From Planosporangium thailandense (lineage in GTDB: Bacteria > Actinomycetota > Actinomycetes > Mycobacteriales > Micromonosporaceae): 64,000 nucleotides of DNA. The number at the start of each line of letters is the position of its first letter. Position 1 is the first letter of the stretch. Where the stretch lies: contig NZ_JAATVY010000027.1 of NCBI RefSeq assembly GCF_011947195.1, forward strand, positions 1 through 64,000, read 5' to 3'. The translations under genes were made by a program, and so were the position numbers. This document shows, in pieces, positions 1 through 64,000 of the stretch. The notes under the pieces were generated by a model. The model was not told the origin of the DNA and ran no database searches. It saw only the letters and a program-made list of their open reading frames with translations.

Positions 1-46
1 ATCGTGAAGGATTCGGGGCGTCATGACGCCCCGAATCCTTCACGAT
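1..46. repeat. Perfect 46-bp palindrome
   Basis: Bases 1-23 are the exact reverse complement of bases 24-46 with no spacer. It may extend left of the window. It lies 3' of the monooxygenase gene and could be a bidirectional terminator or an interspersed palindromic repeat; the sequence alone does not decide. Confidence 0.8.
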
Positions 47-60
47 CACGTTGTGGCAAA

Positions 61-92
61 GGGGCGGGAGCGGCGTACGCCGCTCCCGCCCC
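61..92 (-). terminator. Perfect 32-bp palindrome, probable terminator of the monooxygenase gene
   Basis: Bases 61-76 are the exact reverse complement of 77-92. It starts 14 bases past the stop codon of the leftward monooxygenase gene and on that strand is followed by TTTG, as expected for a GC-rich actinobacterial terminator. Confidence 0.65.
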
Positions 93-106
93 AACGTCAG
101 CGTCGA

Positions 107-1255
107 CTACTTGGCCAGCTTGCCGATCAACTCCGCGCCCTCGTGTGCGGCTACGTTGACCCGGGCCTGCCACGGCCGCGACTTGCCGGCCGCCCAGATG
201 AGCGCCGACCGGACATCGGTCAGCGGGCGCGGCCAGCGCGTGCCGACCCGGCCGTACAGGCGCGAGTACTTCTGCGTAGCGTCGGTCACTGGCCGCTGCC
301 GGGCCTCCCATCCGCGCAGCGCGGTCGGCACGTCGACGGCGCCGTCGAGCATCATGCCGAGCGCGTACCCGTTGGTCATCGCCAGGCACGCCGCCTGACC
401 GAGGTTCGGCGACATCGCGCTCGCGGCATCACCGACCAGCGCGACCCGGCCCTTGACCCAGCTGTGGGTTCGCACGTCGGAGAACGACGCCCAGCGGGAG
501 ACGTCGGGGATCCGGTCGAACACATGGCGCAGCGTAGGGAACGACTTCGACCAGGACTCCTTGTTGAGCGGCTTCTCCCGGCCGGCCAGGTCGGACGCGG
601 GGCAGCAGGTGTAGACGTACACCATGTCCGGGGTGACCGGGCAGATGCCGACGCGGCGGCCGCCGTTCCAGTACTCGAGCGCGTTGTTGACCGGGTCCTG
701 TGGCATGCGGGGGATGAGGTGACGGCTGCAGCCGTCCTCCAGGTCCCGCACGACGCGGTCGAGGCCGAGCGAGTTGCGGACCGGCGAGCCCACGCCGTCC
801 GCGCCGATGATCAGATCCGCCTTGTGTGACTCGCCGGACTCGAGGTACAGCTCGCCGTCCGGGGAGGCGCCCGCCACCAGGGAGCTGGTCACGATCTCCA
901 CGCCGGCGCGCTGCGCCGCGTTGGCGAGGGCGCGGTGCAGGTCGGTGCGGAGCACCAGGTACAGGCGGACGTCGTCGGACTTCATCCAGTCGTCCTGGAT
1001 GAGCCGCTGGCGCTCGTCGTACAGCTTCCAGCTGTTGATCCGCTCGGCCCGGTGGGTGGCCTCCTCGTAGGCGCCGGTCTGCTCCAGCGCGCGCAGCGCG
1101 TTCTCCCACATGAAGATGCCTGCGCCGATCTCGCGGAGCTCACGGCCCCGCTCGTGGACGCGAACGCTCCAGCCGCGTTGTGCCAGCGCCGTGGCGACGG
1201 TCAATCCAGCCAGGCCTCCTCCGGCGACCTCCGCGTGACGCACTCCAGATGGCAT
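107..1255 (-). CDS. FAD-dependent monooxygenase, salicylate-hydroxylase-like
   Basis: Predicted cytoplasmic group A flavoprotein monooxygenase of 382 residues, a family that uses NAD(P)H and O2 to hydroxylate aromatic or polyketide-type substrates. The N-terminal Rossmann motif GGGLAG is at residues 12-17, the DG motif (GADGVG) at 151-156 and the FAD-ribose motif LVGDAASAMSP at 273-283, so the family assignment is firm. The substrate is not visible. I chose the ATG at 1255 because GGAGGG lies nine bases upstream; the ATG at 1264 would abut that site. The gene diverges from the tandem Lrp-type regulator at 1684, which is the obvious candidate controller. Length is normal and no motif is damaged. 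Confidence 0.85.
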   Translation of the reverse strand: MPSGVRHAEVAGGGLAGLTVATALAQRGWSVRVHERGRELREIGAGIFMWENALRALEQTGAYEEATHRAERINSWKLYDERQRLIQDDWMKSDDVRLYLVLRTDLHRALANAAQRAGVEIVTSSLVAGASPDGELYLESGESHKADLIIGADGVGSPVRNSLGLDRVVRDLEDGCSRHLIPRMPQDPVNNALEYWNGGRRVGICPVTPDMVYVYTCCPASDLAGREKPLNKESWSKSFPTLRHVFDRIPDVSRWASFSDVRTHSWVKGRVALVGDAASAMSPNLGQAACLAMTNGYALGMMLDGAVDVPTALRGWEARQRPVTDATQKYSRLYGRVGTRWPRPLTDVRSALIWAAGKSRPWQARVNVAAHEGAELIGKLAK

Positions 1256-1367
1256 TCGAAACATCCCTCCACCCACACAGGCATATTGAGAATCGACGCG
1301 GCTGCTCCGCAGTCGGATCGTGCTGTAGACCGCGCGTGGGACGCTGCTCACGTGCGCCGCGTGCAGA

Positions 1368-1396
1368 CCGTAATCAGTCAGAAGACAGCATGTCAA
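1368..1396 (-). promoter_or_regulatory. Candidate promoter for the monooxygenase gene
   Basis: On the minus strand a perfect -35 TTGACA (1396-1391) is followed 16-17 bases on by a weak -10 around GATTAC/TTACGG. It would give a leader of roughly 105 bases. The rest of the 428-base divergent intergenic region shows no convincing gene. Confidence 0.4.
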
Positions 1397-1683
1397 GGGA
1401 TGAAATCGTCGGAGGTTGCGTGCCTCATGGCGCTATCGGTCTCTGCTGGGCCGCTAGCTCGCCCGTTCGGTCGAAACAAGGCGTCAGTTGCGCGCTGGAC
1501 CGGCTACTCGTCGGGGTAAACGGCCGAATTCCGCCGCTGTACGCGCCTCTGGTGGGTGGATATCGTCGATTCCATGAAATGATGGCATCATCGGGCCGAT
1601 AGAGTTCGGTACGCGGGAGTCGCTGGCGGTCCGTAACCACCCCCGGCCGACCACGCGTCGCGAACTCGAGGAGGACAGCCGGT

Positions 1684-2790
1684 ATGGAGCGTGTCGCGGG
1701 CGGGCCCCAGGGGACCGCGGTGTCCAGCGCGGCGCCGGCACGGGACAACCCGACAACTATGGTGACCGCTATGCACGGATCGGCGTACCTGGTGTCCGGC
1801 TTCCCGGGCGCGACCTTCCCGTCGCCCGGCGACGCAGACAACCGCGCGCACCTCTCCGAGCTGGACCGGTCACTGATCCGGCTGTTGCAGCTCGACGGCA
1901 GGCGATCCTTCGCCGCGATCTCGCGCGAGCTGGGGATACCGGAGAAGACCATCCGCAGGCGGGTGAACGAGCTGCTGGAGAGCCGGGTCATCCAGATCAC
2001 GACGGTGGCCGACCCGGCCGTCCTCGGGTACACCGTCGCGGCTCTGGTCGGCATCCGCGTCGATGGGCGGCGCGGCATCAAACCGTTGATCGAGTCGTTG
2101 GCGAAGCTGCCCGCGGTCGACTACGCCGTGATCACTACCGGCCGTTACGACGCGCTGGTCGAGGTGCTGTGTCGGGACACCGCCGAGCTGCTGACCGCGG
2201 TTGACGAGTCGTTCGTCCGGGCGCCCGGGGTCCGGTCGGCCGAGGTCTTCCCGTACCTGCAGTTGCACTACCAGGAACCGGTCTGGGACGTGGGACAGCG
2301 CAATGGCGGGAACGGCCAGGCTGAGGCGCGCGCGCCGCTCGACGGCACGGACCGGCGGATCGTGGCTGAGTTGAGTACCGACGGGCGGCTGCCGTTCGGG
2401 CTCGTTGGCGAGCGGCTCGGGATCTCGGAATCCCAGGTGCGCAAGCGGGTCACCCGCATGCTCCAAGAGAAGACCATCCGCATCACCGCCATCGCCAACC
2501 CGCGCAGTCTCGGCTTCGCCATGCAGGCCTGGATGGCGATCCGATGCGCCCCGGGCCACAGCATCACGGATCTCGCGGACACCCTGACCAAGCTGCCGTC
2601 GATCAAGTACGTCGTCACCTGCGCCGGGCGGTTCGACATCTTCGTGGAGGCGGTCTGCCGCGACTCGCGCGACCTGATGCACCTTGTCGACTCCGACATC
2701 CGCACGCTCACCGGGGTGGCTCACACCGAGTTGCTGCTCTGCCTGGACCTGTACTACCGCGCGGTCCAGCCGGTGACGCTGGAGAACTGA
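1684..2790 (+). CDS. Tandem Lrp/AsnC-family transcriptional regulator
   Basis: A 368-residue protein made of two consecutive Lrp/AsnC units. Each has an AsnC-type helix-turn-helix (about residues 58-100 and 220-265, both beginning with an LD-x-x-D/R-R-I/L pattern) and an alpha/beta RAM-like ligand domain (about 115-195 and 280-360). Ordinary Lrp proteins have one unit of about 150 residues; the double form is known in actinobacteria and often sits beside the metabolic gene it controls. The ATG at 1684 has GAGGAGG nine bases upstream. The first 50 residues are low-complexity and not part of either unit. Divergence from the FAD monooxygenase suggests local regulation; the effector is unknown. 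Confidence 0.85.
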   Translation: MERVAGGPQGTAVSSAAPARDNPTTMVTAMHGSAYLVSGFPGATFPSPGDADNRAHLSELDRSLIRLLQLDGRRSFAAISRELGIPEKTIRRRVNELLESRVIQITTVADPAVLGYTVAALVGIRVDGRRGIKPLIESLAKLPAVDYAVITTGRYDALVEVLCRDTAELLTAVDESFVRAPGVRSAEVFPYLQLHYQEPVWDVGQRNGGNGQAEARAPLDGTDRRIVAELSTDGRLPFGLVGERLGISESQVRKRVTRMLQEKTIRITAIANPRSLGFAMQAWMAIRCAPGHSITDLADTLTKLPSIKYVVTCAGRFDIFVEAVCRDSRDLMHLVDSDIRTLTGVAHTELLLCLDLYYRAVQPVTLEN

Positions 2791-2799
2791 CGCTCCGTG

Positions 2800-3220
2800 T
2801 CAGGCGGGCCGGGCCGCCTCCAGCGTCGCCGCCGGCGTGCCCGCGTCGATCAGCGCCAGCGACACCGTGGCGGCGTGCCGTAGCTGACTGAGATCAGGTT
2901 GTACGCGTCGACCGCCGTGTGCACCCGGGGCAGCTTCCCGCTCTTGGTCAGTCGCCGGCTCAGCGTGTCCATGCTGCGCCGTGAGCGGCGAGGGTTGGTC
3001 CCGAACCGTCGGTAGGCCTCGTGCCACGAGGCGACGGGTGGATCGGTCTCGCCCAGGGCCTGCCAGGTACCTGCGGCCAGCTGATCCTCCAGTCGCCGCA
3101 CGGCAGCCGGCACGCCCGGCCGGTCCGAGCCCACACGCATGCCCCAGCCACGACGAACCGGATCTATGCCTGCGGGAACTGTTCGGCGACATCGTCGGCG
3201 ATAGGGAAACTGACCGTCAC
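2800..3220 (-). pseudogene. Decayed B3/B4 tRNA-binding-domain protein
   Basis: Three leftward reading frames together resemble a B3/B4-domain protein (the domain also found in phenylalanyl-tRNA synthetase beta chains). A GTG at 3220 opens a start-like segment (VTVSFPIADDVAEQ) that stops at 3164. A second frame from about 3160 carries the core with FGTNPRRSRRSMDTLSRRL and VDAYNLISVSYGTP. The tail (LRHAATVSLALIDAGTP) is in a third frame ending at 2800. At least two frameshifts and a shortened N-terminal part make it non-functional unless sequencing errors are responsible. It converges on the Lrp gene with only nine bases between stops. Intact relatives are about 230 residues. Confidence 0.65.
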
Positions 3221-3402
3221 GTCTCTCGTCCTGACAAGTGCGGGCCACGACACTAGCGTCCGGGTTTGCGTTGGCCGTGGACATGGGCCCGTACGCTGTC
3301 GGGGCGCGGGTGCGGGAGTTGTCGACCGTCGCCCGCACCGGGAGGTCGGGTTGCGTATCCGGACGGTCGCGATCGTGCGGCTCGTCGTTGTGGTCGGCGG
3401 TA

Positions 3403-3594
3403 CTCCGGGAGGCCGATCCGGACGACAAGGCGGACCTGTGTCGGCAGCTCGGTGTGCGGTTGACCTACCATCCGGAAACGCAAACGGCGAGCGTCCAAGC
3501 ACATGTTGGACGCCCACCGTGGGGTAATGGTTTGTGTCCGAGGGGCGACGCTTACGTGGTGCGGCTTATGGGGGAGCGGCCCGCAGCTCAGTAG
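3403..3594 (+). pseudogene. C-terminal remnant of a site-specific (serine) recombinase
   Basis: The frame reads LREADPDDKADLCRQLGVRL followed by TYHPETQT and CPRGD. This pattern is typical of the extreme C-terminus of actinobacterial resolvase/invertase-type recombinases. No catalytic domain is present upstream. It lies among other gene debris (2.8-4.6 kb) and is probably the scar of a lost mobile element. The call rests on memory of the family tail, so confidence is moderate. Confidence 0.4.
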
Positions 3595-3834
3595 GGCGTT
3601 GAGCTTCAGCGTGGCGCCGCGGGGGCGTGAACGCGTACGGGTGGGATCGTGTTGGCGGACCGCCGCCAACGTCGCGAGGCCCTGGCGTAGCCGGCGCCCG
3701 GCGCGCATACCTGGCAGGCTGAGCGGGTGAGTAGTGGTGACCCGTCCGCCGGGCAGCGGCTGGCGTGGTCGCGCTGGCGCACCTCGGGCCCCGGCTGCCC
3801 TTGGCATTGGTAACTATCGTCATGGGATCATGCC

Positions 3835-3960
3835 ATGGCTACCGCTGCGGATCAGGATCGTCGGCTGCGGCCAGACCAGCGCAACGCGTTCCTCGCCGCG
3901 CTGCTGGGCTGGACGATGGACGCGGGCTCGTACATCGACAAGGCGGCCGCCGTCAGCCGG
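3835..3960 (+). pseudogene. N-terminal fragment resembling an MFS transporter
   Basis: An ATG at 3835 opens RPDQRNAFLAALLGWTMDA, which matches the start of sialate-permease-type MFS transporters just before the first membrane helix. The sequence then turns hydrophilic (DKAAAVSRDPDDPENLG) instead of continuing as a transporter. There is no good ribosome site. I read it as a truncated remnant; the hydrophilic continuation is unassigned. Confidence 0.35.
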
Positions 3961-4023
3961 GACCCCGACGACCCGGAGAACCTCGGCAAGCAGAACGTCG
4001 CCGACGGTGCCGCCCCGTCGGGC

Positions 4024-4583
4024 CTAACCCGGCAGCTGCTGGCGGGCCTTCGCGAACTGCTCGGTGATTGCCGCGCAGAAGGCGGGCAGGTCGGCGGGCG
4101 ACCGGCTCGTCGTGAACTGGCCGTCGATGCACACCTCCTCGTCGACGACCTCCGCCCCGGCGTTGCGCAGGTCCGTCCGCGTGCTCGGCCACGAGGTGAG
4201 CCGTCGCCCGCGTACGACATCGGCCTCGGCCAGCATCCAGGGACCGTGGCAGATCGACGCGACCGGCTTGCCGGTGGCGACGAACTCCTTGACGAAGGCG
4301 ACCGGGTCCTTGTTCCGCCGCATGTTGTCCGGGTTGACCGTGCCGGCCGGGATGAGCAGCGCGTCGTAGTCGTCGACCTTCGCGTCGGTGACCACCCGGT
4401 CGACCGCCAGGGTACCGGCGGAGATCAGGTCGAACTGGCGCGCCTGGATCTCACCCGGGTGCAGCGAGATCAGATCGCTCTGCCGGCGCCGTAGAGCGCC
4501 CCGCGCGGCTGTTCGAGCTCCACCCGCTCCACGCCGTCCGTGGCCAGGATCGCGATCTTCCGGCCCTGCAGTTCCCGTGCCAT
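4024..4583 (-). pseudogene. Type 1 glutamine amidotransferase-like (PfpI/DJ-1) protein, frameshifted
   Basis: The start (MARELQGRKIAILATDGVER) at 4583 and the body (VDDYDALLIPAGTVNP, catalytic SICHGPWML, then DLPAFCAAITEQF, ending at 4024) are both intact PfpI-family sequence. They lie in different frames joined near 4485-4505, where a single-base change would restore a protein of about 185 residues. The nucleophile Cys of ICHG is present. It is either a very recent pseudogene or a sequencing error. The gene faces the same way as the formaldehyde dehydrogenase upstream (67-base gap), so the two may have formed a stress-related operon. Confidence 0.75.
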
Positions 4584-4650
4584 GTCGTGCCTCCTGCGAT
4601 TGAAGGTCGTGCCACGGGCCGGCTACCCAGGCCCGTGTCGTCGATACCGG

Positions 4651-5814
4651 TCAGCGACCGCCGTCGGGGTGCATGACGATCTTCGTCCAGCCCTGCTCGC
4701 GCTTGTCGAAGTGCTCGTAGCCGGTGGGCGCCTGCTCCAACGGAAGGTCGTGCGAGACGACGAACGACGGATGCGCCTTGCCCGCCACGATCAGGGCGAG
4801 CAACTGCCGGTTGTAGTTCTTGACGTTGCACTGGCCGGTCCCCACGGTCTGGCCCCGGATCCAGAACTCGCCGAAGTCGAAGGCGACCTCGCCGTCATGG
4901 TGTTTGTACAGCGGGTCGGGGTGCTTCGGGTCCCGCGCCACGTACACGCCGATCACGCCGATCGTGCCAGCGAACTTCACCGAGTTCACGAGGTTGTTCA
5001 ACGTGATGTTCGGGTGCTCGGAGCCTTGGGCGTCGGTCGCCTGGTACCCGACGCACTCGCATCCCCGGTCGGCGCCCTTCCCGCCGGTGTCCTCCATGAT
5101 CTTGTCAATCGGATTGGTCTGCTCGAAGTTGATCGGGATCGCACCGGCCCGCTCCGCGAGCGCGAGCCGGTCGGGGTGGCAGTCGACCTGCCAGACCTTG
5201 CTGGCGCCCTGGATCATCGCCGAGTGGCAGGCCATCAGCCCGACCGGTCCCGACCCGTAGATGACGACGGTCTCACCGGGGCTCACGCAGGCCAACCGGG
5301 TGGCGTGCCAGCCGGTCGGGAAGATGTCCGCGAGCATGACGTAGTCGCGCTGCCGCTCCCTGTCCCGAGCGTCCTCGGGCAGGACCAGGCAGTTGAAGTC
5401 GGCGTAGGGCACCCGCAGCAGTTCGGCCTGGCCGCCGTTGTACGGGCCCATGTCGGCGAACCCGTACGCCGCGCCGGCCATCCGGGGATCCGGGTTGGTG
5501 TTGAGGCAGAAGGCGGTGAGACCTCGCTCGCAGTTCTCGCAGAACCCGCACGAGATGTTGAACGGCAGGACGACCATGTCGCCGACGCGCACCTTGTCGA
5601 CAGCGTCGCCGACGGCGACCACCTCGCCGAGGTTCTCGTGGCCGAAGATCCGGCCGGGCTCGAAGTCGGTACGACCCTCGTACATGTGCAGGTCCGAACC
5701 GCAGATGTTCGTCGTGGTGATCTTCACGAGAGCATCGCTCGGACGTTCGATCCGGGCGTCCGGCACGTCCTTGACGTTGACGTTACGCGGCCCGTCGTAG
5801 ACGACAGCCTTCAT
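4651..5814 (-). CDS. fdhA: Glutathione-independent formaldehyde dehydrogenase-type zinc alcohol dehydrogenase
   Basis: A 387-residue medium-chain, zinc-dependent NAD(P) dehydrogenase. The N-terminal GroES-like domain has catalytic-zinc ligands Cys38 (NICGSDLH) and His59-Glu60 (GHEN). The structural-zinc cysteines are 89, 92, 95 and 103. The Rossmann motif GSGPVG is at 187-192. Length and the NPIDKIMEDTGGKGADRG-type stretch fit the glutathione-independent formaldehyde dehydrogenase branch, which oxidises aldehydes with tightly held NAD. A related aldehyde-dismutase or alcohol substrate cannot be excluded. The start at 5814 has GGAGG upstream. The frameshifted PfpI gene follows on the same strand. 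Confidence 0.85.
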   Translation of the reverse strand: MKAVVYDGPRNVNVKDVPDARIERPSDALVKITTTNICGSDLHMYEGRTDFEPGRIFGHENLGEVVAVGDAVDKVRVGDMVVLPFNISCGFCENCERGLTAFCLNTNPDPRMAGAAYGFADMGPYNGGQAELLRVPYADFNCLVLPEDARDRERQRDYVMLADIFPTGWHATRLACVSPGETVVIYGSGPVGLMACHSAMIQGASKVWQVDCHPDRLALAERAGAIPINFEQTNPIDKIMEDTGGKGADRGCECVGYQATDAQGSEHPNITLNNLVNSVKFAGTIGVIGVYVARDPKHPDPLYKHHDGEVAFDFGEFWIRGQTVGTGQCNVKNYNRQLLALIVAGKAHPSFVVSHDLPLEQAPTGYEHFDKREQGWTKIVMHPDGGR

Positions 5815-5952
5815 CTGGCCCTCCGGGGTTTGAGTGCCGTCCTCCGGTCAACCGACCGACCTACCCACGCTCAGGGGCATCTACTCGTGTCCGGGCTGCC
5901 CGATGGTCTGCGTGACCGCGAGGGCGGTGACCATCCGCCTGCCATGAGAGAC

Positions 5953-5990
5953 GGGTTCCCCGCCGGACCGGTCAGATCCGGCGGAAACCC
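5953..5990 (-). terminator. Imperfect hairpin, possible terminator of deaD
   Basis: GGGTTCCCCGCCGGA pairs with TCCGGCGGAAACCC around a loop of about nine bases. It lies about 160 bases past the stop of the leftward helicase gene and upstream of fdhA. Nothing else is evident in 5815-6148. Confidence 0.4.
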
Positions 5991-6148
5991 GCGTCGCTTG
6001 GGTCTGAGTCATCAGCCGCAGCAGCCTGCGCCGCTGCCGGCGACGGTCGCCAGCTGCGGCCCGTCACCTGGTGTGTGGGGTGCCAAAGTCGGTGACGCGC
6101 CGGTGAGTGGCTGGGTGGTCGACCGCAGTGGCCCGAAATGCCCGACGG

Positions 6149-7825
6149 CTAGCGAGCCCCGCCACGCTCCCGACGTACCGTCGCCCTCTTCCCCTTGATT
6201 GTGCTTGCCCGCAGGGCGGCGATCACGTCAGTGGCCGCGGACTCGGGGACCTCCACGAGCGAGAAGCGGTCGGCGATCTCGATCAGGCCGATCTCGCGTG
6301 CGCTCAGGCGGGCCTCGCCGGTGATCGCGCCGACCAGATCCTGCGGCCGGATTGCGGCCCTGCGTCCGACGCCGACGAACAGGCGGGTCATCCCTTCCGC
6401 GGCCGCACGCCCTCGCCGGTCGCCGCGGTTACCAGAGTCCCGGCCACCCCGCATCTCCCGACTGGTGGCCGACCCGACCTCCGGAATCTCGTCCTCGTCG
6501 GCCGCCCCGCCGGTGGCCTCGTGCGCGAGTTTCACCGCGGCCAGCGCGACCTCCACGAGGTCGAACTCGTCGGTGAGACTCTCCACGACGACCCGGAAGC
6601 GCTCCAGGTCATCCTCCAGGAGGCTTTCCTGCAGCGCCGCGCGGGTCAGTTCCAGTCGCCGGGCACGCAGGTCCGCGACGGTGGGTACCTTCTCGACGGA
6701 GATCCGCTGTTTGGTCACCCGCTCGATGGTTTTGAGCATGCGGTGCTCTCGTGGCTCCGCGAGGGTGATCGCGACACCCTCGCGGCCGGCCCTGCCGACC
6801 CGTCCGATCCGGTGCACGTACGACTCGGGTGCCGACGGGACGTCGTAGTTGACCACGTGGGTGAGCTGTTCGATGTCCAGCCCGCGGGCGGCTACATCGG
6901 TGGCGACGAGCAGATCGGCCGTGCCGCCGCGCAGCCGGCTCATCACCCGGTCGCGCTGCTCCTGGCTCATCCCGCCGTGCAGAGCCTCGGCGCGGTACCC
7001 GCGTCCGTTCATCGTCTCCGCGAGCCGGTCGACCTCCTCACGGGTACGGCAGAACACGATCGCCGCGGTAGGCGCCTCGACGTCCAGCACCCGGCCGAGC
7101 GCCGCCGGCTTGTGCGACCGCGGAACCAGGTAGGCGCTCTGACGCACCAACGGCGCCTCGCCCGCAGCGGGCGTTTCCCGCCCGATCTGAATGCGGACCG
7201 GGTCGTGCAGGTGGCGGCGGGCCAGCCCGTCGATGCGCTTCGGCATCGTCGCCGAGAACAGGACCGTCTGGCGATCCTCGGGGGTCTCCTGCAGGATCGC
7301 CTCGATGTCCTCGGTGAACCCCATGTCGAGCATCTCGTCGGCCTCGTCGAGCACGACGGTCTTGAGGCCGTGCAACCGGAGCGTCCCGCGGGCGATGTGG
7401 TCGAGCGCGCGCCCGGGCGTGGCCACCACGACGTCGACCCCGCCTTCGAGCGCCCGCAGTTGCCGGCCGATCGGCTGCCCGCCGTAGATCGGCAGGACGC
7501 GTACGCCCAGGTCACGGCCGTAGCGGTGGAACGCTTCCGACACCTGGACGGCGAGCTCGCGGGTGGGTACGAGGATCAGCGCCGTCGGCTGCGCGCTTCC
7601 GCCGAGGTCGGTCATCCGCTGGAGTACCGGCAGGGCGAAGGCCGCCGTCTTTCCCGTCCCCGTCGCGGCCTGCCCGAGCAGGTCGCGTCCGCCAAGTAGC
7701 GGGGGGATCGCTTCGCGCTGGATCGGCGTGGGTTCTTCATAGCCGAGGCCGGCGAGGGCGCGCAGGAGCTCGGGGCGCAGCGCCAGATCGGCGAAGGCGG
7801 TCGCGTCGTCAGCGTTCGGCGTCAT
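6149..7825 (-). CDS. deaD: DEAD-box RNA helicase, DeaD/CsdA type
   Basis: A 558-residue ATP-dependent RNA helicase. After a Q motif (TPIQREAIPP) come motif I (ATGTGKT), Ia (PTRELA), II (DEAD), III (SATMP) and VI (HRIGRVGRAG), making the two RecA-like lobes (about residues 1-380). The C-terminal third contains a DbpA/CsdA-type RNA-binding domain (LFVGVGRRAAIRPQDLVGAI ... VEVPESAA), typical of helicases used in ribosome assembly and cold adaptation. The ATG at 7825 is preceded by AGGAGG with six bases of spacing; the frame stays open upstream but that part has non-coding composition. It lies 118 bases downstream of a second DEAD-box gene on the same strand, so co-transcription is possible. Confidence 0.92.
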   Translation of the reverse strand: MTPNADDATAFADLALRPELLRALAGLGYEEPTPIQREAIPPLLGGRDLLGQAATGTGKTAAFALPVLQRMTDLGGSAQPTALILVPTRELAVQVSEAFHRYGRDLGVRVLPIYGGQPIGRQLRALEGGVDVVVATPGRALDHIARGTLRLHGLKTVVLDEADEMLDMGFTEDIEAILQETPEDRQTVLFSATMPKRIDGLARRHLHDPVRIQIGRETPAAGEAPLVRQSAYLVPRSHKPAALGRVLDVEAPTAAIVFCRTREEVDRLAETMNGRGYRAEALHGGMSQEQRDRVMSRLRGGTADLLVATDVAARGLDIEQLTHVVNYDVPSAPESYVHRIGRVGRAGREGVAITLAEPREHRMLKTIERVTKQRISVEKVPTVADLRARRLELTRAALQESLLEDDLERFRVVVESLTDEFDLVEVALAAVKLAHEATGGAADEDEIPEVGSATSREMRGGRDSGNRGDRRGRAAAEGMTRLFVGVGRRAAIRPQDLVGAITGEARLSAREIGLIEIADRFSLVEVPESAATDVIAALRASTIKGKRATVRRERGGAR

Positions 7826-7943
7826 GGTCGGCCTCCTGGGTTCGGACCGACGCACGCCGGACTCCTGTCGATGGCACTCCCACCGCGGCGCAGTCTGCCG
7901 CGCCGACAACGCTCCACCCCGGCAGTGGGAGCGGGCCTGCACA

Positions 7944-9392
7944 TCAGCGGCCGCCACGGCTGCTGCCGGCGCGCGTCCGGGCGGAGAAGGCCGCCGCGCC
8001 GCCTGGCCCGGCCGGTGCCGGTGCCGCCGCCGTGACGACGCCACGTCGGGAACCTGAGCGCGACGACGACGTCGGTGGAACCGACCCGGACGCGGTGTGG
8101 GTCGACGCCCGGCGCCGCCCGGCGTGCCGACCCGAGCGGCCACGCCCTGCGGTGCCGGTCGCAACCGGGGCGTCCGCCGGCGGCTTGACGAACGAGCGCT
8201 CACCGGGGGCGATCTCGGTCAGCAGCGGATCCCCAGGGCGCAGACGCGTGGTGGTCGCCGTGATGCCCGCTTTCCGGATCAGGTCGCGTACCTCGGGAAC
8301 CTGGTCGTCGGTCATGAGCGTGACCACCGTGCCTTCGGCGCCGGCGCGGGCGGTTCGGCCGGATCGGTGCAGGTACGCCTTGTGCTCGACCGGGGGGTCG
8401 GCGTGGATGACGAGGCTGACGTCGTCGACGTGGATGCCGCGGGCGGCGATGTCGGTGGCCACCAGCGTGGTTGCGGTGCCGTCGGAGAAGGCGAGCAGGT
8501 TGCGGCTGCGCGCGTTCTGGGCCAGGTTGCCGTGGAGTTCCACGGCCGGTACCCCGGCGGCGACCAGTCGGCGGGTCAGGGTCTTCGCCCTGTGTTTGGT
8601 GCGGGTGAACACCACCGTGCGGCCGGGCGCGGCGGCGAGATCCAGCAGGATTTCGAACCGGTCGTCGTCGTGTACGTGCAGCACGTGGTGTGACATCGCC
8701 GCGACCGGGGACTGTGCCGAGTCGACGTTGTGGGTGACCGGGTTGGTGAGGAATCGTCGCACGAGGACGTCGACGCCGGCGTCCAGCGTCGCCGAGAACA
8801 GCAGCCGCTGCCCGGATTTCGGGGTCTGGTCGAGCAGTCGCCGGACGCCGGGAAGGAAGCCGAGGTCGGCCATGTGGTCGGCCTCGTCGAGCACGGTGAT
8901 CTCGACGGCGTCCAGGCGGGCGTGGCCGGACTTGACGTGGTCGGCGAGCCGGCCGGGGCAGGCCACGAGGATGTCCACGCCCGCGCGTAGGCCGGCGATC
9001 TGGGGGTTCGGGCCGACCCCGCCGAAGATGGTCAGCGTCCGCAGTGACAGGGCTTCGGCCAGCGGCGCGATCGACGCCTGGATCTGGGTGGCGAGTTCGC
9101 GGGTGGGTGCCAGAATCAGGGCCCGCGGCCGGCCGGGCCGTCGCGGTGAGCCGCTGGCGGCCAGCCGGGTCAGTACGGGAAGTGCGAACGCATAGGTTTT
9201 GCCCGAGCCGGTCCGGCCCCGGCCGAGCACGTCGCGCCCGGCCAGCGCGTCCGGCAGGGTCGCCGCCTGGATGGGGAACGGCGTGGTGATGCCGTCGGCG
9301 GCAAGCACTTCGGTGATGGCGCTGGGTACGCCGAGGTCGGCGAACGTGGTGAATGAAGGCGAAGATGTGGTGTGAGGGCGGCGGGCCGCCAT
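7944..9392 (-). CDS. DEAD-box RNA helicase, RhlE-like (copy A of a duplicated pair)
   Basis: A 482-residue helicase with motif I (GRTGSGKT), Ia (PTRELAT), II (DEAD in VLDEADHMADLG), III (SATLD) and VI (HRSGRTARAG). The tail is basic and rich in Arg, Gly and Ser (ending RAGSSRGGR), a feature of RNA-binding helicases. It is very close to the gene at 43154-44587 for almost its whole length; they differ mainly around residues 22-35 and in the tail. The start at 9392 follows GGAG (GTTCGGAGACTTT), identical in position in both copies. The leader is long and structured (see 9393-9514), suggesting post-transcriptional, perhaps cold-linked, control. Confidence 0.92.
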   Translation of the reverse strand: MAARRPHTTSSPSFTTFADLGVPSAITEVLAADGITTPFPIQAATLPDALAGRDVLGRGRTGSGKTYAFALPVLTRLAASGSPRRPGRPRALILAPTRELATQIQASIAPLAEALSLRTLTIFGGVGPNPQIAGLRAGVDILVACPGRLADHVKSGHARLDAVEITVLDEADHMADLGFLPGVRRLLDQTPKSGQRLLFSATLDAGVDVLVRRFLTNPVTHNVDSAQSPVAAMSHHVLHVHDDDRFEILLDLAAAPGRTVVFTRTKHRAKTLTRRLVAAGVPAVELHGNLAQNARSRNLLAFSDGTATTLVATDIAARGIHVDDVSLVIHADPPVEHKAYLHRSGRTARAGAEGTVVTLMTDDQVPEVRDLIRKAGITATTTRLRPGDPLLTEIAPGERSFVKPPADAPVATGTAGRGRSGRHAGRRRASTHTASGSVPPTSSSRSGSRRGVVTAAAPAPAGPGGAAAFSARTRAGSSRGGR

Positions 9393-9514
9393 AAAGTCTC
9401 CGAACGTTAAAAGGGTCGTCCTGCCCGGCGCAGACCTGACCGGTCGCGGCGCGTGGTGGTCGACATGGAACACGGCTCGAGGCAGAACGGTGCGAGCCGT
9501 GTTTCATAAGTGTA
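9393..9514 (-). promoter_or_regulatory. Promoter and structured leader of helicase copy A
   Basis: On the minus strand a -10-like TACACT spans 9514-9509 and the predicted start of transcription falls near 9502. The RNA would then open with an 11-bp perfect stem (9503-9493 paired with 9479-9469) and a 13-base loop. About 75 further bases lead to the Shine-Dalgarno sequence. Nearly the same leader precedes copy B at 43035-43153. Confidence 0.55.
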
Positions 9515-9929
9515 CCTGAACAGGGCCGAGCATCGGTGTCGGTCCTTCGGCCGGCCCAGTCAACCGAGAGGATCATCGTGGTCTGCGCCGGGCAGGACGC
9601 GCGGCCTGCCGTTGTCGGGCGAGCCCGGTACTGCCCCTGCTGCGGCGTGCCCTAATGCCCGCTGGCCGTGCCGCCGTCGTGGCCGGCATCGGACAATGGC
9701 GTCTTCTGCCTGTGCCGCTCGGAAATCCGGTTCGGGGCTGTGTGCCTGCGGATATCGGCTGGTCAATCCATCAAGGATCTTCCTGGGCCGCGCCGCGGAC
9801 CGTGGCGAGGTCGGCCGGTGGTGGGCAGGCGGCGTTGGGCGGGCGTAGATTTCGGACCTGGCGCGCCGTAACGCCCCTGTGCGGTCTACCGTCGTGGCAC
9901 CCATGGATGAAGCCGGAGAGGCCATCACG
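9515..9929. other. No convincing gene
   Basis: Short plus-strand frames contain isolated CPCCGVP and CACGYRLVNP pieces in different frames, which could be remains of a small zinc-ribbon protein. None forms an open frame with a start and ribosome site that I would call. Confidence 0.3.
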
Positions 9930-10232
9930 ATGAGTAAGCCCATCGATTATGACGCACCGCGCCGGCCCGCGGTTGACGGTGACGACGACAGCCTGGAGGA
10001 GCTCACGGCGCGCGGCACGGCGGCGCAGTCACCGACGGTTGACCTCGACGAGGCCGAGGCTGCCGAGAACTTCGAGTTGCCCGGCGCGGACCTGACCGAC
10101 GAGGAGCTGACTGTGGCGGTAGTGCCGATGCAGCCGGACGAGTTCCGCTGCTCCCGCTGCTTCCTGGTGCATCACCGCAGCCAGCTCGCCGCGCAGCCCG
10201 GCGGCCGGGAGGTCTGCCAGGAGTGTTCCTGA
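9930..10232 (+). CDS. DUF4193 family zinc-ribbon protein
   Basis: A 100-residue acidic protein. The N-terminal half is Asp/Glu-rich and ends in a hydrophobic EELTVAVVPMQPDEF stretch. The C-terminus carries two CxxC knuckles (CSRC at about 77-80 and CQEC at the end), expected to hold one zinc. This is the DUF4193 pattern, found almost only in actinobacteria, usually as a small conserved protein of unknown function. I chose ATG 9930 because GGAGAGG lies eight bases upstream. No operon partner is evident; the next gene converges on it with nine bases between stops. Confidence 0.8.
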   Translation: MSKPIDYDAPRRPAVDGDDDSLEELTARGTAAQSPTVDLDEAEAAENFELPGADLTDEELTVAVVPMQPDEFRCSRCFLVHHRSQLAAQPGGREVCQECS

Positions 10233-10241
10233 CGTCCGCGG

Positions 10242-10460
10242 TCAGGGCGTCAGTTCCCGCCACTCCGGACGGCCGCCCAGCCACGCGTCAGCGAGGATCT
10301 CCGCCGACGCCCGACTCGGACAGGGGTGCAGTTTCGACCGGCCCGCGATGCCGCCGGTCTGCGCCTCGACCTCCCATCGCTGGCCGTCGGTGCGGATGTA
10401 GACGTCGCGACGCCCCCGCGGACTCCGGTCCCCGTTCCACCAGTGACGCTCGATTCTCAC
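10242..10460 (-). CDS. Small conserved-type hypothetical protein (72 aa)
   Basis: A compact basic/aromatic protein (VRIERHWWNGDRSPRGRRD start, then DGQRWEVEAQTGG, and a C-terminal LADAWLGGRPEWREL). The sequence looks protein-like, not like a shadow frame, and resembles short uncharacterised actinobacterial proteins. The GTG at 10460 is my choice; no strong ribosome site is visible and a GTG at 10475 is an alternative. No domain is recognised and no function is proposed. Confidence 0.5.
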   Translation of the reverse strand: MRIERHWWNGDRSPRGRRDVYIRTDGQRWEVEAQTGGIAGRSKLHPCPSRASAEILADAWLGGRPEWRELTP

Positions 10461-10678
10461 CTGCCGACCGTATAGCACTACGTGCGAACCGACGAGCCTA
10501 AATGACCTTGGAATACGTCGGCGGCATGGAGCCCGAGGGCGCGGGTGACCAGCGGCGTCGACGGCCGGGACTCGACGGTGACCGGCGGCGTGGACGGCTG
10601 ACCCGGCACCCCACCCGACCCCGGTTCCGTCGCAAGCCATGGGCCCGGCTGAGTCGGCGCGGGTCCGGCAGTCGGGGC

Positions 10679-10866
10679 TCAGGGCTGGGTGAACCGGTAC
10701 CCGGCGGCCAGTGGGTGGGGCAGCACGATGGTCAACGCGTCGACTGTCTGCCGGCGGTCTCCGTCGCCGCCGTGGTCCCGGATGATGGATCCGGGCCCGG
10801 TCCGGTTCATGATGACGTCGACGATGTACTGCCGCGAGTTGGGCGACCAGCGGAAGTCGTGGGTCG
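10679..10866 (-). other. Possible coding remnant
   Basis: One minus-strand frame ending at 10679 reads THDFRWSPNSRQYIVDVIMN and later VDALTIVLPHPLAAGYRF. It looks like the C-terminus of a real protein but has no start or upstream domain. The flanking sequence (10461-10678 and 10867-11177) holds nothing I can assign. Confidence 0.25.
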
Positions 10867-11177
10867 GCTGCCGGCTTCGGAAAGCACAGGTCCAGCAGGG
10901 TTAGGCAACGGTGACAGGTCGGAGCGAACGCGACCTCGCCGCATCCGCTCACAACGCCGCCGTCGCCGCCGACTGTGATTGTCCAGTCCCGCCCGCACAG
11001 GGTGGTGCCACCATCCTGGCTCGGTCAACGCCGTGCGGTCGTAGCCGGTCAACGTGCCGGCACGGGAACGCGCCGCACGCGTGAAGGAGAAGTCGTGCAC
11101 CGCATTGCGCCCGGCACTCGGTTCCTCGGCAAGGGAAGTGGGGTGGACCCCGGCCCCACCGTCGGCGGATGGTGAGG

Positions 11178-11215
11178 TCGGGCCCCGCAGCACAGGGCAG
11201 TAATGCGGGGCCCGA
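11178..11215 (-). terminator. Terminator of the atypical cold-shock gene
   Basis: A perfect 12-bp stem (11178-11189 with 11204-11215) and a 14-base loop, beginning 55 bases past the stop codon of the leftward csp gene. Confidence 0.7.
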
Positions 11216-11269
11216 GCACCGTGGCGCCGTGGGGCGCCGCCCGGACCACAGTGGGCCCGGGAGTCTGAG

Positions 11270-11473
11270 TCAGATCGGGCGGACGGCCTCCGCGTGCGGG
11301 CCCTTGGCGCCCGGGACGATGTCGAACTCGACCCGCTGGCTTTCCTGGAGCTCGCGGAAGCCGTCAGTCTGGATCGCGGCGTGGTGTACGAGCACGTCGG
11401 GCCCGTCGCGGCCGACGCTGATGGAGTCGAAACCCTTGTCGGCGTTGAACCACTTCACGGTGCCAGTGGACAA
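11270..11473 (-). CDS. Cold-shock-domain protein with altered RNP motifs
   Basis: A 67-residue single cold-shock domain ([12 protein letters not shown] ... [13 protein letters not shown]), the normal CspA length. The RNP1 motif is KGFDSI instead of KGFGFI and RNP2 is VLVHH instead of VFVHF, so two nucleic-acid-stacking aromatics are missing. The second csp gene at 12895 keeps the canonical residues. I chose TTG 11473 because GAAGGAG (11486-11480) then has a six-base spacer and the length matches CspA; the ATG at 11479 directly abuts that site. A hairpin sits just upstream (11497-11519) and a terminator downstream. It may bind RNA or DNA weakly or differently from ordinary Csp proteins. Confidence 0.85.
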
Positions 11474-11496
11474 GGACATCTCCTTCTGCGCGGTCA

Positions 11497-11519
11497 CGGC
11501 CCTCGCGCTGCGAGGGCCG
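11497..11519 (-). promoter_or_regulatory. Leader hairpin upstream of csp ribosome site
   Basis: A perfect 10-bp stem (CGGCCCTCGC) with a three-base loop ends ten bases before the Shine-Dalgarno sequence of the leftward csp gene. A similar hairpin lies at the same place in the other csp leader (12851-12871). A role in temperature response or Csp autoregulation is inference. Confidence 0.45.
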
Positions 11520-11898
11520 GATGGCCGTCTCAAGCAGCGGCGAACCAAGACGAGTCCGCAAGCAGACCGATCCGGGCCGAAACCGGGCGGAAGGCAACCA
11601 CAAAATTAGAAACCGTTCTGCGGACTGTACACGCTCTGCCGGTAACACCCCGCACGGCAGTGCCCCCGGTCTGCGTCGTCGATCGGGACCGCGCACGGCC
11701 GTGCCTGCCGTGACGGAATGAAGAATGCCGATTTCGGATTCGCGGCAGAGCCCACCGCTGCGGTAACGGACTTGCCCCGGTCGGCGCTGTTCCAGCCGTC
11801 GCACGCCAGCAGCGTGGCCTGGCGCGCGGGGTACGAGAAGCCCGACGTCGGCAACGAGTTCGATGAGTTTCCGATTCGTGCGGCATGCTGGGTAAGTG

Positions 11899-12597
11899 AT
11901 GAATCGGACGGCACCTGCCCTGACCACCGACGACCGCCCCGTCCTCGATCCCTTCGTAGTGCCCGACGTGGCCGGTCACGACGGACTACGCCTCGCGGAG
12001 GTGCCCTTCGTGCCCGAGGTCCGCCTGCACCTCGCCGAGGACGCGATCGTGCTGCGGGCGAGGCTGGAGGCTCAGGTGGGAGCGGCGTTGCCGCCGCCGT
12101 TCTGGGCTGACGCCTGGGCCGGTGGTCAGGCGGTCGCGCGATACGTCTTGGACCACCGCGACGTCGTTGCCGGTCTGCGGGTGCTCGACGTGGCCTCCGG
12201 TTCAGGTCTGGTGGCCATCGCGGCGGCGGTGGCCGGTGCGGCGGCCGTCACCGCCAACGACATCGACCCCTACGCTCTGGCCGCGATAGCGCTGAACGCA
12301 CATGCCAATGACGTGGCTGTCGAGGTAAGCCGCGGCGATCTGCTCGGCGGTGACGGTGACGACGCCCAGGTGGTGCTCGCCGGAGATGTCTTCTACAGCC
12401 GGTCCATGGCCGAGCGGATGTTGCCGTTCCTGCACCGCGCCGCCGCGCGCGGCGCCCGGGTCCTGGTCGGCGATCCCGGGCGGGCCTACCTACCGCACGA
12501 CAGCCTGGAGGTCGTCGCGAGTTACCAGGTTTCCATGATCGGGGCCCCCGAGGACGCGCAGATCAGGCAGGTTTACGTCCTTGAACTGCGCCGCTGA
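11899..12597 (+). CDS. Class I SAM-dependent methyltransferase (PrmA/ETFB-methyltransferase-like)
   Basis: A 232-residue Rossmann methyltransferase. Motif I is VLDVASGSGLVAIAAA (about residues 94-109), followed by the acidic NDIDPYA stretch (about 119-125). The preceding FWADAWAGGQAVARY segment is typical of the branch related to PrmA and electron-transfer-flavoprotein lysine methyltransferases, so a protein substrate is plausible but not proven. The start is uncertain: a GTG at 11896 directly precedes the ATG at 11899 and the upstream GGTAAG is only a weak ribosome site. The gene stands alone. Confidence 0.75.
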   Translation: MNRTAPALTTDDRPVLDPFVVPDVAGHDGLRLAEVPFVPEVRLHLAEDAIVLRARLEAQVGAALPPPFWADAWAGGQAVARYVLDHRDVVAGLRVLDVASGSGLVAIAAAVAGAAAVTANDIDPYALAAIALNAHANDVAVEVSRGDLLGGDGDDAQVVLAGDVFYSRSMAERMLPFLHRAAARGARVLVGDPGRAYLPHDSLEVVASYQVSMIGAPEDAQIRQVYVLELRR

Positions 12598-12737
12598 CCG
12601 TGCCGCTCGGCAATGGCGGGGCCGCGTCCTGCGCTGCGGTCCAGCGGCTACTCGTCGGCGGGGCGGACCCGACGAGTAGCCAGTGTCGGCGAACCCGGAG
12701 GAGTCACACGACGGCTGCGCGCCGCCGGCATACCTGT

Positions 12738-12894
12738 TAGAGTGAACGAAGTTATTGGATAGGTGGTTCGCCTTATCCCGGCCGGTTGGCAGATCGCAGA
12801 CGCGTCGCCAGCGGGTTGGGCGATGTGGGGCCGCTAGACCAACGGCTTCCGGATCTGCGTGGTGCAGATCCTCGCCTGACAAGGGAGAATGGCA
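12738..12894 (+). promoter_or_regulatory. Promoter and leader of cspA-like gene
   Basis: A -10-like TAGAGT (12738-12743) would give a leader of roughly 145 bases. A perfect 8-bp hairpin (GGATCTGC, 12851-12858 with 12864-12871) lies nine bases before the AAGGGAG ribosome site, mirroring the other csp leader. Confidence 0.45.
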
Positions 12895-13098
12895 ATGGCA
12901 CAGGGCACCGTGAAGTGGTTCAACGCCGACAAGGGTTTCGGTTTCATCAGCCAGGACGGGGGCGGCGACGACGTGTTCGTGCACTTCTCCGCCATCCAGT
13001 CCGGCGGTTACCGGTCGCTTGAGGAGAACCAGCGGGTCGAGTTCGACATCACGCAGGGCCAGAAGGGCCCGCAGGCCGAGAACGTCCGCCCGCTCTGA
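12895..13098 (+). CDS. cspA: Cold-shock protein, CspA family
   Basis: A 67-residue canonical cold-shock domain protein with intact RNP1 (KGFGFI, residues 14-19) and RNP2 (VFVHF, about 29-33). It is an RNA/ssDNA chaperone that melts secondary structure. I chose ATG 12895 over ATG 12889 because AAGGGAG is seven bases upstream of the former and one base from the latter. It is preceded by a long leader with a hairpin and followed by a strong terminator, so it is monocistronic. Together with three DEAD-box helicase genes and a second csp in this window it forms a concentration of cold-type RNA-remodelling functions. Confidence 0.93.
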
Positions 13099-13182
13099 TC
13101 AAAGCGCGCGTGCGGCCGGCACCTCAGACCCGTGCGGTCGCACGAATGAACGACGGGATGGTCGGCCCCACGTAAACCGACT

Positions 13183-13230
13183 GGCATCGATCCCCGCATC
13201 TGTCTCACCGACAATGCGGGGATCGATGCC
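13183..13230 (+). terminator. Terminator of cspA
   Basis: A perfect 17-bp stem (13183-13199 with 13214-13230) and a 14-base loop, 85 bases after the cspA stop. No gene is evident between it and 13718. Confidence 0.75.
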
Positions 13231-13718
13231 ATTGAGGCTTCCCCGCCTCGCGACTCCCACCGCGGGGTCGTGTCAGGTGCCAGACGCCCCGCTCGCCTCG
13301 TCTCGTCCCACCGGATGGTTACAGAGCCCCGACCGGCCGTGTCGTACGACCGACTTCAGCATCGCCCCGGACCCTCGACACCGGCGGGGAGTTGAGGCCA
13401 CCCGGCACTGACATCGACGGCGTACGGCAGGAAACGGTTTGCTCGCTGGGGAGCGGAAGTGGCTCATGCCGTTGCTTGGGTACCCGGCGACCGGGGGCTG
13501 CGCCCCGAGGCACGTGGAGGTGGCGAGCTGGACGCCACTGGAACGAGTACCTTCGCATGTCCCGTCGTCAGGAGAACCTTCCGCCCGCTTGCCGAGGGCG
13601 GACCGCGCCTTCCATCGCACGCCTGCCTGGGCGGCAAGCCACCGTGCAACGGGCGTGACACCGCCCGGTACGCTGCGGTAACCGACCTGTTCAGGCCGTG
13701 GACGGAGCGACGGACACC

Positions 13719-13982
13719 ATGACGCGGTATGTGGTTGGCGGCTACGAGGAGTTCCCGGTGCTCCACCTTCGGCCCGTCGACGATGGGCGGGGCGTGGCGC
13801 TTCCGGAATCGTTGTACACGCGGTGGCAGCAGGCGCGGGCTGAACTGGACGCCACGCAGCGGGAGATCGTGGCGCACATTCGTGCGACCGCCGGATCCAG
13901 TGCCATTCCGGCGGAATTGCGGGAAGCCCAGGACCATCCCAGCCAGGATCATCCCTCCGACCGTGCGTGGAAGCTGTACTGA
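13719..13982 (+). CDS. Hypothetical protein (87 aa)
   Basis: A small soluble protein starting MTRYVVGGYEEFPVLHL, with a predicted helical middle (TRWQQARAELDATQREIVAHI) and a hydrophilic end. Codon use matches the neighbours. The ATG at 13719 is preceded at some distance by GGAG; a GTG at 13698 is a possible earlier start. Similar short proteins of unknown role occur in actinomycetes. I recognise no domain. Confidence 0.5.
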   Translation: MTRYVVGGYEEFPVLHLRPVDDGRGVALPESLYTRWQQARAELDATQREIVAHIRATAGSSAIPAELREAQDHPSQDHPSDRAWKLY

Positions 13983-14400
13983 CTCGCGCAGCGATCGCTT
14001 CCTCCGGCTCGGCGCTTCTGACTGATCTTGCCCTGGTGTCGCTACGCGGTCGCCATACCCAACCGCCAACCCCAGGCTCGCCCGGCGATCGCCGGCACGG
14101 CGACGACCCGGTGATCGGCTCAGGCGTCGAGGGTCGGTGAGACTCGCCCTGCCGACGGGGAGGGCATGGTGCTGCCGGTGTAGTGCACCGAGGCCGTGGC
14201 GCCGGGTGTACGGCGACCAGGCGGCCGCGAGAATGCGTCCGCCTGTTCCTGACCCCGGTGGCGCCGTCCGGACGACAGGGCCGTCGGAGTCATCGGTTCC
14301 GGACCCCGTTCTCCGCGCAGCCCCTGACCTGTCGACCGGGATCTGGTTAGACACCGGTTACGTAGGGGTAGGTAGCGCACCGCGCGAAGGGGGGTGTCGG
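13983..14400. other. Intergenic region upstream of the desaturase operon
   Basis: No gene is supported. The last 60 bases contain GGTTACGTAGGGGTAGG, which probably belongs to the operon promoter or an operator, but no clear -35/-10 pair can be named. Confidence 0.3.
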
Positions 14401-15522
14401 TTGGCTGTCGCGTCCAACCCGTCCAGCGGGGCCGTGGTGGAGGGGGCCGGGCGCGAAGGCCGGCTGGCGGTTCGGCGGCGCCTGTTGGAGGCGATCGGCT
14501 GGCTGACCACGCCGCTGCTGCCCGACGACTATCTCGGGTTGGTCAATCCGCTCTGGTCGGCGCGGCAGCTGCGCGGACGGGTCGAGGCGGTGCTGGCGGA
14601 GACCGTGGACACGGCCACCCTGGTGATCCGCCCGGGGCGGGGCTGGGCGGGGCATCGGGCTGGCCAGTACGTGCGGGTCGGCGTCGACCTCGATGGGGTA
14701 CGGCACTGGCGCAGTTACTCGCTGTCCTCGCCCCCGGAGCGCGCCGACGGGCGCATCACGATCACGGTCAAGGCGGACCCGACCGGCCTGGTCTCGCGGT
14801 ACCTGGTCCATCAGATCGCACCGGGAACCGTCGTACACCTCGGGCCGGCGCAGGGGGAGTTCACGCTGCCCGAGCCCCCACTGGGCCGGCTGCTGTTCCT
14901 GACCGCGGGCAGCGGGATCACCCCGGTGGCGGCGATGCTGCGCGGTCTGGTGGCGCACGGGTGGATGCCGGACGTGGTGCTGGTGCACTCCGCGCCCACC
15001 CCGGCCGAGGTCATCTTCGGCGCGGAGCTGCGCGCCCTGGCCGCCCGGTGTGCCGGCCTGCGGCTATACGAGCGGCACACCCGCACCGCCGGGCGGCTGA
15101 CGGTGCCGCAGCTGCGCCGCGTCTGCCCGGACTGGCGGCGGCGCCACACCTGGGCGTGCGGCCCGGCCGGCATGCTCGACGAGGTGGAGCGGCACTGGCG
15201 GCGGGCCGGGATCGGCGATCGGCTGCACGTGGAGCGGTTCCGGTCCATTGTGACGGCCGGCGGCGACGGCGGTCGGGTCCGGTTCGTCGCCAGCGGTCGG
15301 CAGGTCGACGCCGACGGCGTCACCCCGCTGCTGGTGGTCGGCGAGAACGCCGGCGTGCTGATGCCCAGCGGCTGCCGGATGGGCATCTGCTACAGCTGTG
15401 TGGCCCGGCTGCGGGCCGGTCGGGTGCGTGATTTGCGCACCGGCCGCGAGTACGGCGACGAGGGAGAGCTGGTCCAGACCTGCGTGTCGGCGGCCGCCGG
15501 CCTCGTCGAGATCGACCTGTAG
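14401..15522 (+). CDS. Ferredoxin reductase with 2Fe-2S domain, electron donor to the desaturase
   Basis: A 373-residue flavoprotein of the phthalate-oxygenase-reductase/DesA3-partner type. The FAD-binding barrel contains RSYSLSSPPE (about residues 109-118). The NAD(P) domain starts with TAGSGITPVAAM (about 168-179). The C-terminal plant-type ferredoxin has the cluster ligands in PSGCRMGICYSC and the final Cys in LVQTCVSAA. It should pass electrons from NADPH to the diiron desaturase encoded nine bases downstream of its end region. I chose the TTG at 14401 because GGGGGG is six bases upstream and the length then matches the family; the frame is open further upstream with non-protein-like composition. 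Confidence 0.85.
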   Translation: MAVASNPSSGAVVEGAGREGRLAVRRRLLEAIGWLTTPLLPDDYLGLVNPLWSARQLRGRVEAVLAETVDTATLVIRPGRGWAGHRAGQYVRVGVDLDGVRHWRSYSLSSPPERADGRITITVKADPTGLVSRYLVHQIAPGTVVHLGPAQGEFTLPEPPLGRLLFLTAGSGITPVAAMLRGLVAHGWMPDVVLVHSAPTPAEVIFGAELRALAARCAGLRLYERHTRTAGRLTVPQLRRVCPDWRRRHTWACGPAGMLDEVERHWRRAGIGDRLHVERFRSIVTAGGDGGRVRFVASGRQVDADGVTPLLVVGENAGVLMPSGCRMGICYSCVARLRAGRVRDLRTGREYGDEGELVQTCVSAAAGLVEIDL

Positions 15523-15545
15523 ACCGAACTGTGGGAGGCCATGCG

Positions 15546-16658
15546 ATGAGCGCCACCGTGCCCGAAGCGGTCGGTACGACCGGGCACCTGTCCGAGGTCG
15601 ACATCAAGGAGATCGGCCGGGAGCTCGACCGGCTCCGCGACGAGATCACCGCCAGCCTCGACGATGCCGACGCCCGCTACATCCGCCGGGTCATCGCCGT
15701 CCAACGCGGCCTGGAGGTGGGCGGCCGCGCCCTGCTGGCCGTGTCGATCCTGCCGCCGGCCTGGCTGGCCGGCACCACGGCGCTAGCCATCTCCAAGATC
15801 CTGGAGAACATGGAGATCGGCCACAACGTCCTGCACGGCCAGTGGGACTGGATGCGCGACCCCGAGATCCACTCCACCACCTGGGAATGGGACTCCGCCT
15901 CGCCGGCTGAGGCGTGGAAGCACTCGCACAACTTCGTGCACCACACCTACACCAACGTCCTCGGCAAGGACCGCGACATCGGCTACGCCGCGTTGCGGGT
16001 CAGCCCCGAGCAGCCCTGGCACCCGGTCTATCTGGCCCAGCCGGTCTACAACGCGCTGCTGGCCGCCTTCTTCGAGTGGGGCATCGCCATCTACGACGTC
16101 GAGCTCGAACGGGCCTGGCGCGGCGAGAAGAGCTGGGCCGAAGCCCTCACCCAGCTGCGTGGCGTCGCACGTAAGGCCGCCCGCCAGGTGGTCAAGGACT
16201 ACGTCGCGTTTCCGCTGCTGGCCGGCCCGTCGTTCCTGCCCGCGCTGCTGGGCAATGTCACCGCGAACACCGCCCGCAACGTCTGGGCGCACACGGTCAT
16301 CTTCTGCGGCCACTTTCCCGACGGCGCCGAGGTCTTCGGCGAAGACCGGCTCGACGGCGAGAGCCGCGGTGAGTGGTACGTGCGCCAGCTGCTCGGTTCG
16401 GCCAACATCACCGGTGGTCCGCTGCTGCACCTGATGACCGGGAATCTCAGCCACCAGATCGAACACCACCTGTTCCCCGACCTGCCCAGCAACCGCTACG
16501 CACAGATTGCCCCCAAGGTCCGCGACCTCTGCGCACGCTACGGGCTGCGCTACAACACCGGCTCGCTGCTGCGCCAGACCGCCACCGTCTGGAAGAACGT
16601 CTTCCGCCTGGCGCTGCCCGGTCCGAAACGCGGGCCGGCGAGCGATCGGCCGAGCTGA
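15546..16658 (+). CDS. Membrane fatty-acid desaturase
   Basis: A 370-residue diiron acyl-lipid/acyl-CoA desaturase. The three histidine boxes are present: HNVLH (with GQWDW), HSHNFVHH and HQIEHHLFPD. Hydrophobic segments lie between boxes one and two and between two and three. The ATG at 15546 has GGGAGG seven bases upstream and follows the reductase stop by 23 bases, so the two form an operon, as with the mycobacterial stearoyl-CoA delta-9 desaturase and its oxidoreductase. The most likely role is introducing a double bond into membrane acyl chains. All iron ligands visible in the boxes are intact. Confidence 0.9.
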   Translation: MSATVPEAVGTTGHLSEVDIKEIGRELDRLRDEITASLDDADARYIRRVIAVQRGLEVGGRALLAVSILPPAWLAGTTALAISKILENMEIGHNVLHGQWDWMRDPEIHSTTWEWDSASPAEAWKHSHNFVHHTYTNVLGKDRDIGYAALRVSPEQPWHPVYLAQPVYNALLAAFFEWGIAIYDVELERAWRGEKSWAEALTQLRGVARKAARQVVKDYVAFPLLAGPSFLPALLGNVTANTARNVWAHTVIFCGHFPDGAEVFGEDRLDGESRGEWYVRQLLGSANITGGPLLHLMTGNLSHQIEHHLFPDLPSNRYAQIAPKVRDLCARYGLRYNTGSLLRQTATVWKNVFRLALPGPKRGPASDRPS

Positions 16659-16691
16659 AGATCGGACGGCCGCGCGCGTAGAGTCGGCAGG

Positions 16692-17426
16692 ATGCGGGCC
16701 GGATTCGACCTCGCCCGGGAATTGGCCACCGGCCTCGACGACCGGCAGGCGGCATGGCAGTTCGTCCGACACTTCGCCGCCACCTGGCTGACGCCACTGG
16801 CCGAGAGTGACGGCTGGAGCGACGCCGAACTGGACGATGCCGAGCGCCGGCTGGAGCTACGGCTGCCAGCGGCACTGCGGGAGGCGTACGGCCTGTTCGG
16901 GCGCCGCCGCGACCTGACCAGCAACCAGGACACGCTGCTGGACCCGGCCGAACTCTACCTCGAACCGACGGGCGAGGCGCTGATCTTCCGCGTGGAAAGC
17001 CAAGGCTTCGCGCACTGGGGCGTGTTGACCGCCGACCTGGACAAGCCCGATCCTCCGGTGGTGGTCAAGCTCAACCTCCGCAACGAGCGGGCCGAGTCCT
17101 GGGACGCCTGGCTGGGCACGTTCTCCGCGGCGTGCATCGAGATGGTGCTGTCGGAGTCGATCTACGCTCGCGGGGAACTCGGCGACAACAAGGCACAGGA
17201 CGACGCCGAAGCAGAGCAGCTCGAGCAGCGCTACGAGCAACTCGCCCTGCCCGACTACCCCACCCCGCCGGTCGGCGGTACGGCGGTGCGCTGGTTCACC
17301 GGCCCCGACGTGGTGCTGCGCGACGACCAGCAGGGCTGCCTGTGGGTACGCGCCCGCACTGCGGCAGCCCTCGAACGGATGCGCCGCAACCTTCCCGGCT
17401 ACTGGGAAACGGCCGACCACGGATAG
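16692..17426 (+). CDS. SMI1/KNR4-like domain protein
   Basis: A 244-residue soluble protein. The pattern DAELDDAERRLELRLPAALR followed by EAYGLFGRRRDL is the SMI1/KNR4 (SUKH) signature at about residues 38-75. Bacterial members are often immunity proteins to secreted toxins or regulators, but no toxin gene is adjacent. The C-terminal half (VRWFTGPDVVLRDDQQGCLW) is not assigned. The ATG at 16692 lies 33 bases after the desaturase gene with no strong ribosome site, so co-transcription is possible but a functional link is not implied. Confidence 0.7.
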   Translation: MRAGFDLARELATGLDDRQAAWQFVRHFAATWLTPLAESDGWSDAELDDAERRLELRLPAALREAYGLFGRRRDLTSNQDTLLDPAELYLEPTGEALIFRVESQGFAHWGVLTADLDKPDPPVVVKLNLRNERAESWDAWLGTFSAACIEMVLSESIYARGELGDNKAQDDAEAEQLEQRYEQLALPDYPTPPVGGTAVRWFTGPDVVLRDDQQGCLWVRARTAAALERMRRNLPGYWETADHG

Positions 17427-17450
17427 CAACACGACCGGCAACGCAAGTGC

Positions 17451-18211
17451 TCACTCTGCCCGCGTTGTAGGAAGGTGCCACCGGCGTCGGCTTGGTCCTG
17501 GCCCAGATGGCCGCGCGTTGCGGTAGGAGGCGACGGTGGCGACCCGGCCGCCGACGCGTAGGCAGCCGATCGCTTCGTGGAGCCCGCGGCCTCCACCCGC
17601 AGCGGGTACCGGTCGACGCCGATCACCCGGGCGCCGGCGCGACGGGCGATCTGCGCAGCCTGCAGCCCGACGGTGCCGAGCCCTACGACGACCGCCGTGT
17701 CGCCCACAGACAGTGCCGCGTCGTGAACGCCGCCGAGTGCGACCCGGGTGAGGATGAAGAACACCGCCTGCTCGGGGTCGACGCCGGCCGGCAGTAGGCC
17801 TGCGGCTGCGGCGGTGTCGGTGAGTCGATGCCCATCGGCGTGGGGCGCGTCGACGGCGATGAGGTCGCCGACGGCGACGGCCGTGACCGCGGGGCCGACC
17901 TGTGTGACCCGGCCGATGGACTCGTAGCCGGGGGCGACCGGGTAGTCGCGGCCCGGCCCATCGAGGTAGATGCGCTGCCCGGTGTGCCAGGTGCGGTGCA
18001 GCGCCGCTGCGGCTCCGTGCAGCCACGCCAGCTCGGTGCCGTGGCTGATGCCGGAGACGACAGTGCGCACGTACACGTCGTGGTCGCCGAGCGGTGGCAG
18101 GATCTGCTCGATCAGCTCGACGGTGCCGGGGGCGGTGATCAGCAGCCGCCGGCAGGGCGGCCCGGCGGTGGCGCCGAGACCGCTGGTAACGGTGGGCGCG
18201 GGGTGGGTCAT
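17451..18211 (-). pseudogene. Zinc-type alcohol dehydrogenase-like gene, internally deleted and frameshifted
   Basis: The start at 18211 (ribosome site GGAG) and the first 205 residues are good medium-chain dehydrogenase sequence, including the Rossmann motif VVGLGTVGLQAAQIARRAGA. After RYPLRVEAA the frame breaks and a second frame gives LHEAIGCLRVGGRVATVASY, the usual later part of the coenzyme domain, ending at 17451. About 60 residues between them and most of the C-terminus are missing. The zinc ligands of the GroES domain look incomplete. It overlaps the promoter side of the HAD fragment, so the whole 17.4-18.9 kb block is decaying. Confidence 0.7.
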
Positions 18212-18263
18212 CGGGACTCCAACAGGGTCGGGAGCTGGTACGCCAGATCGGCAACTCGGCGAG

Positions 18264-18857
18264 GTGGCGGTCGTTGAACGCGTCGAACCTGGTGGCGTCT
18301 CGCCGGATGAGGCGGGCGGGCCACCGTCGGCCCAAGGCCAGGACTACCGGCAGGTCTTCCAGCACTTCCGACCCGGCTTCGACCTCGCCGTCGAGCGCCG
18401 ACGCCGAGCCGACGCCGGCCTCGCCGAGCACTTCAACGCCCGCGACCTGTATCCGGACGTGCGTGAGTGCCTGGCGGCGCTCATGGCCGACGGCTACTTC
18501 GTCGGCGTCGCCGGCAACCAGACCGCCCGCGCCGGCCGGCTGCTGCGTGAGCTGAGTCTCGGCGTCGACCTGATCGCCACCTCCGACGACTGGGGCGCCG
18601 AGAAGCCGACCCCGGCCTTCTTCGCCAAGCTGATCGAGTCGGCCGGGTGCGCGCCGGCCGAGATCGCGTACGTGGGGGACCGGCTCGACAACGACATCCT
18701 GCCGGCGCTCAACGCCGGCCTCACCACCGTGTTTATCCGCCGTGGGCCGTGGGGCTACTACTACGCCACTCAACCGGAAGTCGAGAAGGCGCACATACGC
18801 ATCGACAGCCTCGCAGAACTACCCGAGCAGCTACCAAAGCTCAACAGCGAATGCTGA
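18264..18857 (+). pseudogene. HAD-family hydrolase lacking its N-terminus
   Basis: From about 18335 the frame encodes a good HAD hydrolase body: YRQVFQHFRPGFDL, motif II region VGVAGNQTARA, motif III/IV TSDDWGAEKPTPAFFAKL and VGDRLDNDILPALNAGL. The N-terminal DxDGT motif with the nucleophilic Asp is absent; upstream in-frame sequence is unrelated. A GTG at 18264 could start translation but would give an enzyme without its nucleophile. I treat it as a 5'-truncated pseudogene. It ends cleanly at 18857. Confidence 0.65.
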
Positions 18858-18897
18858 GCATGCCGTACTGCGGCAACATGAGACGCGGTTCGTGGGC

Positions 18898-18941
18898 GAG
18901 CAGGATGGGAGCAGCGGGGCGCGTTGAACAGCGCTGAACCG
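18898..18941. repeat. Dispersed 44-bp repeat, copy 1
   Basis: Matches 28398-28441 in the same orientation at 41 of 44 positions (starting GAGCAGGATGGGAGCAGCGG, ending GCGCTGAACCG). Both copies lie in decayed intergenic DNA. Confidence 0.8.
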
Positions 18942-19082
18942 TGTTCGACCGGGTTGAGCTACTCGGATCGTCTCGCCGACTGGGGTTGGTGGGGCCGTTT
19001 TTTCAGGCGCGAAACAACTGATCTACATCGCGGAAATGGGGCCTCGTCAGTCTGGCGGGTAGCAGCGCGAGATGGGGAGCGG

Positions 19083-20186
19083 ATGGGCGCGGGCGCACTG
19101 ACCGGCTTCACCGTCGCGGTGACCGCCGAGCGTCGCCGCGACGAGATGAGTGCGCTTCTGCAGCGCCGCGACGCCCGGGTCGTCGCCGCCCCCGCCATCT
19201 CGATCGTCCCTCTCGCCGATGACGACGCCCTGCGTGCGGCCACCGTGGCCTGCATCGGGCTGGCCCCCGACCTGGTGATCGCTACCACGGGCTTTGGTTT
19301 CCGCGGCTGGCTCGAAGCGGCCGAGGGCTGGGGGATGGCCGACGCGCTGCGCTCGGTGCTGCGGTCGGCGCGGCTGATCGCCCGAGGGTCCAAGCCGTGC
19401 GGCGCGATCCGGGCTGCCGGCCTCAGCGAGGAGTGGGCGGCGCCGACCGAGGCCTCGGAAGAGGTGTTGCGACGGCTGCTCGCACAGGGTGTCGCCGGGC
19501 TGCGGATCGTGGTGCAGGAGCACGGCGAACCGCAGGTCGAGTTCGTCGCGGCGCTGCGTGCGGCCGGCGCCGTCGTGGTCGAGGTCCCGGTCTACCGCTG
19601 GGTGCTGCCGCCCGACCCGGTCCCGGTGCACCGGCTGGTCGACCAGATCACCGCCGGGCAGATCGATGCGGTCACGTTCACCAGTGCGCCCGCGGTCAAG
19701 GCGTTCCTGCGGTTGGCCGGCGAGGCCGAGGCCGCCGTGCTGGAAAGGTTCCGCACTGGCACGCTTGCCGCGTGCGTCGGCCCGGTTACCGCGGGCCCGC
19801 TCGTCGAGCGGAAGGTCCCGGTGGTGATGCCGGAGCGGTACCGGCTGGGCGCGTTGATCAGGACGGTGACCGACGAACTGCCCCGCCGGGCGGTCCGGCT
19901 TCGGGTAGCTGGGTCCATCCTCGAGGTACGTGGCCACGCCGTCCTGATCGACGAGGTCCCGCACACTCTCGCCCCGGCCGCGATGGCCATCCTCAAGTCG
20001 CTCGCCACCCGCCCCGGTGCAGTGGTGTCGAGGGACCAGTTGATCAGCGCCCTGCCGCGGGGCAACGACGGTCACGCGGTCGAGGTGGCGGTGGCCCGGC
20101 TGCGCACGGCGCTCGGCTCCGGCCGGCACATAGAGACCGTGATGAAGCGCGGCTACCGGCTGCGCGTTGACGACCCGGCCGCGTAA
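19083..20186 (+). CDS. Uroporphyrinogen-III synthase-like domain fused to a winged-helix DNA-binding domain
   Basis: A 367-residue protein: a HemD-like domain (residues 5-255, with TGFTVAVTAERR, VIATTGFGFRGW and TFTSAPAVKAFLRLA) followed by an OmpR-type winged helix (about 275-365, ending IETVMKRGYRLRV). This fusion is common in actinobacteria beside nitrite/nitrate assimilation genes, where it is thought to be a regulator or a siroheme-linked enzyme; which activity dominates is uncertain. I chose ATG 19083 with GGGGAG just upstream. It lies upstream of nasA-nirBD-narK on the same strand and is the best candidate regulator of that cluster. Confidence 0.8.
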   Translation: MGAGALTGFTVAVTAERRRDEMSALLQRRDARVVAAPAISIVPLADDDALRAATVACIGLAPDLVIATTGFGFRGWLEAAEGWGMADALRSVLRSARLIARGSKPCGAIRAAGLSEEWAAPTEASEEVLRRLLAQGVAGLRIVVQEHGEPQVEFVAALRAAGAVVVEVPVYRWVLPPDPVPVHRLVDQITAGQIDAVTFTSAPAVKAFLRLAGEAEAAVLERFRTGTLAACVGPVTAGPLVERKVPVVMPERYRLGALIRTVTDELPRRAVRLRVAGSILEVRGHAVLIDEVPHTLAPAAMAILKSLATRPGAVVSRDQLISALPRGNDGHAVEVAVARLRTALGSGRHIETVMKRGYRLRVDDPAA

Positions 20187-20254
20187 CCCTCCTGCTCACG
20201 ATGGTGACCGGTCGGCGATGCCGGGACGAGCATTATCCGCCGACCGTGAGAAAG

Positions 20255-20476
20255 GCAGCACCTGACCCACCGACCGACCCTGCTCGCGGTCGCCCATGGG
20301 AAGCGGCGCCTTGCGATCGCCGCGCATCTGCTCGCCGACGGGCTCTTCTACCGCACGCTGCACCGCGCTGGCGCCGATTTCGTGACGCCCCGCTCTGTCT
20401 GGGGCCGGCCGTCGCCGACCTGGTGCTGCGCCGCTACGAGTCCGCCCTCCTCACAACGGCTCCGGCCCTGATGTAG
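20255..20476 (+). pseudogene. Sirohydrochlorin ferrochelatase (CbiX/SirB-like), decayed
   Basis: Short pieces in different frames resemble a CbiX-type chelatase: PTLLAVAHG at the start, LLADGLFYRTLHRAGADFVT in the middle, and PLCLGPAVADLVLRRYESAL at the end. Most of the roughly 240-residue protein is missing and at least two frameshifts separate the parts. In related clusters an intact copy supplies siroheme to the nitrite reductase, so this genome must insert iron with another chelatase. Confidence 0.65.
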
Positions 20477-20544
20477 GGATTCCCGAACGTATACGCAACG
20501 GCGACGGTCTCGGTGGTAAACAAACGCACGCGAGTATCCGGGGT

Positions 20545-22626
20545 GTGACGGCGACCGAAACGCACTGCCCCTACTGTGCACTGCAGTGCGGCATGACGTT
20601 GATCCCGGAGATCCCTCGGGTCAAGCTGGAGCCGCTCGGCTTTCCGGTAAACCGCGGCGGCCTGTGTGCCAAGGGATTCACCGCGACCGACCTGCTCGAC
20701 CACAAGGACCGGCTGCTCACCCCGCTGGTGCGCGAGGTTCCGGGTGACCGGCGCTGTCCGCTGCGCGAGGCGACCTGGCACGAGGCGTTCACCCTCGTCA
20801 TCGAGGCGATCCGACGCAGCCAGCAGGATTACGGGCCGGACAGCGTCGGTGCGTTCGGCGGTGGTGGGCTGACCAATGAGAAGGCGTACGCGCTGGGCAA
20901 GTTCGTCCGGGTCGCGTTGCGGTCGGCAGCTGTCGACTACAATGGACGGTTCTGCATGTCGTCCGCGGCCACCGCGGCGAACCGGTCGCTCGGCGTCGAC
21001 CGCGGCCTGCCGTTCCCGATCGCCGACGTGGCCGGGGCGAAGACCCTTCTGCTGGTCGGTGCCAATCCGGCGGATGCCATGCCACCGTCCATGCAGTACC
21101 TGGATGCCGGCCGGGCCGCCGGGGCGAAGCACATCGTGGTCGACCCGCGGCGGACGAGTACGGTCGCCGGGGCGTACCTGCACCTGCAGCCGTTGCCCGG
21201 CACGGACCTGGCGCTCGCCAACGGCCTGCTGCACATCGCGATCAGGGAGAACCTGATCGACGAGGTGTACATCCGTGAGCGCACTACCGGCTTCGACGCT
21301 GTGCACGCGGCCACGAATGCGTACTGGCCGGAGCGGGTGGAGCGGATGACCGGGGTGCCGGAGGTCCGGCTGCGGGAGACCGTCCGGCTGCTCGCCACCG
21401 CCGGCCCGGCGATGATCCTCACCGCGCGCGGCGCCGAGCAGCACAGCAACGGCACCGACACCGCGCAGGCGTACCTCAACCTGGCGCTGGCGCTCGGCCT
21501 GGTCGGGCGGCCCTTCGCCGGGTACGGGACGATCACCGGGCAGGGCAACGGGCAGGGCGGCCGCGAGCACGGGCAGAAGGCCGACCAACTGCCCGGCTAC
21601 CGGCGGCTAGACGACCCCGCCGCCCGTGCGCACGTGGCCGGAGTGTGGGGGATCGACCCGGACGAGCTGCCCCGGCCGGGCCTGTCCGCGTACGAGATGC
21701 TGGATCGTCTCGGCACGCCGGGCGGCGTCCGGGTGCTGCTCGTGCTGGCCAGCAACATCGCCGTCTCCGCGCCGAACACCAACCGGGTGCGTGACCGCCT
21801 GCGCGCGCTGGACTTCCTGGTCGTGTCGGACATTTTCCGCTCGGAGACCGCCGAGCTCGCCGACGTCGTGCTCCCCACCGCGCAGTGGGCGGAGGAGGAA
21901 GGCACGATGACCAACCTGGAGGGTAGGGTCATCCGCCGCCGACGGGCCCTGCCCCCGCCCCCGGACGTGCGCACCGACCTGCAGATGCTCACCGAGCTGG
22001 CCGGCCGGCTCGGGCGCGGGGAGTACTTCACCGACGATCCTCGTGCGGTCTTCGAGGAGCTGCGCCGGGCCAGCGCCGGCGGGATCGCGGACTACGCCGG
22101 GATCAGCTACGAGCGGATCGACGCCGAGCAGGGCGTGTTCTGGCCCTGCCCGTCCGAGGATCACCCCGGTACGCCACGGCTGTTCACCGACGGCTTTCCG
22201 ACCTCCACCGGAAAGGCGATGTTCCACCGCGTCGAGCACCGCGATCCGGCCGAGCTGCCCGATCGCGAGTTCCCGTACGTGTTGACCACCGGCCGCAACA
22301 TGCAGCAATACCAGAGCGGCACTCAGACCCGCCGGGTGAAGGCGCTCACCGTGGCGCTTCCCGAACCGCGCGCGGAGATCCACCCGGATCTGGGCCGCCG
22401 GCACGGCATCGCCGACGGCGACCTGGTCGAGCTGCGCAGCCGCCGCGGCGCGGCGGTGCTGCGGGCCCGGTTCAGCGACGGGATCCGCCCGGACACCGTC
22501 TTCGCCCCATTCCACTGGCCGGGCGTGAACGCACTGACCAACCCGGCCCTCGACCCGCACTCCCGGATGCCCGCCTTCAAGGTGTGCGCGGTCTCGATCG
22601 CCCTGTTCGAGAGAGGAGCCGACTAG
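20545..22626 (+). CDS. nasA: Assimilatory nitrate reductase catalytic subunit
   Basis: A 693-residue molybdopterin oxidoreductase. The N-terminal 4Fe-4S ligands are in CPYCALQC with a fourth in GGLCAKGF (about residue 52). Then come the Mo-bisPGD fold with GANPADAMPP and VVDPRRTSTV, and the C-terminal molydopterin dinucleotide-binding domain containing TTGRNMQQYQSGTQTRR. It lacks a Tat signal, so it is cytoplasmic and fits nitrate to nitrite reduction for nitrogen assimilation. The GTG start at 20545 keeps the cluster at the very N-terminus; the ribosome site is weak. nirB, nirD and narK follow on the same strand. Confidence 0.9.
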   Translation: MTATETHCPYCALQCGMTLIPEIPRVKLEPLGFPVNRGGLCAKGFTATDLLDHKDRLLTPLVREVPGDRRCPLREATWHEAFTLVIEAIRRSQQDYGPDSVGAFGGGGLTNEKAYALGKFVRVALRSAAVDYNGRFCMSSAATAANRSLGVDRGLPFPIADVAGAKTLLLVGANPADAMPPSMQYLDAGRAAGAKHIVVDPRRTSTVAGAYLHLQPLPGTDLALANGLLHIAIRENLIDEVYIRERTTGFDAVHAATNAYWPERVERMTGVPEVRLRETVRLLATAGPAMILTARGAEQHSNGTDTAQAYLNLALALGLVGRPFAGYGTITGQGNGQGGREHGQKADQLPGYRRLDDPAARAHVAGVWGIDPDELPRPGLSAYEMLDRLGTPGGVRVLLVLASNIAVSAPNTNRVRDRLRALDFLVVSDIFRSETAELADVVLPTAQWAEEEGTMTNLEGRVIRRRRALPPPPDVRTDLQMLTELAGRLGRGEYFTDDPRAVFEELRRASAGGIADYAGISYERIDAEQGVFWPCPSEDHPGTPRLFTDGFPTSTGKAMFHRVEHRDPAELPDREFPYVLTTGRNMQQYQSGTQTRRVKALTVALPEPRAEIHPDLGRRHGIADGDLVELRSRRGAAVLRARFSDGIRPDTVFAPFHWPGVNALTNPALDPHSRMPAFKVCAVSIALFERGAD

Positions 22627-22713
22627 GTGAACTCGACCCCTTGTTTCCCGCAAGCCGCGCCGGCCGGGGCCACCGCAACCGTGATCGTCGACCCGGGCCT
22701 GGTGGAGGTCTGA
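22627..22713 (+). CDS. Possible 28-residue coupled small ORF
   Basis: A GTG at 22627 with GAGGAG upstream opens a 28-codon frame whose TGA (22711-22713) overlaps the nirB ATG as TGATG. It could translationally couple nasA and nirB or simply be spacer sequence. No similarity is recognised. Confidence 0.3.
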   Translation: MNSTPCFPQAAPAGATATVIVDPGLVEV

Positions 22714-25175
22714 TGAAGCAGCGCTTGGTGGTCGTCGGAAACGGGATGGCCGGTGCCCGCACGGTCGAGGAGATCCTCGCCCGCGGCGGCGACTTCGCCA
22801 TCACGATGTTCGGCGACGAGCCGTACGGCAACTACAACCGGATCATGCTTTCGAACCTCCTCGCCGGTGTGGAGGACGAGGCGGGGATCTTTCTCAACGA
22901 CCTGTCCTGGTACGCCGACAACGGCATCACCCTGCACGCCGGCACCCGGATCGAGCGCATCGACCGGTTCGCCAAGACGGTGTACACGGCCGACGGGACG
23001 CCCACCCCGTACGACAAGCTGATCATCGCTACCGGCAGCAGCGCATGGGTCCCACCGATCAAGGGCATCCGTCTTCCCGGGCGCGGCTACCACCAGGGCG
23101 TCTTCGTATTCCGAACGCTCGACGACACGCGCGCCATGATCCGGTACGCCCGGGAGCACGAGCGGGCCGTGGTCATCGGCGGCGGTCTGCTCGGCCTCGA
23201 GGCCGCCCGCGGCCTGCAGAACCACCTGGACCACGTGACCCTGCTGCACGCCGCGAGCCACCTGATGAACGCCCAGCTCAACGAGAGAGCCGGCAAGACC
23301 CTGCAGCGCATCGTGGAGCAGAAGCTCGGCATCGAGGTGGTGGTCGACGCGACGACCACTGAGATCCTCGGCAGGCACGCGGTCACCGGGGTGAGGCTTT
23401 CCGACGGCCGGGTCATCGCGTGCGACGTCGTGGTGGTGGCCGCAGGAATCCGCCCCAACTCGCAGGTGGCGGCGGACAGCGGCCTGGTCGTCGAGCGCGG
23501 CATCGTGGTGGACGACCAGATGCGCGTCCAGGACGAGGACGACATCTACGCGGTCGGCGAGTGCGCGCAGCACCGCGGTCAGGTGTACGGCCTGGTCGCC
23601 CCCCTGTGGGAGCAGGCGAAGGTGCTCGCCGACCACCTCACCGGCGCCGACCCCGACGCCGCGTACCACGGATCGCGGGTGGCCACCAAGCTCAAGGTGG
23701 CCGGTGTCGACGTCGCCTCGATGGGCCTGCAGCTGCCCGAGCGCGAGGACGACGAACTGCTGGAGTTCGCCGAGCCGGGGAAGGGCGTCTACTCCAATGT
23801 CGTCATCCGCGACGGCCGGCTGGTCGGCGCCACCCTGGTCGGCGACACGCGCAAGGCGGCGTTCCTGATGCAGGCGTTCGACCTCGGGCTGCCGCTGCCC
23901 GAGGAACGTGCCGAGCTGCTCTTCGACCTCGGTGGACCGCCGGCCGAGGTGAGCCCCGCCGAGATGGCCGACGACGCTCAGGTCTGTAACTGCAACGGTG
24001 TCTCCAAGGGCACGATCTGCGCGACCGTAACCGCCGGCTGCAAGACAGTCGGTGGGGTGATGGACAAGACTCGGGCCGGCAAGGGCTGCGGCACCTGCAG
24101 GCCGCTGGTGCAGCGCATCGTCGGGTGGGCTACCGGCGGCGAGGTCGAGGAGGATCCGGCCGCCTCCTGGTACGTGCCCGGCGTGCCGATGCCCAAACCG
24201 GAGCTGATGGCCGCCATCCGCCGGCACGAACTCAAGTCGGTCTCCGCGGTCTTCGCCACGCTGGTGCCCGGCGGCACCGAGGACGCCAAAAGCAAGATGG
24301 GCCTGGCGTCGCTGCTGAAGATGATGTGGGGCGACGAGTACATCGACGAGCGCGACGCCCGCTTCATCAACGACCGGGTGCACGCCAACATCCAGCGCGA
24401 CGGCACCTTCTCGGTGGTCCCGCAGATGAAGGGCGGCGTCACCACCCCGGCCCAGCTCAGGCGGATCGCCGAGGTAGCCGAGAAGCACGACGTACCGATG
24501 GTCAAGCTCACCGGCGGCCAGCGCATCGACCTGCTCGGCGTCCCCAAGGAGAAGCTGCCACAGATCTGGGCGGACCTGGACATGCCGTCCGGGTACGCGT
24601 ACGCGAAGAGCTTCCGCACGGTGAAGACCTGCGTCGGCTCGGACTTCTGCCGGTTCGGCGTCGGCGATTCGACCGCGCTCGGCATCGCGCTCGAGGAGCG
24701 TTACCAGGGCATCGAGGGTCCGGGCAAGATGAAGCTCGCGGTCACCGGGTGCCCGCGCAACTGCGCCGAGGCATACGTGAAGGATATCGGCGTCGTCGCG
24801 ATCGACGGCGCCAAATGGGAGATCTATGTGGGGGGCGCCGCCGGCGCCCACGTCCGCAAGGGGGACCTGCTCGCCACGGTCTCCTCGGCCGCGGAGGTCG
24901 TCCAGCTCACCGGGCGGTTCCTGCAGTACTACCGGGAGAACGGCAACTGGCTCGAGCGCACCTATGCCTTCGTGCCGCGGGTCGGCATCGACAAGATCAG
25001 GGCGATCGTCGTCGACGACGCGCAAGCGATCGCGGCTGATCTCGACGCCGCGATGGACGCCGCGATCGCCGCCTACCGTGACCCGTGGCGGGAACGGACC
25101 GACCCGGTGACGCCGGGGCAGTTTCGCACCTCCCTGCCGCTGACCGTGCTGCCCCGGGTTCCGGTGCGCGCATGA
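22713..25175 (+). CDS. nirB: Assimilatory nitrite reductase [NAD(P)H] large subunit
   Basis: An 820-residue cytoplasmic enzyme reducing nitrite to ammonium with six electrons. The N-terminal FAD/NAD domains contain VVGNGMAGARTVEE and VVIGGGLLGLEAARGL. A BFD-like 2Fe-2S domain follows (VCNCNGVSKGTI ... GKGCGTCRPL, about residues 424-470). The C-terminal siroheme/4Fe-4S domain has the ligands in TCVGSDFCRFG and TGCPRNCAEAY. The ATG at 22713 is preceded by GGTGGAGG. nirD overlaps its end by four bases (ATGA). All cofactor ligands are intact. Confidence 0.95.
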   Translation: MKQRLVVVGNGMAGARTVEEILARGGDFAITMFGDEPYGNYNRIMLSNLLAGVEDEAGIFLNDLSWYADNGITLHAGTRIERIDRFAKTVYTADGTPTPYDKLIIATGSSAWVPPIKGIRLPGRGYHQGVFVFRTLDDTRAMIRYAREHERAVVIGGGLLGLEAARGLQNHLDHVTLLHAASHLMNAQLNERAGKTLQRIVEQKLGIEVVVDATTTEILGRHAVTGVRLSDGRVIACDVVVVAAGIRPNSQVAADSGLVVERGIVVDDQMRVQDEDDIYAVGECAQHRGQVYGLVAPLWEQAKVLADHLTGADPDAAYHGSRVATKLKVAGVDVASMGLQLPEREDDELLEFAEPGKGVYSNVVIRDGRLVGATLVGDTRKAAFLMQAFDLGLPLPEERAELLFDLGGPPAEVSPAEMADDAQVCNCNGVSKGTICATVTAGCKTVGGVMDKTRAGKGCGTCRPLVQRIVGWATGGEVEEDPAASWYVPGVPMPKPELMAAIRRHELKSVSAVFATLVPGGTEDAKSKMGLASLLKMMWGDEYIDERDARFINDRVHANIQRDGTFSVVPQMKGGVTTPAQLRRIAEVAEKHDVPMVKLTGGQRIDLLGVPKEKLPQIWADLDMPSGYAYAKSFRTVKTCVGSDFCRFGVGDSTALGIALEERYQGIEGPGKMKLAVTGCPRNCAEAYVKDIGVVAIDGAKWEIYVGGAAGAHVRKGDLLATVSSAAEVVQLTGRFLQYYRENGNWLERTYAFVPRVGIDKIRAIVVDDAQAIAADLDAAMDAAIAAYRDPWRERTDPVTPGQFRTSLPLTVLPRVPVRA

Positions 25176-25468
25176 GGCCGCTCGGATCGGTCCACGACAT
25201 CCCGGTCGGCGAGGGTCGCGCGTACGCGGTCGACGGCGAGATGGTCGCCGTCTTCCGGCTGCGCGACGGCTCGCTGCGCGCCACCTCCGCGGTCTGCCCG
25301 CACAAGGGCGGGCCGCTGGCCGACGGCCAGATCGACCTCAGGCAGGTGGTGTGCCCGTTGCATCTCAACGCCTGGGACCTCACCACCGGCTGCTCGCTGA
25401 GTGGCCAACCCGAGGTGACCGTCTACCCCGTCCGCCTCGATGGCGATCAGATTCTCCTGGGGGAGTGA
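25172..25468 (+). CDS. nirD: Nitrite reductase small subunit, Rieske-type
   Basis: A 98-residue Rieske-fold protein with the 2Fe-2S ligands CPHKGG (C-x-H, about residues 42-44) and CPLH (C-x2-H, about 61-64). It is the NirD partner of NirB. Its ATG overlaps the nirB stop as ATGA, showing translational coupling, and narK starts one base after its stop codon. Confidence 0.93.
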   Translation: MRPLGSVHDIPVGEGRAYAVDGEMVAVFRLRDGSLRATSAVCPHKGGPLADGQIDLRQVVCPLHLNAWDLTTGCSLSGQPEVTVYPVRLDGDQILLGE

Positions 25469-25469
25469 C

Positions 25470-26828
25470 ATGACCGCTACCGTGCCCGCCACCCGTCCTG
25501 CGGTCACCATCCGCGGACACTGGATCGACGACTGGCGGCCCGAACAGCACGGCTTCTGGCAGTCCGTCGGCGCCCGGGTCGCGCGTCGCAACCTGATCTT
25601 CTCGGTCCTCTCCGAGCACATCGGCTTCTCGGTGTGGTCGCTGTGGTCGGTGATGGTGCTCTTCCTCGGCCCGACATACGGCATCGACCCTGCCGGCAAG
25701 TTCCTGCTCACCGCGGTTCCCACGCTGCTCGGCGCGGCGCTGCGCATCCCGTACAGCCTCGCCGTGGCCCGCTTCGGCGGGCGCAACTGGACCGTCTTCA
25801 GTGCCGCTCTGCTGCTCGTCCCGTCAATGAGCGCGGCGTTCCTGCTCCGGCCCGGCGTGGCCTACTCCACCCTGCTGATCCTGGCCGCGCTGGCCGGTGT
25901 AGGGGGCGGCAACTTCGCCTCCTCGATGACCAACATCAACGCTTTCTACCCGAACCGGCTGAAGGGCTGGGCGTTGGGCGTCAACGCCGGCGGTGGCAAC
26001 CTCGGCGTCGCCGTGGTGCAGCTGGTCGGCCTGTTCGTGCTCGCGGTCTTCGGCGTCGGTCACCCCGGCATCGTGGCCGGCATCTATCTCCCCCTCATCG
26101 TGCTGGCCGCGCTCGGCTCGGCGTTCTACATGGACAACCTGTCCCAGGCCAGAAACGAGAAGCACGCCATGCGCGACGCCGCCCGCGAGCCACACACCTG
26201 GATCATGTCACTGCTCTACATCGGTACCTTCGGCTCGTTCATCGGCTTCGGCTTCGCCTTCGGCCAGGTGCTGCAGGTGCAGTTCCACGACCAGTTCGGC
26301 ACCCCGATCAAGGCCGCCTACCTGACCTTCCTCGGCCCGCTGCTCGGCTCGCTGATCCGCCCGGTCGGCGGCGCCCTGGCCGACCGGCTGGGAGGGGCCA
26401 AGGTCACCTTCGCCAACTTCGTCGCAATGGCCGGTGGCGCCGGCATCGTGCTGCTCGCCGCGCAGCAGCGCTCGCTGCCGCTCTATCTCGTGGGGTTCAT
26501 TGCCCTGTTCGTGTTCAGCGGCATCGGCAACGGTTCGACGTACAAGATGATCCCAGCGATCTTCAATGCCAAGTACGCCGACGACGAGCACGCGGCCCGC
26601 AGGATCGCCGGCGCGGTGATCGGCATCGCCGGCGCGCTCGGCGCGTTCGGCGGGGTGCTGGTCAACCTGGTGTTCCGCCAGTCGTTCCTGGCGACCAGGA
26701 GCGCGGACGCGGCATACCTGGCGTTCATCGGCTTCTACGCACTGTGCGTGCTGGTCACCTGGGCGGTCTACCTGCGCCGCTCCGCCAGTGGCGCCGTTCG
26801 TAGTGGTCGCGGCGAATGTTCTGCATGA
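25470..26828 (+). CDS. narK: Nitrate/nitrite MFS transporter
   Basis: A 452-residue, roughly 12-helix major-facilitator protein. It contains the NarK/NasA-family signatures GVGGGNFASSMTNINAFYP (first nitrate signature) and FSGIGNGSTYKMIPAIF (second). It should import nitrate for NasA or move nitrite. I chose ATG 25470 because GGGGGAG lies six bases upstream, directly after nirD. It ends the assimilation operon. Confidence 0.93.
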   Translation: MTATVPATRPAVTIRGHWIDDWRPEQHGFWQSVGARVARRNLIFSVLSEHIGFSVWSLWSVMVLFLGPTYGIDPAGKFLLTAVPTLLGAALRIPYSLAVARFGGRNWTVFSAALLLVPSMSAAFLLRPGVAYSTLLILAALAGVGGGNFASSMTNINAFYPNRLKGWALGVNAGGGNLGVAVVQLVGLFVLAVFGVGHPGIVAGIYLPLIVLAALGSAFYMDNLSQARNEKHAMRDAAREPHTWIMSLLYIGTFGSFIGFGFAFGQVLQVQFHDQFGTPIKAAYLTFLGPLLGSLIRPVGGALADRLGGAKVTFANFVAMAGGAGIVLLAAQQRSLPLYLVGFIALFVFSGIGNGSTYKMIPAIFNAKYADDEHAARRIAGAVIGIAGALGAFGGVLVNLVFRQSFLATRSADAAYLAFIGFYALCVLVTWAVYLRRSASGAVRSGRGECSA

Positions 26829-26956
26829 AGGCGTGTCCGGTGATGACTGTCTGCGCTGGCTGTGGCAGCGGACTCGAATATCCGTCCGCGTCCGACGATG
26901 CGGCCGACGATGCGGTCGCGGCCATCGGGTGGATCCTCACTGTACGTGCGGTACCG

Positions 26957-27097
26957 CGGCGATTGCGGGACGTCGGCGTACCGGCGGGCGCGCTGCCAGA
27001 CATCGTCGAGCATGCACTCGCTGACCGGTCCATCAGCCAGGTCCCATGCCACGTCGATCGCGACAGCCTGCAGGACTTGCTACGTGCAGCGTGGTAG
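26957..27097 (+). pseudogene. C-terminal remnant of an iron-containing alcohol dehydrogenase
   Basis: The frame ends with LRDVGVPAGALPDIVEHALA, then DRSISQVP, and LQDLLRAAW before the stop at 27097. This is the usual tail of iron-containing (maleylacetate-reductase-like) dehydrogenases. No catalytic domain precedes it; narK ends 128 bases upstream. Confidence 0.5.
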
Positions 27098-27151
27098 CGC
27101 CGGACAGCGGATCCGGTCGGTGTTCGCCGGTCATGTCGCTGGGCATGCCGG

Positions 27152-27967
27152 TCAGCGAGTCGCCACCTGCGCGTGGATGAACTCGGTGACGTCGCGGACG
27201 ACGTCGTCGGCATTCAGTTCGTTGAACAACTCGTGGCGGGCCCCCGGGTAGGTCCGCTCGACGAAGCGGGAGCCACGTAGGTGTTCGATCCCTGGGCGGC
27301 TTCCATCGATCGGTACGAGTTGGTCGTCCTCACCGTGGATCCACATCAGTGGCAGGTCGCCCACGCTCGGCCCACGGGCGATCGTCTCCAGCCCGCGCTG
27401 AAGGGCTTCAAGTGTGGTCCGCTTGAACGGGCCGTGCCATACCAAGGGATCGGCCGCATAGGTCTGCCCGACGGCTGGATCGCGCGACAACGTGGTGACG
27501 TCGAGCGGCACGTCCGGGATCTCGTCGAGGGCGAGCAGTTGCGATACCGCGTCCCAGCGGCCGATTACCGGGCTGGACAGGAAGAGCGCGGCGAGGGTGT
27601 GTCCATAGCGTTGGGCGTAGCGCGCAGCGATCAGGCCGCCCATCGAGTGGCCAAGCAGGACGACCGGTAGGTCGGGATGTACGCGCCGAGCCGTCTCGTC
27701 CAGCAGGTGCAGATCGGAGACGACGTCCTCGAAATCTCTCACGACGACAGGCTCGCCCTCGCTCTTACCGTGGCCTGCATGGTCGACGGCGTAGACGACC
27801 GCGCCGTTTTGGACCAGTGCGCCCGCGAGGCGTTCGTACCGGCCGATGTGTTCTCCGTAGCCGTGGGCGATGACCACGACGTGCGTAGGCTGGTCCGGCC
27901 CGCTCCAAGTTCTGGCGGCGAGCTTGCCCTGCGTCCCGTCGTACGTCCATTCACGCGACTCGGCCAT
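27152..27967 (-). CDS. Alpha/beta hydrolase, monoacylglycerol-lipase-like
   Basis: A 271-residue serine hydrolase of the Hydrolase_4 family. It shows the oxyanion-hole HGYGEHIGRY, nucleophile elbow GHSMGG (Ser at about residue 110), a probable acid in HGEDDQLVP and the catalytic His in GARHELFNE. These are the hallmarks of monoacylglycerol or lysophospholipid lipases; the natural ester is unknown. The ATG at 27967 has GAGGAG upstream. No signal peptide is seen, so it is predicted cytoplasmic. The gene stands alone. Confidence 0.88.
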   Translation of the reverse strand: MAESREWTYDGTQGKLAARTWSGPDQPTHVVVIAHGYGEHIGRYERLAGALVQNGAVVYAVDHAGHGKSEGEPVVVRDFEDVVSDLHLLDETARRVHPDLPVVLLGHSMGGLIAARYAQRYGHTLAALFLSSPVIGRWDAVSQLLALDEIPDVPLDVTTLSRDPAVGQTYAADPLVWHGPFKRTTLEALQRGLETIARGPSVGDLPLMWIHGEDDQLVPIDGSRPGIEHLRGSRFVERTYPGARHELFNELNADDVVRDVTEFIHAQVATR

Positions 27968-28147
27968 GGGCGCTCCTCGTCGGGTAGCGGTTCCGGGTGC
28001 CTTCAGGGTGTCAGTCGGCGTTGTGTCCGTCCACCCGTGGGGCGTCGACCAGCTGTCGCGATTCGCCCAGAGTGTGGTGCTCACGGCGCGGTTGTGAATG
28101 GGATTGAGGGCCGGGGGTTCTTGCCTGGGCGGGAGGGAAGGCGTCGG

Positions 28148-28255
28148 TCAGGGCTGCGCCGAGCCGGTGGCGAAGTCGCTGATGAGTTTCTCGACGTGGG
28201 CACGGATGTCGTCGCGGATGGCGCGGACCACCTCGATGGGTTGGTCGGCGGGGTC
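28148..28255 (-). pseudogene. C-terminal remnant of an arsenate-reductase/LMW-phosphatase-like protein
   Basis: The frame DPADQPIEVVRAIRDDIRAH followed by VEKLISDF matches the end of ArsC-type low-molecular-weight phosphatases. The catalytic P-loop part is absent and upstream sequence is unrelated. Confidence 0.4.
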
Positions 28256-28397
28256 ATGGCCTCCTGCCGGCGGCGGCCGAAGTGCCTGTTGGGCTGGAAT
28301 CCAGGGCTCCGGTCGTCTGCGGTTCGTAGTTGGATCCTTTCGGTGGTTCGCCAGTTTAGGCGCCATGCCCGTGGGTCGGCTCGGAGACACGACAGGG

Positions 28398-28441
28398 GAG
28401 CAGGATGGGAGCAGCGGGGCGCGTTCGACGGCGCTGAACCG
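28398..28441. repeat. Dispersed 44-bp repeat, copy 2
   Basis: Matches 18898-18941 in the same orientation with three mismatches. Confidence 0.8.
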
Positions 28442-28463
28442 CGCCGGATGCCAGCGGTGAGGT

Positions 28464-28491
28464 GTCGTCCCCGCACGCGCGGGCGTGTTCC
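28464..28491 (+). repeat. Solitary 28-base unit resembling a type I-E CRISPR repeat
   Basis: GTCGTCCCCGCACGCGCGGG followed by CGTGTTCC has the length, CCCCGC/GCGGG stem and flanks of actinobacterial type I-E repeats. No second copy occurs within 100 bases and no cas gene is in the window, so it is not an array. Confidence 0.35.
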
Positions 28492-28592
28492 ATCCCGCGT
28501 CGGGATGAACTGGGCTGAGGCTGGAGCCGTGCGAGGGCGAAGCCGTCGGTCATTCGTGGCGGTGAACGCTCGGTGACGAGGCTGGAGCGACG

Positions 28593-28703
28593 GTGCTTGT
28601 TGAGCGAGTGCTGGCGGCTAAGGAAGCTGACCGGAAGAAGATGACGAGCCTGAGCCACGGTGTGACGCACAATCATTTCTGGATGAATAGCGCCGTACTG
28701 TGA
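28593..28703 (+). CDS. Possible 36-residue small ORF
   Basis: A GTG with GGAG six bases upstream opens a basic peptide (VLVERVLAAKEADRKKMTSL, then SHGVTHNHFW). The surrounding 28600-28860 is visibly less GC-rich than the window, hinting at foreign origin. There is no homology that I recognise. Confidence 0.2.
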   Translation: MLVERVLAAKEADRKKMTSLSHGVTHNHFWMNSAVL

Positions 28704-28788
28704 AGTCGGGAGTTTTGGGACATTCATGGTCTGGCTCGTGTCGATAAGCGTGGCAATTGAGCTACTCGCCTGACTGTGCGGCGATAGG

Positions 28789-28794
28789 TATTAT
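28789..28794 (+). promoter_or_regulatory. Candidate -10 element for the YbaB/EspC/WXG cluster
   Basis: TATTAT in AT-rich DNA about 115 bases before the first gene. No good -35 is paired with it. Confidence 0.3.
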
Positions 28795-28908
28795 GGCGCG
28801 GCTCGATCACGGGGAATCGATTACGGTCAGTATTACTTCGCTCGCCAGATGGTGTTCAGACGTGTCTCGACTGCCCCGGGATCGGCGACAACCTGACGGG
28901 GGTGAGCG

Positions 28909-29550
28909 ATGGAACCGGGTGACGACCTTGTCCTTAGTGACCTGGGGTTTCTCGGGGATCCGGAGCAGCTACGGCAAGATGCGCAGGAGCTTGCACGTGC
29001 ATCGGGAGCCGACCTTCGCCCTGGTCAGCCTCAGGAGGCCAGCGACTCCACGGGCGCCGTGTACCTCGCCGTCGACGGCCACGGCCGCGTGATCGATGTC
29101 GGATTCAGTACACACTGGCAACAACGGCTGAAGCCATCCGATGTCGGCGCGGCACTGTACGAGGCGTACCTGGGGGCCGTCCAGAAGGCCCAGGCAGCGA
29201 CTGCGATCGCAGCGCTGCACAGCTCGGGGCATGAGGCCCAGGAGCCACAGCCTCGAACCCACGAACCAGAGGACAACGACCGCTGGATCCAACGCGTGTG
29301 GAAAGAACTGGACCAGATCGAGGCCGACCGACGGCGGTACGCCGAAGCGGACGCCCGGACGCGGGCAGCTCAGGAACGGCAGATGTTGGTCACCAGTCCC
29401 TTCGGATACCTGAAGGTCCACCTTCAGGGCCGCCATATCGTCGGCGTGGAGGCCGACGCCCGACGGATCACCGAGGCCAGCGCGAACGGCCTCGCCGACG
29501 ACGCACGCGCGGCGTTCCGAGCCGCGCAGGAGGCAGACGATGGGCAGTAA
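28909..29550 (+). CDS. YbaB/EbfC-like DNA-binding family protein
   Basis: A 213-residue protein with two copies of a YbaB-like pattern: VYLAVDGHGRVIDVGFSTHW (about residues 46-65) and later SPFGYLKVHLQGRHIVGVEA (about 164-183). A charged helical linker rich in Glu, Gln and Arg joins them. Similar proteins commonly open actinobacterial ESX-accessory clusters. The ATG at 28909 follows GGGGGTGAG. Its end overlaps the next start by 11 bases, so the genes are co-translated. Confidence 0.65.
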   Translation: MEPGDDLVLSDLGFLGDPEQLRQDAQELARASGADLRPGQPQEASDSTGAVYLAVDGHGRVIDVGFSTHWQQRLKPSDVGAALYEAYLGAVQKAQAATAIAALHSSGHEAQEPQPRTHEPEDNDRWIQRVWKELDQIEADRRRYAEADARTRAAQERQMLVTSPFGYLKVHLQGRHIVGVEADARRITEASANGLADDARAAFRAAQEADDGQ

Positions 29551-29869
29551 CCAGGAAGTCCAGGTAGTCACCGACGCGTTACATGCCGAGGCCGCCAAGT
29601 GGCGACGACTGGCCGGAGACATGGACGCGGTACGCGGCAACGCGAGCCGGCTTGAACTGTCGAACTCGGCGTTCTTCATCGGCGACCTGGTCAGCACCGT
29701 TGCGCATTCGGCTGCCTACAACGAGTTCCGGACCTACATGGTGCACCTGTTCTCCGGCGCAGTTACCGAGTTCGACCAGCTAGGAGCCGCGCTGGACAAG
29801 GCTGCGGACCTCTACGACGCCTCTGACGGCCAAGCCGTGACCGACCTGACTCAGATCTACGGCCACTAG
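29540..29869 (+). CDS. EspC-like ESX secretion-associated protein
   Basis: A 109-residue helical protein. The N-terminal VVTDALHAEAAKWRRLAGDM and the C-terminal GAALDKAADLYDASDGQA match the helical-hairpin pattern of EspC/T7SS-associated proteins, including a YxxxD-like YDASD near the end. Such proteins are small substrates or partners of ESX (type VII) secretion. It overlaps the YbaB-like gene and lies 13 bases before the WXG-like gene. No ESX core gene (EccC and others) is in the window. Confidence 0.6.
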   Translation: MGSNQEVQVVTDALHAEAAKWRRLAGDMDAVRGNASRLELSNSAFFIGDLVSTVAHSAAYNEFRTYMVHLFSGAVTEFDQLGAALDKAADLYDASDGQAVTDLTQIYGH

Positions 29870-29882
29870 GAAGGGTTACGAC

Positions 29883-30635
29883 GTGACGCAACCCGTCAGC
29901 GACATCGAACAGCTCAAGGCGCAGTTCAACTCGGCGATGGACAGTATCCACGCCGGCGTCAGGGACATGGTCGCCAAGTTCAACGCCCTGGTGGCCCAGG
30001 TGAAGAAGTGGGCTTGGATGCTTGGCGGCGCGACTATCTGGTACATCCACAACAAGCTTGGTCAGGTACGCGAGGGACTCCAACAGCTCGTCCAGAAGGT
30101 CCAGTACGCACTGGAGCACCAGGTACCGGTGATCTCACTGTTCACGACCAGCTTTGAGTGGATCGGCTCAGTTATGACGCCCGTGTCGGAGCTGTCGTCG
30201 AAGACGACCACCAAGGAAAACATCAACCTGACCAACTGGAGCGGTGCGGCTTCCTCTGCCTACAGCGATATCGCCGCCAGCCAGAAGGCCGCCGTCGACG
30301 AGTGCGTCAACAAGGCGAAGTTCGCCAGCGACTGGCTGTTCGCGATCGCCAAGAGCAACGTGGAGTACGCGGTCAGTCTCGCCAAGGGCCTTACCGGTGC
30401 GGTCGGCAAGCTGGTCGCCGCACTCGCCGATGCCGACACGGTCGTCGGTATCCCGTGGGCGGTCGAACAACTGTCGGACGGCATCGCGGGCATCGTCTCC
30501 GACACGCTCAAGTTGCTGCTCGACATGGGGAACCGTTTCGTTGATGTGGCGGGCAACGTCCGCACGGTGGTATCGCAGGTAGGCGACCACTCCAAGTTCC
30601 CGGGCGGCCAGTGGCCGCAAGCGGTTCGAGGCTGA
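29883..30635 (+). CDS. WXG100-like protein, candidate type VII secretion substrate
   Basis: A 250-residue largely helical protein. A WSG motif in INLTNWSGAASSAYSDIAAS (about residues 117-136) is the WXG turn of ESX substrates. A hydrophobic stretch near residue 43 (KKWAWMLGGATIWYI) and a long C-terminal helical region follow. No recognisable toxin domain is present. It follows the EspC-like gene and is coupled to the four-TM protein gene (two bases between stop and start). Role as secreted or membrane-associated effector is inference. Confidence 0.55.
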   Translation: MTQPVSDIEQLKAQFNSAMDSIHAGVRDMVAKFNALVAQVKKWAWMLGGATIWYIHNKLGQVREGLQQLVQKVQYALEHQVPVISLFTTSFEWIGSVMTPVSELSSKTTTKENINLTNWSGAASSAYSDIAASQKAAVDECVNKAKFASDWLFAIAKSNVEYAVSLAKGLTGAVGKLVAALADADTVVGIPWAVEQLSDGIAGIVSDTLKLLLDMGNRFVDVAGNVRTVVSQVGDHSKFPGGQWPQAVRG

Positions 30636-30637
30636 CC

Positions 30638-31237
30638 GTGAAAGCCGTCCTCGTCACGTTCAAGGCGCTGGTCTGGCTCGGCTACGCACTGGTGTACGGC
30701 CTGCTGTTCGCTCCCAGCTACGCGCGGATCGTGTTCAAGCCGGACACCGGCGATGTTGAAACCGCGCACGAGCACTGTGCGGCCGTTGCGGCCTGCGGCC
30801 CTCACCACGACGCTCTGGTCGCCGACCAGATCCGGTACCTGTCGACGGTAGCCACGTTCCTGCGCACGAGCGCCTGGGGGCTGGTCGGCCTTGACGGCGT
30901 CATCGTCGCGTTGGCGGTCGTCTTCGCCGTCGGTGCCTGGCGCGTCGGCGTTCTGCGGATAGTGTGGCGCGCACAAGCTGCCGCGGTTGTCGCCGTTGCC
31001 CTGGTGTACGCGGTGCTCATGGTCGTCGGTAGCGCGAAGCTGTCAGGCATCCCGATGTCAGCCCAGCTCGGGGCCTTCAAGAACGCCTTCGACTCGCCGT
31101 TCACCGACTTCGGGACCTACTACTATCTGGCCGGTTTCGTCGTGTCCGGAGTGGTCACCGTCGGCCTGACGTGCGCATTGGCCACACTGCGAAGCGACGA
31201 CAAGAGCAAGGCGAACCAGATCACAGCCGTCGCATGA
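30638..31237 (+). CDS. Four-helix membrane protein of the WXG cluster
   Basis: A 199-residue integral membrane protein with about four hydrophobic helices (near residues 4-30, 75-100, 115-135 and 160-185). Helices one and two are separated by a region containing CAAVAACGPHHD with two cysteines. No family is recognised. The GTG at 30638 lies two bases after the WXG-like stop, so expression is tied to it. Immunity or anchoring are possible roles but unsupported by motif. Confidence 0.6.
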   Translation: MKAVLVTFKALVWLGYALVYGLLFAPSYARIVFKPDTGDVETAHEHCAAVAACGPHHDALVADQIRYLSTVATFLRTSAWGLVGLDGVIVALAVVFAVGAWRVGVLRIVWRAQAAAVVAVALVYAVLMVVGSAKLSGIPMSAQLGAFKNAFDSPFTDFGTYYYLAGFVVSGVVTVGLTCALATLRSDDKSKANQITAVA

Positions 31238-31475
31238 TGGCACACATCAACGGGCCCTTGCCGAACTCGCCAACCTGCACCAGTTCCCAACCGGACTGCG
31301 CCAACACGTCAGCGGCCGCCAAGATCTCGCTCATGCCCGTTGTTGTGAAGTGGCGCTGCGAGACGACTGCGAGGTGGCGGTAGGGGTACCAGCGGAGATC
31401 GATGCCGCCTAGGACAACCTCGGCACCGACGGTGCGGCGATTGACGATCTCCTGCGGCGTGTCGCGGTCCGGCAT
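31221..31475 (-). CDS. Hypothetical protein (84 aa)
   Basis: A small protein with IDLRWYPYRHLAVVSQRHF, then LAQSGWELVQVGEFG, which looks like an alpha/beta fold similar to DUF4177-type proteins. The ATG at 31475 has GGGTGG upstream. Its end overlaps the end of the rightward membrane-protein gene by 17 bases (convergent). Function unknown. Confidence 0.5.
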   Translation of the reverse strand: MPDRDTPQEIVNRRTVGAEVVLGGIDLRWYPYRHLAVVSQRHFTTTGMSEILAAADVLAQSGWELVQVGEFGKGPLMCAIMRRL

Positions 31476-31709
31476 GCCGGCCACCCTAATCCGCCACGCC
31501 AGCCGGGGGAGGGTACGGCCACGCGGCAGCCATGCCAGCCGCCATTCCGGAACCACGTGTGTACAACCCTGGCGCCGGCCCGCGGGCACACCGCTCTCGG
31601 CACGCCCCGCGGCCGCACGTGACCTCGCGACAGCGCCTCCACCGGCGACGGTGCGTTGTCCGCACCGGCGCTCGCTCGGCGGCAGATGCGAGCAGGCGTA
31701 CGCTTGGAC

Positions 31710-32588
31710 TCAACGTCGAAGCTCGGCCACCTCGCCCAGCCGTTCGAGCTTGTGCGGGTTGCGGATCGCATACATCTGGGTGATCCGGCCGTCCTCGATG
31801 ACGAACGACACGGCCGTGTCGTTCTCGCCGCCGGGGTCGATGCGCGCCGCGATGCCACCGTTGAGGTCGACGATGAAAGCCCTGGCACCGGGCGCGACCT
31901 CGGCGAATCGGGCCATCACCGGGGCGAGCTTCGCGGCCCCGCGGACCGGCTTCGGGATTGTCGGGGCCAGGCCGCCGCCGTCGCCCACGACGAGCACGTC
32001 GGGAGCCAGCACCTCGAGCAGTCCGGGCACGTCGCCGGTGGTCAGCACGGCGAGGAACCGCTCGACCACCTGCTCCTGCTCGGTGCGGCTCACCGACATC
32101 CGCGGCCGGCGCGCCGCCACGTGCTTGCGGGCCCGCGTCGCGATCTGACGCACCGCCCCCGGCGACTTGTCCAGCGCCTCGGCGATCTCGTCGTACGGCA
32201 CGTCGAAGACCTCGCGGAGCACGAAGACCGCGCGCTCCGTCGGTAGCAGCGTCTCGAGTACCGCCAGCATGGCGATCGACACGCTCTCCGCGAGCTCGAC
32301 GTCCTCGGCGACGTCCGGGCTGGTCAGCAGGGGCTCAGGCAGCCACTCGCCCACGTAATCCTCGCGCTGCCGCGCGAGCGTGCGCAGCCGGTTGAGGCAG
32401 AGCCGGGTCACGATCCGCACGAGGTACGCCCGGGGGTCCCGGACCTCGCAGCGCTCGGCGTCGACCAAGGCTGCCCACCGCAGCCAGGTCTCCTGCACCA
32501 CGTCCTCGGCGTCGGCGACCGAGCCGAGCATCTCGTAGGCGACGGTGAACAGCAGGCTGCGGTGGGCGACGAAGGGGTCCTCGCTCAT
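31710..32588 (-). CDS. sigJ: ECF sigma factor, SigJ/ECF41-like with SnoaL-like C-terminus
   Basis: A 292-residue extracytoplasmic-function sigma factor. Sigma region 2 is at about residues 8-75 (LLFTVAYEMLGSVADAEDVV) and region 4 at about 110-160 (FVLREVFDVPYDEIAEALDK). A C-terminal SnoaL/NTF2-like domain (about 175-285, with IVDLNGGIAARIDP) is typical of the SigJ/ECF41 group, where the extension regulates activity and no anti-sigma factor is needed. The ATG overlaps the stop of the AhpD-like gene as ATGA. That carboxymuconolactone-decarboxylase partner is the usual ECF41 neighbour and target. Confidence 0.9.
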   Translation of the reverse strand: MSEDPFVAHRSLLFTVAYEMLGSVADAEDVVQETWLRWAALVDAERCEVRDPRAYLVRIVTRLCLNRLRTLARQREDYVGEWLPEPLLTSPDVAEDVELAESVSIAMLAVLETLLPTERAVFVLREVFDVPYDEIAEALDKSPGAVRQIATRARKHVAARRPRMSVSRTEQEQVVERFLAVLTTGDVPGLLEVLAPDVLVVGDGGGLAPTIPKPVRGAAKLAPVMARFAEVAPGARAFIVDLNGGIAARIDPGGENDTAVSFVIEDGRITQMYAIRNPHKLERLGEVAELRR

Positions 32589-33175
32589 GACGCGGACGCT
32601 ACTCCCGGTCGCTCGGCCAGCGGCTTTAAGCCGCACGCGGCGGCGAAGCCGTCGGACTCGATGCCGAGCGCCACGTTGCCACGCGTGCTCATGTTCGCGA
32701 ATGCGATCACCGAGGTGAGCTCGACGACGGCGGGAGGTCCCAGCTCGGCGTGCAGCCGGTCCACCAGCTCGTCGGTCACGGTCGGCGGTGTCTGGCTCAT
32801 CGCCTCGGCGTACTCCAGGACGTCCCGCTCCAGCGGAGTGAAGACGTCCGCCTCCCGCCACCGCGGGATCTCGCGCGCCTTCTCCACGTCGAGCCCCTTG
32901 TTGCGGGTCTCGAAGTAGTTGAAGTCCAGGCACCACGTGCAGCCGACTAGCGACGCGACCGCCATGTGGGCGAACGACTTCAGGTTCTCGTCGCAGGCGT
33001 CCCATTTCTGCAGCTTGCCGCCGAGGCCGAAGCTGGCGAACAGCACCTTGGGGTTGTGCCAGTAGACGCCCACCGCCGTCGGCACCTTGCCCAGCTTCTT
33101 CTCGATCATCCGCTTGATCAGCGCTCCCTTGACGCCGGTGATCTCGGCCGGGGGGATGCGGGTCGTATGCTCCAT
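32585..33175 (-). CDS. Carboxymuconolactone decarboxylase/AhpD-like protein
   Basis: A 196-residue AhpD-fold protein with the redox CxxC in GCTWCLDFN (about residues 77-85), as in alkylhydroperoxidase-like members. The ATG at 33175 has GGAGGAG seven bases upstream. It is co-translated with the SigJ-type sigma factor, a known conserved pairing. The frame stays open far upstream but has no better start. The likely role is in oxidative or oxidoreductive stress; the substrate is unknown. Confidence 0.88.
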   Translation of the reverse strand: MEHTTRIPPAEITGVKGALIKRMIEKKLGKVPTAVGVYWHNPKVLFASFGLGGKLQKWDACDENLKSFAHMAVASLVGCTWCLDFNYFETRNKGLDVEKAREIPRWREADVFTPLERDVLEYAEAMSQTPPTVTDELVDRLHAELGPPAVVELTSVIAFANMSTRGNVALGIESDGFAAACGLKPLAERPGVASAS

Positions 33176-33692
33176 GTCTCCTCCTGTGTCGGTGGCGGTG
33201 CCGACGGGTTGGTAGGTCGTCACGCCATGGAGACACCGGCCGGGCCGCGGATGTGACATCGAGCGGGAGAAACGACTGGTCTGTTCGTCGTAGACGGCGT
33301 CGGTGCACTCCATCGTGGTCCAGGCGTCCTCGGGGCTCGAGGAGATCGCGGTCTCGACCTTGGCGTCCAAGCGCACGGTGACCGACACGTCCGCGCCCGA
33401 CTTGAGTGCCCGCGGATGGGGCGCAGCGGAATGACCTTCCGTACGGACGAGCGGCACGCGGCAGAAGAGTACGGTTGGAGAGCTGTTGGTCCGCCCGTAG
33501 CTCAGCTGTGGGTACTCGGCGAATTCGATCTGCTCAGGCAGGTTCCGCCGATGGTGATAGGGCTGGTCTACGAGTCCTGCCCAGGGCAGGCAGGATCGGC
33601 GCGTCAGAATTTTCTCGGCGCGAGGTGTCGAATTCGGCGGCTCCCGTTCGACGCACTGACGACAGCACGTCAGACCAACCAAGGAGCAACCA
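33176..33692. other. Divergent intergenic region
   Basis: No gene is supported. A minus-strand frame containing DVSVTVRLDAKVETA runs into the AhpD-like gene but lacks a start with a ribosome site. This region should hold the promoters of both flanking genes. Confidence 0.3.
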
Positions 33693-34268
33693 ATGCGTAC
33701 CCTGATCGCCACCGCGTTCGTCTCGCTCGACGGCGTCATCGAGGCCCCTGGCGGAGAACCGGGCTACCGCAACTCGGGCTGGACCTTCAACGACATCGAG
33801 TTCGACGAGGCTGCATACGAGATCAAAGGCCGAGAGCAGGACGAGGCCGCGGCTATGATGCTGGGCCGCGTCAGCTACCAGGCATTCTCGCCGGTGTGGC
33901 CGGACATGACCGCGGAGTTCGCCGGCTACAACGCGATGCCGAAGTACGTCGTGTCGACCACGCTGCAGGAGAAGGATCTGGTGTCCAACTGGGGCGAGAT
34001 CAGCATCCTCCGTTCACTGGACGACGTCGCCGCACTCAAGGAGACCGAGGGCGGGCCGATCATCATCCACGGCAGCGCCACCCTGAACCGCAACCTGTCG
34101 GATGCGCGCATGATCGACCGCTACCACCTGCTGGTCTTCCCGGTCCTGCTCGGCGCGGGCAAGCGGCTGTTCAGCGACACCGACAGGGACAAGCAGAACC
34201 TCAAGCTCATCGACAGCGAGTCCTACGCCAACGGAATCCAGAAGTTGGTCTACGACGTCGTCCGCTGA
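33693..34268 (+). CDS. Dihydrofolate-reductase/RibD C-terminal-like reductase
   Basis: A 191-residue RibD-C/DHFR-fold protein. It begins RTLIATAFVSLDGVIEAPGG, has LGRVSYQAF and PKYVVSTTL in the middle, IIIHGSATLNRNL at the NADPH-binding turn and LLVFPVLLGAGKRLF near the end. This is the common actinobacterial stand-alone family, NADPH-dependent but with no known substrate. The ATG follows AAGGAG. The gene is followed by a hairpin terminator at 34280. Confidence 0.88.
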   Translation: MRTLIATAFVSLDGVIEAPGGEPGYRNSGWTFNDIEFDEAAYEIKGREQDEAAAMMLGRVSYQAFSPVWPDMTAEFAGYNAMPKYVVSTTLQEKDLVSNWGEISILRSLDDVAALKETEGGPIIIHGSATLNRNLSDARMIDRYHLLVFPVLLGAGKRLFSDTDRDKQNLKLIDSESYANGIQKLVYDVVR

Positions 34269-34279
34269 CCATCCCCGCC

Positions 34280-34308
34280 GGGGTCGGCCCTGTTCAGAGG
34301 TCGACCCC
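34280..34308 (+). terminator. Hairpin downstream of the DHFR-like gene
   Basis: GGGGTCG (34280-34286) pairs with CGACCCC (34302-34308), twelve bases after the stop codon. Confidence 0.5.
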
Positions 34309-34548
34309 ACCGAAGACCGTCACCCGCTGCTCGGTCAGGTCTTCCGGCAGCTTTGCCTTGAGCCTTATACCGCTTGCTGACAGCGGAGCACGACAACACC
34401 GGGCTAAGGCGCTTGTGATGAGTCCTTGCAAGCGTGTCTGGAGACGCCCGCTTTGCGGCAGAAGCCTGCGCGCCGATGACTGGTCGCGGGTTTGTTGTGG
34501 CTCTCAGCTGGGGTACGACTGGTCGATCACCGCGGTTTCGTAGCAGCA

Positions 34549-34584
34549 GCACCGGCCCCGCAACGTCAACGGCGGGGCCGGTGC
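34549..34584. terminator. Strong 13-bp hairpin
   Basis: GCACCGGCCCCGC pairs perfectly with 34572-34584 across a 10-base loop, upstream of the amidohydrolase gene. Probably a terminator; which gene it serves is unclear. No gene is seen in 34269-34735. Confidence 0.55.
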
Positions 34585-34735
34585 CCCACCCGGTACCTCA
34601 CCCGGCACTTCCCTTGGTGCCGAACTTGGCGCCGAAACGCGCCGCGATCCGCCCGAAGGCCTCGTCGCGACAGCAGCCGCCCTTCCATCGCCCGACGGGT
34701 GTTCATAGGTGCGGAAAGTGGGCAGCTGCGGACCC

Positions 34736-35848
34736 ATGAAGACTGCACTGCGCAACGTCCGCGTATTCGACGGCAGGCAACTTCTCCAGCCCGGCACGGT
34801 GGTGCTCGACGGCGACCGCATCGGATCCGACGCCGCGGGCGCCGAGGTGGTCGTCGACGGCGCGGGGGCGGTGCTCCTGCCCGGGCTGACCGACGCCCAC
34901 CTGCACCTCGACGGGCGGCCCGCACTCGAACGGCTGGTGCGCTTCGGGGTGACCACCGCCCTGGACATGGCCAACGCTCCACCCGAGTTCGTCGACTCGA
35001 TGCGCGGGATCCGGGGCCTCACCGACATCCGCAGCGCCGGCACCGCTGCGCTCGCCCCGGGCAGCATCCACTCGCACATCCCGGAGATCGGCGAGCGTGG
35101 CCTGATCCGTACCGCCGGCGAAGCGGAGCGGTTCGTGACCGAACGGTTCGCCGAGGGCTCCAACTTCCTGAAGGTCCTGATCGACCTGCCCGGGCCCAGC
35201 CTCGACCGGGCCACCGTCTACGCGCTCGTCGCCACCGCACACAGGCTCGGGCGGCTCGTCGTGGCGCACGCCCTCTCGTACGAGGCCGCGGAGGTGGCGC
35301 AGGTGGCCGGGGTCGACGCGCTCACCCACACGCCGCTGGACCGGCCACTGGACCGCAATGCGGCGGACCGGATGGCGGCCGCGGGCCGGATGCTGATCCC
35401 CACGCTGGTCATGATGGAGGCGTTGACGGCGCCGTCGACATCCCCGGAGATGTTGGCGGAGTGGGCGATGCCCGACGCAAGCTACGACAGCGCGCGGGCG
35501 AGCGTCGCCGCCGCGTACCGCGCCGGCGTACCGGTCCTGGCCGGCACCGACACCAACACGGACGCCGAAGCGCCGGGGAACTTCACGTTCGGCGACAGCC
35601 TGCACCACGAGCTGGAACTGCTCGTCGACGCCGGCCTCAGCACCATCGACGCGCTGCGCGCCGCGACGGTACTGCCCGCCGAACACTTCGGCCTCACCGA
35701 CCGCGGCGTCATCGCGCCGGGCCGGCGGGCCGACCTGGTGCTCGTCGACGGCGACCCGCTGCACGACATCCGCGCCGTGCGGTCGGTCAGCCGCGTCTGG
35801 TGCGGCGGCATCGAGCACACCCCGGCCCGCCTGGCCAAGCAGTCGTAG
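34736..35848 (+). CDS. Metal-dependent amidohydrolase
   Basis: A 370-residue amidohydrolase-superfamily enzyme (imidazolonepropionase/prolidase-like group). The N-terminal beta domain leads to the metal-binding DAHLHLDG (about residues 56-63). Lys in NFLKVLIDLPG, His in VVAHALS and DALTHTP, and Asp in AGTDTN complete the expected ligands. The C-terminus has PGRRADLVLVDGDPL. It should hydrolyse a cyclic or open amide; the substrate is unknown. The ATG at 34736 is tentative because the ribosome site is weak and a GTG at 34709 is possible. Confidence 0.82.
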   Translation: MKTALRNVRVFDGRQLLQPGTVVLDGDRIGSDAAGAEVVVDGAGAVLLPGLTDAHLHLDGRPALERLVRFGVTTALDMANAPPEFVDSMRGIRGLTDIRSAGTAALAPGSIHSHIPEIGERGLIRTAGEAERFVTERFAEGSNFLKVLIDLPGPSLDRATVYALVATAHRLGRLVVAHALSYEAAEVAQVAGVDALTHTPLDRPLDRNAADRMAAAGRMLIPTLVMMEALTAPSTSPEMLAEWAMPDASYDSARASVAAAYRAGVPVLAGTDTNTDAEAPGNFTFGDSLHHELELLVDAGLSTIDALRAATVLPAEHFGLTDRGVIAPGRRADLVLVDGDPLHDIRAVRSVSRVWCGGIEHTPARLAKQS

Positions 35849-36147
35849 TGCGGCGCTGGCGGTCCAAACGTTGCGGACCGACATACGTACGCTGGGCGAA
35901 AACAGCGCAGGACCTCGGCCGCCACGGACATCTCAAGCGTCGCCGGCCCCCCCCGACCTGGCGCAGGTGCTGCCGACGACAGCCTGAGTCATGGCATGGC
36001 CGCATATTGGTGAACGCTGCGTGCTCCGCGAACACGTGGGGAAACCCTCGGCAGACGGAACATTCGCCGACTTCGGCGTCGAACTGGCTGGTAGGCGGCT
36101 GACGCCCGAAGTCGTCTGGCGGGGCGATGCGGCGCGGCGCCGCACGA
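35849..36147. other. Intergenic, nothing assigned
   Basis: Convergent gap between the amidohydrolase and pxpC. No hairpin longer than a few bases and no protein-like frame is seen. Confidence 0.3.
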
Positions 36148-37002
36148 TCAGGTGGAAACGTAGCGGAAGCGGACCTGCTGCGCCGGCCTGAGCTGTGCGG
36201 CCAAGTGCAGGTCGTCGTGGAGGACGACTCCGATGACGGGGTAACCGCCGGTGACGGGGTGATCGACGAGAAACAGCACGGGCTGGCCGTTCGGCGGAAC
36301 CTGCAGAGCGCCTCCGACCATCCCTTCCGATGGCAGTTCATCGATCAGCGCCCGGTCCAGTACGGGACCGGCGAGCCGGAGACCGATCCGGTTGCTGTTC
36401 GTGGTGACCTGGTAGGGCTGTGAGACGAGAGTCGTCAGTGCTTCCGGCGTAAACCATTCCTCGCGTGGGCCGCATGAAACCCGCAGTGTGACCTCCGCGG
36501 GAATCGGCGGCGTCGGTGCGAGGTCCACATTCGGCCAATGGGCGGTCTCCTGCCCGATGGGAATTGTCTGGCCGATACTCAGTACGGCGGGGCCCAGCCC
36601 GGAGAGGACGTCGGTGGATCGGGAGCCGAGTACCGGCGGCACGGCGATTCCACCGCGCACGGCCAGGTAGGTGCGTACCCCCTCGGCTGGCGAGCCCATG
36701 ACCAGTCGGCTGCCCGCTCTGATCCGCAGTGGGGCGTTCATACCCACCTGGCGGTTGTCCACTGTGACCGGTACCGGGGCTCCGGTGAGAGCGACCGTCG
36801 TCGGCGCGTGGAATCGTAGCCGAAGACCGCCGAAGGTGGCCTCGATGCCGGCGGCGGTCTCCTGGTTGCCGACCAGCCGGTTGGCGAGCCGGAAGCTGCG
36901 TTCGTCCGCAGCTCCGGAGCGGGGGACGCCGAGGGCGGCGTAGCCGGCACGCCCGAGATCCTGGACCGTGCTGAGCGGTCCAGGGGCGACGACCTCGATC
37001 AC
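36148..37002 (-). CDS. pxpC: 5-oxoprolinase subunit C (KipA/biotin-dependent carboxyltransferase-like)
   Basis: A 284-residue cyclophilin-like AHS2-domain protein. It contains STVQDLGRAGYAALGVPRSG near the start, then RTYLAVRGGIAVPPVLGSRS and NSNRIGLRL, and ends VFRYVST-like (VRFRYVST). With PxpA and PxpB it forms the ATP-dependent 5-oxoprolinase that opens 5-oxo-L-proline to glutamate. The GTG at 37002 overlaps the pxpB stop as GTGA, so the two are coupled. Confidence 0.9.
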   Translation of the reverse strand: MIEVVAPGPLSTVQDLGRAGYAALGVPRSGAADERSFRLANRLVGNQETAAGIEATFGGLRLRFHAPTTVALTGAPVPVTVDNRQVGMNAPLRIRAGSRLVMGSPAEGVRTYLAVRGGIAVPPVLGSRSTDVLSGLGPAVLSIGQTIPIGQETAHWPNVDLAPTPPIPAEVTLRVSCGPREEWFTPEALTTLVSQPYQVTTNSNRIGLRLAGPVLDRALIDELPSEGMVGGALQVPPNGQPVLFLVDHPVTGGYPVIGVVLHDDLHLAAQLRPAQQVRFRYVST

Positions 37003-37616
37003 TCGGGCACCTCCACGAACCGCACCCTGGTACCCGGAGCCAGCAGGGCCGGCGGATTCCGCTCCACGTCCCACATCACCAGGTCGGTACGGCCGAGCAG
37101 TTGCCAGCCTCCCGGTGACTCCCGCGGATAGACGGCGGTGAACTCACCGGCAACGGCGACCGAACCGGCGGGCACCCTGGTCCGTGGTGAACTGTGCCGG
37201 GGCAGGCGCAGCAGCGGGTCGACACCGGTGAGGTAGCCGAATCCCGGCGCGAACCCGCAGAACGCCACGACGTACTCGGGCGTGGTGTGCCGACGGATGA
37301 TCTCGGTGCGGCCCAGCCCGGTCAGTTCGGCGACCGCGTCGAGGTCGGCCCCGTCATAGCGCACGGGGATCTCCACCAGCGGTCCCGTCACCGCGGCCGT
37401 CTCGCCGATCCGGTACTCCCGGATGCTTCGCGTCAGCCGGTCGAACGTTGTCACCTCGGGGTCGTAGGCGACCAGCACCGTCCGTGCGGCCGGGACGAGT
37501 TCCCGTACCCCGGCCGGCGACCTGTGCAGCAGAGCCTGGTACAGGCTGGTGACCTGGTCCAGGTCAGCCAACTCGACCAGCATGGCCCGGTCGCCGGCCG
37601 GCTTGATGGTCAGCAT
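36999..37616 (-). CDS. pxpB: 5-oxoprolinase subunit B (KipI-like)
   Basis: A 205-residue AHS1-domain protein. It begins IKPAGDRAMLVELADL and contains the family motif FCGFAPGFGYLTGVDP, then RVPAGSVAVAGEFTAVYP and PGGWQLLGRT. It pairs with PxpC (overlapping GTGA) and follows pxpA by 24 bases. The ATG at 37616 has only a weak ribosome site, consistent with coupling to pxpA. Confidence 0.92.
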   Translation of the reverse strand: MLTIKPAGDRAMLVELADLDQVTSLYQALLHRSPAGVRELVPAARTVLVAYDPEVTTFDRLTRSIREYRIGETAAVTGPLVEIPVRYDGADLDAVAELTGLGRTEIIRRHTTPEYVVAFCGFAPGFGYLTGVDPLLRLPRHSSPRTRVPAGSVAVAGEFTAVYPRESPGGWQLLGRTDLVMWDVERNPPALLAPGTRVRFVEVPE

Positions 37617-37640
37617 GTCTTGATCGTCGGACCGCAGGAC

Positions 37641-38408
37641 CTAGGCGAACGGGCTCACGGTGACCCCGGCCTCCAACAGGCCGGCGCGAACCCGGCGGGC
37701 GATCTCGACCGCCCCCGGGGTGTCTCCGTGCACGCACAACGACCGGGGCGCGACGCTGACCACGCTGCCATCGGTCGCCACCACGGTCCCTTCGGTGGCC
37801 ATCCGCACGCTGCGCTTCACGACCTCGTCGGGCTCGTGCACCACGGCGCCGGGCAGCCGCCGGGAGACGAGAGTGCCCTCCGGGGTGTACGCCCGGTCGG
37901 CGAAGGCCTCCTTCACAGTGGTCAGCCCGGCCGCTTCCGCCTGCCGCAGCCATTCCGAGCCGGGCAGGCCCATCACGGGCAGGCTCGGGTCGTAGCGCTT
38001 GACCGCGTCCACGACCGCAGCCGCCTGCGCGGCATGGGTGACGATCGCGTTGTACAGCGCCCCGTGCGGCTTGACGTAGCGGACCCTGGACCCCGCGATG
38101 CGGGCGAAGCCGTCCAGCGCCGCGATCTGGTAGATGACGTCGTTGACCAGTTCGGCCGGGTCCACGTCGATGAACCGGCGGCCGAAGCCGGGCAGGTCGC
38201 GGTAGCCGACCTGGGCGCCGATCACCACGCCCCGCTCCGCGGCCTGCTCGGTGACCCGGCGCAGCACGGACGGGTCACCCGCGTGGAAGCCGCAGGCCAC
38301 GTTGGCGCTGGACACGATGTCCAGCAGCGCTTCGTCGTCACCCAGCGGCCAGTTGCCGAAGCCCTCTCCGAGGTCGCTGTTCAGGTCGATTACCGGCTGG
38401 TCGGTCAT
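37641..38408 (-). CDS. pxpA: 5-oxoprolinase subunit A (LamB/YcsF family)
   Basis: A 255-residue LamB/YcsF protein with the signature [13 protein letters not shown] (residues 8-20), [24 protein letters not shown] and [12 protein letters not shown]. It is the subunit that works with PxpBC in ATP-dependent 5-oxoproline hydrolysis. GAGGGGA precedes the ATG at 38408. It lies 26 bases after the DUF1989 gene in the same operon. Confidence 0.93.
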
Positions 38409-38434
38409 GGTTCCCCTCAACGCTCTCGAGCAGT

Positions 38435-39301
38435 TCAGCCGGCCTGGCCCCACTGGGGCTGCCGCAGGCCGTGCAGGTTCCGGTACGCGGCCCGCTGCGG
38501 CGGCTCCCACCCCTCCAGCAGTTCCGGAGCGGGGCGGTAGACCTCCACGCCGAGCGGGCGGCAGACGTCGATGGGGTCGCGGGCGTCGGGGCCCCACAGC
38601 GGGACAGAAAGGTCGCCGCCCGGGCAGGTGGACAGCGCGCACAGCAGATCGATCTCGGCGAAGAACTCGAAGAAGTCCCCCGGCTTCGCCGGGCAGTCCT
38701 TCATGAAGTACTTGTCCTCGTCGTTGAGCCCGGTGCACTGGAAGACGTTCAGCACGTCGTGCACGTCGAACTCGGTGAGACCGTACGGGAGGATCGCGCG
38801 GGTGAGGTTCGAGTGGCAGTGGAAGTCGAAGTCTTCGCCGCTGAGCATCCGGTTGACGTACGGGTCGCAGCGGGTGCCCAGCAGGTCGTGGATCCGGCCG
38901 CCCTGCTCGTCGACGCCGTAGTCGGCGAGGCTGTCATTGGTGATCGTCAGCAGCGGCCGCAGGAACGGGAGATTCGACCACAGGCGGTCGTACGTGCTCA
39001 CGTGCGCGCGCTGCAGCTGACGGGTCCGGGCGGCCCACAGCCGTTCCCGCGGGTCGTTGAGGTTCCACACGTTGAAGTCGCCGACCTGCGGGCCTTCGAT
39101 GGTGACGATGCGGCAGAGGTGCCCCTGCGGCACGGTCCAGGCCTTGCCGGAGCGGATCGGGATTACGAAGGAGTCCACCAGTTCGTGCTGCTCGTGCGTC
39201 GCGGCGAGCTTTCCGTAGAACTCGCGGTCGACGTCGAGCGCTCCGCCCTTGGTCGCCTGGTAGGCGGCGGCGGGGCTGGTGGCTCGGGGGTTGTCCGGCA
39301 C
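38435..39301 (-). CDS. DUF1989 (urea carboxylase-associated-like) protein
   Basis: A 288-residue DUF1989 protein. It carries the typical core: [16 protein letters not shown], then [15 protein letters not shown] and [12 protein letters not shown] with candidate metal-ligand or catalytic Cys and His, and [11 protein letters not shown]. Known relatives include urea-carboxylase-associated proteins, some shown to be carboxyguanidine deiminase subunits, so a deiminase or amide-hydrolase role is conceivable. The GTG at 39301 follows GAGAGG by six bases and lies next to the GntR gene stop. Its place between the regulator and pxpABC suggests a step in the same amide-nitrogen pathway. Confidence 0.85.
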
Positions 39302-39302
39302 G

Positions 39303-40049
39303 TCATACCTCTCGGGATCGGGTCGGGGCGGGGGATGTGGGGGATACGGTCCCTGAGCGGGCCGCCTGTCGCTCGGCGGCGTGGACGGCGTCGAGCAGCA
39401 TCAGTTCGGACTCGTCCAGGTAACGGCGGGCGGCGGCCTTCGCCTGCTCCCGCCTGCCGCTGAGTACGAGCTCGCAGATCTCCCGGTCCTGCGGGATCCA
39501 CGGCCGGTGTGAGTCCACCTCGTCGGGCATGGCGAAGAAGGCCAACCGCAACTGGGCCAGGATGGTCCGGAAGAAACGATCGATCTGCTCGCTACCGAGC
39601 AGGGCCACCAGAGCCTGGTGGAAGCGCAGTCCCGCGGTGCCGACCACGCGCTGACCATCCGTCAGCGCCCGTTCCTCCGTTCGGACGGCTTCCTCGAGCG
39701 TCCGCAGCATCGAGGGGTCGGCCGTCGCGCTCTCCTCGATGGCGCCGAGCTCGAGGGCGCGCCGAACGCGGTAGATGTCGCGGATGTCGACGGTGGACAG
39801 TGTCCGGACCACGGCGCCCTTGTGCTTCTGGTGCACCGCGAGACCTTCCGCGCCGAGCAGTCGCAGGCCCTCGCGCAGGCTGTTGCGTGACATGCCCAGC
39901 TCAGCCGCCAACGCGACGTCCCGCAACGGCGAACCGGGCGGGAGGTGTCCATCCAGGATGCGCTCGCGCAGGATCGCCGCCGCGCGTTCGGCGGCGAGCA
40001 GTGCGCCGTCGAACGGCGAACCGTCCGGGAGATCGGTCGGCAGAGACAC
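39303..40049 (-). CDS. GntR-family regulator with FCD domain
   Basis: A 248-residue regulator. The winged helix is at about residues 18-85 (ILRERILDGHLPPGSPLRDV, then LGMSRNSLREGLRLLGAEGL). An all-helical FCD ligand domain follows (about 90-220, with RFHQALVALLGSEQ). The GTG at 40049 has no ribosome site but a TACTCT -10 lies only about seven bases upstream of it, so the mRNA may be leaderless. A TTGTTCAACA site at 40071 would overlap its own promoter. It heads the DUF1989-pxpABC operon and diverges from the ABC-fusion gene, so it probably controls both. Confidence 0.88.
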   Translation of the reverse strand: MSLPTDLPDGSPFDGALLAAERAAAILRERILDGHLPPGSPLRDVALAAELGMSRNSLREGLRLLGAEGLAVHQKHKGAVVRTLSTVDIRDIYRVRRALELGAIEESATADPSMLRTLEEAVRTEERALTDGQRVVGTAGLRFHQALVALLGSEQIDRFFRTILAQLRLAFFAMPDEVDSHRPWIPQDREICELVLSGRREQAKAAARRYLDESELMLLDAVHAAERQAARSGTVSPTSPAPTRSREV

Positions 40050-40070
40050 GACGAGGAGAGTACAACAGGT

Positions 40071-40202
40071 TTGTTCAACAGTCTCTAGGACGCCGGTGTC
40101 TGTCCCCCGAACTGTTAACACTTGGTTTCGGGCGGATCGTGGGTCTTTTCATATCGTCGCGCGCATGGCAGTCTTTCCGCGCTGACCGTGATTGTTCAAC
40201 AA
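40071..40202. promoter_or_regulatory. Divergent control region with repeated TTGTTCAACA operators
   Basis: TTGTTCAACA occurs at 40071-40080 near the GntR promoter and as the perfect palindrome TTGTTCAACAA at 40192-40202, upstream of the ABC-fusion gene. A related TGTTAACA lies at 40113-40120. Binding by the adjacent GntR protein is inference. Confidence 0.55.
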
Positions 40203-40248
40203 AAGCCGGTGGGTCAGTGACCGGATGTTCACCTCGGGAGGACCGTCC

Positions 40249-42666
40249 ATGCCCTGGACGAGGTTGTCGCGCGGCGCGGGCCTGCTGGCCATCGTCGCTG
40301 CCCTGTTCGCACTCGTCTCATGCTCCACCGGCGGACATGGCGGCACGTCCGGCAGCGGGCAGGCGCCGGTGATCGCTTCGGGTGCGCTGACCATCGGCGT
40401 CGACCTGACGTACCCGCCGTACAACTACCTCGACAACGGGGTACCGCAGGGCTTCGACCCGCAGTTCGACCGGGCGCTGGCCAAGCAGATGGGGCTGCAG
40501 CCGAAGTTCGTGGACACCCGGTTCGAGGAACTGATCCCCGGGCTCAAGTCCCACCGGTTCGACGTGGTCGTCTCCGCCCTCTACATCACCAAGGCACGGG
40601 CGCAGCAGGTCGACTACGTGCCCTACTTCACCACGGGCAACTCCCTGGTCTCCCGGGTGGACGGCCCGGGGCCCCGGACGGTGGAGGACCTGTGCGGGAA
40701 ACGGGTCGCGGTGATCAAGGGCGGCCAGATCGTTGAACAACTCCGCGGACAGGCGAGCGCGGACTGCCAGTCCAAGGGCCGCGGCCCGATCGACGTCCGG
40801 GAGTTCAGCACCGACCCCGAAGCGAGCCAGGCGCTGCTCTCCAACCAGGTGGATGCCCAGGCCACCGATGCGGCCGTGGCCAAGGGCGTCATCGACAAGT
40901 CCGGGGGCCGGCTGGCCATCACCAGTTCCGACCTGATCTACCCGACCTCGGTCGGTATCGCCGTGGCCAAGGGGAACACGAACCTCCAGGCCGCCGTGGT
41001 CAAGGCGTTCGACAAGCTCAAGGCATCCGGCGAGTACGACAAGCTGCTGGCCCAGTACAACCTGCGGCCCGTGGACGACGCCCTGGTCAAGCAGGTGCTC
41101 GGTGACGTGGGCCCCACCAAGCCGAGCCGGAGTGGATTCGCCTTCGACTGGCGGTACACCCTCAAGCTGTTCGTCGACCTCAACCTGTGGCGCGCGGCGC
41201 TGGTGGTCGTCGCGCTCGCGGTGCTCTCCTGGGTGATCGCAACGGTGCTCGGCATGGGTGTCGCGCTGATGAAGCGCTCCTCGGTGCGGTGGATCCGGTG
41301 GATCGCGTCGGCGTACGTCTGGTTCTTCCGCAGCCTGCCGCTGCTGGTCCTGCTGATTTTCGTGTACAACGCGCCGCAGGCGGTGCCCTCGCTCCAGCCG
41401 ATGCTGTCCAACCCGTTCGTCGCCGGGCTCGTCGCGATGGTGCTGAGCGAAACCGCCTATATCGCCGAAATCCACCGGGGCGGCCTGCAGTCCGTCGAAG
41501 GGGGACAGGGCGAAGCGGCCCAAGCCCTCGGTATCCCGTACGGGGGAGTGCAACGGCATGTCGTCATCCCGCAGGCGTTCCGGGTGGCGCTCCCCGCGCT
41601 GGGCAACGAGTTCGTCACCATCCTCAAGCTGACCTCCCTGGTCAGCGCCATCTCCCTGGCGGAGATCCTCCTGGTGGGGCAGCGCCTTTACACCCAGAAC
41701 TTCAAGGTGCTGGAGACCCTGCTCGCCGTCGCGCTGTACTACGTACTCCTCGTGACCATCTTCGACCAGATCCGGGCTCTCGCGGAGCGCTGGCTGGACG
41801 TGCGGCGGCGCGGCGAGCGGACGAAGGCCGCCCACAGCCGGCAGTCCGACGTATCCGTGGTCGACGCGCCCCGCGCTCACCGGGAGCGCCACCCGCACGC
41901 GGGCGAGGTCGTGGTGCGGGTCCGCGATGTACGCAAGTCCTTCGGCGACACCACGGTGCTCGACGGGGTGGACCTCGACGTGCATCGCGGCGAGGTGGTC
42001 GCGGTCATCGGCCCGTCCGGGTCGGGCAAGACCACGTTCATCCGCACGCTCAACCGCTTGGAGGTACCGGACAGCGGCACCATCGACGTCGACGGAGAGC
42101 AGGTCGGGTACCGGGTCGAGGGTGGCAGGCTGCGGCCGGCAGGTGACCGGGACATCGCTCGCCAGCGCCGTCACATCGGCATGGTGTTCCAGCGGTTCAA
42201 CCTGTTCCCGCACAAGACGGCGCTGCAGAACGTGACTCTCGCCCCGGTGTACCTTCGGCTGGCCGACCGCGCGAAGGCCGAGCGGCAGGCGCTGGACCTG
42301 CTGGCCAAGGTCGGTCTCGAAGGGCACGCGCACAAGTACCCACACCAACTGTCCGGTGGACAGCAACAGCGGGTGGCGATCGCCCGTGCGCTGGCCATGG
42401 AGCCCAGCGTCATGTTGTTCGACGAGCCCACCTCGGCGCTCGACCCGGAGCTCGTCGGCGAGGTCCTCGCGGTCATGCGGGACCTGGCGGCCGAGGGGAT
42501 GACGATGGTAGTGGTCACCCATGAGATGCGGTTCGCCCGCGAGGTCGCCGACTGGGTGGTCTTCATGGAGGACGGCAAGGTGCTGCGGCAGGGGCCGCCG
42601 GAGGAGATCTTCGCCGGTGCCGACGAACGGCGTATCGAACAGTTCTTCGCCGCGGTTGGCCAATGA
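40249..42666 (+). CDS. Single-chain ABC importer: lipoprotein receptor, permease and ATPase fused
   Basis: One uninterrupted 805-residue frame. Residues 1-24 are a lipoprotein signal with lipobox LVSC (Cys25). Residues about 45-290 are a family-3 amino-acid-type solute receptor ([34 protein letters not shown]). Residues about 305-530 are a five-helix His/Glu/Gln-type permease with the EAA loop [20 protein letters not shown]. Residues about 560-805 are the ATPase: Walker [10 protein letters not shown], signature LSGGQQQR, Walker [13 protein letters not shown], switch His in VVTHEM. A receptor outside, N-out permease and C-terminal ATPase inside is topologically consistent. GGGAGGA precedes ATG 40249. 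The neighbouring pxp genes suggest 5-oxoproline or another polar amino-acid-like substrate. Confidence 0.92.
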
Positions 42667-42875
42667 TCGCCGGAGTGGAGCCAGCGCTGTTGGAGGGCTG
42701 TCAGTAGGGGTGCCTGCGTGGGTTCGGTGGCGTGGGCGTAGTCGCCGCGGATGCCGCGCAGTTGGTGGGCGAGGCGCTGGCTTTTGAGGGGTTCGGCGAT
42801 GTCGTCCAGGACTGCGCGGCCGGCGTACCGGTAGCGGACCCGGTAGTGCGGGCCGTGTTGTTCCATCCACGCCAT
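42667..42875 (-). pseudogene. N-terminal fragment of a tyrosine-recombinase (integrase)
   Basis: An ATG at 42875 with GGAGGT upstream starts MAWMEQHGPHYRVRYRYAG, the usual opening of actinobacterial phage-type integrases. About 70 residues later the frame runs antisense into the ABC-fusion gene, so the core-binding and catalytic domains are gone. It marks a lost integrated element next to the helicase copy B. Confidence 0.5.
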
Positions 42876-43034
42876 GGCGCACCTCCACACGGGATCTGGC
42901 GGCGGCCCGGCTTGGCCGTTACCGCTTCGACGCAGGCGCGGCGCGCTGGCCGGGGTGGCGCTGGCGTTCGGCTCCGACTCGCCGGGAGGAGATGGCCGTC
43001 CACGGACCGCCGAGGGCGTTTACCCGGGTACGCG

Positions 43035-43153
43035 TATAATGAATCTACGGTTCGCACAGTTCTGCCTCGAGCCGTCTTCGGTGTCGACTCCATCGCGCCG
43101 CGACCGTTCCGGTCTGCGCCGGGCAGGACGACCCTTTAACGTTCGGAGATTTC
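43035..43153 (+). promoter_or_regulatory. Promoter and structured leader of helicase copy B
   Basis: A consensus -10 TATAAT (43035-43040) places the RNA start near 43047. The RNA would open with an 8-bp stem (43047-43054 with 43068-43075) and a 13-base loop almost identical to that of copy A (one difference). The end of the leader, through AACGTTCGGAGATTTC, is nearly the same as in copy A. Confidence 0.6.
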
Positions 43154-44587
43154 ATGGCGGCCCGCCGCCCTCACACCACACCTTCGCCCTCATCCACCAC
43201 GTTCGCCGACCTCGGCGTGCCTGCTGTCCTGACCCAGGCGCTCGCCGCCGCCGGGGTCACCACGCCGTTCCCGATTCAGGCGGCGACGCTGCCCGACGCG
43301 CTGGCCGGGCGCGACGTGCTCGGCCGGGGCCGGACCGGCTCGGGCAAGACCTACGCGTTCGTGCTGCCGGTGCTGACCCGGCTGGCGGCCAGTGGCTCGC
43401 CGCGACGGCCCGGCCGGCCACGGGCGCTGATTCTGGCACCCACCCGCGAGCTCGCCACCCAGATCCAGGCGTCGATCGCGCCGCTGGCCGAAGCCCTGTC
43501 ACTGCGGACGCTGACCATCTTCGGCGGGGTCGGCCCGAACCCCCAGATCGCCGGCCTACGCGCGGGCGTGGACATCCTCGTGGCCTGCCCCGGCCGGCTC
43601 GCCGACCACGTGAAAACCGGCCACGCGTGTCTCGACGCCGTCGAGATCACCGTGCTCGACGAAGCTGACCACATGGCCGACCTCGGCTTTCTCCCCGTCG
43701 TCCGGCGGCTGCTCGACCAGACCCCGAAATCCGGGCAGCGGCTGCTGTTCTCGGCGACGCTGGACGCCGGCGTCGACGTCCTCGTGCGACGATTCCTCAC
43801 CAACCCGGTCACCCACAGCGTCGACTCGGCGCAGTCCCCGGTCGCGGCGATGTCACACCACGTGCTGCACGTACACGACGACGACCGGTTCGAAATCCTG
43901 CTGGATCTCGCCGCCGCGCCAGGTCGCACGGTGGTGTTCACCCGCACCAAACACAGGGCGAAGACCCTGACGCGCCGACTGGTCGCCGCCGGGGTACCGG
44001 CGGTGGAGCTGCACGGCAACCTGGCCCAGAACGCGCGCACCCGCAACCTGCTGGCCTTCTCCGACGGCACCGCGACCACGCTGGTGGCCACCGACATCGC
44101 CGCCCGCGGCATCCACGTCGACGACGTCAGCCTCGTCATCCACGCCGACCCCCCGGTCGAGCATAAGGCGTACCTGCACCGATCCGGCCGAACCGCCCGC
44201 GCCGGCGCCGAAGGCACGGTCGTGACGCTCATGACCGACGACCAGGTCGCCGAGGTGGGCCAACTGACCCGCAAGGCGGGCATCACGGCGACCACCACCC
44301 GGCTGCGCCCCGGCGACCCGCTGCTGACGCAACTCGCTCCGGGCGAGCGGTCGTTCGTCTCGCCACCGGCCGATGATGCGACCCCGAAGGACAAGCCGCG
44401 ACAGGGCCGCGTCGGTCGCAACGCGAAGCCACGCGCCGCGGCGCGGAGCACCGTCAGGTCGGCGACGCCGGCAGACTCGACAAACGGCCGTGGCGGCGGT
44501 ACCGCGACGGTGGTGCCCGCCCGGCCCTCGGGCGCTGCGGCGTTCTCCGCACGTAGCCGGGTCGGCGCCCGCCGAGGCGGACGCTGA
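43154..44587 (+). CDS. DEAD-box RNA helicase, RhlE-like (copy B of a duplicated pair)
   Basis: A 477-residue helicase with GRTGSGKT, PTRELAT, DEAD, SATLD and HRSGRTARAG motifs and an Arg/Gly/Ala-rich tail (ending RVGARRGGR). From about residue 36 to residue 400 it is nearly identical to copy A at 7944-9392; the two diverge around residues 22-35 and in the tail (NAKPRAAARS here). The genes point in opposite directions, forming a 34-kb-spaced inverted repeat of about 1.3 kb. The start follows GGAG as in copy A. A hairpin terminator is at 44599-44619. Confidence 0.93.
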   Translation: MAARRPHTTPSPSSTTFADLGVPAVLTQALAAAGVTTPFPIQAATLPDALAGRDVLGRGRTGSGKTYAFVLPVLTRLAASGSPRRPGRPRALILAPTRELATQIQASIAPLAEALSLRTLTIFGGVGPNPQIAGLRAGVDILVACPGRLADHVKTGHACLDAVEITVLDEADHMADLGFLPVVRRLLDQTPKSGQRLLFSATLDAGVDVLVRRFLTNPVTHSVDSAQSPVAAMSHHVLHVHDDDRFEILLDLAAAPGRTVVFTRTKHRAKTLTRRLVAAGVPAVELHGNLAQNARTRNLLAFSDGTATTLVATDIAARGIHVDDVSLVIHADPPVEHKAYLHRSGRTARAGAEGTVVTLMTDDQVAEVGQLTRKAGITATTTRLRPGDPLLTQLAPGERSFVSPPADDATPKDKPRQGRVGRNAKPRAAARSTVRSATPADSTNGRGGGTATVVPARPSGAAAFSARSRVGARRGGR

Positions 44588-44598
44588 CGCGTATCTGC

Positions 44599-44619
44599 TC
44601 CGCCCCTCCCGGGGGCGGA
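44599..44619 (+). terminator. Terminator of helicase copy B
   Basis: TCCGCCCC pairs perfectly with GGGGCGGA across a five-base loop, beginning 12 bases past the stop. The remaining 44620-44980 holds no gene I can support. Confidence 0.65.
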
Positions 44620-44980
44620 CACGCGCCGTCCGTACTGCCGGCCACTCCTGATGGCGATGGAGAAAGCACGGCGCGGTTCCCGAGCCCCGCCTTCTTGCAT
44701 TGCTGTCGGGTGGGCCCGGCGAGACGGGCCAGACCTGCCGCACACGTGGCTGGTGCTCCTGGCCTCGGCCGCGAAGCCGATGTCATCGTCACCGATGAAT
44801 TGCGTGTCGCGATCGGCTGGGCCGTATCCGAGGTCGCATGTAGCGTGGTGGGCGACAGCGCCATGTCGAGGCGGCATACCGAGCAATCGGAGCTTTCCCA
44901 GGGTCTTGCCTTCCCGGCGTCGCGCGGCGTCCGCCGTGCGGCAACTTCAATCCCGGCCATCACCGGGGAAGGCGGAAAGC

Positions 44981-45316
44981 ATGATCCCCGATCACTTCTT
45001 CGTACCCGAGCCGCTGCGCATCACCAGCGCGACGACCTCGGACGGCATGGTTCGCGTGCGGGTTGGCGGCGAGATCGACATGGCCACCATCGCCCCGTTG
45101 TCCGAGGTGCTGACCGTCTTGATCGCCACGCGCCCGAGGGCGATCGAGGTTGATCTCGCCGATGTCCGGTTCATGGACTCCAGCGGTGTGAAGGCGCTGG
45201 TACGTGCCCACCGCAGCGCATCCGCGGGCGGTTGTCGGGTGCGGGTCACCCGGCCGCAGTCGACCGTCGACCGGGTGCTGCGCATATGCGGGCTGGCGGA
45301 GACGTTGGGCTTGTGA
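44981..45316 (+). CDS. STAS-domain anti-sigma-factor antagonist
   Basis: A 111-residue STAS protein of the SpoIIAA/RsbV type. It has VRVGGEIDMATIAPLSEVL and the phosphorylation-site region LADVRFMDSSGVKALVRAH with the conserved Ser-Ser. Such proteins bind anti-sigma kinases in partner-switching. The ATG at 44981 follows GGCGGAAAGC. No kinase or phosphatase gene is adjacent, so the partner is elsewhere. Confidence 0.85.
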   Translation: MIPDHFFVPEPLRITSATTSDGMVRVRVGGEIDMATIAPLSEVLTVLIATRPRAIEVDLADVRFMDSSGVKALVRAHRSASAGGCRVRVTRPQSTVDRVLRICGLAETLGL

Positions 45317-45388
45317 CTGCGGCTTTCGCTCGATGGCCGGTGCCGCCGCTGACCGTCGTCGAAGGACAGCCAGCGGCGGCAACGCCGT

Positions 45389-47680
45389 TCAGCGGAACTG
45401 GTAGACCACCCGGTGCTCGGTACCGTCCTTCAGCTTGAGAACCAACGTGCGGGTCGTGCCGGCCCACGCCTTGTCGGTCTTCCACACCCACTGGTAGCGG
45501 CCGGTTCCGCTTCTGGTGAGGGCGCTGTTTCCGGGCGTCTCCGCCGGGACGGCCGGCCCGGTCGACGAGCCGTCGGCCCTACTGGGCACGCTGACCGGCG
45601 GCGCCGAGAAGGCGTCCATTCCGTATTCGCCCTTGACCGTGAAGACGACCGGGATCGCCCGACCGGCGTTGACCGTACCGCCCTGCTCGGCGATGGGCCG
45701 CTCGACCACGGTGATCACCGCCCAGTCCGGAACCGACCGGCGAGCGCCGTCCGACACCGTCAGCGACACCAGGTACAGGCCCGGCTGGTTGAGGGTGATG
45801 GTCGGGCGTACATCGGTGTTGGGATTCTGGGCGTCGGGCAGGTCCCAGGAGTACGTCAGGGGCGCCCCGGTCGGTGAGGTCGACTTGCCGTCGTCGAGCT
45901 GCAACGGCATGCCGGCGGCCACCGTGTACGGGCCACCCGCGACGGCCACCGGCCCGGCGTCTCGGCGTTTCCGGCAACATCGACGGCCCGGCTGCGCACC
46001 CGGTAGCCGCACTTGGGCAGGTCGCCCCCGGACGGCAGGTGATTGGCGATGCTCCAGCGGCCGTCCGGCCCGCTCGTGACGGATGCGGGCAGCCACCGCT
46101 CACCGGCGACCCACGCCGAGCCGTCCCAACTTTTGCCGTCGGCGGTACGGGTCAGCGACACCTCGACCGATTTCGCGCCGGCCGTCGTGCCGGACACCGA
46201 ACCGGCCAGGATGCCCAGCCCGGCGGTCGAGCCACCGGCGAGTGGGGTGGTGACGCGCGAGACCGGCGGTACCGTGTCGACGCCCACCACCATGCTGGCC
46301 GGGGCCGACCGGTTACCGTCGCGGTCGACGGCCCGCACGGTGACGGTGGTCGCACCCTCGGCGGCGATCCGTAGGTTCACCGGCCCACCGCCGTCCACCG
46401 TGGTCTCCGGCACGGTCGTCGCGCCGGTTGCCTGGTAGGTCATGCTCCGCACGCCACGGTCGCTGTCGGTGGCCGATACGGCCACGTCGAAGGCGTCCCG
46501 GTGGAACGGGCCGTCCGCCGGTGCGATCTGCACGGTGGGCGGGTACTCCTCGGTCGGCGCCACGCTGACGTGCCGGGTGACACTCCGACTCGCCCCGCCG
46601 TCGTCGGTGACCGTGAGGCGCACGTCGTACTCGCCCGGTGCCTGGTAGCCGTGGCTCGCTCTGCGTCCGTGTCCCGTCGAGCCGTCGCCGAAGTCCCACG
46701 CCCAGTCCACGATCCGGCCGTCGGCGTCGAAGGACGACGGGGCGTCGACCTGGAGGTCCTGGGCGGTGACGATCCGTTCGGGGGCGGTGAACACCGCTTC
46801 GGGCGTGAACTGGGGCACGGTGGTGGTCGTCGTCGTACCGTCGGCGGCGCGTACGGCCTCCACCTTGACGGTCCCGCCGGCCGTCACGCTGCCGCTTATG
46901 GTGGCGCGCCGAGTGGCGGTGTTCCCGCCCTCGTCGGCGAGCGTGAGCGCGAAGTCGCCGCCGGTCACGCCGTCCACCTCGTACCGGTAGGTGCCGGCGC
47001 GCGGATCGGCGACGTACAGCTTCTCGGGGTCCCGGCCCATCGGGGTGTCACCGGTGAGCGACGCACCGGTCATCGCCCGGTACGAGAAGTCCCGGCCGGA
47101 CACGTCGTACACCTGGGTCGCGGCGTTCCAGCCGGCGCGGCGGCCGTCCGGCCGGGTGACGGAGAGGTGGTAGTCGGCGGTGGGCGCCGCGGTGCGCAGC
47201 GTGCCGGTGCCGGTCGGGGCCGGCACGCCGAGCGTCAGGTAACTGGCCCGGCCGTACGACTTCTCGAACGTGAGCACATAGAGGATCGAGTCTTCCAGTC
47301 CTTGTAGGACTCGTTCATGGCCGGCCTGACAGCGCCCTCCTGGGCGTCGGCGCCGCGCGACCACGCCGGGTCGACGGCGAGGAACCGCCGGTTCGTCGGG
47401 TTGTACCCGACGATGATGTTGCCGTGCCCGGCAACCTTCGGGTTGCCGTTGTCGTCCTTGGCCGGGGCGGCGCGCATCACGGCTACGGGCCGTCCGGCGT
47501 CCAGCTCCGAAATGATCAGCTTGCGGAGTTTGTCGTCGAGCCCGCCCTGGCCGGGCGTGTCGTGCGACACGAACACCAGACCGGTTGGAGCGGAGATGCG
47601 CTCTCCGTTCATCTCGACCTCGCGCGCGGCACCGATGTCGGACAGGCCCCACGGTTCGGTGGTGGCTCGTTATCCCTTGT
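45389..47680 (-). pseudogene. Secreted PKD-repeat protein with C39-like peptidase domain, frameshifted and 5'-truncated
   Basis: Three successive leftward frames make one protein-like product of about 750 residues. The first (47680-47280) has a papain-like C39-type half domain (HGNIIVGYNPTNRRFLAVDP). The second (about 47310-45960) has a PKD repeat (WAWDFGDGSTGHGRRASHGY) and Ig-like repeats (DRGVRSMTYQATG, TVPPVSRVTTPLAGGS). The third (about 45960-45389) has another PKD-like unit (LTYSWDLPDAQNPNTDVRPT) and a C-terminal domain ending VVYQFR. Two frameshifts and loss of the signal peptide and catalytic Cys region make it inactive. It may once have been an exported protease or adhesin. Confidence 0.75.
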
Positions 47681-47842
47681 CGGCTGGCCGTTGCCGGCGC
47701 GCGGGCGTCAATCGGTGGGGGAGCGGAATGGGAGCAAGCGACGGGTGCACGGGCGCGTCGCGGCCATGAGGCGTAAGTGGACGGTGTCCGCTCAGCGTTC
47801 CACGGGGCGAGTAGCGCAGGTCGGGACTTCCGCTGCCGTGGT

Positions 47843-48694
47843 TCAGCGGTGCCGGGTCGGGCCGCTGGCGCCGGGCCGACGGTGGACCGACGGAATGGTG
47901 GGCCGATTCGCCTTCTCCTCCGGACTGAGCGAGTCGAACCAGGTGGCAACCTCCTCGATTTCCCGGAGGTGTTCATCCATGACCGATTTGATGCGGCTCT
48001 CGCTCCGGCTGCGAAGAGCCGCGAGCGTCGCCTCATGAATGTGGACCGTGTGCTCGAAGTCCGTGTAGCTCTCGTCGAATCCATCAAGCACGATTGCCAA
48101 CTGCTCCATCAGCTCGTGCGAATAGACGGCGAGAGGTTCGTTGTCCGCTGCCTTCGCGATGGTGTAGTGGAACAGGTCATTGGCGTGTACCCAGTCCGCG
48201 GGTCGCCCGCGTGCCGGCTCGAGCAGGTCGATCGCTCGCTGCAGCTCGGCGAAGTGCTCCTCGGTGGCGTGGAGACCTGCCAATCGTGCCAGCTCCATCT
48301 CGATAACGCGGCGAGCCTCAGCGAGTTGGCGCAAGGGTACGTCGAAGCGGCGTCCAGAGAGTCGCATCAGATCGGTTGGGATGGCGGAAGATATGACCTT
48401 GGTGCCACCGGTGGCACCTCTTCTCGTCTCCACGACCCCGTATGTAGCTAGAACGCCCAGCGCCTCTCCGACGGTCGGTCGGCTCACGTTCATCTGTCGT
48501 GCGAGCGCCTCGACCGTGGGCAGACGGCTACCCACCGGATAGATCCCGGCACGGATCACGTAGGTCAGCTGATCGACGACTTCCTGGAAGGCGCGCGAAG
48601 CGTTGATTGGGTAGAACGCAGCGAACGCCTGGTCCTCAACGCTCCGGACCACATCGTCGTGTGGAGGTTGCTTCTTGGGCCGGTCGACTGCCAT
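47843..48694 (-). CDS. GntR-family regulator, FadR/FCD type, of the peptide-uptake island
   Basis: A 283-residue regulator. A winged helix is at about residues 35-105 (GIYPVGSRLPTVEALARQMN, then VSRPTVGEALGVL). An FCD-type helical domain runs to about 255, with conserved acidic and His residues (FHYTIAKAADNE; IHEATLAALRSRS). A basic N-terminal tail precedes the HTH. It is the third gene after pepA and the S66 peptidase, 10 bases downstream of the latter. It is therefore the likely controller of the divergent transport operon; the AT-rich region 51150-51190 is a candidate operator. Confidence 0.88.
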   Translation of the reverse strand: MAVDRPKKQPPHDDVVRSVEDQAFAAFYPINASRAFQEVVDQLTYVIRAGIYPVGSRLPTVEALARQMNVSRPTVGEALGVLATYGVVETRRGATGGTKVISSAIPTDLMRLSGRRFDVPLRQLAEARRVIEMELARLAGLHATEEHFAELQRAIDLLEPARGRPADWVHANDLFHYTIAKAADNEPLAVYSHELMEQLAIVLDGFDESYTDFEHTVHIHEATLAALRSRSESRIKSVMDEHLREIEEVATWFDSLSPEEKANRPTIPSVHRRPGASGPTRHR

Positions 48695-48704
48695 TTCCCG
48701 CTTC

Positions 48705-49676
48705 CTAATCTGCCTGTGCTGACCGCGCAGTCAGGCCTGACTCCTCGATGATAAGCTCCTGTTTGCCGGCATCGAGCGTGGCCCGCACCCCCAGTGGAAT
48801 GGTGGCAAGGCTGGTGCCGTGGCCCAACGGCAACCCGTAGAGGACGGGCACTCCCAACGGCGACAGATAGTGCTCAAGCACGTCCTCGAGGGACTTGGTG
48901 CTCGGATACGATGCGCGGTCGCGTGCCCAGTCGCAGCCCGCCATCTGTCCGACCACCACACCGGCAACCTGCTGAAGCTTTCCCGCGTGAGTCAGCTGCG
49001 CGAGCATGCCGTCGATCTGCCAGGTAGGGACGTTGACCTCCTCGAAGAAGAGCAGCGCGCCGTCGGTCGCGACCTCCCAGGGGGTGGCGAGCGTCTCTCG
49101 CAACTCCCACAGGTCACCGCCCACCAACGGGGCGGTCACCCGGCCTCCGTGCAAGGTCAAGAGGAACGGATCGTCGGGGTCGGCGGGAACCGGGCCCTGC
49201 CCACCGTCGCGCAGAACGCTGATGAGTCGATCCTGCGTGAACGAGGTCGCCTCGGGGGCGCTCATGGCGATGAGGCCGGGCCCGTAGAAGGTTACAAGGC
49301 CCGTGCGCTGTCGGATGGCCACGTGCAACGACGTGATGTCCGAGTAGCCGATGAGCGGCTTGGGGTTGGCCGCGATGACGTCGTAGTCCAGAAAGGGCAG
49401 TAGATGGTTGGACCCGTAGCCACCCTGAAGGCACTGGATAGCGTCGATCTGCGGGTCTTCGAAGCATGCCATGAGATCGCGCGCTCGGCCCTCGGCGGAT
49501 CCCGCGAGATACCCGTCACGAGCGGCGATTCCTTCGGCGACCTTGACTCGGTAGCCACGGGATTCCCAGAACTTGATGCCACGCAGTAGCTGAGACCGGT
49601 TGTGATACGGGGTGGCAGGGGCTGGCACGCCAACCACACCGCCCTGGGGGAGTGCCGGAGCGAGCAACGTCCTCAC
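48705..49676 (-). CDS. S66 peptidase, LD-carboxypeptidase/MccF-like
   Basis: A 323-residue S66-family serine peptidase. It begins with the GGVVGVPAPATP strand, then CLQGGYGSNHLLPFLDYD, the nucleophile Ser in LIGYSDITSLH, and later PLVGGDLWELRETLATPWEV and VVVGQMAGCDWARD with the expected acidic partner. Family members are cytoplasmic: LdcA trims D-Ala from murein tetrapeptides, and MccF cleaves the amide of microcin C. The GTG at 49676 overlaps the pepA stop as GTGA. In this operon it probably acts on an imported peptide. Confidence 0.88.
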   Translation of the reverse strand: MRTLLAPALPQGGVVGVPAPATPYHNRSQLLRGIKFWESRGYRVKVAEGIAARDGYLAGSAEGRARDLMACFEDPQIDAIQCLQGGYGSNHLLPFLDYDVIAANPKPLIGYSDITSLHVAIRQRTGLVTFYGPGLIAMSAPEATSFTQDRLISVLRDGGQGPVPADPDDPFLLTLHGGRVTAPLVGGDLWELRETLATPWEVATDGALLFFEEVNVPTWQIDGMLAQLTHAGKLQQVAGVVVGQMAGCDWARDRASYPSTKSLEDVLEHYLSPLGVPVLYGLPLGHGTSLATIPLGVRATLDAGKQELIIEESGLTARSAQAD

Positions 49677-51112
49677 TGAACACCCCCGCGCTCGCCGCGC
49701 CCGACGAGGAAGTTCATCAGTGCCCGTGTCGGCGATCCCGTGGCCCCGGCGGGCCAACGGTCCGTGCTGGCGTGAAAGGCCGTGCCCACGACGTCAAGGT
49801 GGGCCCAGGGGAAGGCGTCCACGAAGGAACTGAGATATGCGGCGGCAGCCAGCGTGTCCACCCGCGCGTGATCGAAACTGTAGTTCTTGAGGTCGGCAAC
49901 GGTGGAGTCCAGGTGGCGTGTCATGGCTGCCAGGAGAGGCAGGCGCCATCCCGGCTCTCCCGCTCGATCACCGGCCTCGAGTAGTTCGTTCGCCAGCCCG
50001 TCTTCGTTGGAGAAGAGCATCCACAGGTCTCCGCCGAGCAGGGCTGAGGTCAGGGTCGCGACGTCGACCACCGCGGCCGGGTTGAACGTGGCCGCGTAGG
50101 CGAGGGCGTCCGCGAGGAGTAGGCGTCCTTCGGCATCAGTGTTGGTCACCTCGGTCGTGCGCCCGTTGGGGTGGCGCACCACATCGCCTGGGCGGATGGC
50201 TGTGCCGCTGGGCATGTTCTCGACCAGGAGCAGGAGGGCCGTCACGTTCACCGGTAGCCCGCGACGGGCCGCCCCCACGACGGCCGCGGCGACCGCGGCC
50301 GCGCCGCCCATATCGGCTTTCATCCACGACTGGGTCCGGTCGTTCTTGATCGACAGCCCGCCGGCGTCGAACGTGACCCCCTTGCCGATGAGGACGATCG
50401 GCGATCCCTCGCCGGCCCGCAGGGTGAGTTCGACGAGCCTGGGCTCGTTGGCGCTGCCTCGGCCCACCCCCAAGGTTCCTCCGAAGCCGTGTTCCGCGAG
50501 CGTTTCGGGTGACCACACGCGGGTCTGAACGCCGACCGCCGCGGCCGCCTCCACGATCGTCGACGCCAGGACCGTGGGAGTCTTCTCGCCGGGCGGCGTA
50601 TCGACCAGCCGGCGGGCCCAGTTGGTCATCTCGGCCAGCGCCGCCGCCCTCTCGACCTCGGCGCGCGTGTCCGCCAACGACTGTTCGCTCAGCGCGGGGG
50701 CCACGAGCACCGCGTGCGTCGGCGCGTCGGGCGTACCCGGGCCGGCCGTGTTGAAGCGGTAGGCGCCCAGCAGGATGCCCTCGGCAGCGGCTGGGAGGTG
50801 CGCACCAACGATGACCGCGACCTTGCCGCGCAGGCGGCCCTTCGCCGCGGCCGAGAAGAGGGCCTCGCGGACTGCTCCAGGTCCGGACTCATCGGGATAC
50901 ACCAGAAGCACGTCAACGGCTGACTGCGTCGAGGCCAGGCGCAGCAGGTCGGTGGTCTGATCTGCCCTGGGGTGGGAGAGCTCATGGGCGGCCAGGGCCT
51001 GAATCTCGGCTGGCAAGGCGCTCGCCAGGTGCTCTACGGGCACCGACTTGTCGATCACGACCGCGACCAGATCTGTCTGCGGAGGCAGCTGACGCTGCAC
51101 TACTACCTGCAC
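49673..51112 (-). CDS. pepA: Leucyl aminopeptidase, M17 family
   Basis: A 479-residue M17 aminopeptidase with two-metal active-site motifs GKGVTFDAGGLSIK (about residues 248-261) and NTDAEGRLLLADAL (about 331-344). An N-terminal macro-like domain precedes them. It removes N-terminal residues from peptides in the cytoplasm as a hexamer in known members. The GTG at 51112 follows GGGAG. It heads a three-gene leftward operon (pepA, S66 peptidase, gntR) that diverges from the oligopeptide transporter. Confidence 0.93.
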   Translation of the reverse strand: MQVVVQRQLPPQTDLVAVVIDKSVPVEHLASALPAEIQALAAHELSHPRADQTTDLLRLASTQSAVDVLLVYPDESGPGAVREALFSAAAKGRLRGKVAVIVGAHLPAAAEGILLGAYRFNTAGPGTPDAPTHAVLVAPALSEQSLADTRAEVERAAALAEMTNWARRLVDTPPGEKTPTVLASTIVEAAAAVGVQTRVWSPETLAEHGFGGTLGVGRGSANEPRLVELTLRAGEGSPIVLIGKGVTFDAGGLSIKNDRTQSWMKADMGGAAAVAAAVVGAARRGLPVNVTALLLLVENMPSGTAIRPGDVVRHPNGRTTEVTNTDAEGRLLLADALAYAATFNPAAVVDVATLTSALLGGDLWMLFSNEDGLANELLEAGDRAGEPGWRLPLLAAMTRHLDSTVADLKNYSFDHARVDTLAAAAYLSSFVDAFPWAHLDVVGTAFHASTDRWPAGATGSPTRALMNFLVGRGERGGVQ

Positions 51113-51149
51113 GTTTGCTCCCGAGTGAGTTGTCGCGCGCCGGGCCGGC

Positions 51150-51190
51150 TAACTTCAATAATCCAAACATAAAAGCTATTGACTTTTCAA
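51150..51190. promoter_or_regulatory. AT-rich divergent promoter/operator of the peptide island
   Basis: A short AT-rich block in otherwise GC-rich DNA contains the inverted repeat TCAATA (51155-51160) and TATTGA (51177-51182) plus a rightward TTGACT (51179-51184). It is the probable site where the GntR regulator controls both operons. Confidence 0.45.
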
Positions 51191-51267
51191 GGCCCGGCCG
51201 ACATCGTACGACGTGACGCCGGGCCAGCGGTCCCGACGGAGCCCACCTCGACGCTGAGGAGAATCGC

Positions 51268-52908
51268 ATGAAGCGCAAGCGGTCGACCGCCTGTACCGCC
51301 GCCGCAACGGCTCTACTGCTGTTGAGCGCTTGTAAGGGCGCCGGCGCCAGTGAACGCGCGAGCGACGGGGTGCTGAGGATCGGGGACACAGGGTCGACCA
51401 TCAGCACCCTCAACCCGTTCGTCGCGTCCAACGTCTTCGAACTCGCGATCTTCAGGTACGTGTACCCGCACCTCGTGCAGTACGGCACCGGGTCCGAGAT
51501 CGAGGGCGACTTCGCCAGCTCGTACGACGCGTCCGCCGACGGACTTACCTGGACCTTCCACACACGGCCCGGTGCCAAGTGGAGCGACGGCAAAGATCTG
51601 ACGGCCGAAGACGCGGCGTGGACCTTTCAGCAGATCCTGGCCCACAAGGACGGTCCCACCGCGCGCCTGGCTTCCTACCTCCAGCACGTCACGAAGGTCG
51701 AGGCCGGTGGCAAGGATGAATTGACGGTCACTCTTGACGCCCCCCTCGCGACGGCGCTCTCCCAGATCAGTCAGGTTCCCATCCTTCCCCGTCAGGTGTG
51801 GCAGGAGCCCCTGTCGGGTGACGCGAGTCAGTTGAAGAACTTCACGAACGACGCACCCCTGGTCTCTGGTGGTTCGTTCATCCTCACCGACCAGAAGAAA
51901 GGCGCCTTCGCGCTCTTCAAGGCGAACTCCAACTTCTATGGCCGCAAGCCGAAGCTCAAAGGCTTCGGGCTTCAGTTCTTCGGCAGCGCCGACGCCATGG
52001 TCACCGTGCTGCGACAGGGGCAGATCGACGTTGCCTACGACGTACCGGCGACGGCGGCCAAGACATTGAAGGCCGAGCCCTCATTGGACCTACTCACCAC
52101 CTCCGGCATGGATGAGGACTTTCTGATCTTCAACTCGAGCAGCGGGCAGCGCGCGCACCCAGAACTGCTCGAGCCAAAGGTCCGCGAGGCGTTCCACCTG
52201 GCGATCGACCGCAAGAAGCTCGTCGACGTCGTGACGCTCGGCATGGGCGCCGCGGCAACGTCCGTCATCCCCCCGTCCCTGGCCCCCTGGTACGACCCGG
52301 CGACGGGGGCAGAGGGCCTCGACGTGGCCTCGGCCAACTCGATCCTCGATGGCCTGGGGTTCGCACGAGGCAGTGACGGCATTCGTATCGCGAACGGTCA
52401 CCCGATGGCCTACGAGCTGCTACAGCCGACCGGCCTCACGGGTCACGACCGTGTGGTCGACCTGGTGCGGGCGGATCTCGCCGCGATCGGTGTGAAGGTA
52501 ACTCCCAAGATCGTCGACGGTGACGCGTTCGGCCAGCTGCTCGTGACTCCCAGCGAAAAGGCACCGTCGTACGACCTGGCGATGGACGACTGGGTCTCCA
52601 AGCGGGACCCGGACTTCATGCTCTCGCTCTTTACCTGCGCACAGATCGGCAACCGAAACGAAGGGGCCTACTGCTCCCAGGACTACGAGGCGCTGTACAA
52701 CCAGCAGGCCACCACGTTGGACTCTGGCGCGCGACGTGACGCCGTCGTGAAGGCGCAGCAATTCCTCGACAAGGAAAAGCCGTGGATCCCGCAGTTCGCG
52801 AACCCGAACATCATCGCCGTCAACAAGAAGGTCAAGGGCTTCAACGGCTCTCCCTTCGTCATCGACCACACGTCTCGGCACCAGATCGACGACGTGCGGC
52901 TCGGCTGA
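51268..52908 (+). CDS. Oligopeptide ABC transporter, substrate-binding lipoprotein (family 5)
   Basis: A 546-residue family-5 solute-binding protein (DppA/OppA type). The lipoprotein signal ends in LSAC with Cys22. The body shows STLNPFVASN-like start, LTWTFHTRPGAKWSDGK and DLTAEDAAWTF (typical family-5 motif), and VREAFHLAIDRKKLVDVV. It should capture a peptide outside the membrane. AGGAG precedes the ATG at 51268. It is the first gene of the rightward operon; the permease gene begins 23 bases after it. Confidence 0.93.
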   Translation: MKRKRSTACTAAATALLLLSACKGAGASERASDGVLRIGDTGSTISTLNPFVASNVFELAIFRYVYPHLVQYGTGSEIEGDFASSYDASADGLTWTFHTRPGAKWSDGKDLTAEDAAWTFQQILAHKDGPTARLASYLQHVTKVEAGGKDELTVTLDAPLATALSQISQVPILPRQVWQEPLSGDASQLKNFTNDAPLVSGGSFILTDQKKGAFALFKANSNFYGRKPKLKGFGLQFFGSADAMVTVLRQGQIDVAYDVPATAAKTLKAEPSLDLLTTSGMDEDFLIFNSSSGQRAHPELLEPKVREAFHLAIDRKKLVDVVTLGMGAAATSVIPPSLAPWYDPATGAEGLDVASANSILDGLGFARGSDGIRIANGHPMAYELLQPTGLTGHDRVVDLVRADLAAIGVKVTPKIVDGDAFGQLLVTPSEKAPSYDLAMDDWVSKRDPDFMLSLFTCAQIGNRNEGAYCSQDYEALYNQQATTLDSGARRDAVVKAQQFLDKEKPWIPQFANPNIIAVNKKVKGFNGSPFVIDHTSRHQIDDVRLG

Positions 52909-52931
52909 CCCGTCGGTCCAAAGGAGCCATG

Positions 52932-53897
52932 ATGCCCGCAGCTCTGGCATTTCTGTTGCGCCGTGTGGCGGTCGCCGTAGTCACCGTCTTCGTGGCCGTC
53001 AGTGCCAACTTCTTTCTCTTTCGCGCGGTTCCCGGCGATGCGGCCAGCGTCGTCAAAGTTCCCGGCATGACGGCTGAGCAGCGCCAGCAGATCCGCGCGG
53101 AGTTCGGACTCGACAAGCCGCTGCCCAACCAGTACCTCAGCTACCTGCGGCAACTGACCCACGGGAACCTCGGTATCTCGTTCGAGAACCGCAAGCCGGT
53201 GGCGGCGAACCTGGCCGAGGCCGTCGTGAACACCATGCCAATGGTTGTCGTGGGGACGCTGATCGCATTGGTCATAGGATTCGCGACGGGTCTATTTGGC
53301 GCGTGGCGGCGGGGAACCGCTGTCGACGCGGCTGGTCTCGGCACCGCATTGGCGTTCTATGCGATGCCGGCCCAGTGGCTGGCGCTGATGCTGATCCTTC
53401 TGACCAATGGTCTATTCCCCTCCGGGGGCATGAGCGACGTCTTCCTGGTCGACGCCGACTTCTGGACGATGATGCGCGACCGCATCGCGCACCTCCTGCT
53501 TCCCGCGTTGACCTTCGGCCTCGCCTCGTACGGCCAGTACGCGGTCATCATTCGATCATCGATGCTTGAGACGCTCGGTGAGGACTACGTCCTCACGGCC
53601 CGCGCGAAGGGATTCAGCAACTGGGCAGTCGTGCGTCGGCACGCCTTGCGTAACGCCATGCTGCCGATCACGACGCTCATCGCGCTGTCCCTGGGCACGC
53701 TGATGGCAGGGGCGATCCTGATCGAGACGGTGTTCTCCTGGCCAGGAGTCGGCCTGGCGATCTACGGAGCGGTACGGGCCCGCGACTATCCGATGCTGCA
53801 GGGAGCCTTCCTGCTGCTGACCTGTTCCGTCATCTTGTGCAACCTGCTCGCAGACACGCTCTATCTACGCCTCGACCCAAGGATTCGCACCGCATGA
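52932..53897 (+). CDS. Oligopeptide ABC transporter permease, DppB-like
   Basis: A 321-residue permease with about six membrane helices: a first helix at the N-terminus, a large external loop (about residues 32-95, GLDKPLPNQYLSYL) and the EAA-type loop DYVLTARAKGFSNWAVVRRH. It pairs with the DppC-like protein. AAGGAG precedes two adjacent ATG codons (52929 and 52932); the second has the better spacing. Its stop overlaps the next start as ATGA. Confidence 0.92.
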   Translation: MPAALAFLLRRVAVAVVTVFVAVSANFFLFRAVPGDAASVVKVPGMTAEQRQQIRAEFGLDKPLPNQYLSYLRQLTHGNLGISFENRKPVAANLAEAVVNTMPMVVVGTLIALVIGFATGLFGAWRRGTAVDAAGLGTALAFYAMPAQWLALMLILLTNGLFPSGGMSDVFLVDADFWTMMRDRIAHLLLPALTFGLASYGQYAVIIRSSMLETLGEDYVLTARAKGFSNWAVVRRHALRNAMLPITTLIALSLGTLMAGAILIETVFSWPGVGLAIYGAVRARDYPMLQGAFLLLTCSVILCNLLADTLYLRLDPRIRTA

Positions 53898-54838
53898 GCG
53901 CTACTACAACCCTTGCGTCCGTGGCAGCGCCAACGAGCCAGCCCACCCGGCCACGCCGGCTCCTCGCGAGCGTGCGCCGTCGCCCGGCCGCTGTCGCCGG
54001 AGCGACGATCCTGGCGACCTTTGTGATCCTCGCCCTGGTCGGTCCGTTACTGACGCCCTACGGAGTACACCAGCGGGTGGGCGAGGTGTACGCGCACCCG
54101 TCCGCGGCTCACCCGCTGGGTCTGGACGACGCCGGGGTCGACATGCTCACCCTGCTGATCGCCGGGACCCGCGTGTCGTTGTTCGTCGGCTTCGCCGCAT
54201 CCGTGGTGAGTGTGATCGTCGGTGGAAGCATCGGGGTGCTCGCGGGCTACGCGGGCGGCTGGGTCGACGGCGCACTGATGCGCCTGACGGACTACATGAT
54301 CGTCGTTCCCGCCCTGCCGCTCATGATCGTCGTCGCGACGGTGTGGGGACCCAGCGTCGTGCACATGGTGCTGGTCATCGGACTGTTGATGTGGACGTCC
54401 ACCGCGCGGCTGCTACGCGCCCAGGTGCTGAGCCTCCGGGAGCGCGCGTCCGTCCGACGTGCGAGGGCGATCGGCTGCGGTCACTGGCGAATTGCCTTCC
54501 GGCACATCGTTCCCGAGGTCTATGGACTGCTGGGAGCGACAACGGTGCTAACCGTATCCGTGGCGATCTTCTACGAGGCGGCGCTGTCCTTCCTGGGACT
54601 CGGTGATCCGGGCACCGTCTCCTGGGGTCGGCTCATCGAGATGGCGTTTGAGCGTACGGCGATCAGCAGCGGCGCCTGGTGGGCGATCGTGCCTCCCGGC
54701 GTCTGCGTGGCGCTTGTGGTGCTCGGCAGCAGCCTGCTGGGAAACGCCCTGCAGGACGCCGCCAATCCCAGAGCTGCCATCGCCCACGTATCACCCCGTA
54801 CGTTCCGCGTGCGCGCCGAGCGGGGGGACCGGCGATGA
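53894..54838 (+). CDS. Oligopeptide ABC transporter permease, DppC-like
   Basis: A 314-residue second permease. It has a cytoplasmic N-terminal tail, the DppC-type HPLGLDDAGVDMLTLLI motif after helix one, and the EAA loop ERASVRRARAIGCGHWRIAF. About six helices are predicted. Overlaps of ATGA at both ends tie its translation to the flanking genes. Confidence 0.92.
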   Translation: MSATTTLASVAAPTSQPTRPRRLLASVRRRPAAVAGATILATFVILALVGPLLTPYGVHQRVGEVYAHPSAAHPLGLDDAGVDMLTLLIAGTRVSLFVGFAASVVSVIVGGSIGVLAGYAGGWVDGALMRLTDYMIVVPALPLMIVVATVWGPSVVHMVLVIGLLMWTSTARLLRAQVLSLRERASVRRARAIGCGHWRIAFRHIVPEVYGLLGATTVLTVSVAIFYEAALSFLGLGDPGTVSWGRLIEMAFERTAISSGAWWAIVPPGVCVALVVLGSSLLGNALQDAANPRAAIAHVSPRTFRVRAERGDRR

Positions 54839-55812
54839 CGTCTGCACCCCAACCCCTGGTCGACGCGCGTGACGTCAATGTCTGGTTCGACCTCCCGGAC
54901 GGACGCGAGCTGCACGCCGTGCGCGGTGCGGATGTGAGGGTCAACTCGCGCGAGAAGCTCGGCATCGTTGGCGAATCCGGATGTGGCAAATCGACCCTTT
55001 TGATGGCGCTCATGGGATTGCTCCCCGCGACGGCAAGCGTCTCCGGACGAATCGAGGTGATGGGCGCGGACCTGCTTGCTGGGGGCGAACGGGCCTTCCG
55101 CGCCCACCGATGGAAAGACCTGGCGATCGTGTTCCAAGGCGCCATGAACGCCTTGAATCCGGTGATCCGAGTGCAGCGGCAGATTGTCGAGGCGCTCGAG
55201 TTGCATGAGGTCGCCTCGGGAATGGCAGCCGTGCACCGGGCAAGCGACCTGGTTCGCCTGGTCGGGCTGCCGGAAGGTGTTCTGCGCAAGTTCAACCACG
55301 AACTCTCCGGGGGCATGCGCCAGCGCGTCTCCTTGGCAATGGCCCTGGCGTGCGATCCGCGCGTGCTGCTGGCAGACGAACCCACGACCGCGTTGGACAT
55401 GATGGTGGCAGCGCAGGTGCTTGCCCTGATCGACCGGCTCACCCGCGAGCTGGACCTCGCTTTGGTACTCGTCACCCACGATCTGCCGTTGGTCACGCGC
55501 ACGTGCGACCGCATCCAGGTCATGTACGCCGGGACGGTCGTTGAGTCCGGGACGCCCGCGGACATCTACCACCAGCCCCAACACCCCTACACGCGACTGC
55601 TGTTCGCAGCGACCGCGGACGTGCACTCCGACGGGCCGGATCCGGTGACCATTCTCGGGGCGCCTCCCCGGCTGGACCAGGTCGTTCCAGGCTGCGCGTT
55701 CGAACCTCGCTGTCCGCACAGCCAAGCCCGATGCGCGACTGATGTCCCGCAACCGCAGTCGGCCGGCAAGGGGCGCTCGTGGGCTTGTCACTACCCCGGG
55801 GAGAGCACATGA
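54835..55812 (+). CDS. Oligopeptide ABC transporter ATPase, DppD-like
   Basis: A 325-residue ATPase: Walker A GESGCGKST, signature LSGGMRQRV, Walker B VLLADEPTTALD, switch VTHDL. A C-terminal oligopeptide-transporter extension has four Cys (PGCAFEPRCPHSQARC and WACHY) expected to bind an iron-sulphur cluster or zinc. It is coupled to the DppC- and DppF-like genes by ATGA overlaps. Confidence 0.93.
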   Translation: MTSAPQPLVDARDVNVWFDLPDGRELHAVRGADVRVNSREKLGIVGESGCGKSTLLMALMGLLPATASVSGRIEVMGADLLAGGERAFRAHRWKDLAIVFQGAMNALNPVIRVQRQIVEALELHEVASGMAAVHRASDLVRLVGLPEGVLRKFNHELSGGMRQRVSLAMALACDPRVLLADEPTTALDMMVAAQVLALIDRLTRELDLALVLVTHDLPLVTRTCDRIQVMYAGTVVESGTPADIYHQPQHPYTRLLFAATADVHSDGPDPVTILGAPPRLDQVVPGCAFEPRCPHSQARCATDVPQPQSAGKGRSWACHYPGEST

Positions 55813-56810
55813 CCGACGACCAGCGTGAGCTCCTTCGCATCGAAAACGTCGTCACGGCCTACGGTCGTGGGGCTGGCGTACGTGCGGTCGACGACGTGTC
55901 CTTGACCCTGCGGAAGGGTGAGCTTCTCGCCGTCATCGGTGAGTCCGGGAGCGGAAAGTCCACGCTGGCGTTGACCGCCCTGCGCCTCTTGGAGCCCCGG
56001 TCCGGGCGGGTGTTCTTCGGTGGCGAGGACATCACGCACGCGACCCAACGTGCGCTGAAGCCGACGCGACGCCGGATGCAGGTGGTCTTCCAGGACCCCT
56101 ACGAGTCCCTGGATCGCCGCTTCCGGGTCCGGCAGATCATCGAGGAGCCACTGCTCGTACACGGACTCGGCGCCAACCGTGCCGAGCGGTTGGAACGGGT
56201 GCACGCGGCCCTGGAGCGGACCGGGTTGTCGCCGGCGCCGCTATTCGCCAATCGGTTTCCGCACCAGCTCTCGGGGGGCCAACGTCAGCGGGTCGCCATC
56301 GCGGCGAGCCTGGTGCTCGAACCCGAGCTGCTGATCGCGGATGAACCCGTCTCGATGCTCGACGTGTCGGCCCGGGCAGGGGTCTTGTCGCTGCTCGACG
56401 GATTGCGGCGGGACGGTGACATGGCTGTCTTGATGATTACCCACGACCTGGCCGTGGCAGCGCACTACGCCGACCGTATCGCGGTGATGTACCTCGGGCG
56501 GGTGGTCGAAGAGGGCCCGGCGCACAAGGTCGTGCGCTCGCCCGTCCATCCCTATACGCGCGCCCTGCTGTCCGTGGTTCCCCCGAAGGATCCGCTCGCG
56601 CCGTTCCACCCGCAGCTGCTCGAAGGCGAGATACCACCGCTGACCGCTGTGCCGGCGGGTTGCAGATTCGCTTCGCGCTGCCCGGACGTCGCGCCCGTCT
56701 GCGCGACGGTCGACCCGCCGCTGATGGACATCGGCGGGAGGCACTCCGTGGCTTGCACCCGCGCGACACGTCAAGCCGCCACGCCGGCCCACCAAGGAGC
56801 AGCAGAATGA
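55809..56810 (+). CDS. Oligopeptide ABC transporter ATPase, DppF-like
   Basis: A 333-residue second ATPase: Walker A GESGSGKST, signature LSGGQRQRV, Walker B LLIADEPVSMLD and switch ITHDL. The family-specific C-terminal Cys pattern is GCRFASRCPDVAPVC and VACTR. It completes the DppABCDF-type importer. The stop overlaps the start of the M20 amidohydrolase gene, which makes the enzyme part of the same translation unit. Confidence 0.93.
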   Translation: MTDDQRELLRIENVVTAYGRGAGVRAVDDVSLTLRKGELLAVIGESGSGKSTLALTALRLLEPRSGRVFFGGEDITHATQRALKPTRRRMQVVFQDPYESLDRRFRVRQIIEEPLLVHGLGANRAERLERVHAALERTGLSPAPLFANRFPHQLSGGQRQRVAIAASLVLEPELLIADEPVSMLDVSARAGVLSLLDGLRRDGDMAVLMITHDLAVAAHYADRIAVMYLGRVVEEGPAHKVVRSPVHPYTRALLSVVPPKDPLAPFHPQLLEGEIPPLTAVPAGCRFASRCPDVAPVCATVDPPLMDIGGRHSVACTRATRQAATPAHQGAAE

Positions 56811-58138
56811 CAGCCACACCCCGCAGCATGCCGCGTCCGTACGAGGCGTTCCTGCCGACGCTACTCAACGAGGCATCCGAGCAGGCGCGCCGGGCGGAGG
56901 CGGTGGTCTCACCGCACCCGGGCGCACCGCAGGACCTGACCGATCGGATCGAGCGGTACGTGGGCGACCTGGGCGCAGACATCGTGGGCCTGTCGCACCA
57001 GGTCTTCGACCATCCCGAACTGTGTTTCGAAGAGCACGAGGCCGCCGCGGCCGTCGCCCGCCTCGTTCGCTCGCACGGCCTCGCCATCGAGGTCGGATCG
57101 TTCGGCCTGCCGACTTCATTCCGCGCCCGCGTCGGCAACGGCCGGCCGGCGGTGGCCATCCTGGCCGAGTACGACGCGCTGCCTGACATCGGGCACGGCT
57201 GCGGCCACAACGTCATCTGCGCGAGTGCGGTGGGGGCGTTTCTCGCCCTGGCTCGGGTGGCGAGCGAGCTGCCGGGCAGCGTCGAGCTGATCGGCACTCC
57301 CGCAGAGGAGGGCGGATCGGGCAAGGTACTCATAGCGCGGGCCGGCGGATTCGACGGAATCGACGCCGCGATGATGATCCATCCCGGTGTCTATGACGTC
57401 GGTACCTACCCGCCGCAGGGGATGCGCACCGTCAACGTGGTGTACCAGGGCCTGGAGGCGCACGCGGCGGCCATGCCGTTCATGGGGCGTAACGCCTTGG
57501 ACGCCGTGGTGGCCGCGTACTCGGGCATCTCGCAGCTTCGGCAGCACATGCTCCCCAGCGACCGGATCCACGGCGTCATCCTGGAGGGGGGACGCCGGCC
57601 CAACATCGTGCCAGGTAGGACCGCGGCCTCCTTCTACGTCCGTTCCCGTCGTACCGAGACCATGCGCGAACTGTCCAGCCGGGTCCAGCAGATCTTCGAG
57701 GCCGCGGCGCACATGACCGGCACGAGTGTCGACGTGGAATGGGACCCGTACCCGGAGGAACAGCCGGTCCGCACGAACCGCGTCCTGATGGAGCGCTATG
57801 CCGTGAACATGGCGCGGCGCGGACGCGCCGTACTGGGCCAGCAGGCGTTGGAGGTTCCCCTCAACGGGAGCACCGACTTCGGCAACGTCAGCCACCTGGT
57901 ACCCGGCATCCACCCGGTCGTCGCGATGGCGACCCCGGGGGTCGCCTGCCACTCACGCGAGTTCGCCGCTGAGGCACGCGGTCCGAGGGGCGATCGGGCG
58001 GCTCTGGACGGGGCCTTCGCGCTCGCGTCCACGGCGGCGGACTTTCTCCACGATGCCGCCATGCGTGCCGCGGCGATGGCGGAGTTTACAGCGGCGGGCG
58101 AGTGCGTTCCCGTACAGACTTCGGAGGGCAAGGAATGA
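56807..58138 (+). CDS. M20 family amidohydrolase/peptidase (AbgB-like)
   Basis: A 443-residue M20D-type amidohydrolase. It has the metal-binding DIGHGCGHNV (about residues 126-135), catalytic GTPAEEGGSGK, a dimerisation lid with GLEAHAAAMPFMGRNALDAV and the final ligand His in GVACHSREFA. Relatives cleave p-aminobenzoyl-glutamate, N-acyl amino acids or dipeptides. AAGGAG precedes ATG 56807, which overlaps the DppF-like stop. Cytoplasmic processing of the transported compound is the natural reading. The next gene overlaps as ATGA. Confidence 0.9.
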   Translation: MTATPRSMPRPYEAFLPTLLNEASEQARRAEAVVSPHPGAPQDLTDRIERYVGDLGADIVGLSHQVFDHPELCFEEHEAAAAVARLVRSHGLAIEVGSFGLPTSFRARVGNGRPAVAILAEYDALPDIGHGCGHNVICASAVGAFLALARVASELPGSVELIGTPAEEGGSGKVLIARAGGFDGIDAAMMIHPGVYDVGTYPPQGMRTVNVVYQGLEAHAAAMPFMGRNALDAVVAAYSGISQLRQHMLPSDRIHGVILEGGRRPNIVPGRTAASFYVRSRRTETMRELSSRVQQIFEAAAHMTGTSVDVEWDPYPEEQPVRTNRVLMERYAVNMARRGRAVLGQQALEVPLNGSTDFGNVSHLVPGIHPVVAMATPGVACHSREFAAEARGPRGDRAALDGAFALASTAADFLHDAAMRAAAMAEFTAAGECVPVQTSEGKE

Positions 58139-59382
58139 GCGACTATCAACTCAGATGCGTGGAGTGCGCGGCCGTGTATCCGGCCGACTTCACCGGCGAT
58201 GTGTGCACCGAGCACCCGGGTCTCGAGGGCATCCTGTCGGTGGAGTACGACTGGGGGGCCGCCGGGCCCGCTCCGCAGGCGCCGCTGAGCGGCCCGGTGG
58301 ACACCCTGCGCCGCTACGCGGACCTGCTTCCGTTGTCACCTGGGGCACTCGACGAACTGCCCAAGGGCTGGCTCTCTCCCACCCCGCTCATCGACGCTCC
58401 TGCGATGGCAAAGGCCCTTGGCGTCGGATCACTGCGCATCAAGGACGAGGGGCGCAACCCTACCGGATCATTGAAGGACCGTAGCTCGACGCTGGCGGCA
58501 CTGCACGCCATGAGCTCCGGGCAACGAGACCTGGCCTGCGCATCGACGGGCAACGCCGCCTCGAGCCTCGCGGGTATCTGCGCCAACCTCGGGCTGACCG
58601 CGCACATCTTCGTGCCGGATGGCACCCCGACTGCCAAGCTCGACCAGTTGCGTATGTTCGGTGCCGACGTGCTGATCGTGCGTGGCAGCTACGACGACGC
58701 CTACTACCTGTGCCGCGACGCGGCCAAGGAGTTCGGCTGGTATGACCGCAACTGCGCGACAAACCCATACCTTGTCGAGGGCAAGAAGACGTGCGGGCTG
58801 GAGCTGGCCGAGCAGATGGCTGCCGAACCGGCGGACTGGGTGAGTGTCGCGGTCGGCGACGGTTGCACCGTCACCGCAGTACACAAAGGACTCACCGAGA
58901 TGGTCCGGCTGGGAGTGATTCCGAGGTTGCCGCGCATCCTGGGGATCCAGCCGGAGGGCGCCTCGCCCATCGCGCTCGCGTTCCAGGAGGACAGCGACCA
59001 GGTGCGTCCCCAGGTGGTGTCGAGCACGGCCGACAGCATCTCGGTCGGTCGCCCGCGCAATGCACTACGTGCGCTACGGGCGGTGCGCGCCTCGGGCGGA
59101 AGCCTGCAGACGGTTACCGATGAGGAGATGTTGAGCTGGCGCGAACGGTTGGCCGGGGCCTCCGGGATCTTCGCCGAAGCCGGAGCCGCGGCGGGCATCG
59201 CCGGACTGAGCAAGGCGGTTGCCGCGGGTCTCGTTGGGCCGGACGACCGCGTGGTGCACATCGCAACCGGTACGGGGCTGAAGGACGCGGGCCGGATCAA
59301 GGCGTCCCAGACTCAGTTCCGGTACGTGGACCCCACGATGGAGAGCACGCGGCAGGCCCTCGGTCGCCCCTCACCGGTCTGA
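58135..59382 (+). CDS. PLP-dependent threonine-synthase-like enzyme
   Basis: A 415-residue fold-type II PLP enzyme. An N-terminal zinc-ribbon-like segment (RCVECAAVYPADF, with a further CTEHPG) is typical of the threonine synthase branch. The PLP lysine is in RNPTGSLKDRSS (about residue 109-120), the phosphate loop in ASTGNAASSLAGI, and VAVGDGCTVTAVHKGL lies in the C-terminal half. Activity could be threonine synthase, diaminopropionate or threonine/serine elimination; in a peptide-catabolism operon an eliminase giving a 2-oxo acid is plausible. It overlaps the M20 gene. Confidence 0.85.
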   Translation: MSDYQLRCVECAAVYPADFTGDVCTEHPGLEGILSVEYDWGAAGPAPQAPLSGPVDTLRRYADLLPLSPGALDELPKGWLSPTPLIDAPAMAKALGVGSLRIKDEGRNPTGSLKDRSSTLAALHAMSSGQRDLACASTGNAASSLAGICANLGLTAHIFVPDGTPTAKLDQLRMFGADVLIVRGSYDDAYYLCRDAAKEFGWYDRNCATNPYLVEGKKTCGLELAEQMAAEPADWVSVAVGDGCTVTAVHKGLTEMVRLGVIPRLPRILGIQPEGASPIALAFQEDSDQVRPQVVSSTADSISVGRPRNALRALRAVRASGGSLQTVTDEEMLSWRERLAGASGIFAEAGAAAGIAGLSKAVAAGLVGPDDRVVHIATGTGLKDAGRIKASQTQFRYVDPTMESTRQALGRPSPV

Positions 59383-59594
59383 CAACAGCCTCTTCCGATC
59401 TCATCAGCTGAGCCGGCCCATCGGACAGCGGGCACGATGTCCCGTGCCGTTGGGCACCTACCAAGAGACCCACACCCTGGGTCATGCCCTTTCACCGCCG
59501 CGGGGTGCCCTCTCGCCTGCGGCGACTCGACAACAGCGCGCACTCGGCCGAATCGTGGCATCGATACAGCCGTAGTGAGCAGAACTGGTTCAAG

Positions 59595-62036
59595 ATGAAC
59601 ATGATTCCGGACGATATTCTGACCAAGCCGGCGACCGTCGCTTCGTCCTGGGCGACCGCGCGACTCGGGGAGCGTGACCCCGGCTCCACACCGGCGACGC
59701 CTGTGGGGCCGAATGCTGCGGCGCCAGAGCGGGTCGATCTCGAAACACTGGACGCCATCCAGCGACGTGTACTGTGGCTGTCGTCTGCAATCGTCGACGC
59801 TGCCAACCACGGCCGGCCCAACGCGTCGGGCCTCAAGGTCGGCGGACATCAGGCATCCAGTGCGTCCATGGTCAGCATCATGACTTCGCTCTGGTTCGCC
59901 GAGCTGACGGCCGCGGACCGGATCTCGGTGAAACCTCATGCGTCGCCGGTGTTGCATGCCATCAACTATCTCCTCGGTGACCTGGACGGGTCCTACCTGA
60001 CGACGTTGCGGGCCAGGGGTGGCCTTCAGAGCTACCCCAGCCGGACGAAGGACCCCGACACCGTCGACTTCTCCACGGGCAGCGTCGGCATCGGCGCGAC
60101 CGCACCACTGTGGGCGGCCATCGCCCACAGGTACGTACGGTCCCACTTCCCGCAGACCCCGGCGCCGGGCCGCTGGATCAGCCTGCTTGGAGACGCTGAA
60201 CTGGACGAAGGCGCGGTCTGGGAGGCGGTCGCAGACCCGCAGGTATCGCGCCTCGGTGAACTGCTGTGGATTGTCGACCTCAACCGGCAGTCGCTGGACA
60301 GGGTGGTCCCGGATATTCAGATCGCCCGGTTGCAGGGTATGTTCGCCGCAGCCGGCTGGGAAGTGCTCACCTGCAAATGGGGCCGACGGCTGCAGGCCCT
60401 CTTCAACGAGCCTGGTGGCGACGACCTTCGGGTACGTCTCGAGTCAATGAGCAACGAGGAGTATCAACGACTCCTACGCACGCCGGACGACCAGATTCAC
60501 TCTCGACTTCTGGCCGACAATGTCAACAGCACCGCGCTGAAGGGATTGGTTGACGGCCTCGACGGGGCCGGTCTCGCCGCTGCTGTCCGCGATCTCGGTG
60601 GCCATGACCTGCAGCAGCTGCTGAACACCTATCGCGCCGCCTCTGCCGAACGGCCCACCGTGGTCTTCGCCTACACCATCAAGGGATGGGGCCTTCCGAC
60701 CGAAGGGCACCCTAACAATCACTCTGCTCTCTTGTCTCCGAGCCAGATGCTGGAGCTGGCACGTGACCTTGGGGTCGACCCCGCGGACCCATGGGCACCG
60801 CTCCCTGTCGGCTCGGAGGAGGCCGAGCTCTGCGCCCGGACCGCCCGCCACCTTGCCCGTCCGGTCGTTGCGACGACAGCGGTACCGTCGCTGCCGACCG
60901 CGCTGGGGCGTCGTCACAAGGGTACGGTCTCGACGCAGGCTTCCCTGGGGCGTTTCCTGCTGGACCTGCGCCGCGCCGCACCGGAGGTCGCGCGGCGCGT
61001 GGTCACCTTGAGCCCCGATGTGGCCTCCTCAACGAACCTTGGTGGATGGATCAACCAGACCGGTGTGTGGTCCGTCGGCGAGCGCCATGACTGGTTCGCC
61101 GACGACAACGAGCGGTTGCTCAGGTGGGTTGAAGGCACGCAGGGTCAGCACATCGAACTTGGAATCGCCGAGACGAATCTGGTTGGGCTCGTCGCTGAAC
61201 TCGGTGCCACGTGGAGTCGGTCGGGCCAACCGTTGCTTCCTATCGCCACCCTGTACGACCCGTTCGTTTCGCGGGCGCTCGAGCCCTGGTCCTTCGGAAT
61301 CTACGCCGGTGGACAGTCCATTTTGGTCGGTACCCCGGCCGGGGTGACCCTGGCTCCCGAGGGCGGCGCGCACCAGTCGATAACCACCCCGTCCATCGGT
61401 CTGGAACAGCCCGGTTGTACGGCGTGGGAGCCCGCGTTCGCGCAGGACCTCGAATGGTGCATGCTCGCGGCACTGGGCGACATCGGTAAACCCGGTGGCA
61501 CGTCGGCGTACTTCCGGCTGTCGACCCGACCCGTGGACCAGGGCCTGGCGGAGCATCCCGACGACGAGTTGCTCCTCGAGCGGCGGCGGCGCAATGCCGT
61601 CGCCGGCGGGTACCGCATCACCCCGTACGACCCCACCGAGCATGTCACTCTGGTCGGTGTCGGCGCGATCATGCCCGAAGTACTGAGCGCCCGCAGGCGC
61701 CTGGTCGAACTCGGCGTGAATGCCGGCGTGGTGTGTTTGACGAGCCCAGACCTGATTTTCCGCGCCTTCCAACGGCGTACCCGCGGCTCGAAGACCGGAC
61801 CGGACTCGAGCATCCTTGAGACCATCTTTCCCCGGAGCAGACCAACTCCGCTGGTCACCGTTCTGGACGGACACCCCCACACACTGGCTTTCCTGGGCGC
61901 AATTCGTGGGGATGAGATCGTCTGCCTCGGGGTCACGGAGTTCGGCCAGTCCGCGGATCTGGACGATAGCTATGCACTGCACGGAATCGACGTCCGATCG
62001 ATCGTCGAGGCAGCGTTGGACCTGATCAAACGTTGA
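59595..62036 (+). CDS. Homodimeric E1/transketolase-like ThDP enzyme
   Basis: About 813 residues in the AceE/transketolase-like fold. The ThDP motif is GDAELDEGAVWEA ... LWIVDLNRQSLD (about residues 196-234). The pyrimidine domain has HIELGIAETNLVGLVAELGA with the catalytic Glu, and the C-terminal domain has HPHTLAFLGAI. It resembles the 2-oxo-acid dehydrogenase E1 of Gram-negative type, but no lipoyl E2 or E3 gene is in the window. It follows the PLP enzyme by about 210 bases and may have its own promoter. The start is uncertain: ATG 59595, ATG 59601 or ATG 59484 are possible. It may decarboxylate the 2-oxo acid made upstream in the pathway. Confidence 0.8.
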   Translation: MNMIPDDILTKPATVASSWATARLGERDPGSTPATPVGPNAAAPERVDLETLDAIQRRVLWLSSAIVDAANHGRPNASGLKVGGHQASSASMVSIMTSLWFAELTAADRISVKPHASPVLHAINYLLGDLDGSYLTTLRARGGLQSYPSRTKDPDTVDFSTGSVGIGATAPLWAAIAHRYVRSHFPQTPAPGRWISLLGDAELDEGAVWEAVADPQVSRLGELLWIVDLNRQSLDRVVPDIQIARLQGMFAAAGWEVLTCKWGRRLQALFNEPGGDDLRVRLESMSNEEYQRLLRTPDDQIHSRLLADNVNSTALKGLVDGLDGAGLAAAVRDLGGHDLQQLLNTYRAASAERPTVVFAYTIKGWGLPTEGHPNNHSALLSPSQMLELARDLGVDPADPWAPLPVGSEEAELCARTARHLARPVVATTAVPSLPTALGRRHKGTVSTQASLGRFLLDLRRAAPEVARRVVTLSPDVASSTNLGGWINQTGVWSVGERHDWFADDNERLLRWVEGTQGQHIELGIAETNLVGLVAELGATWSRSGQPLLPIATLYDPFVSRALEPWSFGIYAGGQSILVGTPAGVTLAPEGGAHQSITTPSIGLEQPGCTAWEPAFAQDLEWCMLAALGDIGKPGGTSAYFRLSTRPVDQGLAEHPDDELLLERRRRNAVAGGYRITPYDPTEHVTLVGVGAIMPEVLSARRRLVELGVNAGVVCLTSPDLIFRAFQRRTRGSKTGPDSSILETIFPRSRPTPLVTVLDGHPHTLAFLGAIRGDEIVCLGVTEFGQSADLDDSYALHGIDVRSIVEAALDLIKR

Positions 62037-62108
62037 CCCGGCCCTACTCCCGGGACAGCGCCCACCGACGACTTCACCGCAGCGGTGCTGGACCGTCTCG
62101 GGTGAGGC

Positions 62109-62130
62109 TGGCCGGGCGACCACGCCCGGC
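62109..62130. terminator. Bidirectional terminator between the E1-like gene and gabT
   Basis: GGCCGGGCG pairs perfectly with CGCCCGGCC across a four-base loop, between convergent genes. Confidence 0.65.
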
Positions 62131-62216
62131 CGGTGCGGTGACCGGGGGCCGGCAGAGCCTGCCCGACGGGAAGCCCCGGCGGCTCCGCCGGCACCCGGTC
62201 GTCGTCGGCCGCCTGC

Positions 62217-63566
62217 TCAGGCGGTTGCCGCGAACGCCTCGGCGAGCACGTCCATCCCCTCGGCGAGGAGCTGTTCACCGATCACCAGCGGCGGCAGGAA
62301 CCGAAGGACGTTGCCGTAGGTGCCGCAGGTCAGGGTGACCACGCCGTGTGCGTGGCAGTACGCCGAGACGGCTGCCGTCCTGGCCGCGTCGGGCGTGCGG
62401 CCGTCCGGGCCGACCAGTTCGATGGCGACCATTGCGCCCCGGCCGCGGATGTCGCCGATCGTCGGGTGGCTTTCGGCCAGCTTCTCCAGCCGGCTGACCA
62501 TCAGGTCTCCGATGCGGCGTGCGGCCGCGTTCAGGTCCTGGCTCTGCATGACCTCGATGGCGCCGAGCGCGGCGGCGCAGGTGACCGGGTTGCCGCCGTA
62601 GGTTCCACCGAGCCCGCCGGAGTGGACGGCGTCCATGATCTCGGCGCGGCCGGTGACCGCGGCGAGGGGTAGCCCGCCGGCGATACCCTTCGCGGTCGTG
62701 ATCAGGTCGGGCACGACGCCCTCGTGGTCACAGGCGAACCAGGCGCCGGTGCGGCAGAAACCGGTCTGGATCTCGTCGGCGACGAAGACGACGCCGTTGT
62801 CGCGAGCCCAGTCGGCGAGCCGGGGAAGGAACCCGTCGGCGGGTACGACGAAACCACCCTCGCCGAGAATGGGTTCGATCACGATGCACGCCACGTTGGC
62901 CGCGCCGACCTGCTTGTCGATGAGGTCGATGGCCCGGTCGGCGGCCGCGCTGCCGGAGATGGCGCCCGGTTCGCGGAACGGGTAGGACATCGGTGCCCGG
63001 TAGATTGCGCTGGCGAAGGGGCCGAAGCCCTGCTTGTAGGGCATGTTCTTCGCGGTCATCGCCATGGTCAGGTTCGTGCGTCCGTGGTAGGCGTGGTCGA
63101 AGACGACCACGGCGTCCCGGCCGGTGTACGCCCGGGCGATCTTCACGGCGTTCTCGACCGCCTCCGCTCCGGAGTTGAGCAGAACCGACTTCTTCGCGTG
63201 GTCGCCAGGGGTCAGTTGCGCGAGCTTTTCGCAGACGTCGACGTAGCTGTCGTACGGGGTGACCATGAAGCAGGTGTGGGTGAACGCCCGTACCTGGTCG
63301 GAGACCCGGGCGGCGACGGGCGGAGCGGCGTTACCGACGGACGTGACGGCGATCCCCGAGGCGAGGTCGATCAGCGAGTTGCCGTCCACGTCGCGCAGCA
63401 CGCCACCGCCGGCCGCCTCGATGAATACCGGCAGGGTGGTACCGACACCACCGGCGACGAACTGCTGACGGCGGGCGAAGCGTTCCCGTGACACGGGACC
63501 AGGGATTTCGGTGACGAGGCGGCGCCGCTGGGGCAGTTCGGGCCCGCCGACGATCGGGTTTGACAT
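62217..63566 (-). CDS. gabT: 4-aminobutyrate aminotransferase-type class III transaminase
   Basis: A 449-residue class III PLP aminotransferase. It contains LNSGAEAVENAVKIARAYTG, FDHAYHGRTNLTMAMT, VIEPILGEGGFVVPADGFL, and VFVADEIQTGFCRTG. The PLP Lys is in ITTAKGIAGGLPLAAVTG. Length and sequence fit GabT (GABA plus 2-oxoglutarate to succinate semialdehyde plus glutamate). The ATG at 63566 has only GGTG nearby. It diverges from a PucR-type regulator gene at 63670, which probably controls it. Convergent with the E1-like gene. Confidence 0.92.
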   Translation of the reverse strand: MSNPIVGGPELPQRRRLVTEIPGPVSRERFARRQQFVAGGVGTTLPVFIEAAGGGVLRDVDGNSLIDLASGIAVTSVGNAAPPVAARVSDQVRAFTHTCFMVTPYDSYVDVCEKLAQLTPGDHAKKSVLLNSGAEAVENAVKIARAYTGRDAVVVFDHAYHGRTNLTMAMTAKNMPYKQGFGPFASAIYRAPMSYPFREPGAISGSAAADRAIDLIDKQVGAANVACIVIEPILGEGGFVVPADGFLPRLADWARDNGVVFVADEIQTGFCRTGAWFACDHEGVVPDLITTAKGIAGGLPLAAVTGRAEIMDAVHSGGLGGTYGGNPVTCAAALGAIEVMQSQDLNAAARRIGDLMVSRLEKLAESHPTIGDIRGRGAMVAIELVGPDGRTPDAARTAAVSAYCHAHGVVTLTCGTYGNVLRFLPPLVIGEQLLAEGMDVLAEAFAATA

Positions 63567-63610
63567 GCCGACACCGTAGGTGACACCACGATCGGCGGCT
63601 TCGGCCGACG

Positions 63611-63639
63611 TGTACAAATAGTCAGGTATCCTATGTACA
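63611..63639. promoter_or_regulatory. Paired TGTACA boxes between gabT and the pucR-type gene
   Basis: Two identical palindromic TGTACA hexamers (63611-63616 and 63634-63639) are 23 bases apart, about two DNA turns. They are candidate operators for the PucR-family regulator. Confidence 0.4.
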
Positions 63640-63669
63640 TGTTGGATAACGCAAGCCGGTGAGGTGGCG

Positions 63670-64000
63670 ATGCCTGCGACTCTCGGCGCCCTGCTGGCCA
63701 ATCCACACCTCGGCTTGCGGCTGCTGACCGATCCGGGCGCGGACTCGGTCGCGCTCGCGGCGCCGATCCGGTGGGTGGCCACCAGCGAGCTCGTCGACCC
63801 TACGCCGTACCTGCAGGGTGGTGAGCTGCTGCTGACCACCGGCCTGCGGCTACCCCGGGGCAAGGCCCAGGTCGCCGCCTACGTGGACCGGCTCCTCGAC
63901 GCCGGCGTCGTCGGCGTCGGCTACGGGGTCGGACTCGTCACCGCGACGGTACCGGCCGCGCTCGTACGGGTAGCCGGCGAGCGGGGCCTGCCGCTCATCG
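63670..64000 (+). CDS. PucR-family transcriptional regulator, N-terminal part (runs off the window)
   Basis: The first 110 codons (MPATLGALLANPHLGLRLLT, then APIRWVATSELVDPTPYLQG and GGELLLTTGLRL) match the PucR N-terminal ligand-binding domain. The C-terminal helix-turn-helix lies beyond the window. GAGGTGG precedes the ATG. In actinobacteria such regulators often sit divergent from gabT and activate GABA or amine catabolism. Confidence 0.88.
   Translation, partial: MPATLGALLANPHLGLRLLTDPGADSVALAAPIRWVATSELVDPTPYLQGGELLLTTGLRLPRGKAQVAAYVDRLLDAGVVGVGYGVGLVTATVPAALVRVAGERGLPLI

Follow-up and report, generated by a model that had tools for sequence, protein, structure and literature searches.

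The locus described here raises the question of whether a dipeptide-type importer, several peptide hydrolases, a threonine-synthase-like (ThrC-like) PLP enzyme and an AceE-like ThDP enzyme, encoded side by side in Planosporangium thailandense, serve one catabolic pathway and, if so, which compound enters it. Our preferred answer, to which we assign a rough probability of 0.45, is a GntR-controlled catabolic locus for import, peptide or amide cleavage, the action of a PLP lyase on 2,3-diaminopropionate (DAP) and that of the E1 on a 2-oxo acid.

Gene content of the two divergent operons

Open reading frame analysis together with Pfam and NCBIfam searches assigned families to 11 genes, all intact and open, in two divergent operons of the window (the whole stretch of DNA analysed, 64,000 nucleotides), and these are the genes that an earlier note on this DNA had named. 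The minus-strand operon encodes an M17 leucyl-aminopeptidase family enzyme (49673..51112; PF00883, E = 2.5e-98), an S66 serine peptidase of the LD-carboxypeptidase/MccF family (48705..49676, with the GTG at 49676 as start codon; PF02016, 3.8e-39, and PF17676, 8.2e-29, the query protein of this search carrying one extra codon) and a GntR regulator of the FCD type (47843..48694; GntR, 4.8e-14; FCD, 1.5e-18). On the plus strand lie the genes for a family 5 solute-binding protein (SBP_bac_5; 51268..52908; PF00496, 3.1e-67), a DppB-type permease (52929..53897, starting at 52929 or 52932; PF00528, BPD_transp_1, 5.3e-38), a DppC-type permease (53894..54838; PF00528, BPD_transp_1, 3.2e-22), a DppD-type ATPase (54835..55812; PF00005, 9.3e-27; oligo_HPY, 6.2e-15) and a DppF-type ATPase (55809..56810; PF00005, 1.3e-31; oligo_HPY, 8e-16), followed by those for an M20 enzyme, the ThrC-like enzyme and the E1. 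The AT-rich shared control region that had been noticed earlier was also found (51113..51267): its 155 bases have a G + C content of 60%, falling to 39% in the core (51150-51205), compared with 69% in the window.

Four-base overlaps were observed at six of the nine junctions within the operons (M17/S66, as GTGA, DppB/DppC, DppC/DppD, DppD/DppF, DppF/M20 and M20/ThrC-like), so the former description of nearly all junctions as overlapping was slightly strong. The remaining three are gaps, of 10 bases between the S66 gene and gntR, 20 bases between the binding protein gene and dppB, and 101-218 bases between the ThrC-like gene and the E1 gene, the last length varying with the start codon chosen for the E1 (59484, 59595 or 59601). 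Given this gap, the E1 gene may be a separate unit.

The family 5 (Dpp/Opp) importer set is complete, with a binding protein, two permeases and two ATPases with oligo_HPY tails, and none of its proteins reached an NCBIfam cut-off. The nearest solved relatives of the binding protein bind peptide, nickel or heme (E from 3e-32 to 4e-27), and thus do not tell its ligand. The M20 protein (56807..58138) is an amidohydrolase/dipeptidase (TIGR01891, 230.8 bits against a cut-off of 153.75), whose closest solved relatives, HmrA (3ram, 4.4e-63) and an Xaa-Arg dipeptidase (7yh4, 1.8e-59), place it with the HmrA/PM20D2 type of M20D dipeptidases. Known substrates of such enzymes are Met-X dipeptides and beta-alanyl-lysine. 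Tracing the operon through the M20 gene was not productive, as its homologs stood in unrelated places in the four genome and three plasmid loci examined.

The M17 protein did not reach the cut-off of any listed NCBIfam model for leucyl aminopeptidases, and the S66 protein reached 138 bits against PRK11253 (cut-off 378). Both S66 domains are present, and the protein aligns with MccF (3tlz) around the GYSD and FFEE stretches and the LGHG histidine, which hold the Ser, Glu and His expected of this family. Tracing the operon through this gene gave matches at E <= 1e-50 in 3 of 151 relatives, its own genome included; on plasmids, seven records were found at 33-37% identity.

The threonine-synthase-like enzyme and its clade

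The PLP enzyme (58135..59382, plus strand) belongs to the threonine synthase family by score (TIGR00260, about 172 bits), and the view that it is an ordinary threonine synthase with slight divergence draws on this match and on the predicted fold, whose nearest chains are threonine synthases. The score is barely over the cut-off of 167 bits, and fold comparison is a method that cannot tell function. The protein has the fold, PLP lysine, STGN loop and zinc-ribbon-like start of threonine synthase, but carries GDGC in place of the GNAG loop and Leu 213 at the arginine column of the NPxR(I/L)EGQKT stretch. This arginine, presumably the binder of the substrate phosphate in threonine synthase, is found in 5/5 aligned threonine synthases of solved structure and in 0/81 rows of the clade. 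Moreover, the gene lies outside any hom/thrB operon, and two other genes of the genome outscore it on TIGR00260 (304 and 242 bits against 173), the best of them sitting in lysA-hom-thrC-thrB. A stronger, separate ThrC is likewise present in each of 10 other clade genomes tested, and the members of the clade stand mostly beside uric-acid genes, as detailed below. We therefore reject the housekeeping identity, and consider an ordinary threonine synthase very improbable.

The window protein keeps 82 of the 95 columns conserved in the clade, against 57 of 95 for the genome's own ThrC, although the Trp, Tyr, Arg and Asn at 202-206 are partly built into the clade, as this stretch served as the pattern of the genome scan. 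In the tree, a quick one with warnings on long branches and letter make-up, the branch of the window enzyme is long.

In the reductive uric-acid pathway, as set out in PMC12507026, the M20 enzyme YgeY makes DAP and the PLP lyase YgeX converts it to pyruvate. Markers of this pathway (at least 100 bits) were found near the clade members: among the 78 clade loci outside Dactylosporangium, 64 contain at least one kind and 54 at least two kinds, compared with none of 22 comparison loci. In the flanks of these 78 loci no match of YgeX size was detected, the best (69 bits) being at the level of the ThrC-like gene, and YgeX above 73 bits was absent in 39 of 50 genomes tested, six haloarchaea included (the haloarchaeal SsnA-like matches, at 256-273 bits, are below the SsnA model cut-off of 455). 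This gene context links the clade to the reductive uric-acid pathway and hence points to DAP. Two observations run the other way: a canonical YgeX is also present in 8 of the 50 genomes, and a second PLP enzyme occurs in 52 of the 78 loci. In PMC12507026, YgeX is counted by the broad domain PF00291, so that a ThrC-like replacement would stay hidden.

The enzyme itself falls outside the YgeX family (TIGR03528), its identity with E. coli YgeX being 25% across 174 aa, and PRK08206 is the only YgeX-type NCBIfam model to match it (51 bits, cut-off 276). The likeness to the E. coli YgeY and YgeX steps is one of design, with an M20 hydrolase ahead of a PLP lyase (PF00291) that is predicted to give a 2-oxo acid, and the clade of the window's PLP enzyme is found inside such clusters. 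In contrast to E. coli, the lyase has a threonine-synthase fold, the M20 enzyme is of the HmrA/PM20D2 type, and a peptide-type importer stands in place of SsnA, HyuA, XdhD, YgfK and YgeW, none of which had a match in the window (E 1e-6); in the search for uric-acid use by the strain, the best SsnA match in its own genome reached 58 bits. Taken together, families, fold, clade, signature and neighbourhood suggest that the protein is probably an alpha,beta-eliminating lyase, with DAP its likeliest substrate. The earlier designation as threonine-synthase-like can thus be sharpened to membership of a uric-acid-linked clade. Our literature searches found no paper linking threonine synthase to DAP breakdown, and those on DAP catabolism returned matches off subject.

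Recurrence of the core and the AceE-like E1

A core of the ThrC-like lyase, its GntR, a Dpp-type importer and an M20 enzyme recurs in all five Dactylosporangium-type loci (ThrC-GntR-Daa-E1-M20-Dpp), which were found in this study, and four of them also have the gene of an AceE-like E1 close to that of the lyase. The ThrC-like proteins are 55-58% and the GntR proteins 53-57% identical to those of the window, the gntR gene directly following the ThrC-like gene in each, and the importer and E1 belong to the same families. Nevertheless, the gene order differs, the M20 enzyme is only about 25% alike, and D-aminoacylase-like and Xaa-Pro-dipeptidase-like amidohydrolases replace S66 and M17, for which no match was found in any of the five loci; these two genes thus appear to be additions of the window's strain. 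The exact order was seen only in this genome, while the core is not unique to it, so that the objection foreseen in the earlier note, an order confined to one strain, holds by half.

In the Dactylosporangium-type loci, an inverted repeat precedes the ThrC-like gene. The right arm of this repeat, ACGTTTGCTC, recurs in the window at 51111..51120 (plus strand) as a weak, possible operator half-site, although the window contains it no more often than expected by chance. When both control regions of the window were scanned for palindromes, none was found, the half-site being the only match, and consensus scans of 51050-51300 and 59370-59620 found neither a sigma-70-like promoter nor a terminator.

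The E1, a ThDP-dependent 2-oxo acid dehydrogenase component that is AceE/transketolase-like (59595..62036, plus strand; TIGR00759, 4.4e-54; PF00456; PF17831), is a distant relative of AceE, scoring 184 bits, far below the cut-off of 860, and yet it aligns with the AceE fold over its whole length, residues 71-785 aligning with 95-833 of the pyruvate dehydrogenase E1 1l8a, its nearest solved relative. The Dactylosporangium E1 is of another subfamily, on the opposite strand and 3-4 kb away, and a single clade of the window and Dactylosporangium E1s was rejected in the family tree (p-AU 4.76e-48). The E1 was thus recruited twice, from two subfamilies, which suggests that the two enzymes, lyase and E1, catalyse successive steps. 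Elsewhere, E1-family members adjoin methionine gamma-lyase (in Ruegeria pomeroyi) or an E2. The Ruegeria locus resembles the present one in that a PLP enzyme making a 2-oxo acid adjoins an E1 of the same family, but the PLP fold type and substrate differ, and importer and peptidases are lacking. MdeAB is such a pair of a PLP eliminase and an AceE-like E1; a literature search on MdeB found no paper. When the operon was traced through the E1, matches at E <= 1e-150 were obtained in 36 of 151 relatives, and no steady partner was seen among the labelled neighbours.

Proposed pathway and competing explanations

In the pathway that we propose, the importer would bring in a short peptide or amide. 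Trimming at its amino end by M17 and at its carboxyl end by S66, together with cleavage by the M20 dipeptidase, would then release an amino acid of the beta-amino-alanine type, most likely DAP. The ThrC-like enzyme, whose gene is in translational overlap with that of M20, would remove both the amino group and the substituent at the beta position to give pyruvate and ammonia, and the E1, with the E2/E3 of the cell, may turn the 2-oxo acid into an acyl-CoA; the GntR encoded at the locus would control these genes. The series of peptide-like import, amide cleavage, PLP eliminase and ThDP enzyme put forward earlier agrees with the recurrence described above, while its S66 and M17 steps are not part of the shared core.

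The same chain could serve another amino acid: the lyase would act on threonine, 2,3-diaminobutyrate or another beta-substituted amino acid to give 2-oxobutyrate, and the E1 would yield propionyl-CoA. The methionine gamma-lyase of Ruegeria pomeroyi provides a 2-oxobutyrate context, as does a Mesorhizobium locus in which an E1 of the family stands by a ThrC-like gene, with a methylmalonyl-CoA mutase gene nearby; in addition, a dedicated E1 better suits an acid other than pyruvate, and the long branch of the window's lyase also counts in favor of this alternative. However, this lyase retains the signature columns of a clade whose neighbours indicate DAP, and the Mesorhizobium ThrC-like protein lies outside that clade (53/95 columns); we consider this alternative somewhat unlikely. 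That two independent loci, a general dipeptide importer with peptidases and a stray threonine synthase with an E1, simply touch here is less probable still. The gap ahead of the E1, the HmrA-like M20 genes found elsewhere without such neighbours and the restriction of S66 and M17 to this strain would fit; five consecutive four-base overlaps joining dppB through the ThrC-like gene, the recurrent core and the double recruitment of the E1 would not. Uptake and recycling of murein peptides or an MccF conjugate, an input suggested in the earlier note, is improbable in our view, even though S66 includes both LD-carboxypeptidases and MccF and the window protein aligns with both, as S66 and M17 gave no match in the five related loci, S66 is scarce among the relatives, and the family searches assigned no further murein enzyme to the set of 11 proteins.

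Extending the DAP reading to the whole clade, we tentatively propose that the threonine-synthase-fold proteins with GDGC are DAP ammonia-lyases that replace YgeX in the reductive uric-acid clusters found in haloarchaea and across many phyla of bacteria, and that one branch was recruited in Micromonosporaceae to a peptide-uptake operon using DAP-containing peptides or amides, each time with an AceE-like E1. If so, a large clade annotated as threonine synthase would receive a catabolic role instead and would supply the step for which many uric-acid clusters have no YgeX, and actinobacteria would possess a way to feed on peptides or amides that contain a non-protein diamino acid.

Gene layout and the PLP enzyme

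The window is part of contig 35 in a genome of 7.0 Mb, and the two divergent operons described for positions 47843-62036 in the earlier note were confirmed, with all 11 genes intact around a 155-base divergent region whose core is 39% GC. From this region the M17, S66 and gntR genes run leftward, and the genes for a binding protein, two permeases, two ATPases, an M20 amidohydrolase, the threonine-synthase-like (ThrC-like) PLP enzyme (58135..59382, + strand) and an AceE-like 2-oxo acid dehydrogenase E1 (59595..62036, + strand) run rightward. The suggestion that nearly all junctions overlap holds in part: four-base overlaps occur at 6 of 9 junctions, including M20/ThrC-like, but 101 to 218 bases separate E1 from the ThrC-like gene. 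A GABA transaminase gene (NF004714, over the cut-off) lies beyond E1 on the opposite strand and was left out of the locus.

The PLP enzyme is the key to this locus. It exceeds the NCBIfam threonine synthase cut-off by just five bits, and two other genes of the same genome outscore it, one of them within lysA-hom-thrC-thrB. In an alignment with five threonine synthases whose structures are solved, leucine replaces the NPxR(I/L)EGQKT arginine, which we take to bind the substrate's phosphate, and GDGC stands where the ThrC of the same genome has a GNAG loop. The gene is rare among the sampled genomes: matches at E <= 1e-60 were found in four of 101 relatives (its own genome, one at 58% and two at 35-36%), and at E <= 1e-68 in one of 394 genomes of the class, its own, with at most four candidates scored per genome. 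Another threonine-synthase-like paralog of this genome (contig C42, 30748-31749; 242 bits), with near ones in genomes G017 and G069, also lacks the NPxR arginine.

The ThrC-like clade and reductive uric-acid genes

A scan of 84,980 species yielded 539 confirmed ThrC-like loci, the best 80 of which were analysed. Two Dactylosporangium loci are among these 80, and three further genomes sharing one genus code (G054, G497 and G512) carry the same locus. In a quick tree, the window protein and these five form a single group (100), nested in an 87-row clade that is split from other threonine-synthase-like rows at 96. The NPxR arginine is present in 0 of 81 clade rows, and EGKKT, GDGC, and PRN or PRD are nearly universal; the search pattern used in the scan accounts in part for the aromatic and RN residues at 202-206. 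Of 95 clade-conserved columns, the window protein keeps 82, compared with 57 in its own ThrC, 59 in a second own paralog and 53 in a Mesorhizobium paralog. A separate, stronger-scoring ThrC is also present in all ten clade-member genomes tested.

According to two published accounts (PMC12507026; PMC12990295), YgeW, YgeY, HyuA, YqeA, YgfK, SsnA and XdhD belong to the reductive uric-acid pathway, where YgeY frees 2,3-diaminopropionate (DAP), which YgeX then cleaves to pyruvate. Flanks were queried with these seven E. coli proteins and haloarchaeal counterparts at a threshold of at least 100 bits. Among the 78 non-Dactylosporangium loci of the best 80 of 539, at least one marker kind occurs in 64 and at least two in 54, the SsnA, GuaD and HyuA classes weighing less because they are broad amidohydrolase families. 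None occurs in 22 comparison loci (E1, M20 and other ThrC-like neighbourhoods), which are mostly actinobacterial and hence taxon-unmatched. Canonical YgeX is absent from the flanks of the 78 loci. A genome-wide search of 50 of the 80 genomes (48 of the 78, plus the two Dactylosporangium) found YgeX over the cut-off in eight and partial scores of 289-512 bits in three; nothing above 73 bits was found in the other 39, including all six haloarchaea tested. From the uric-acid markers, the lack of YgeX in the flanks and in most genomes searched, and the separate, stronger ThrC, we infer that the clade may perform the YgeX step, from DAP to pyruvate.

This assignment is weakened by a second PLP enzyme, cysteine-synthase-like and about 490 residues long, in 52 of the 78 loci (for example L037:11264-12730, L058:11230-12633 and L075:6743-8236), the scanned copies of which met no curated family cut-off. 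It is also weakened by three closely related loci (L070, L074 and L102), where an E. coli-like cluster surrounds the ThrC-like gene and YgeX is encoded elsewhere in the genome. The haloarchaeal loci, in which neither the second PLP enzyme was matched nor YgeX found, are the cleanest case for the clade taking the YgeX step. The SsnA-like proteins of two tested haloarchaea fall below the SsnA model cut-off. On a Haloprofundus halobius plasmid (L013:8977-11432), the ThrC-like gene and an ArgE/DapE-type M20 gene overlap each other, and the annotated genes around this pair are unrelated.

The recurring core and the neighbouring E1

Each of the five Dactylosporangium-type loci has a ThrC-like gene whose product is 55-57% identical to that of the window; directly after it come a GntR gene (53-57%) and then one for an Xaa-Pro-dipeptidase-like amidohydrolase; a D-aminoacylase-like protein (27% to a haloarchaeal one, E 2.9e-52) and an M20 are encoded on the opposite strand. 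Each also has a Dpp-type importer some 12-20 kb further on, and D. sucinum has a second immediately upstream. S66 and M17 gave no match in any of the five, leaving the proposed input of murein peptides or MccF-type conjugates unsupported. As the hydrolase set thus differs from that of the window, the hydrolases vary and the lyase, regulator and importer type are constant. Outside the two operons, window positions 34844-35827 show 33% identity (104 bits) to the Dactylosporangium Xaa-Pro-dipeptidase-like protein, and G054 encodes a three-domain ThDP enzyme (L016:9077-10750; PF02775, PF02776, PF00205) some 3 kb upstream of its ThrC-like gene.

An inverted repeat, GAGCAAA-N-GTTTGCTC, precedes the ThrC-like gene in all five loci, its right arm being exact in two and with one mismatch in three. 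The form GAGCAAA(CA or GG)TCTTGACGTTTGCTC, found immediately before the gene at L029:9922-9945 and L016:14063-14086, is likely a GntR operator overlying a promoter. The window has a single exact half-site within the control region; such matches are not above chance (2 observed against 2.7 expected), and only its position hints at an operator role.

AceE-like E1 is found in four of the five loci and is missing from D. fulvum. In a quick tree, the window E1 clusters with relatives at 60-70% that come from several families in the order, and the Dactylosporangium E1s cluster at about 50% with a second subfamily; a joint group was rejected (p-AU 4.76e-48). Two routes therefore brought the same enzyme family into the vicinity of the same rare lyase, a placement best explained by a lyase and E1 that would work in series. 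Elsewhere, the E1 family adjoins E2 in two Rhodococcus plasmids, but no E2 was seen beside it in Mycobacterium and Arthrobacter plasmids; it adjoins a methionine gamma-lyase in Ruegeria, and lies near a dihydrolipoamide-dehydrogenase-like gene in genome G042. In Mesorhizobium its neighbourhood includes a ThrC paralog. The M. loti NZP2037 plasmid (L014:8980-14754) encodes this paralog, an SbnA-like enzyme (193 bits against a cut-off of 350), an annotated kinase, the AceE-like E1 and an Lrp regulator, with methylmalonyl-CoA mutase and biotin genes some kb away.

Taken as a whole, the core in five of five loci and the E1 recruited by two routes support the earlier proposal of a pathway that imports and dismantles its substrate and includes both an eliminase and an E1, and DAP is the best candidate substrate of the ThrC-like lyase, at somewhat under even odds.
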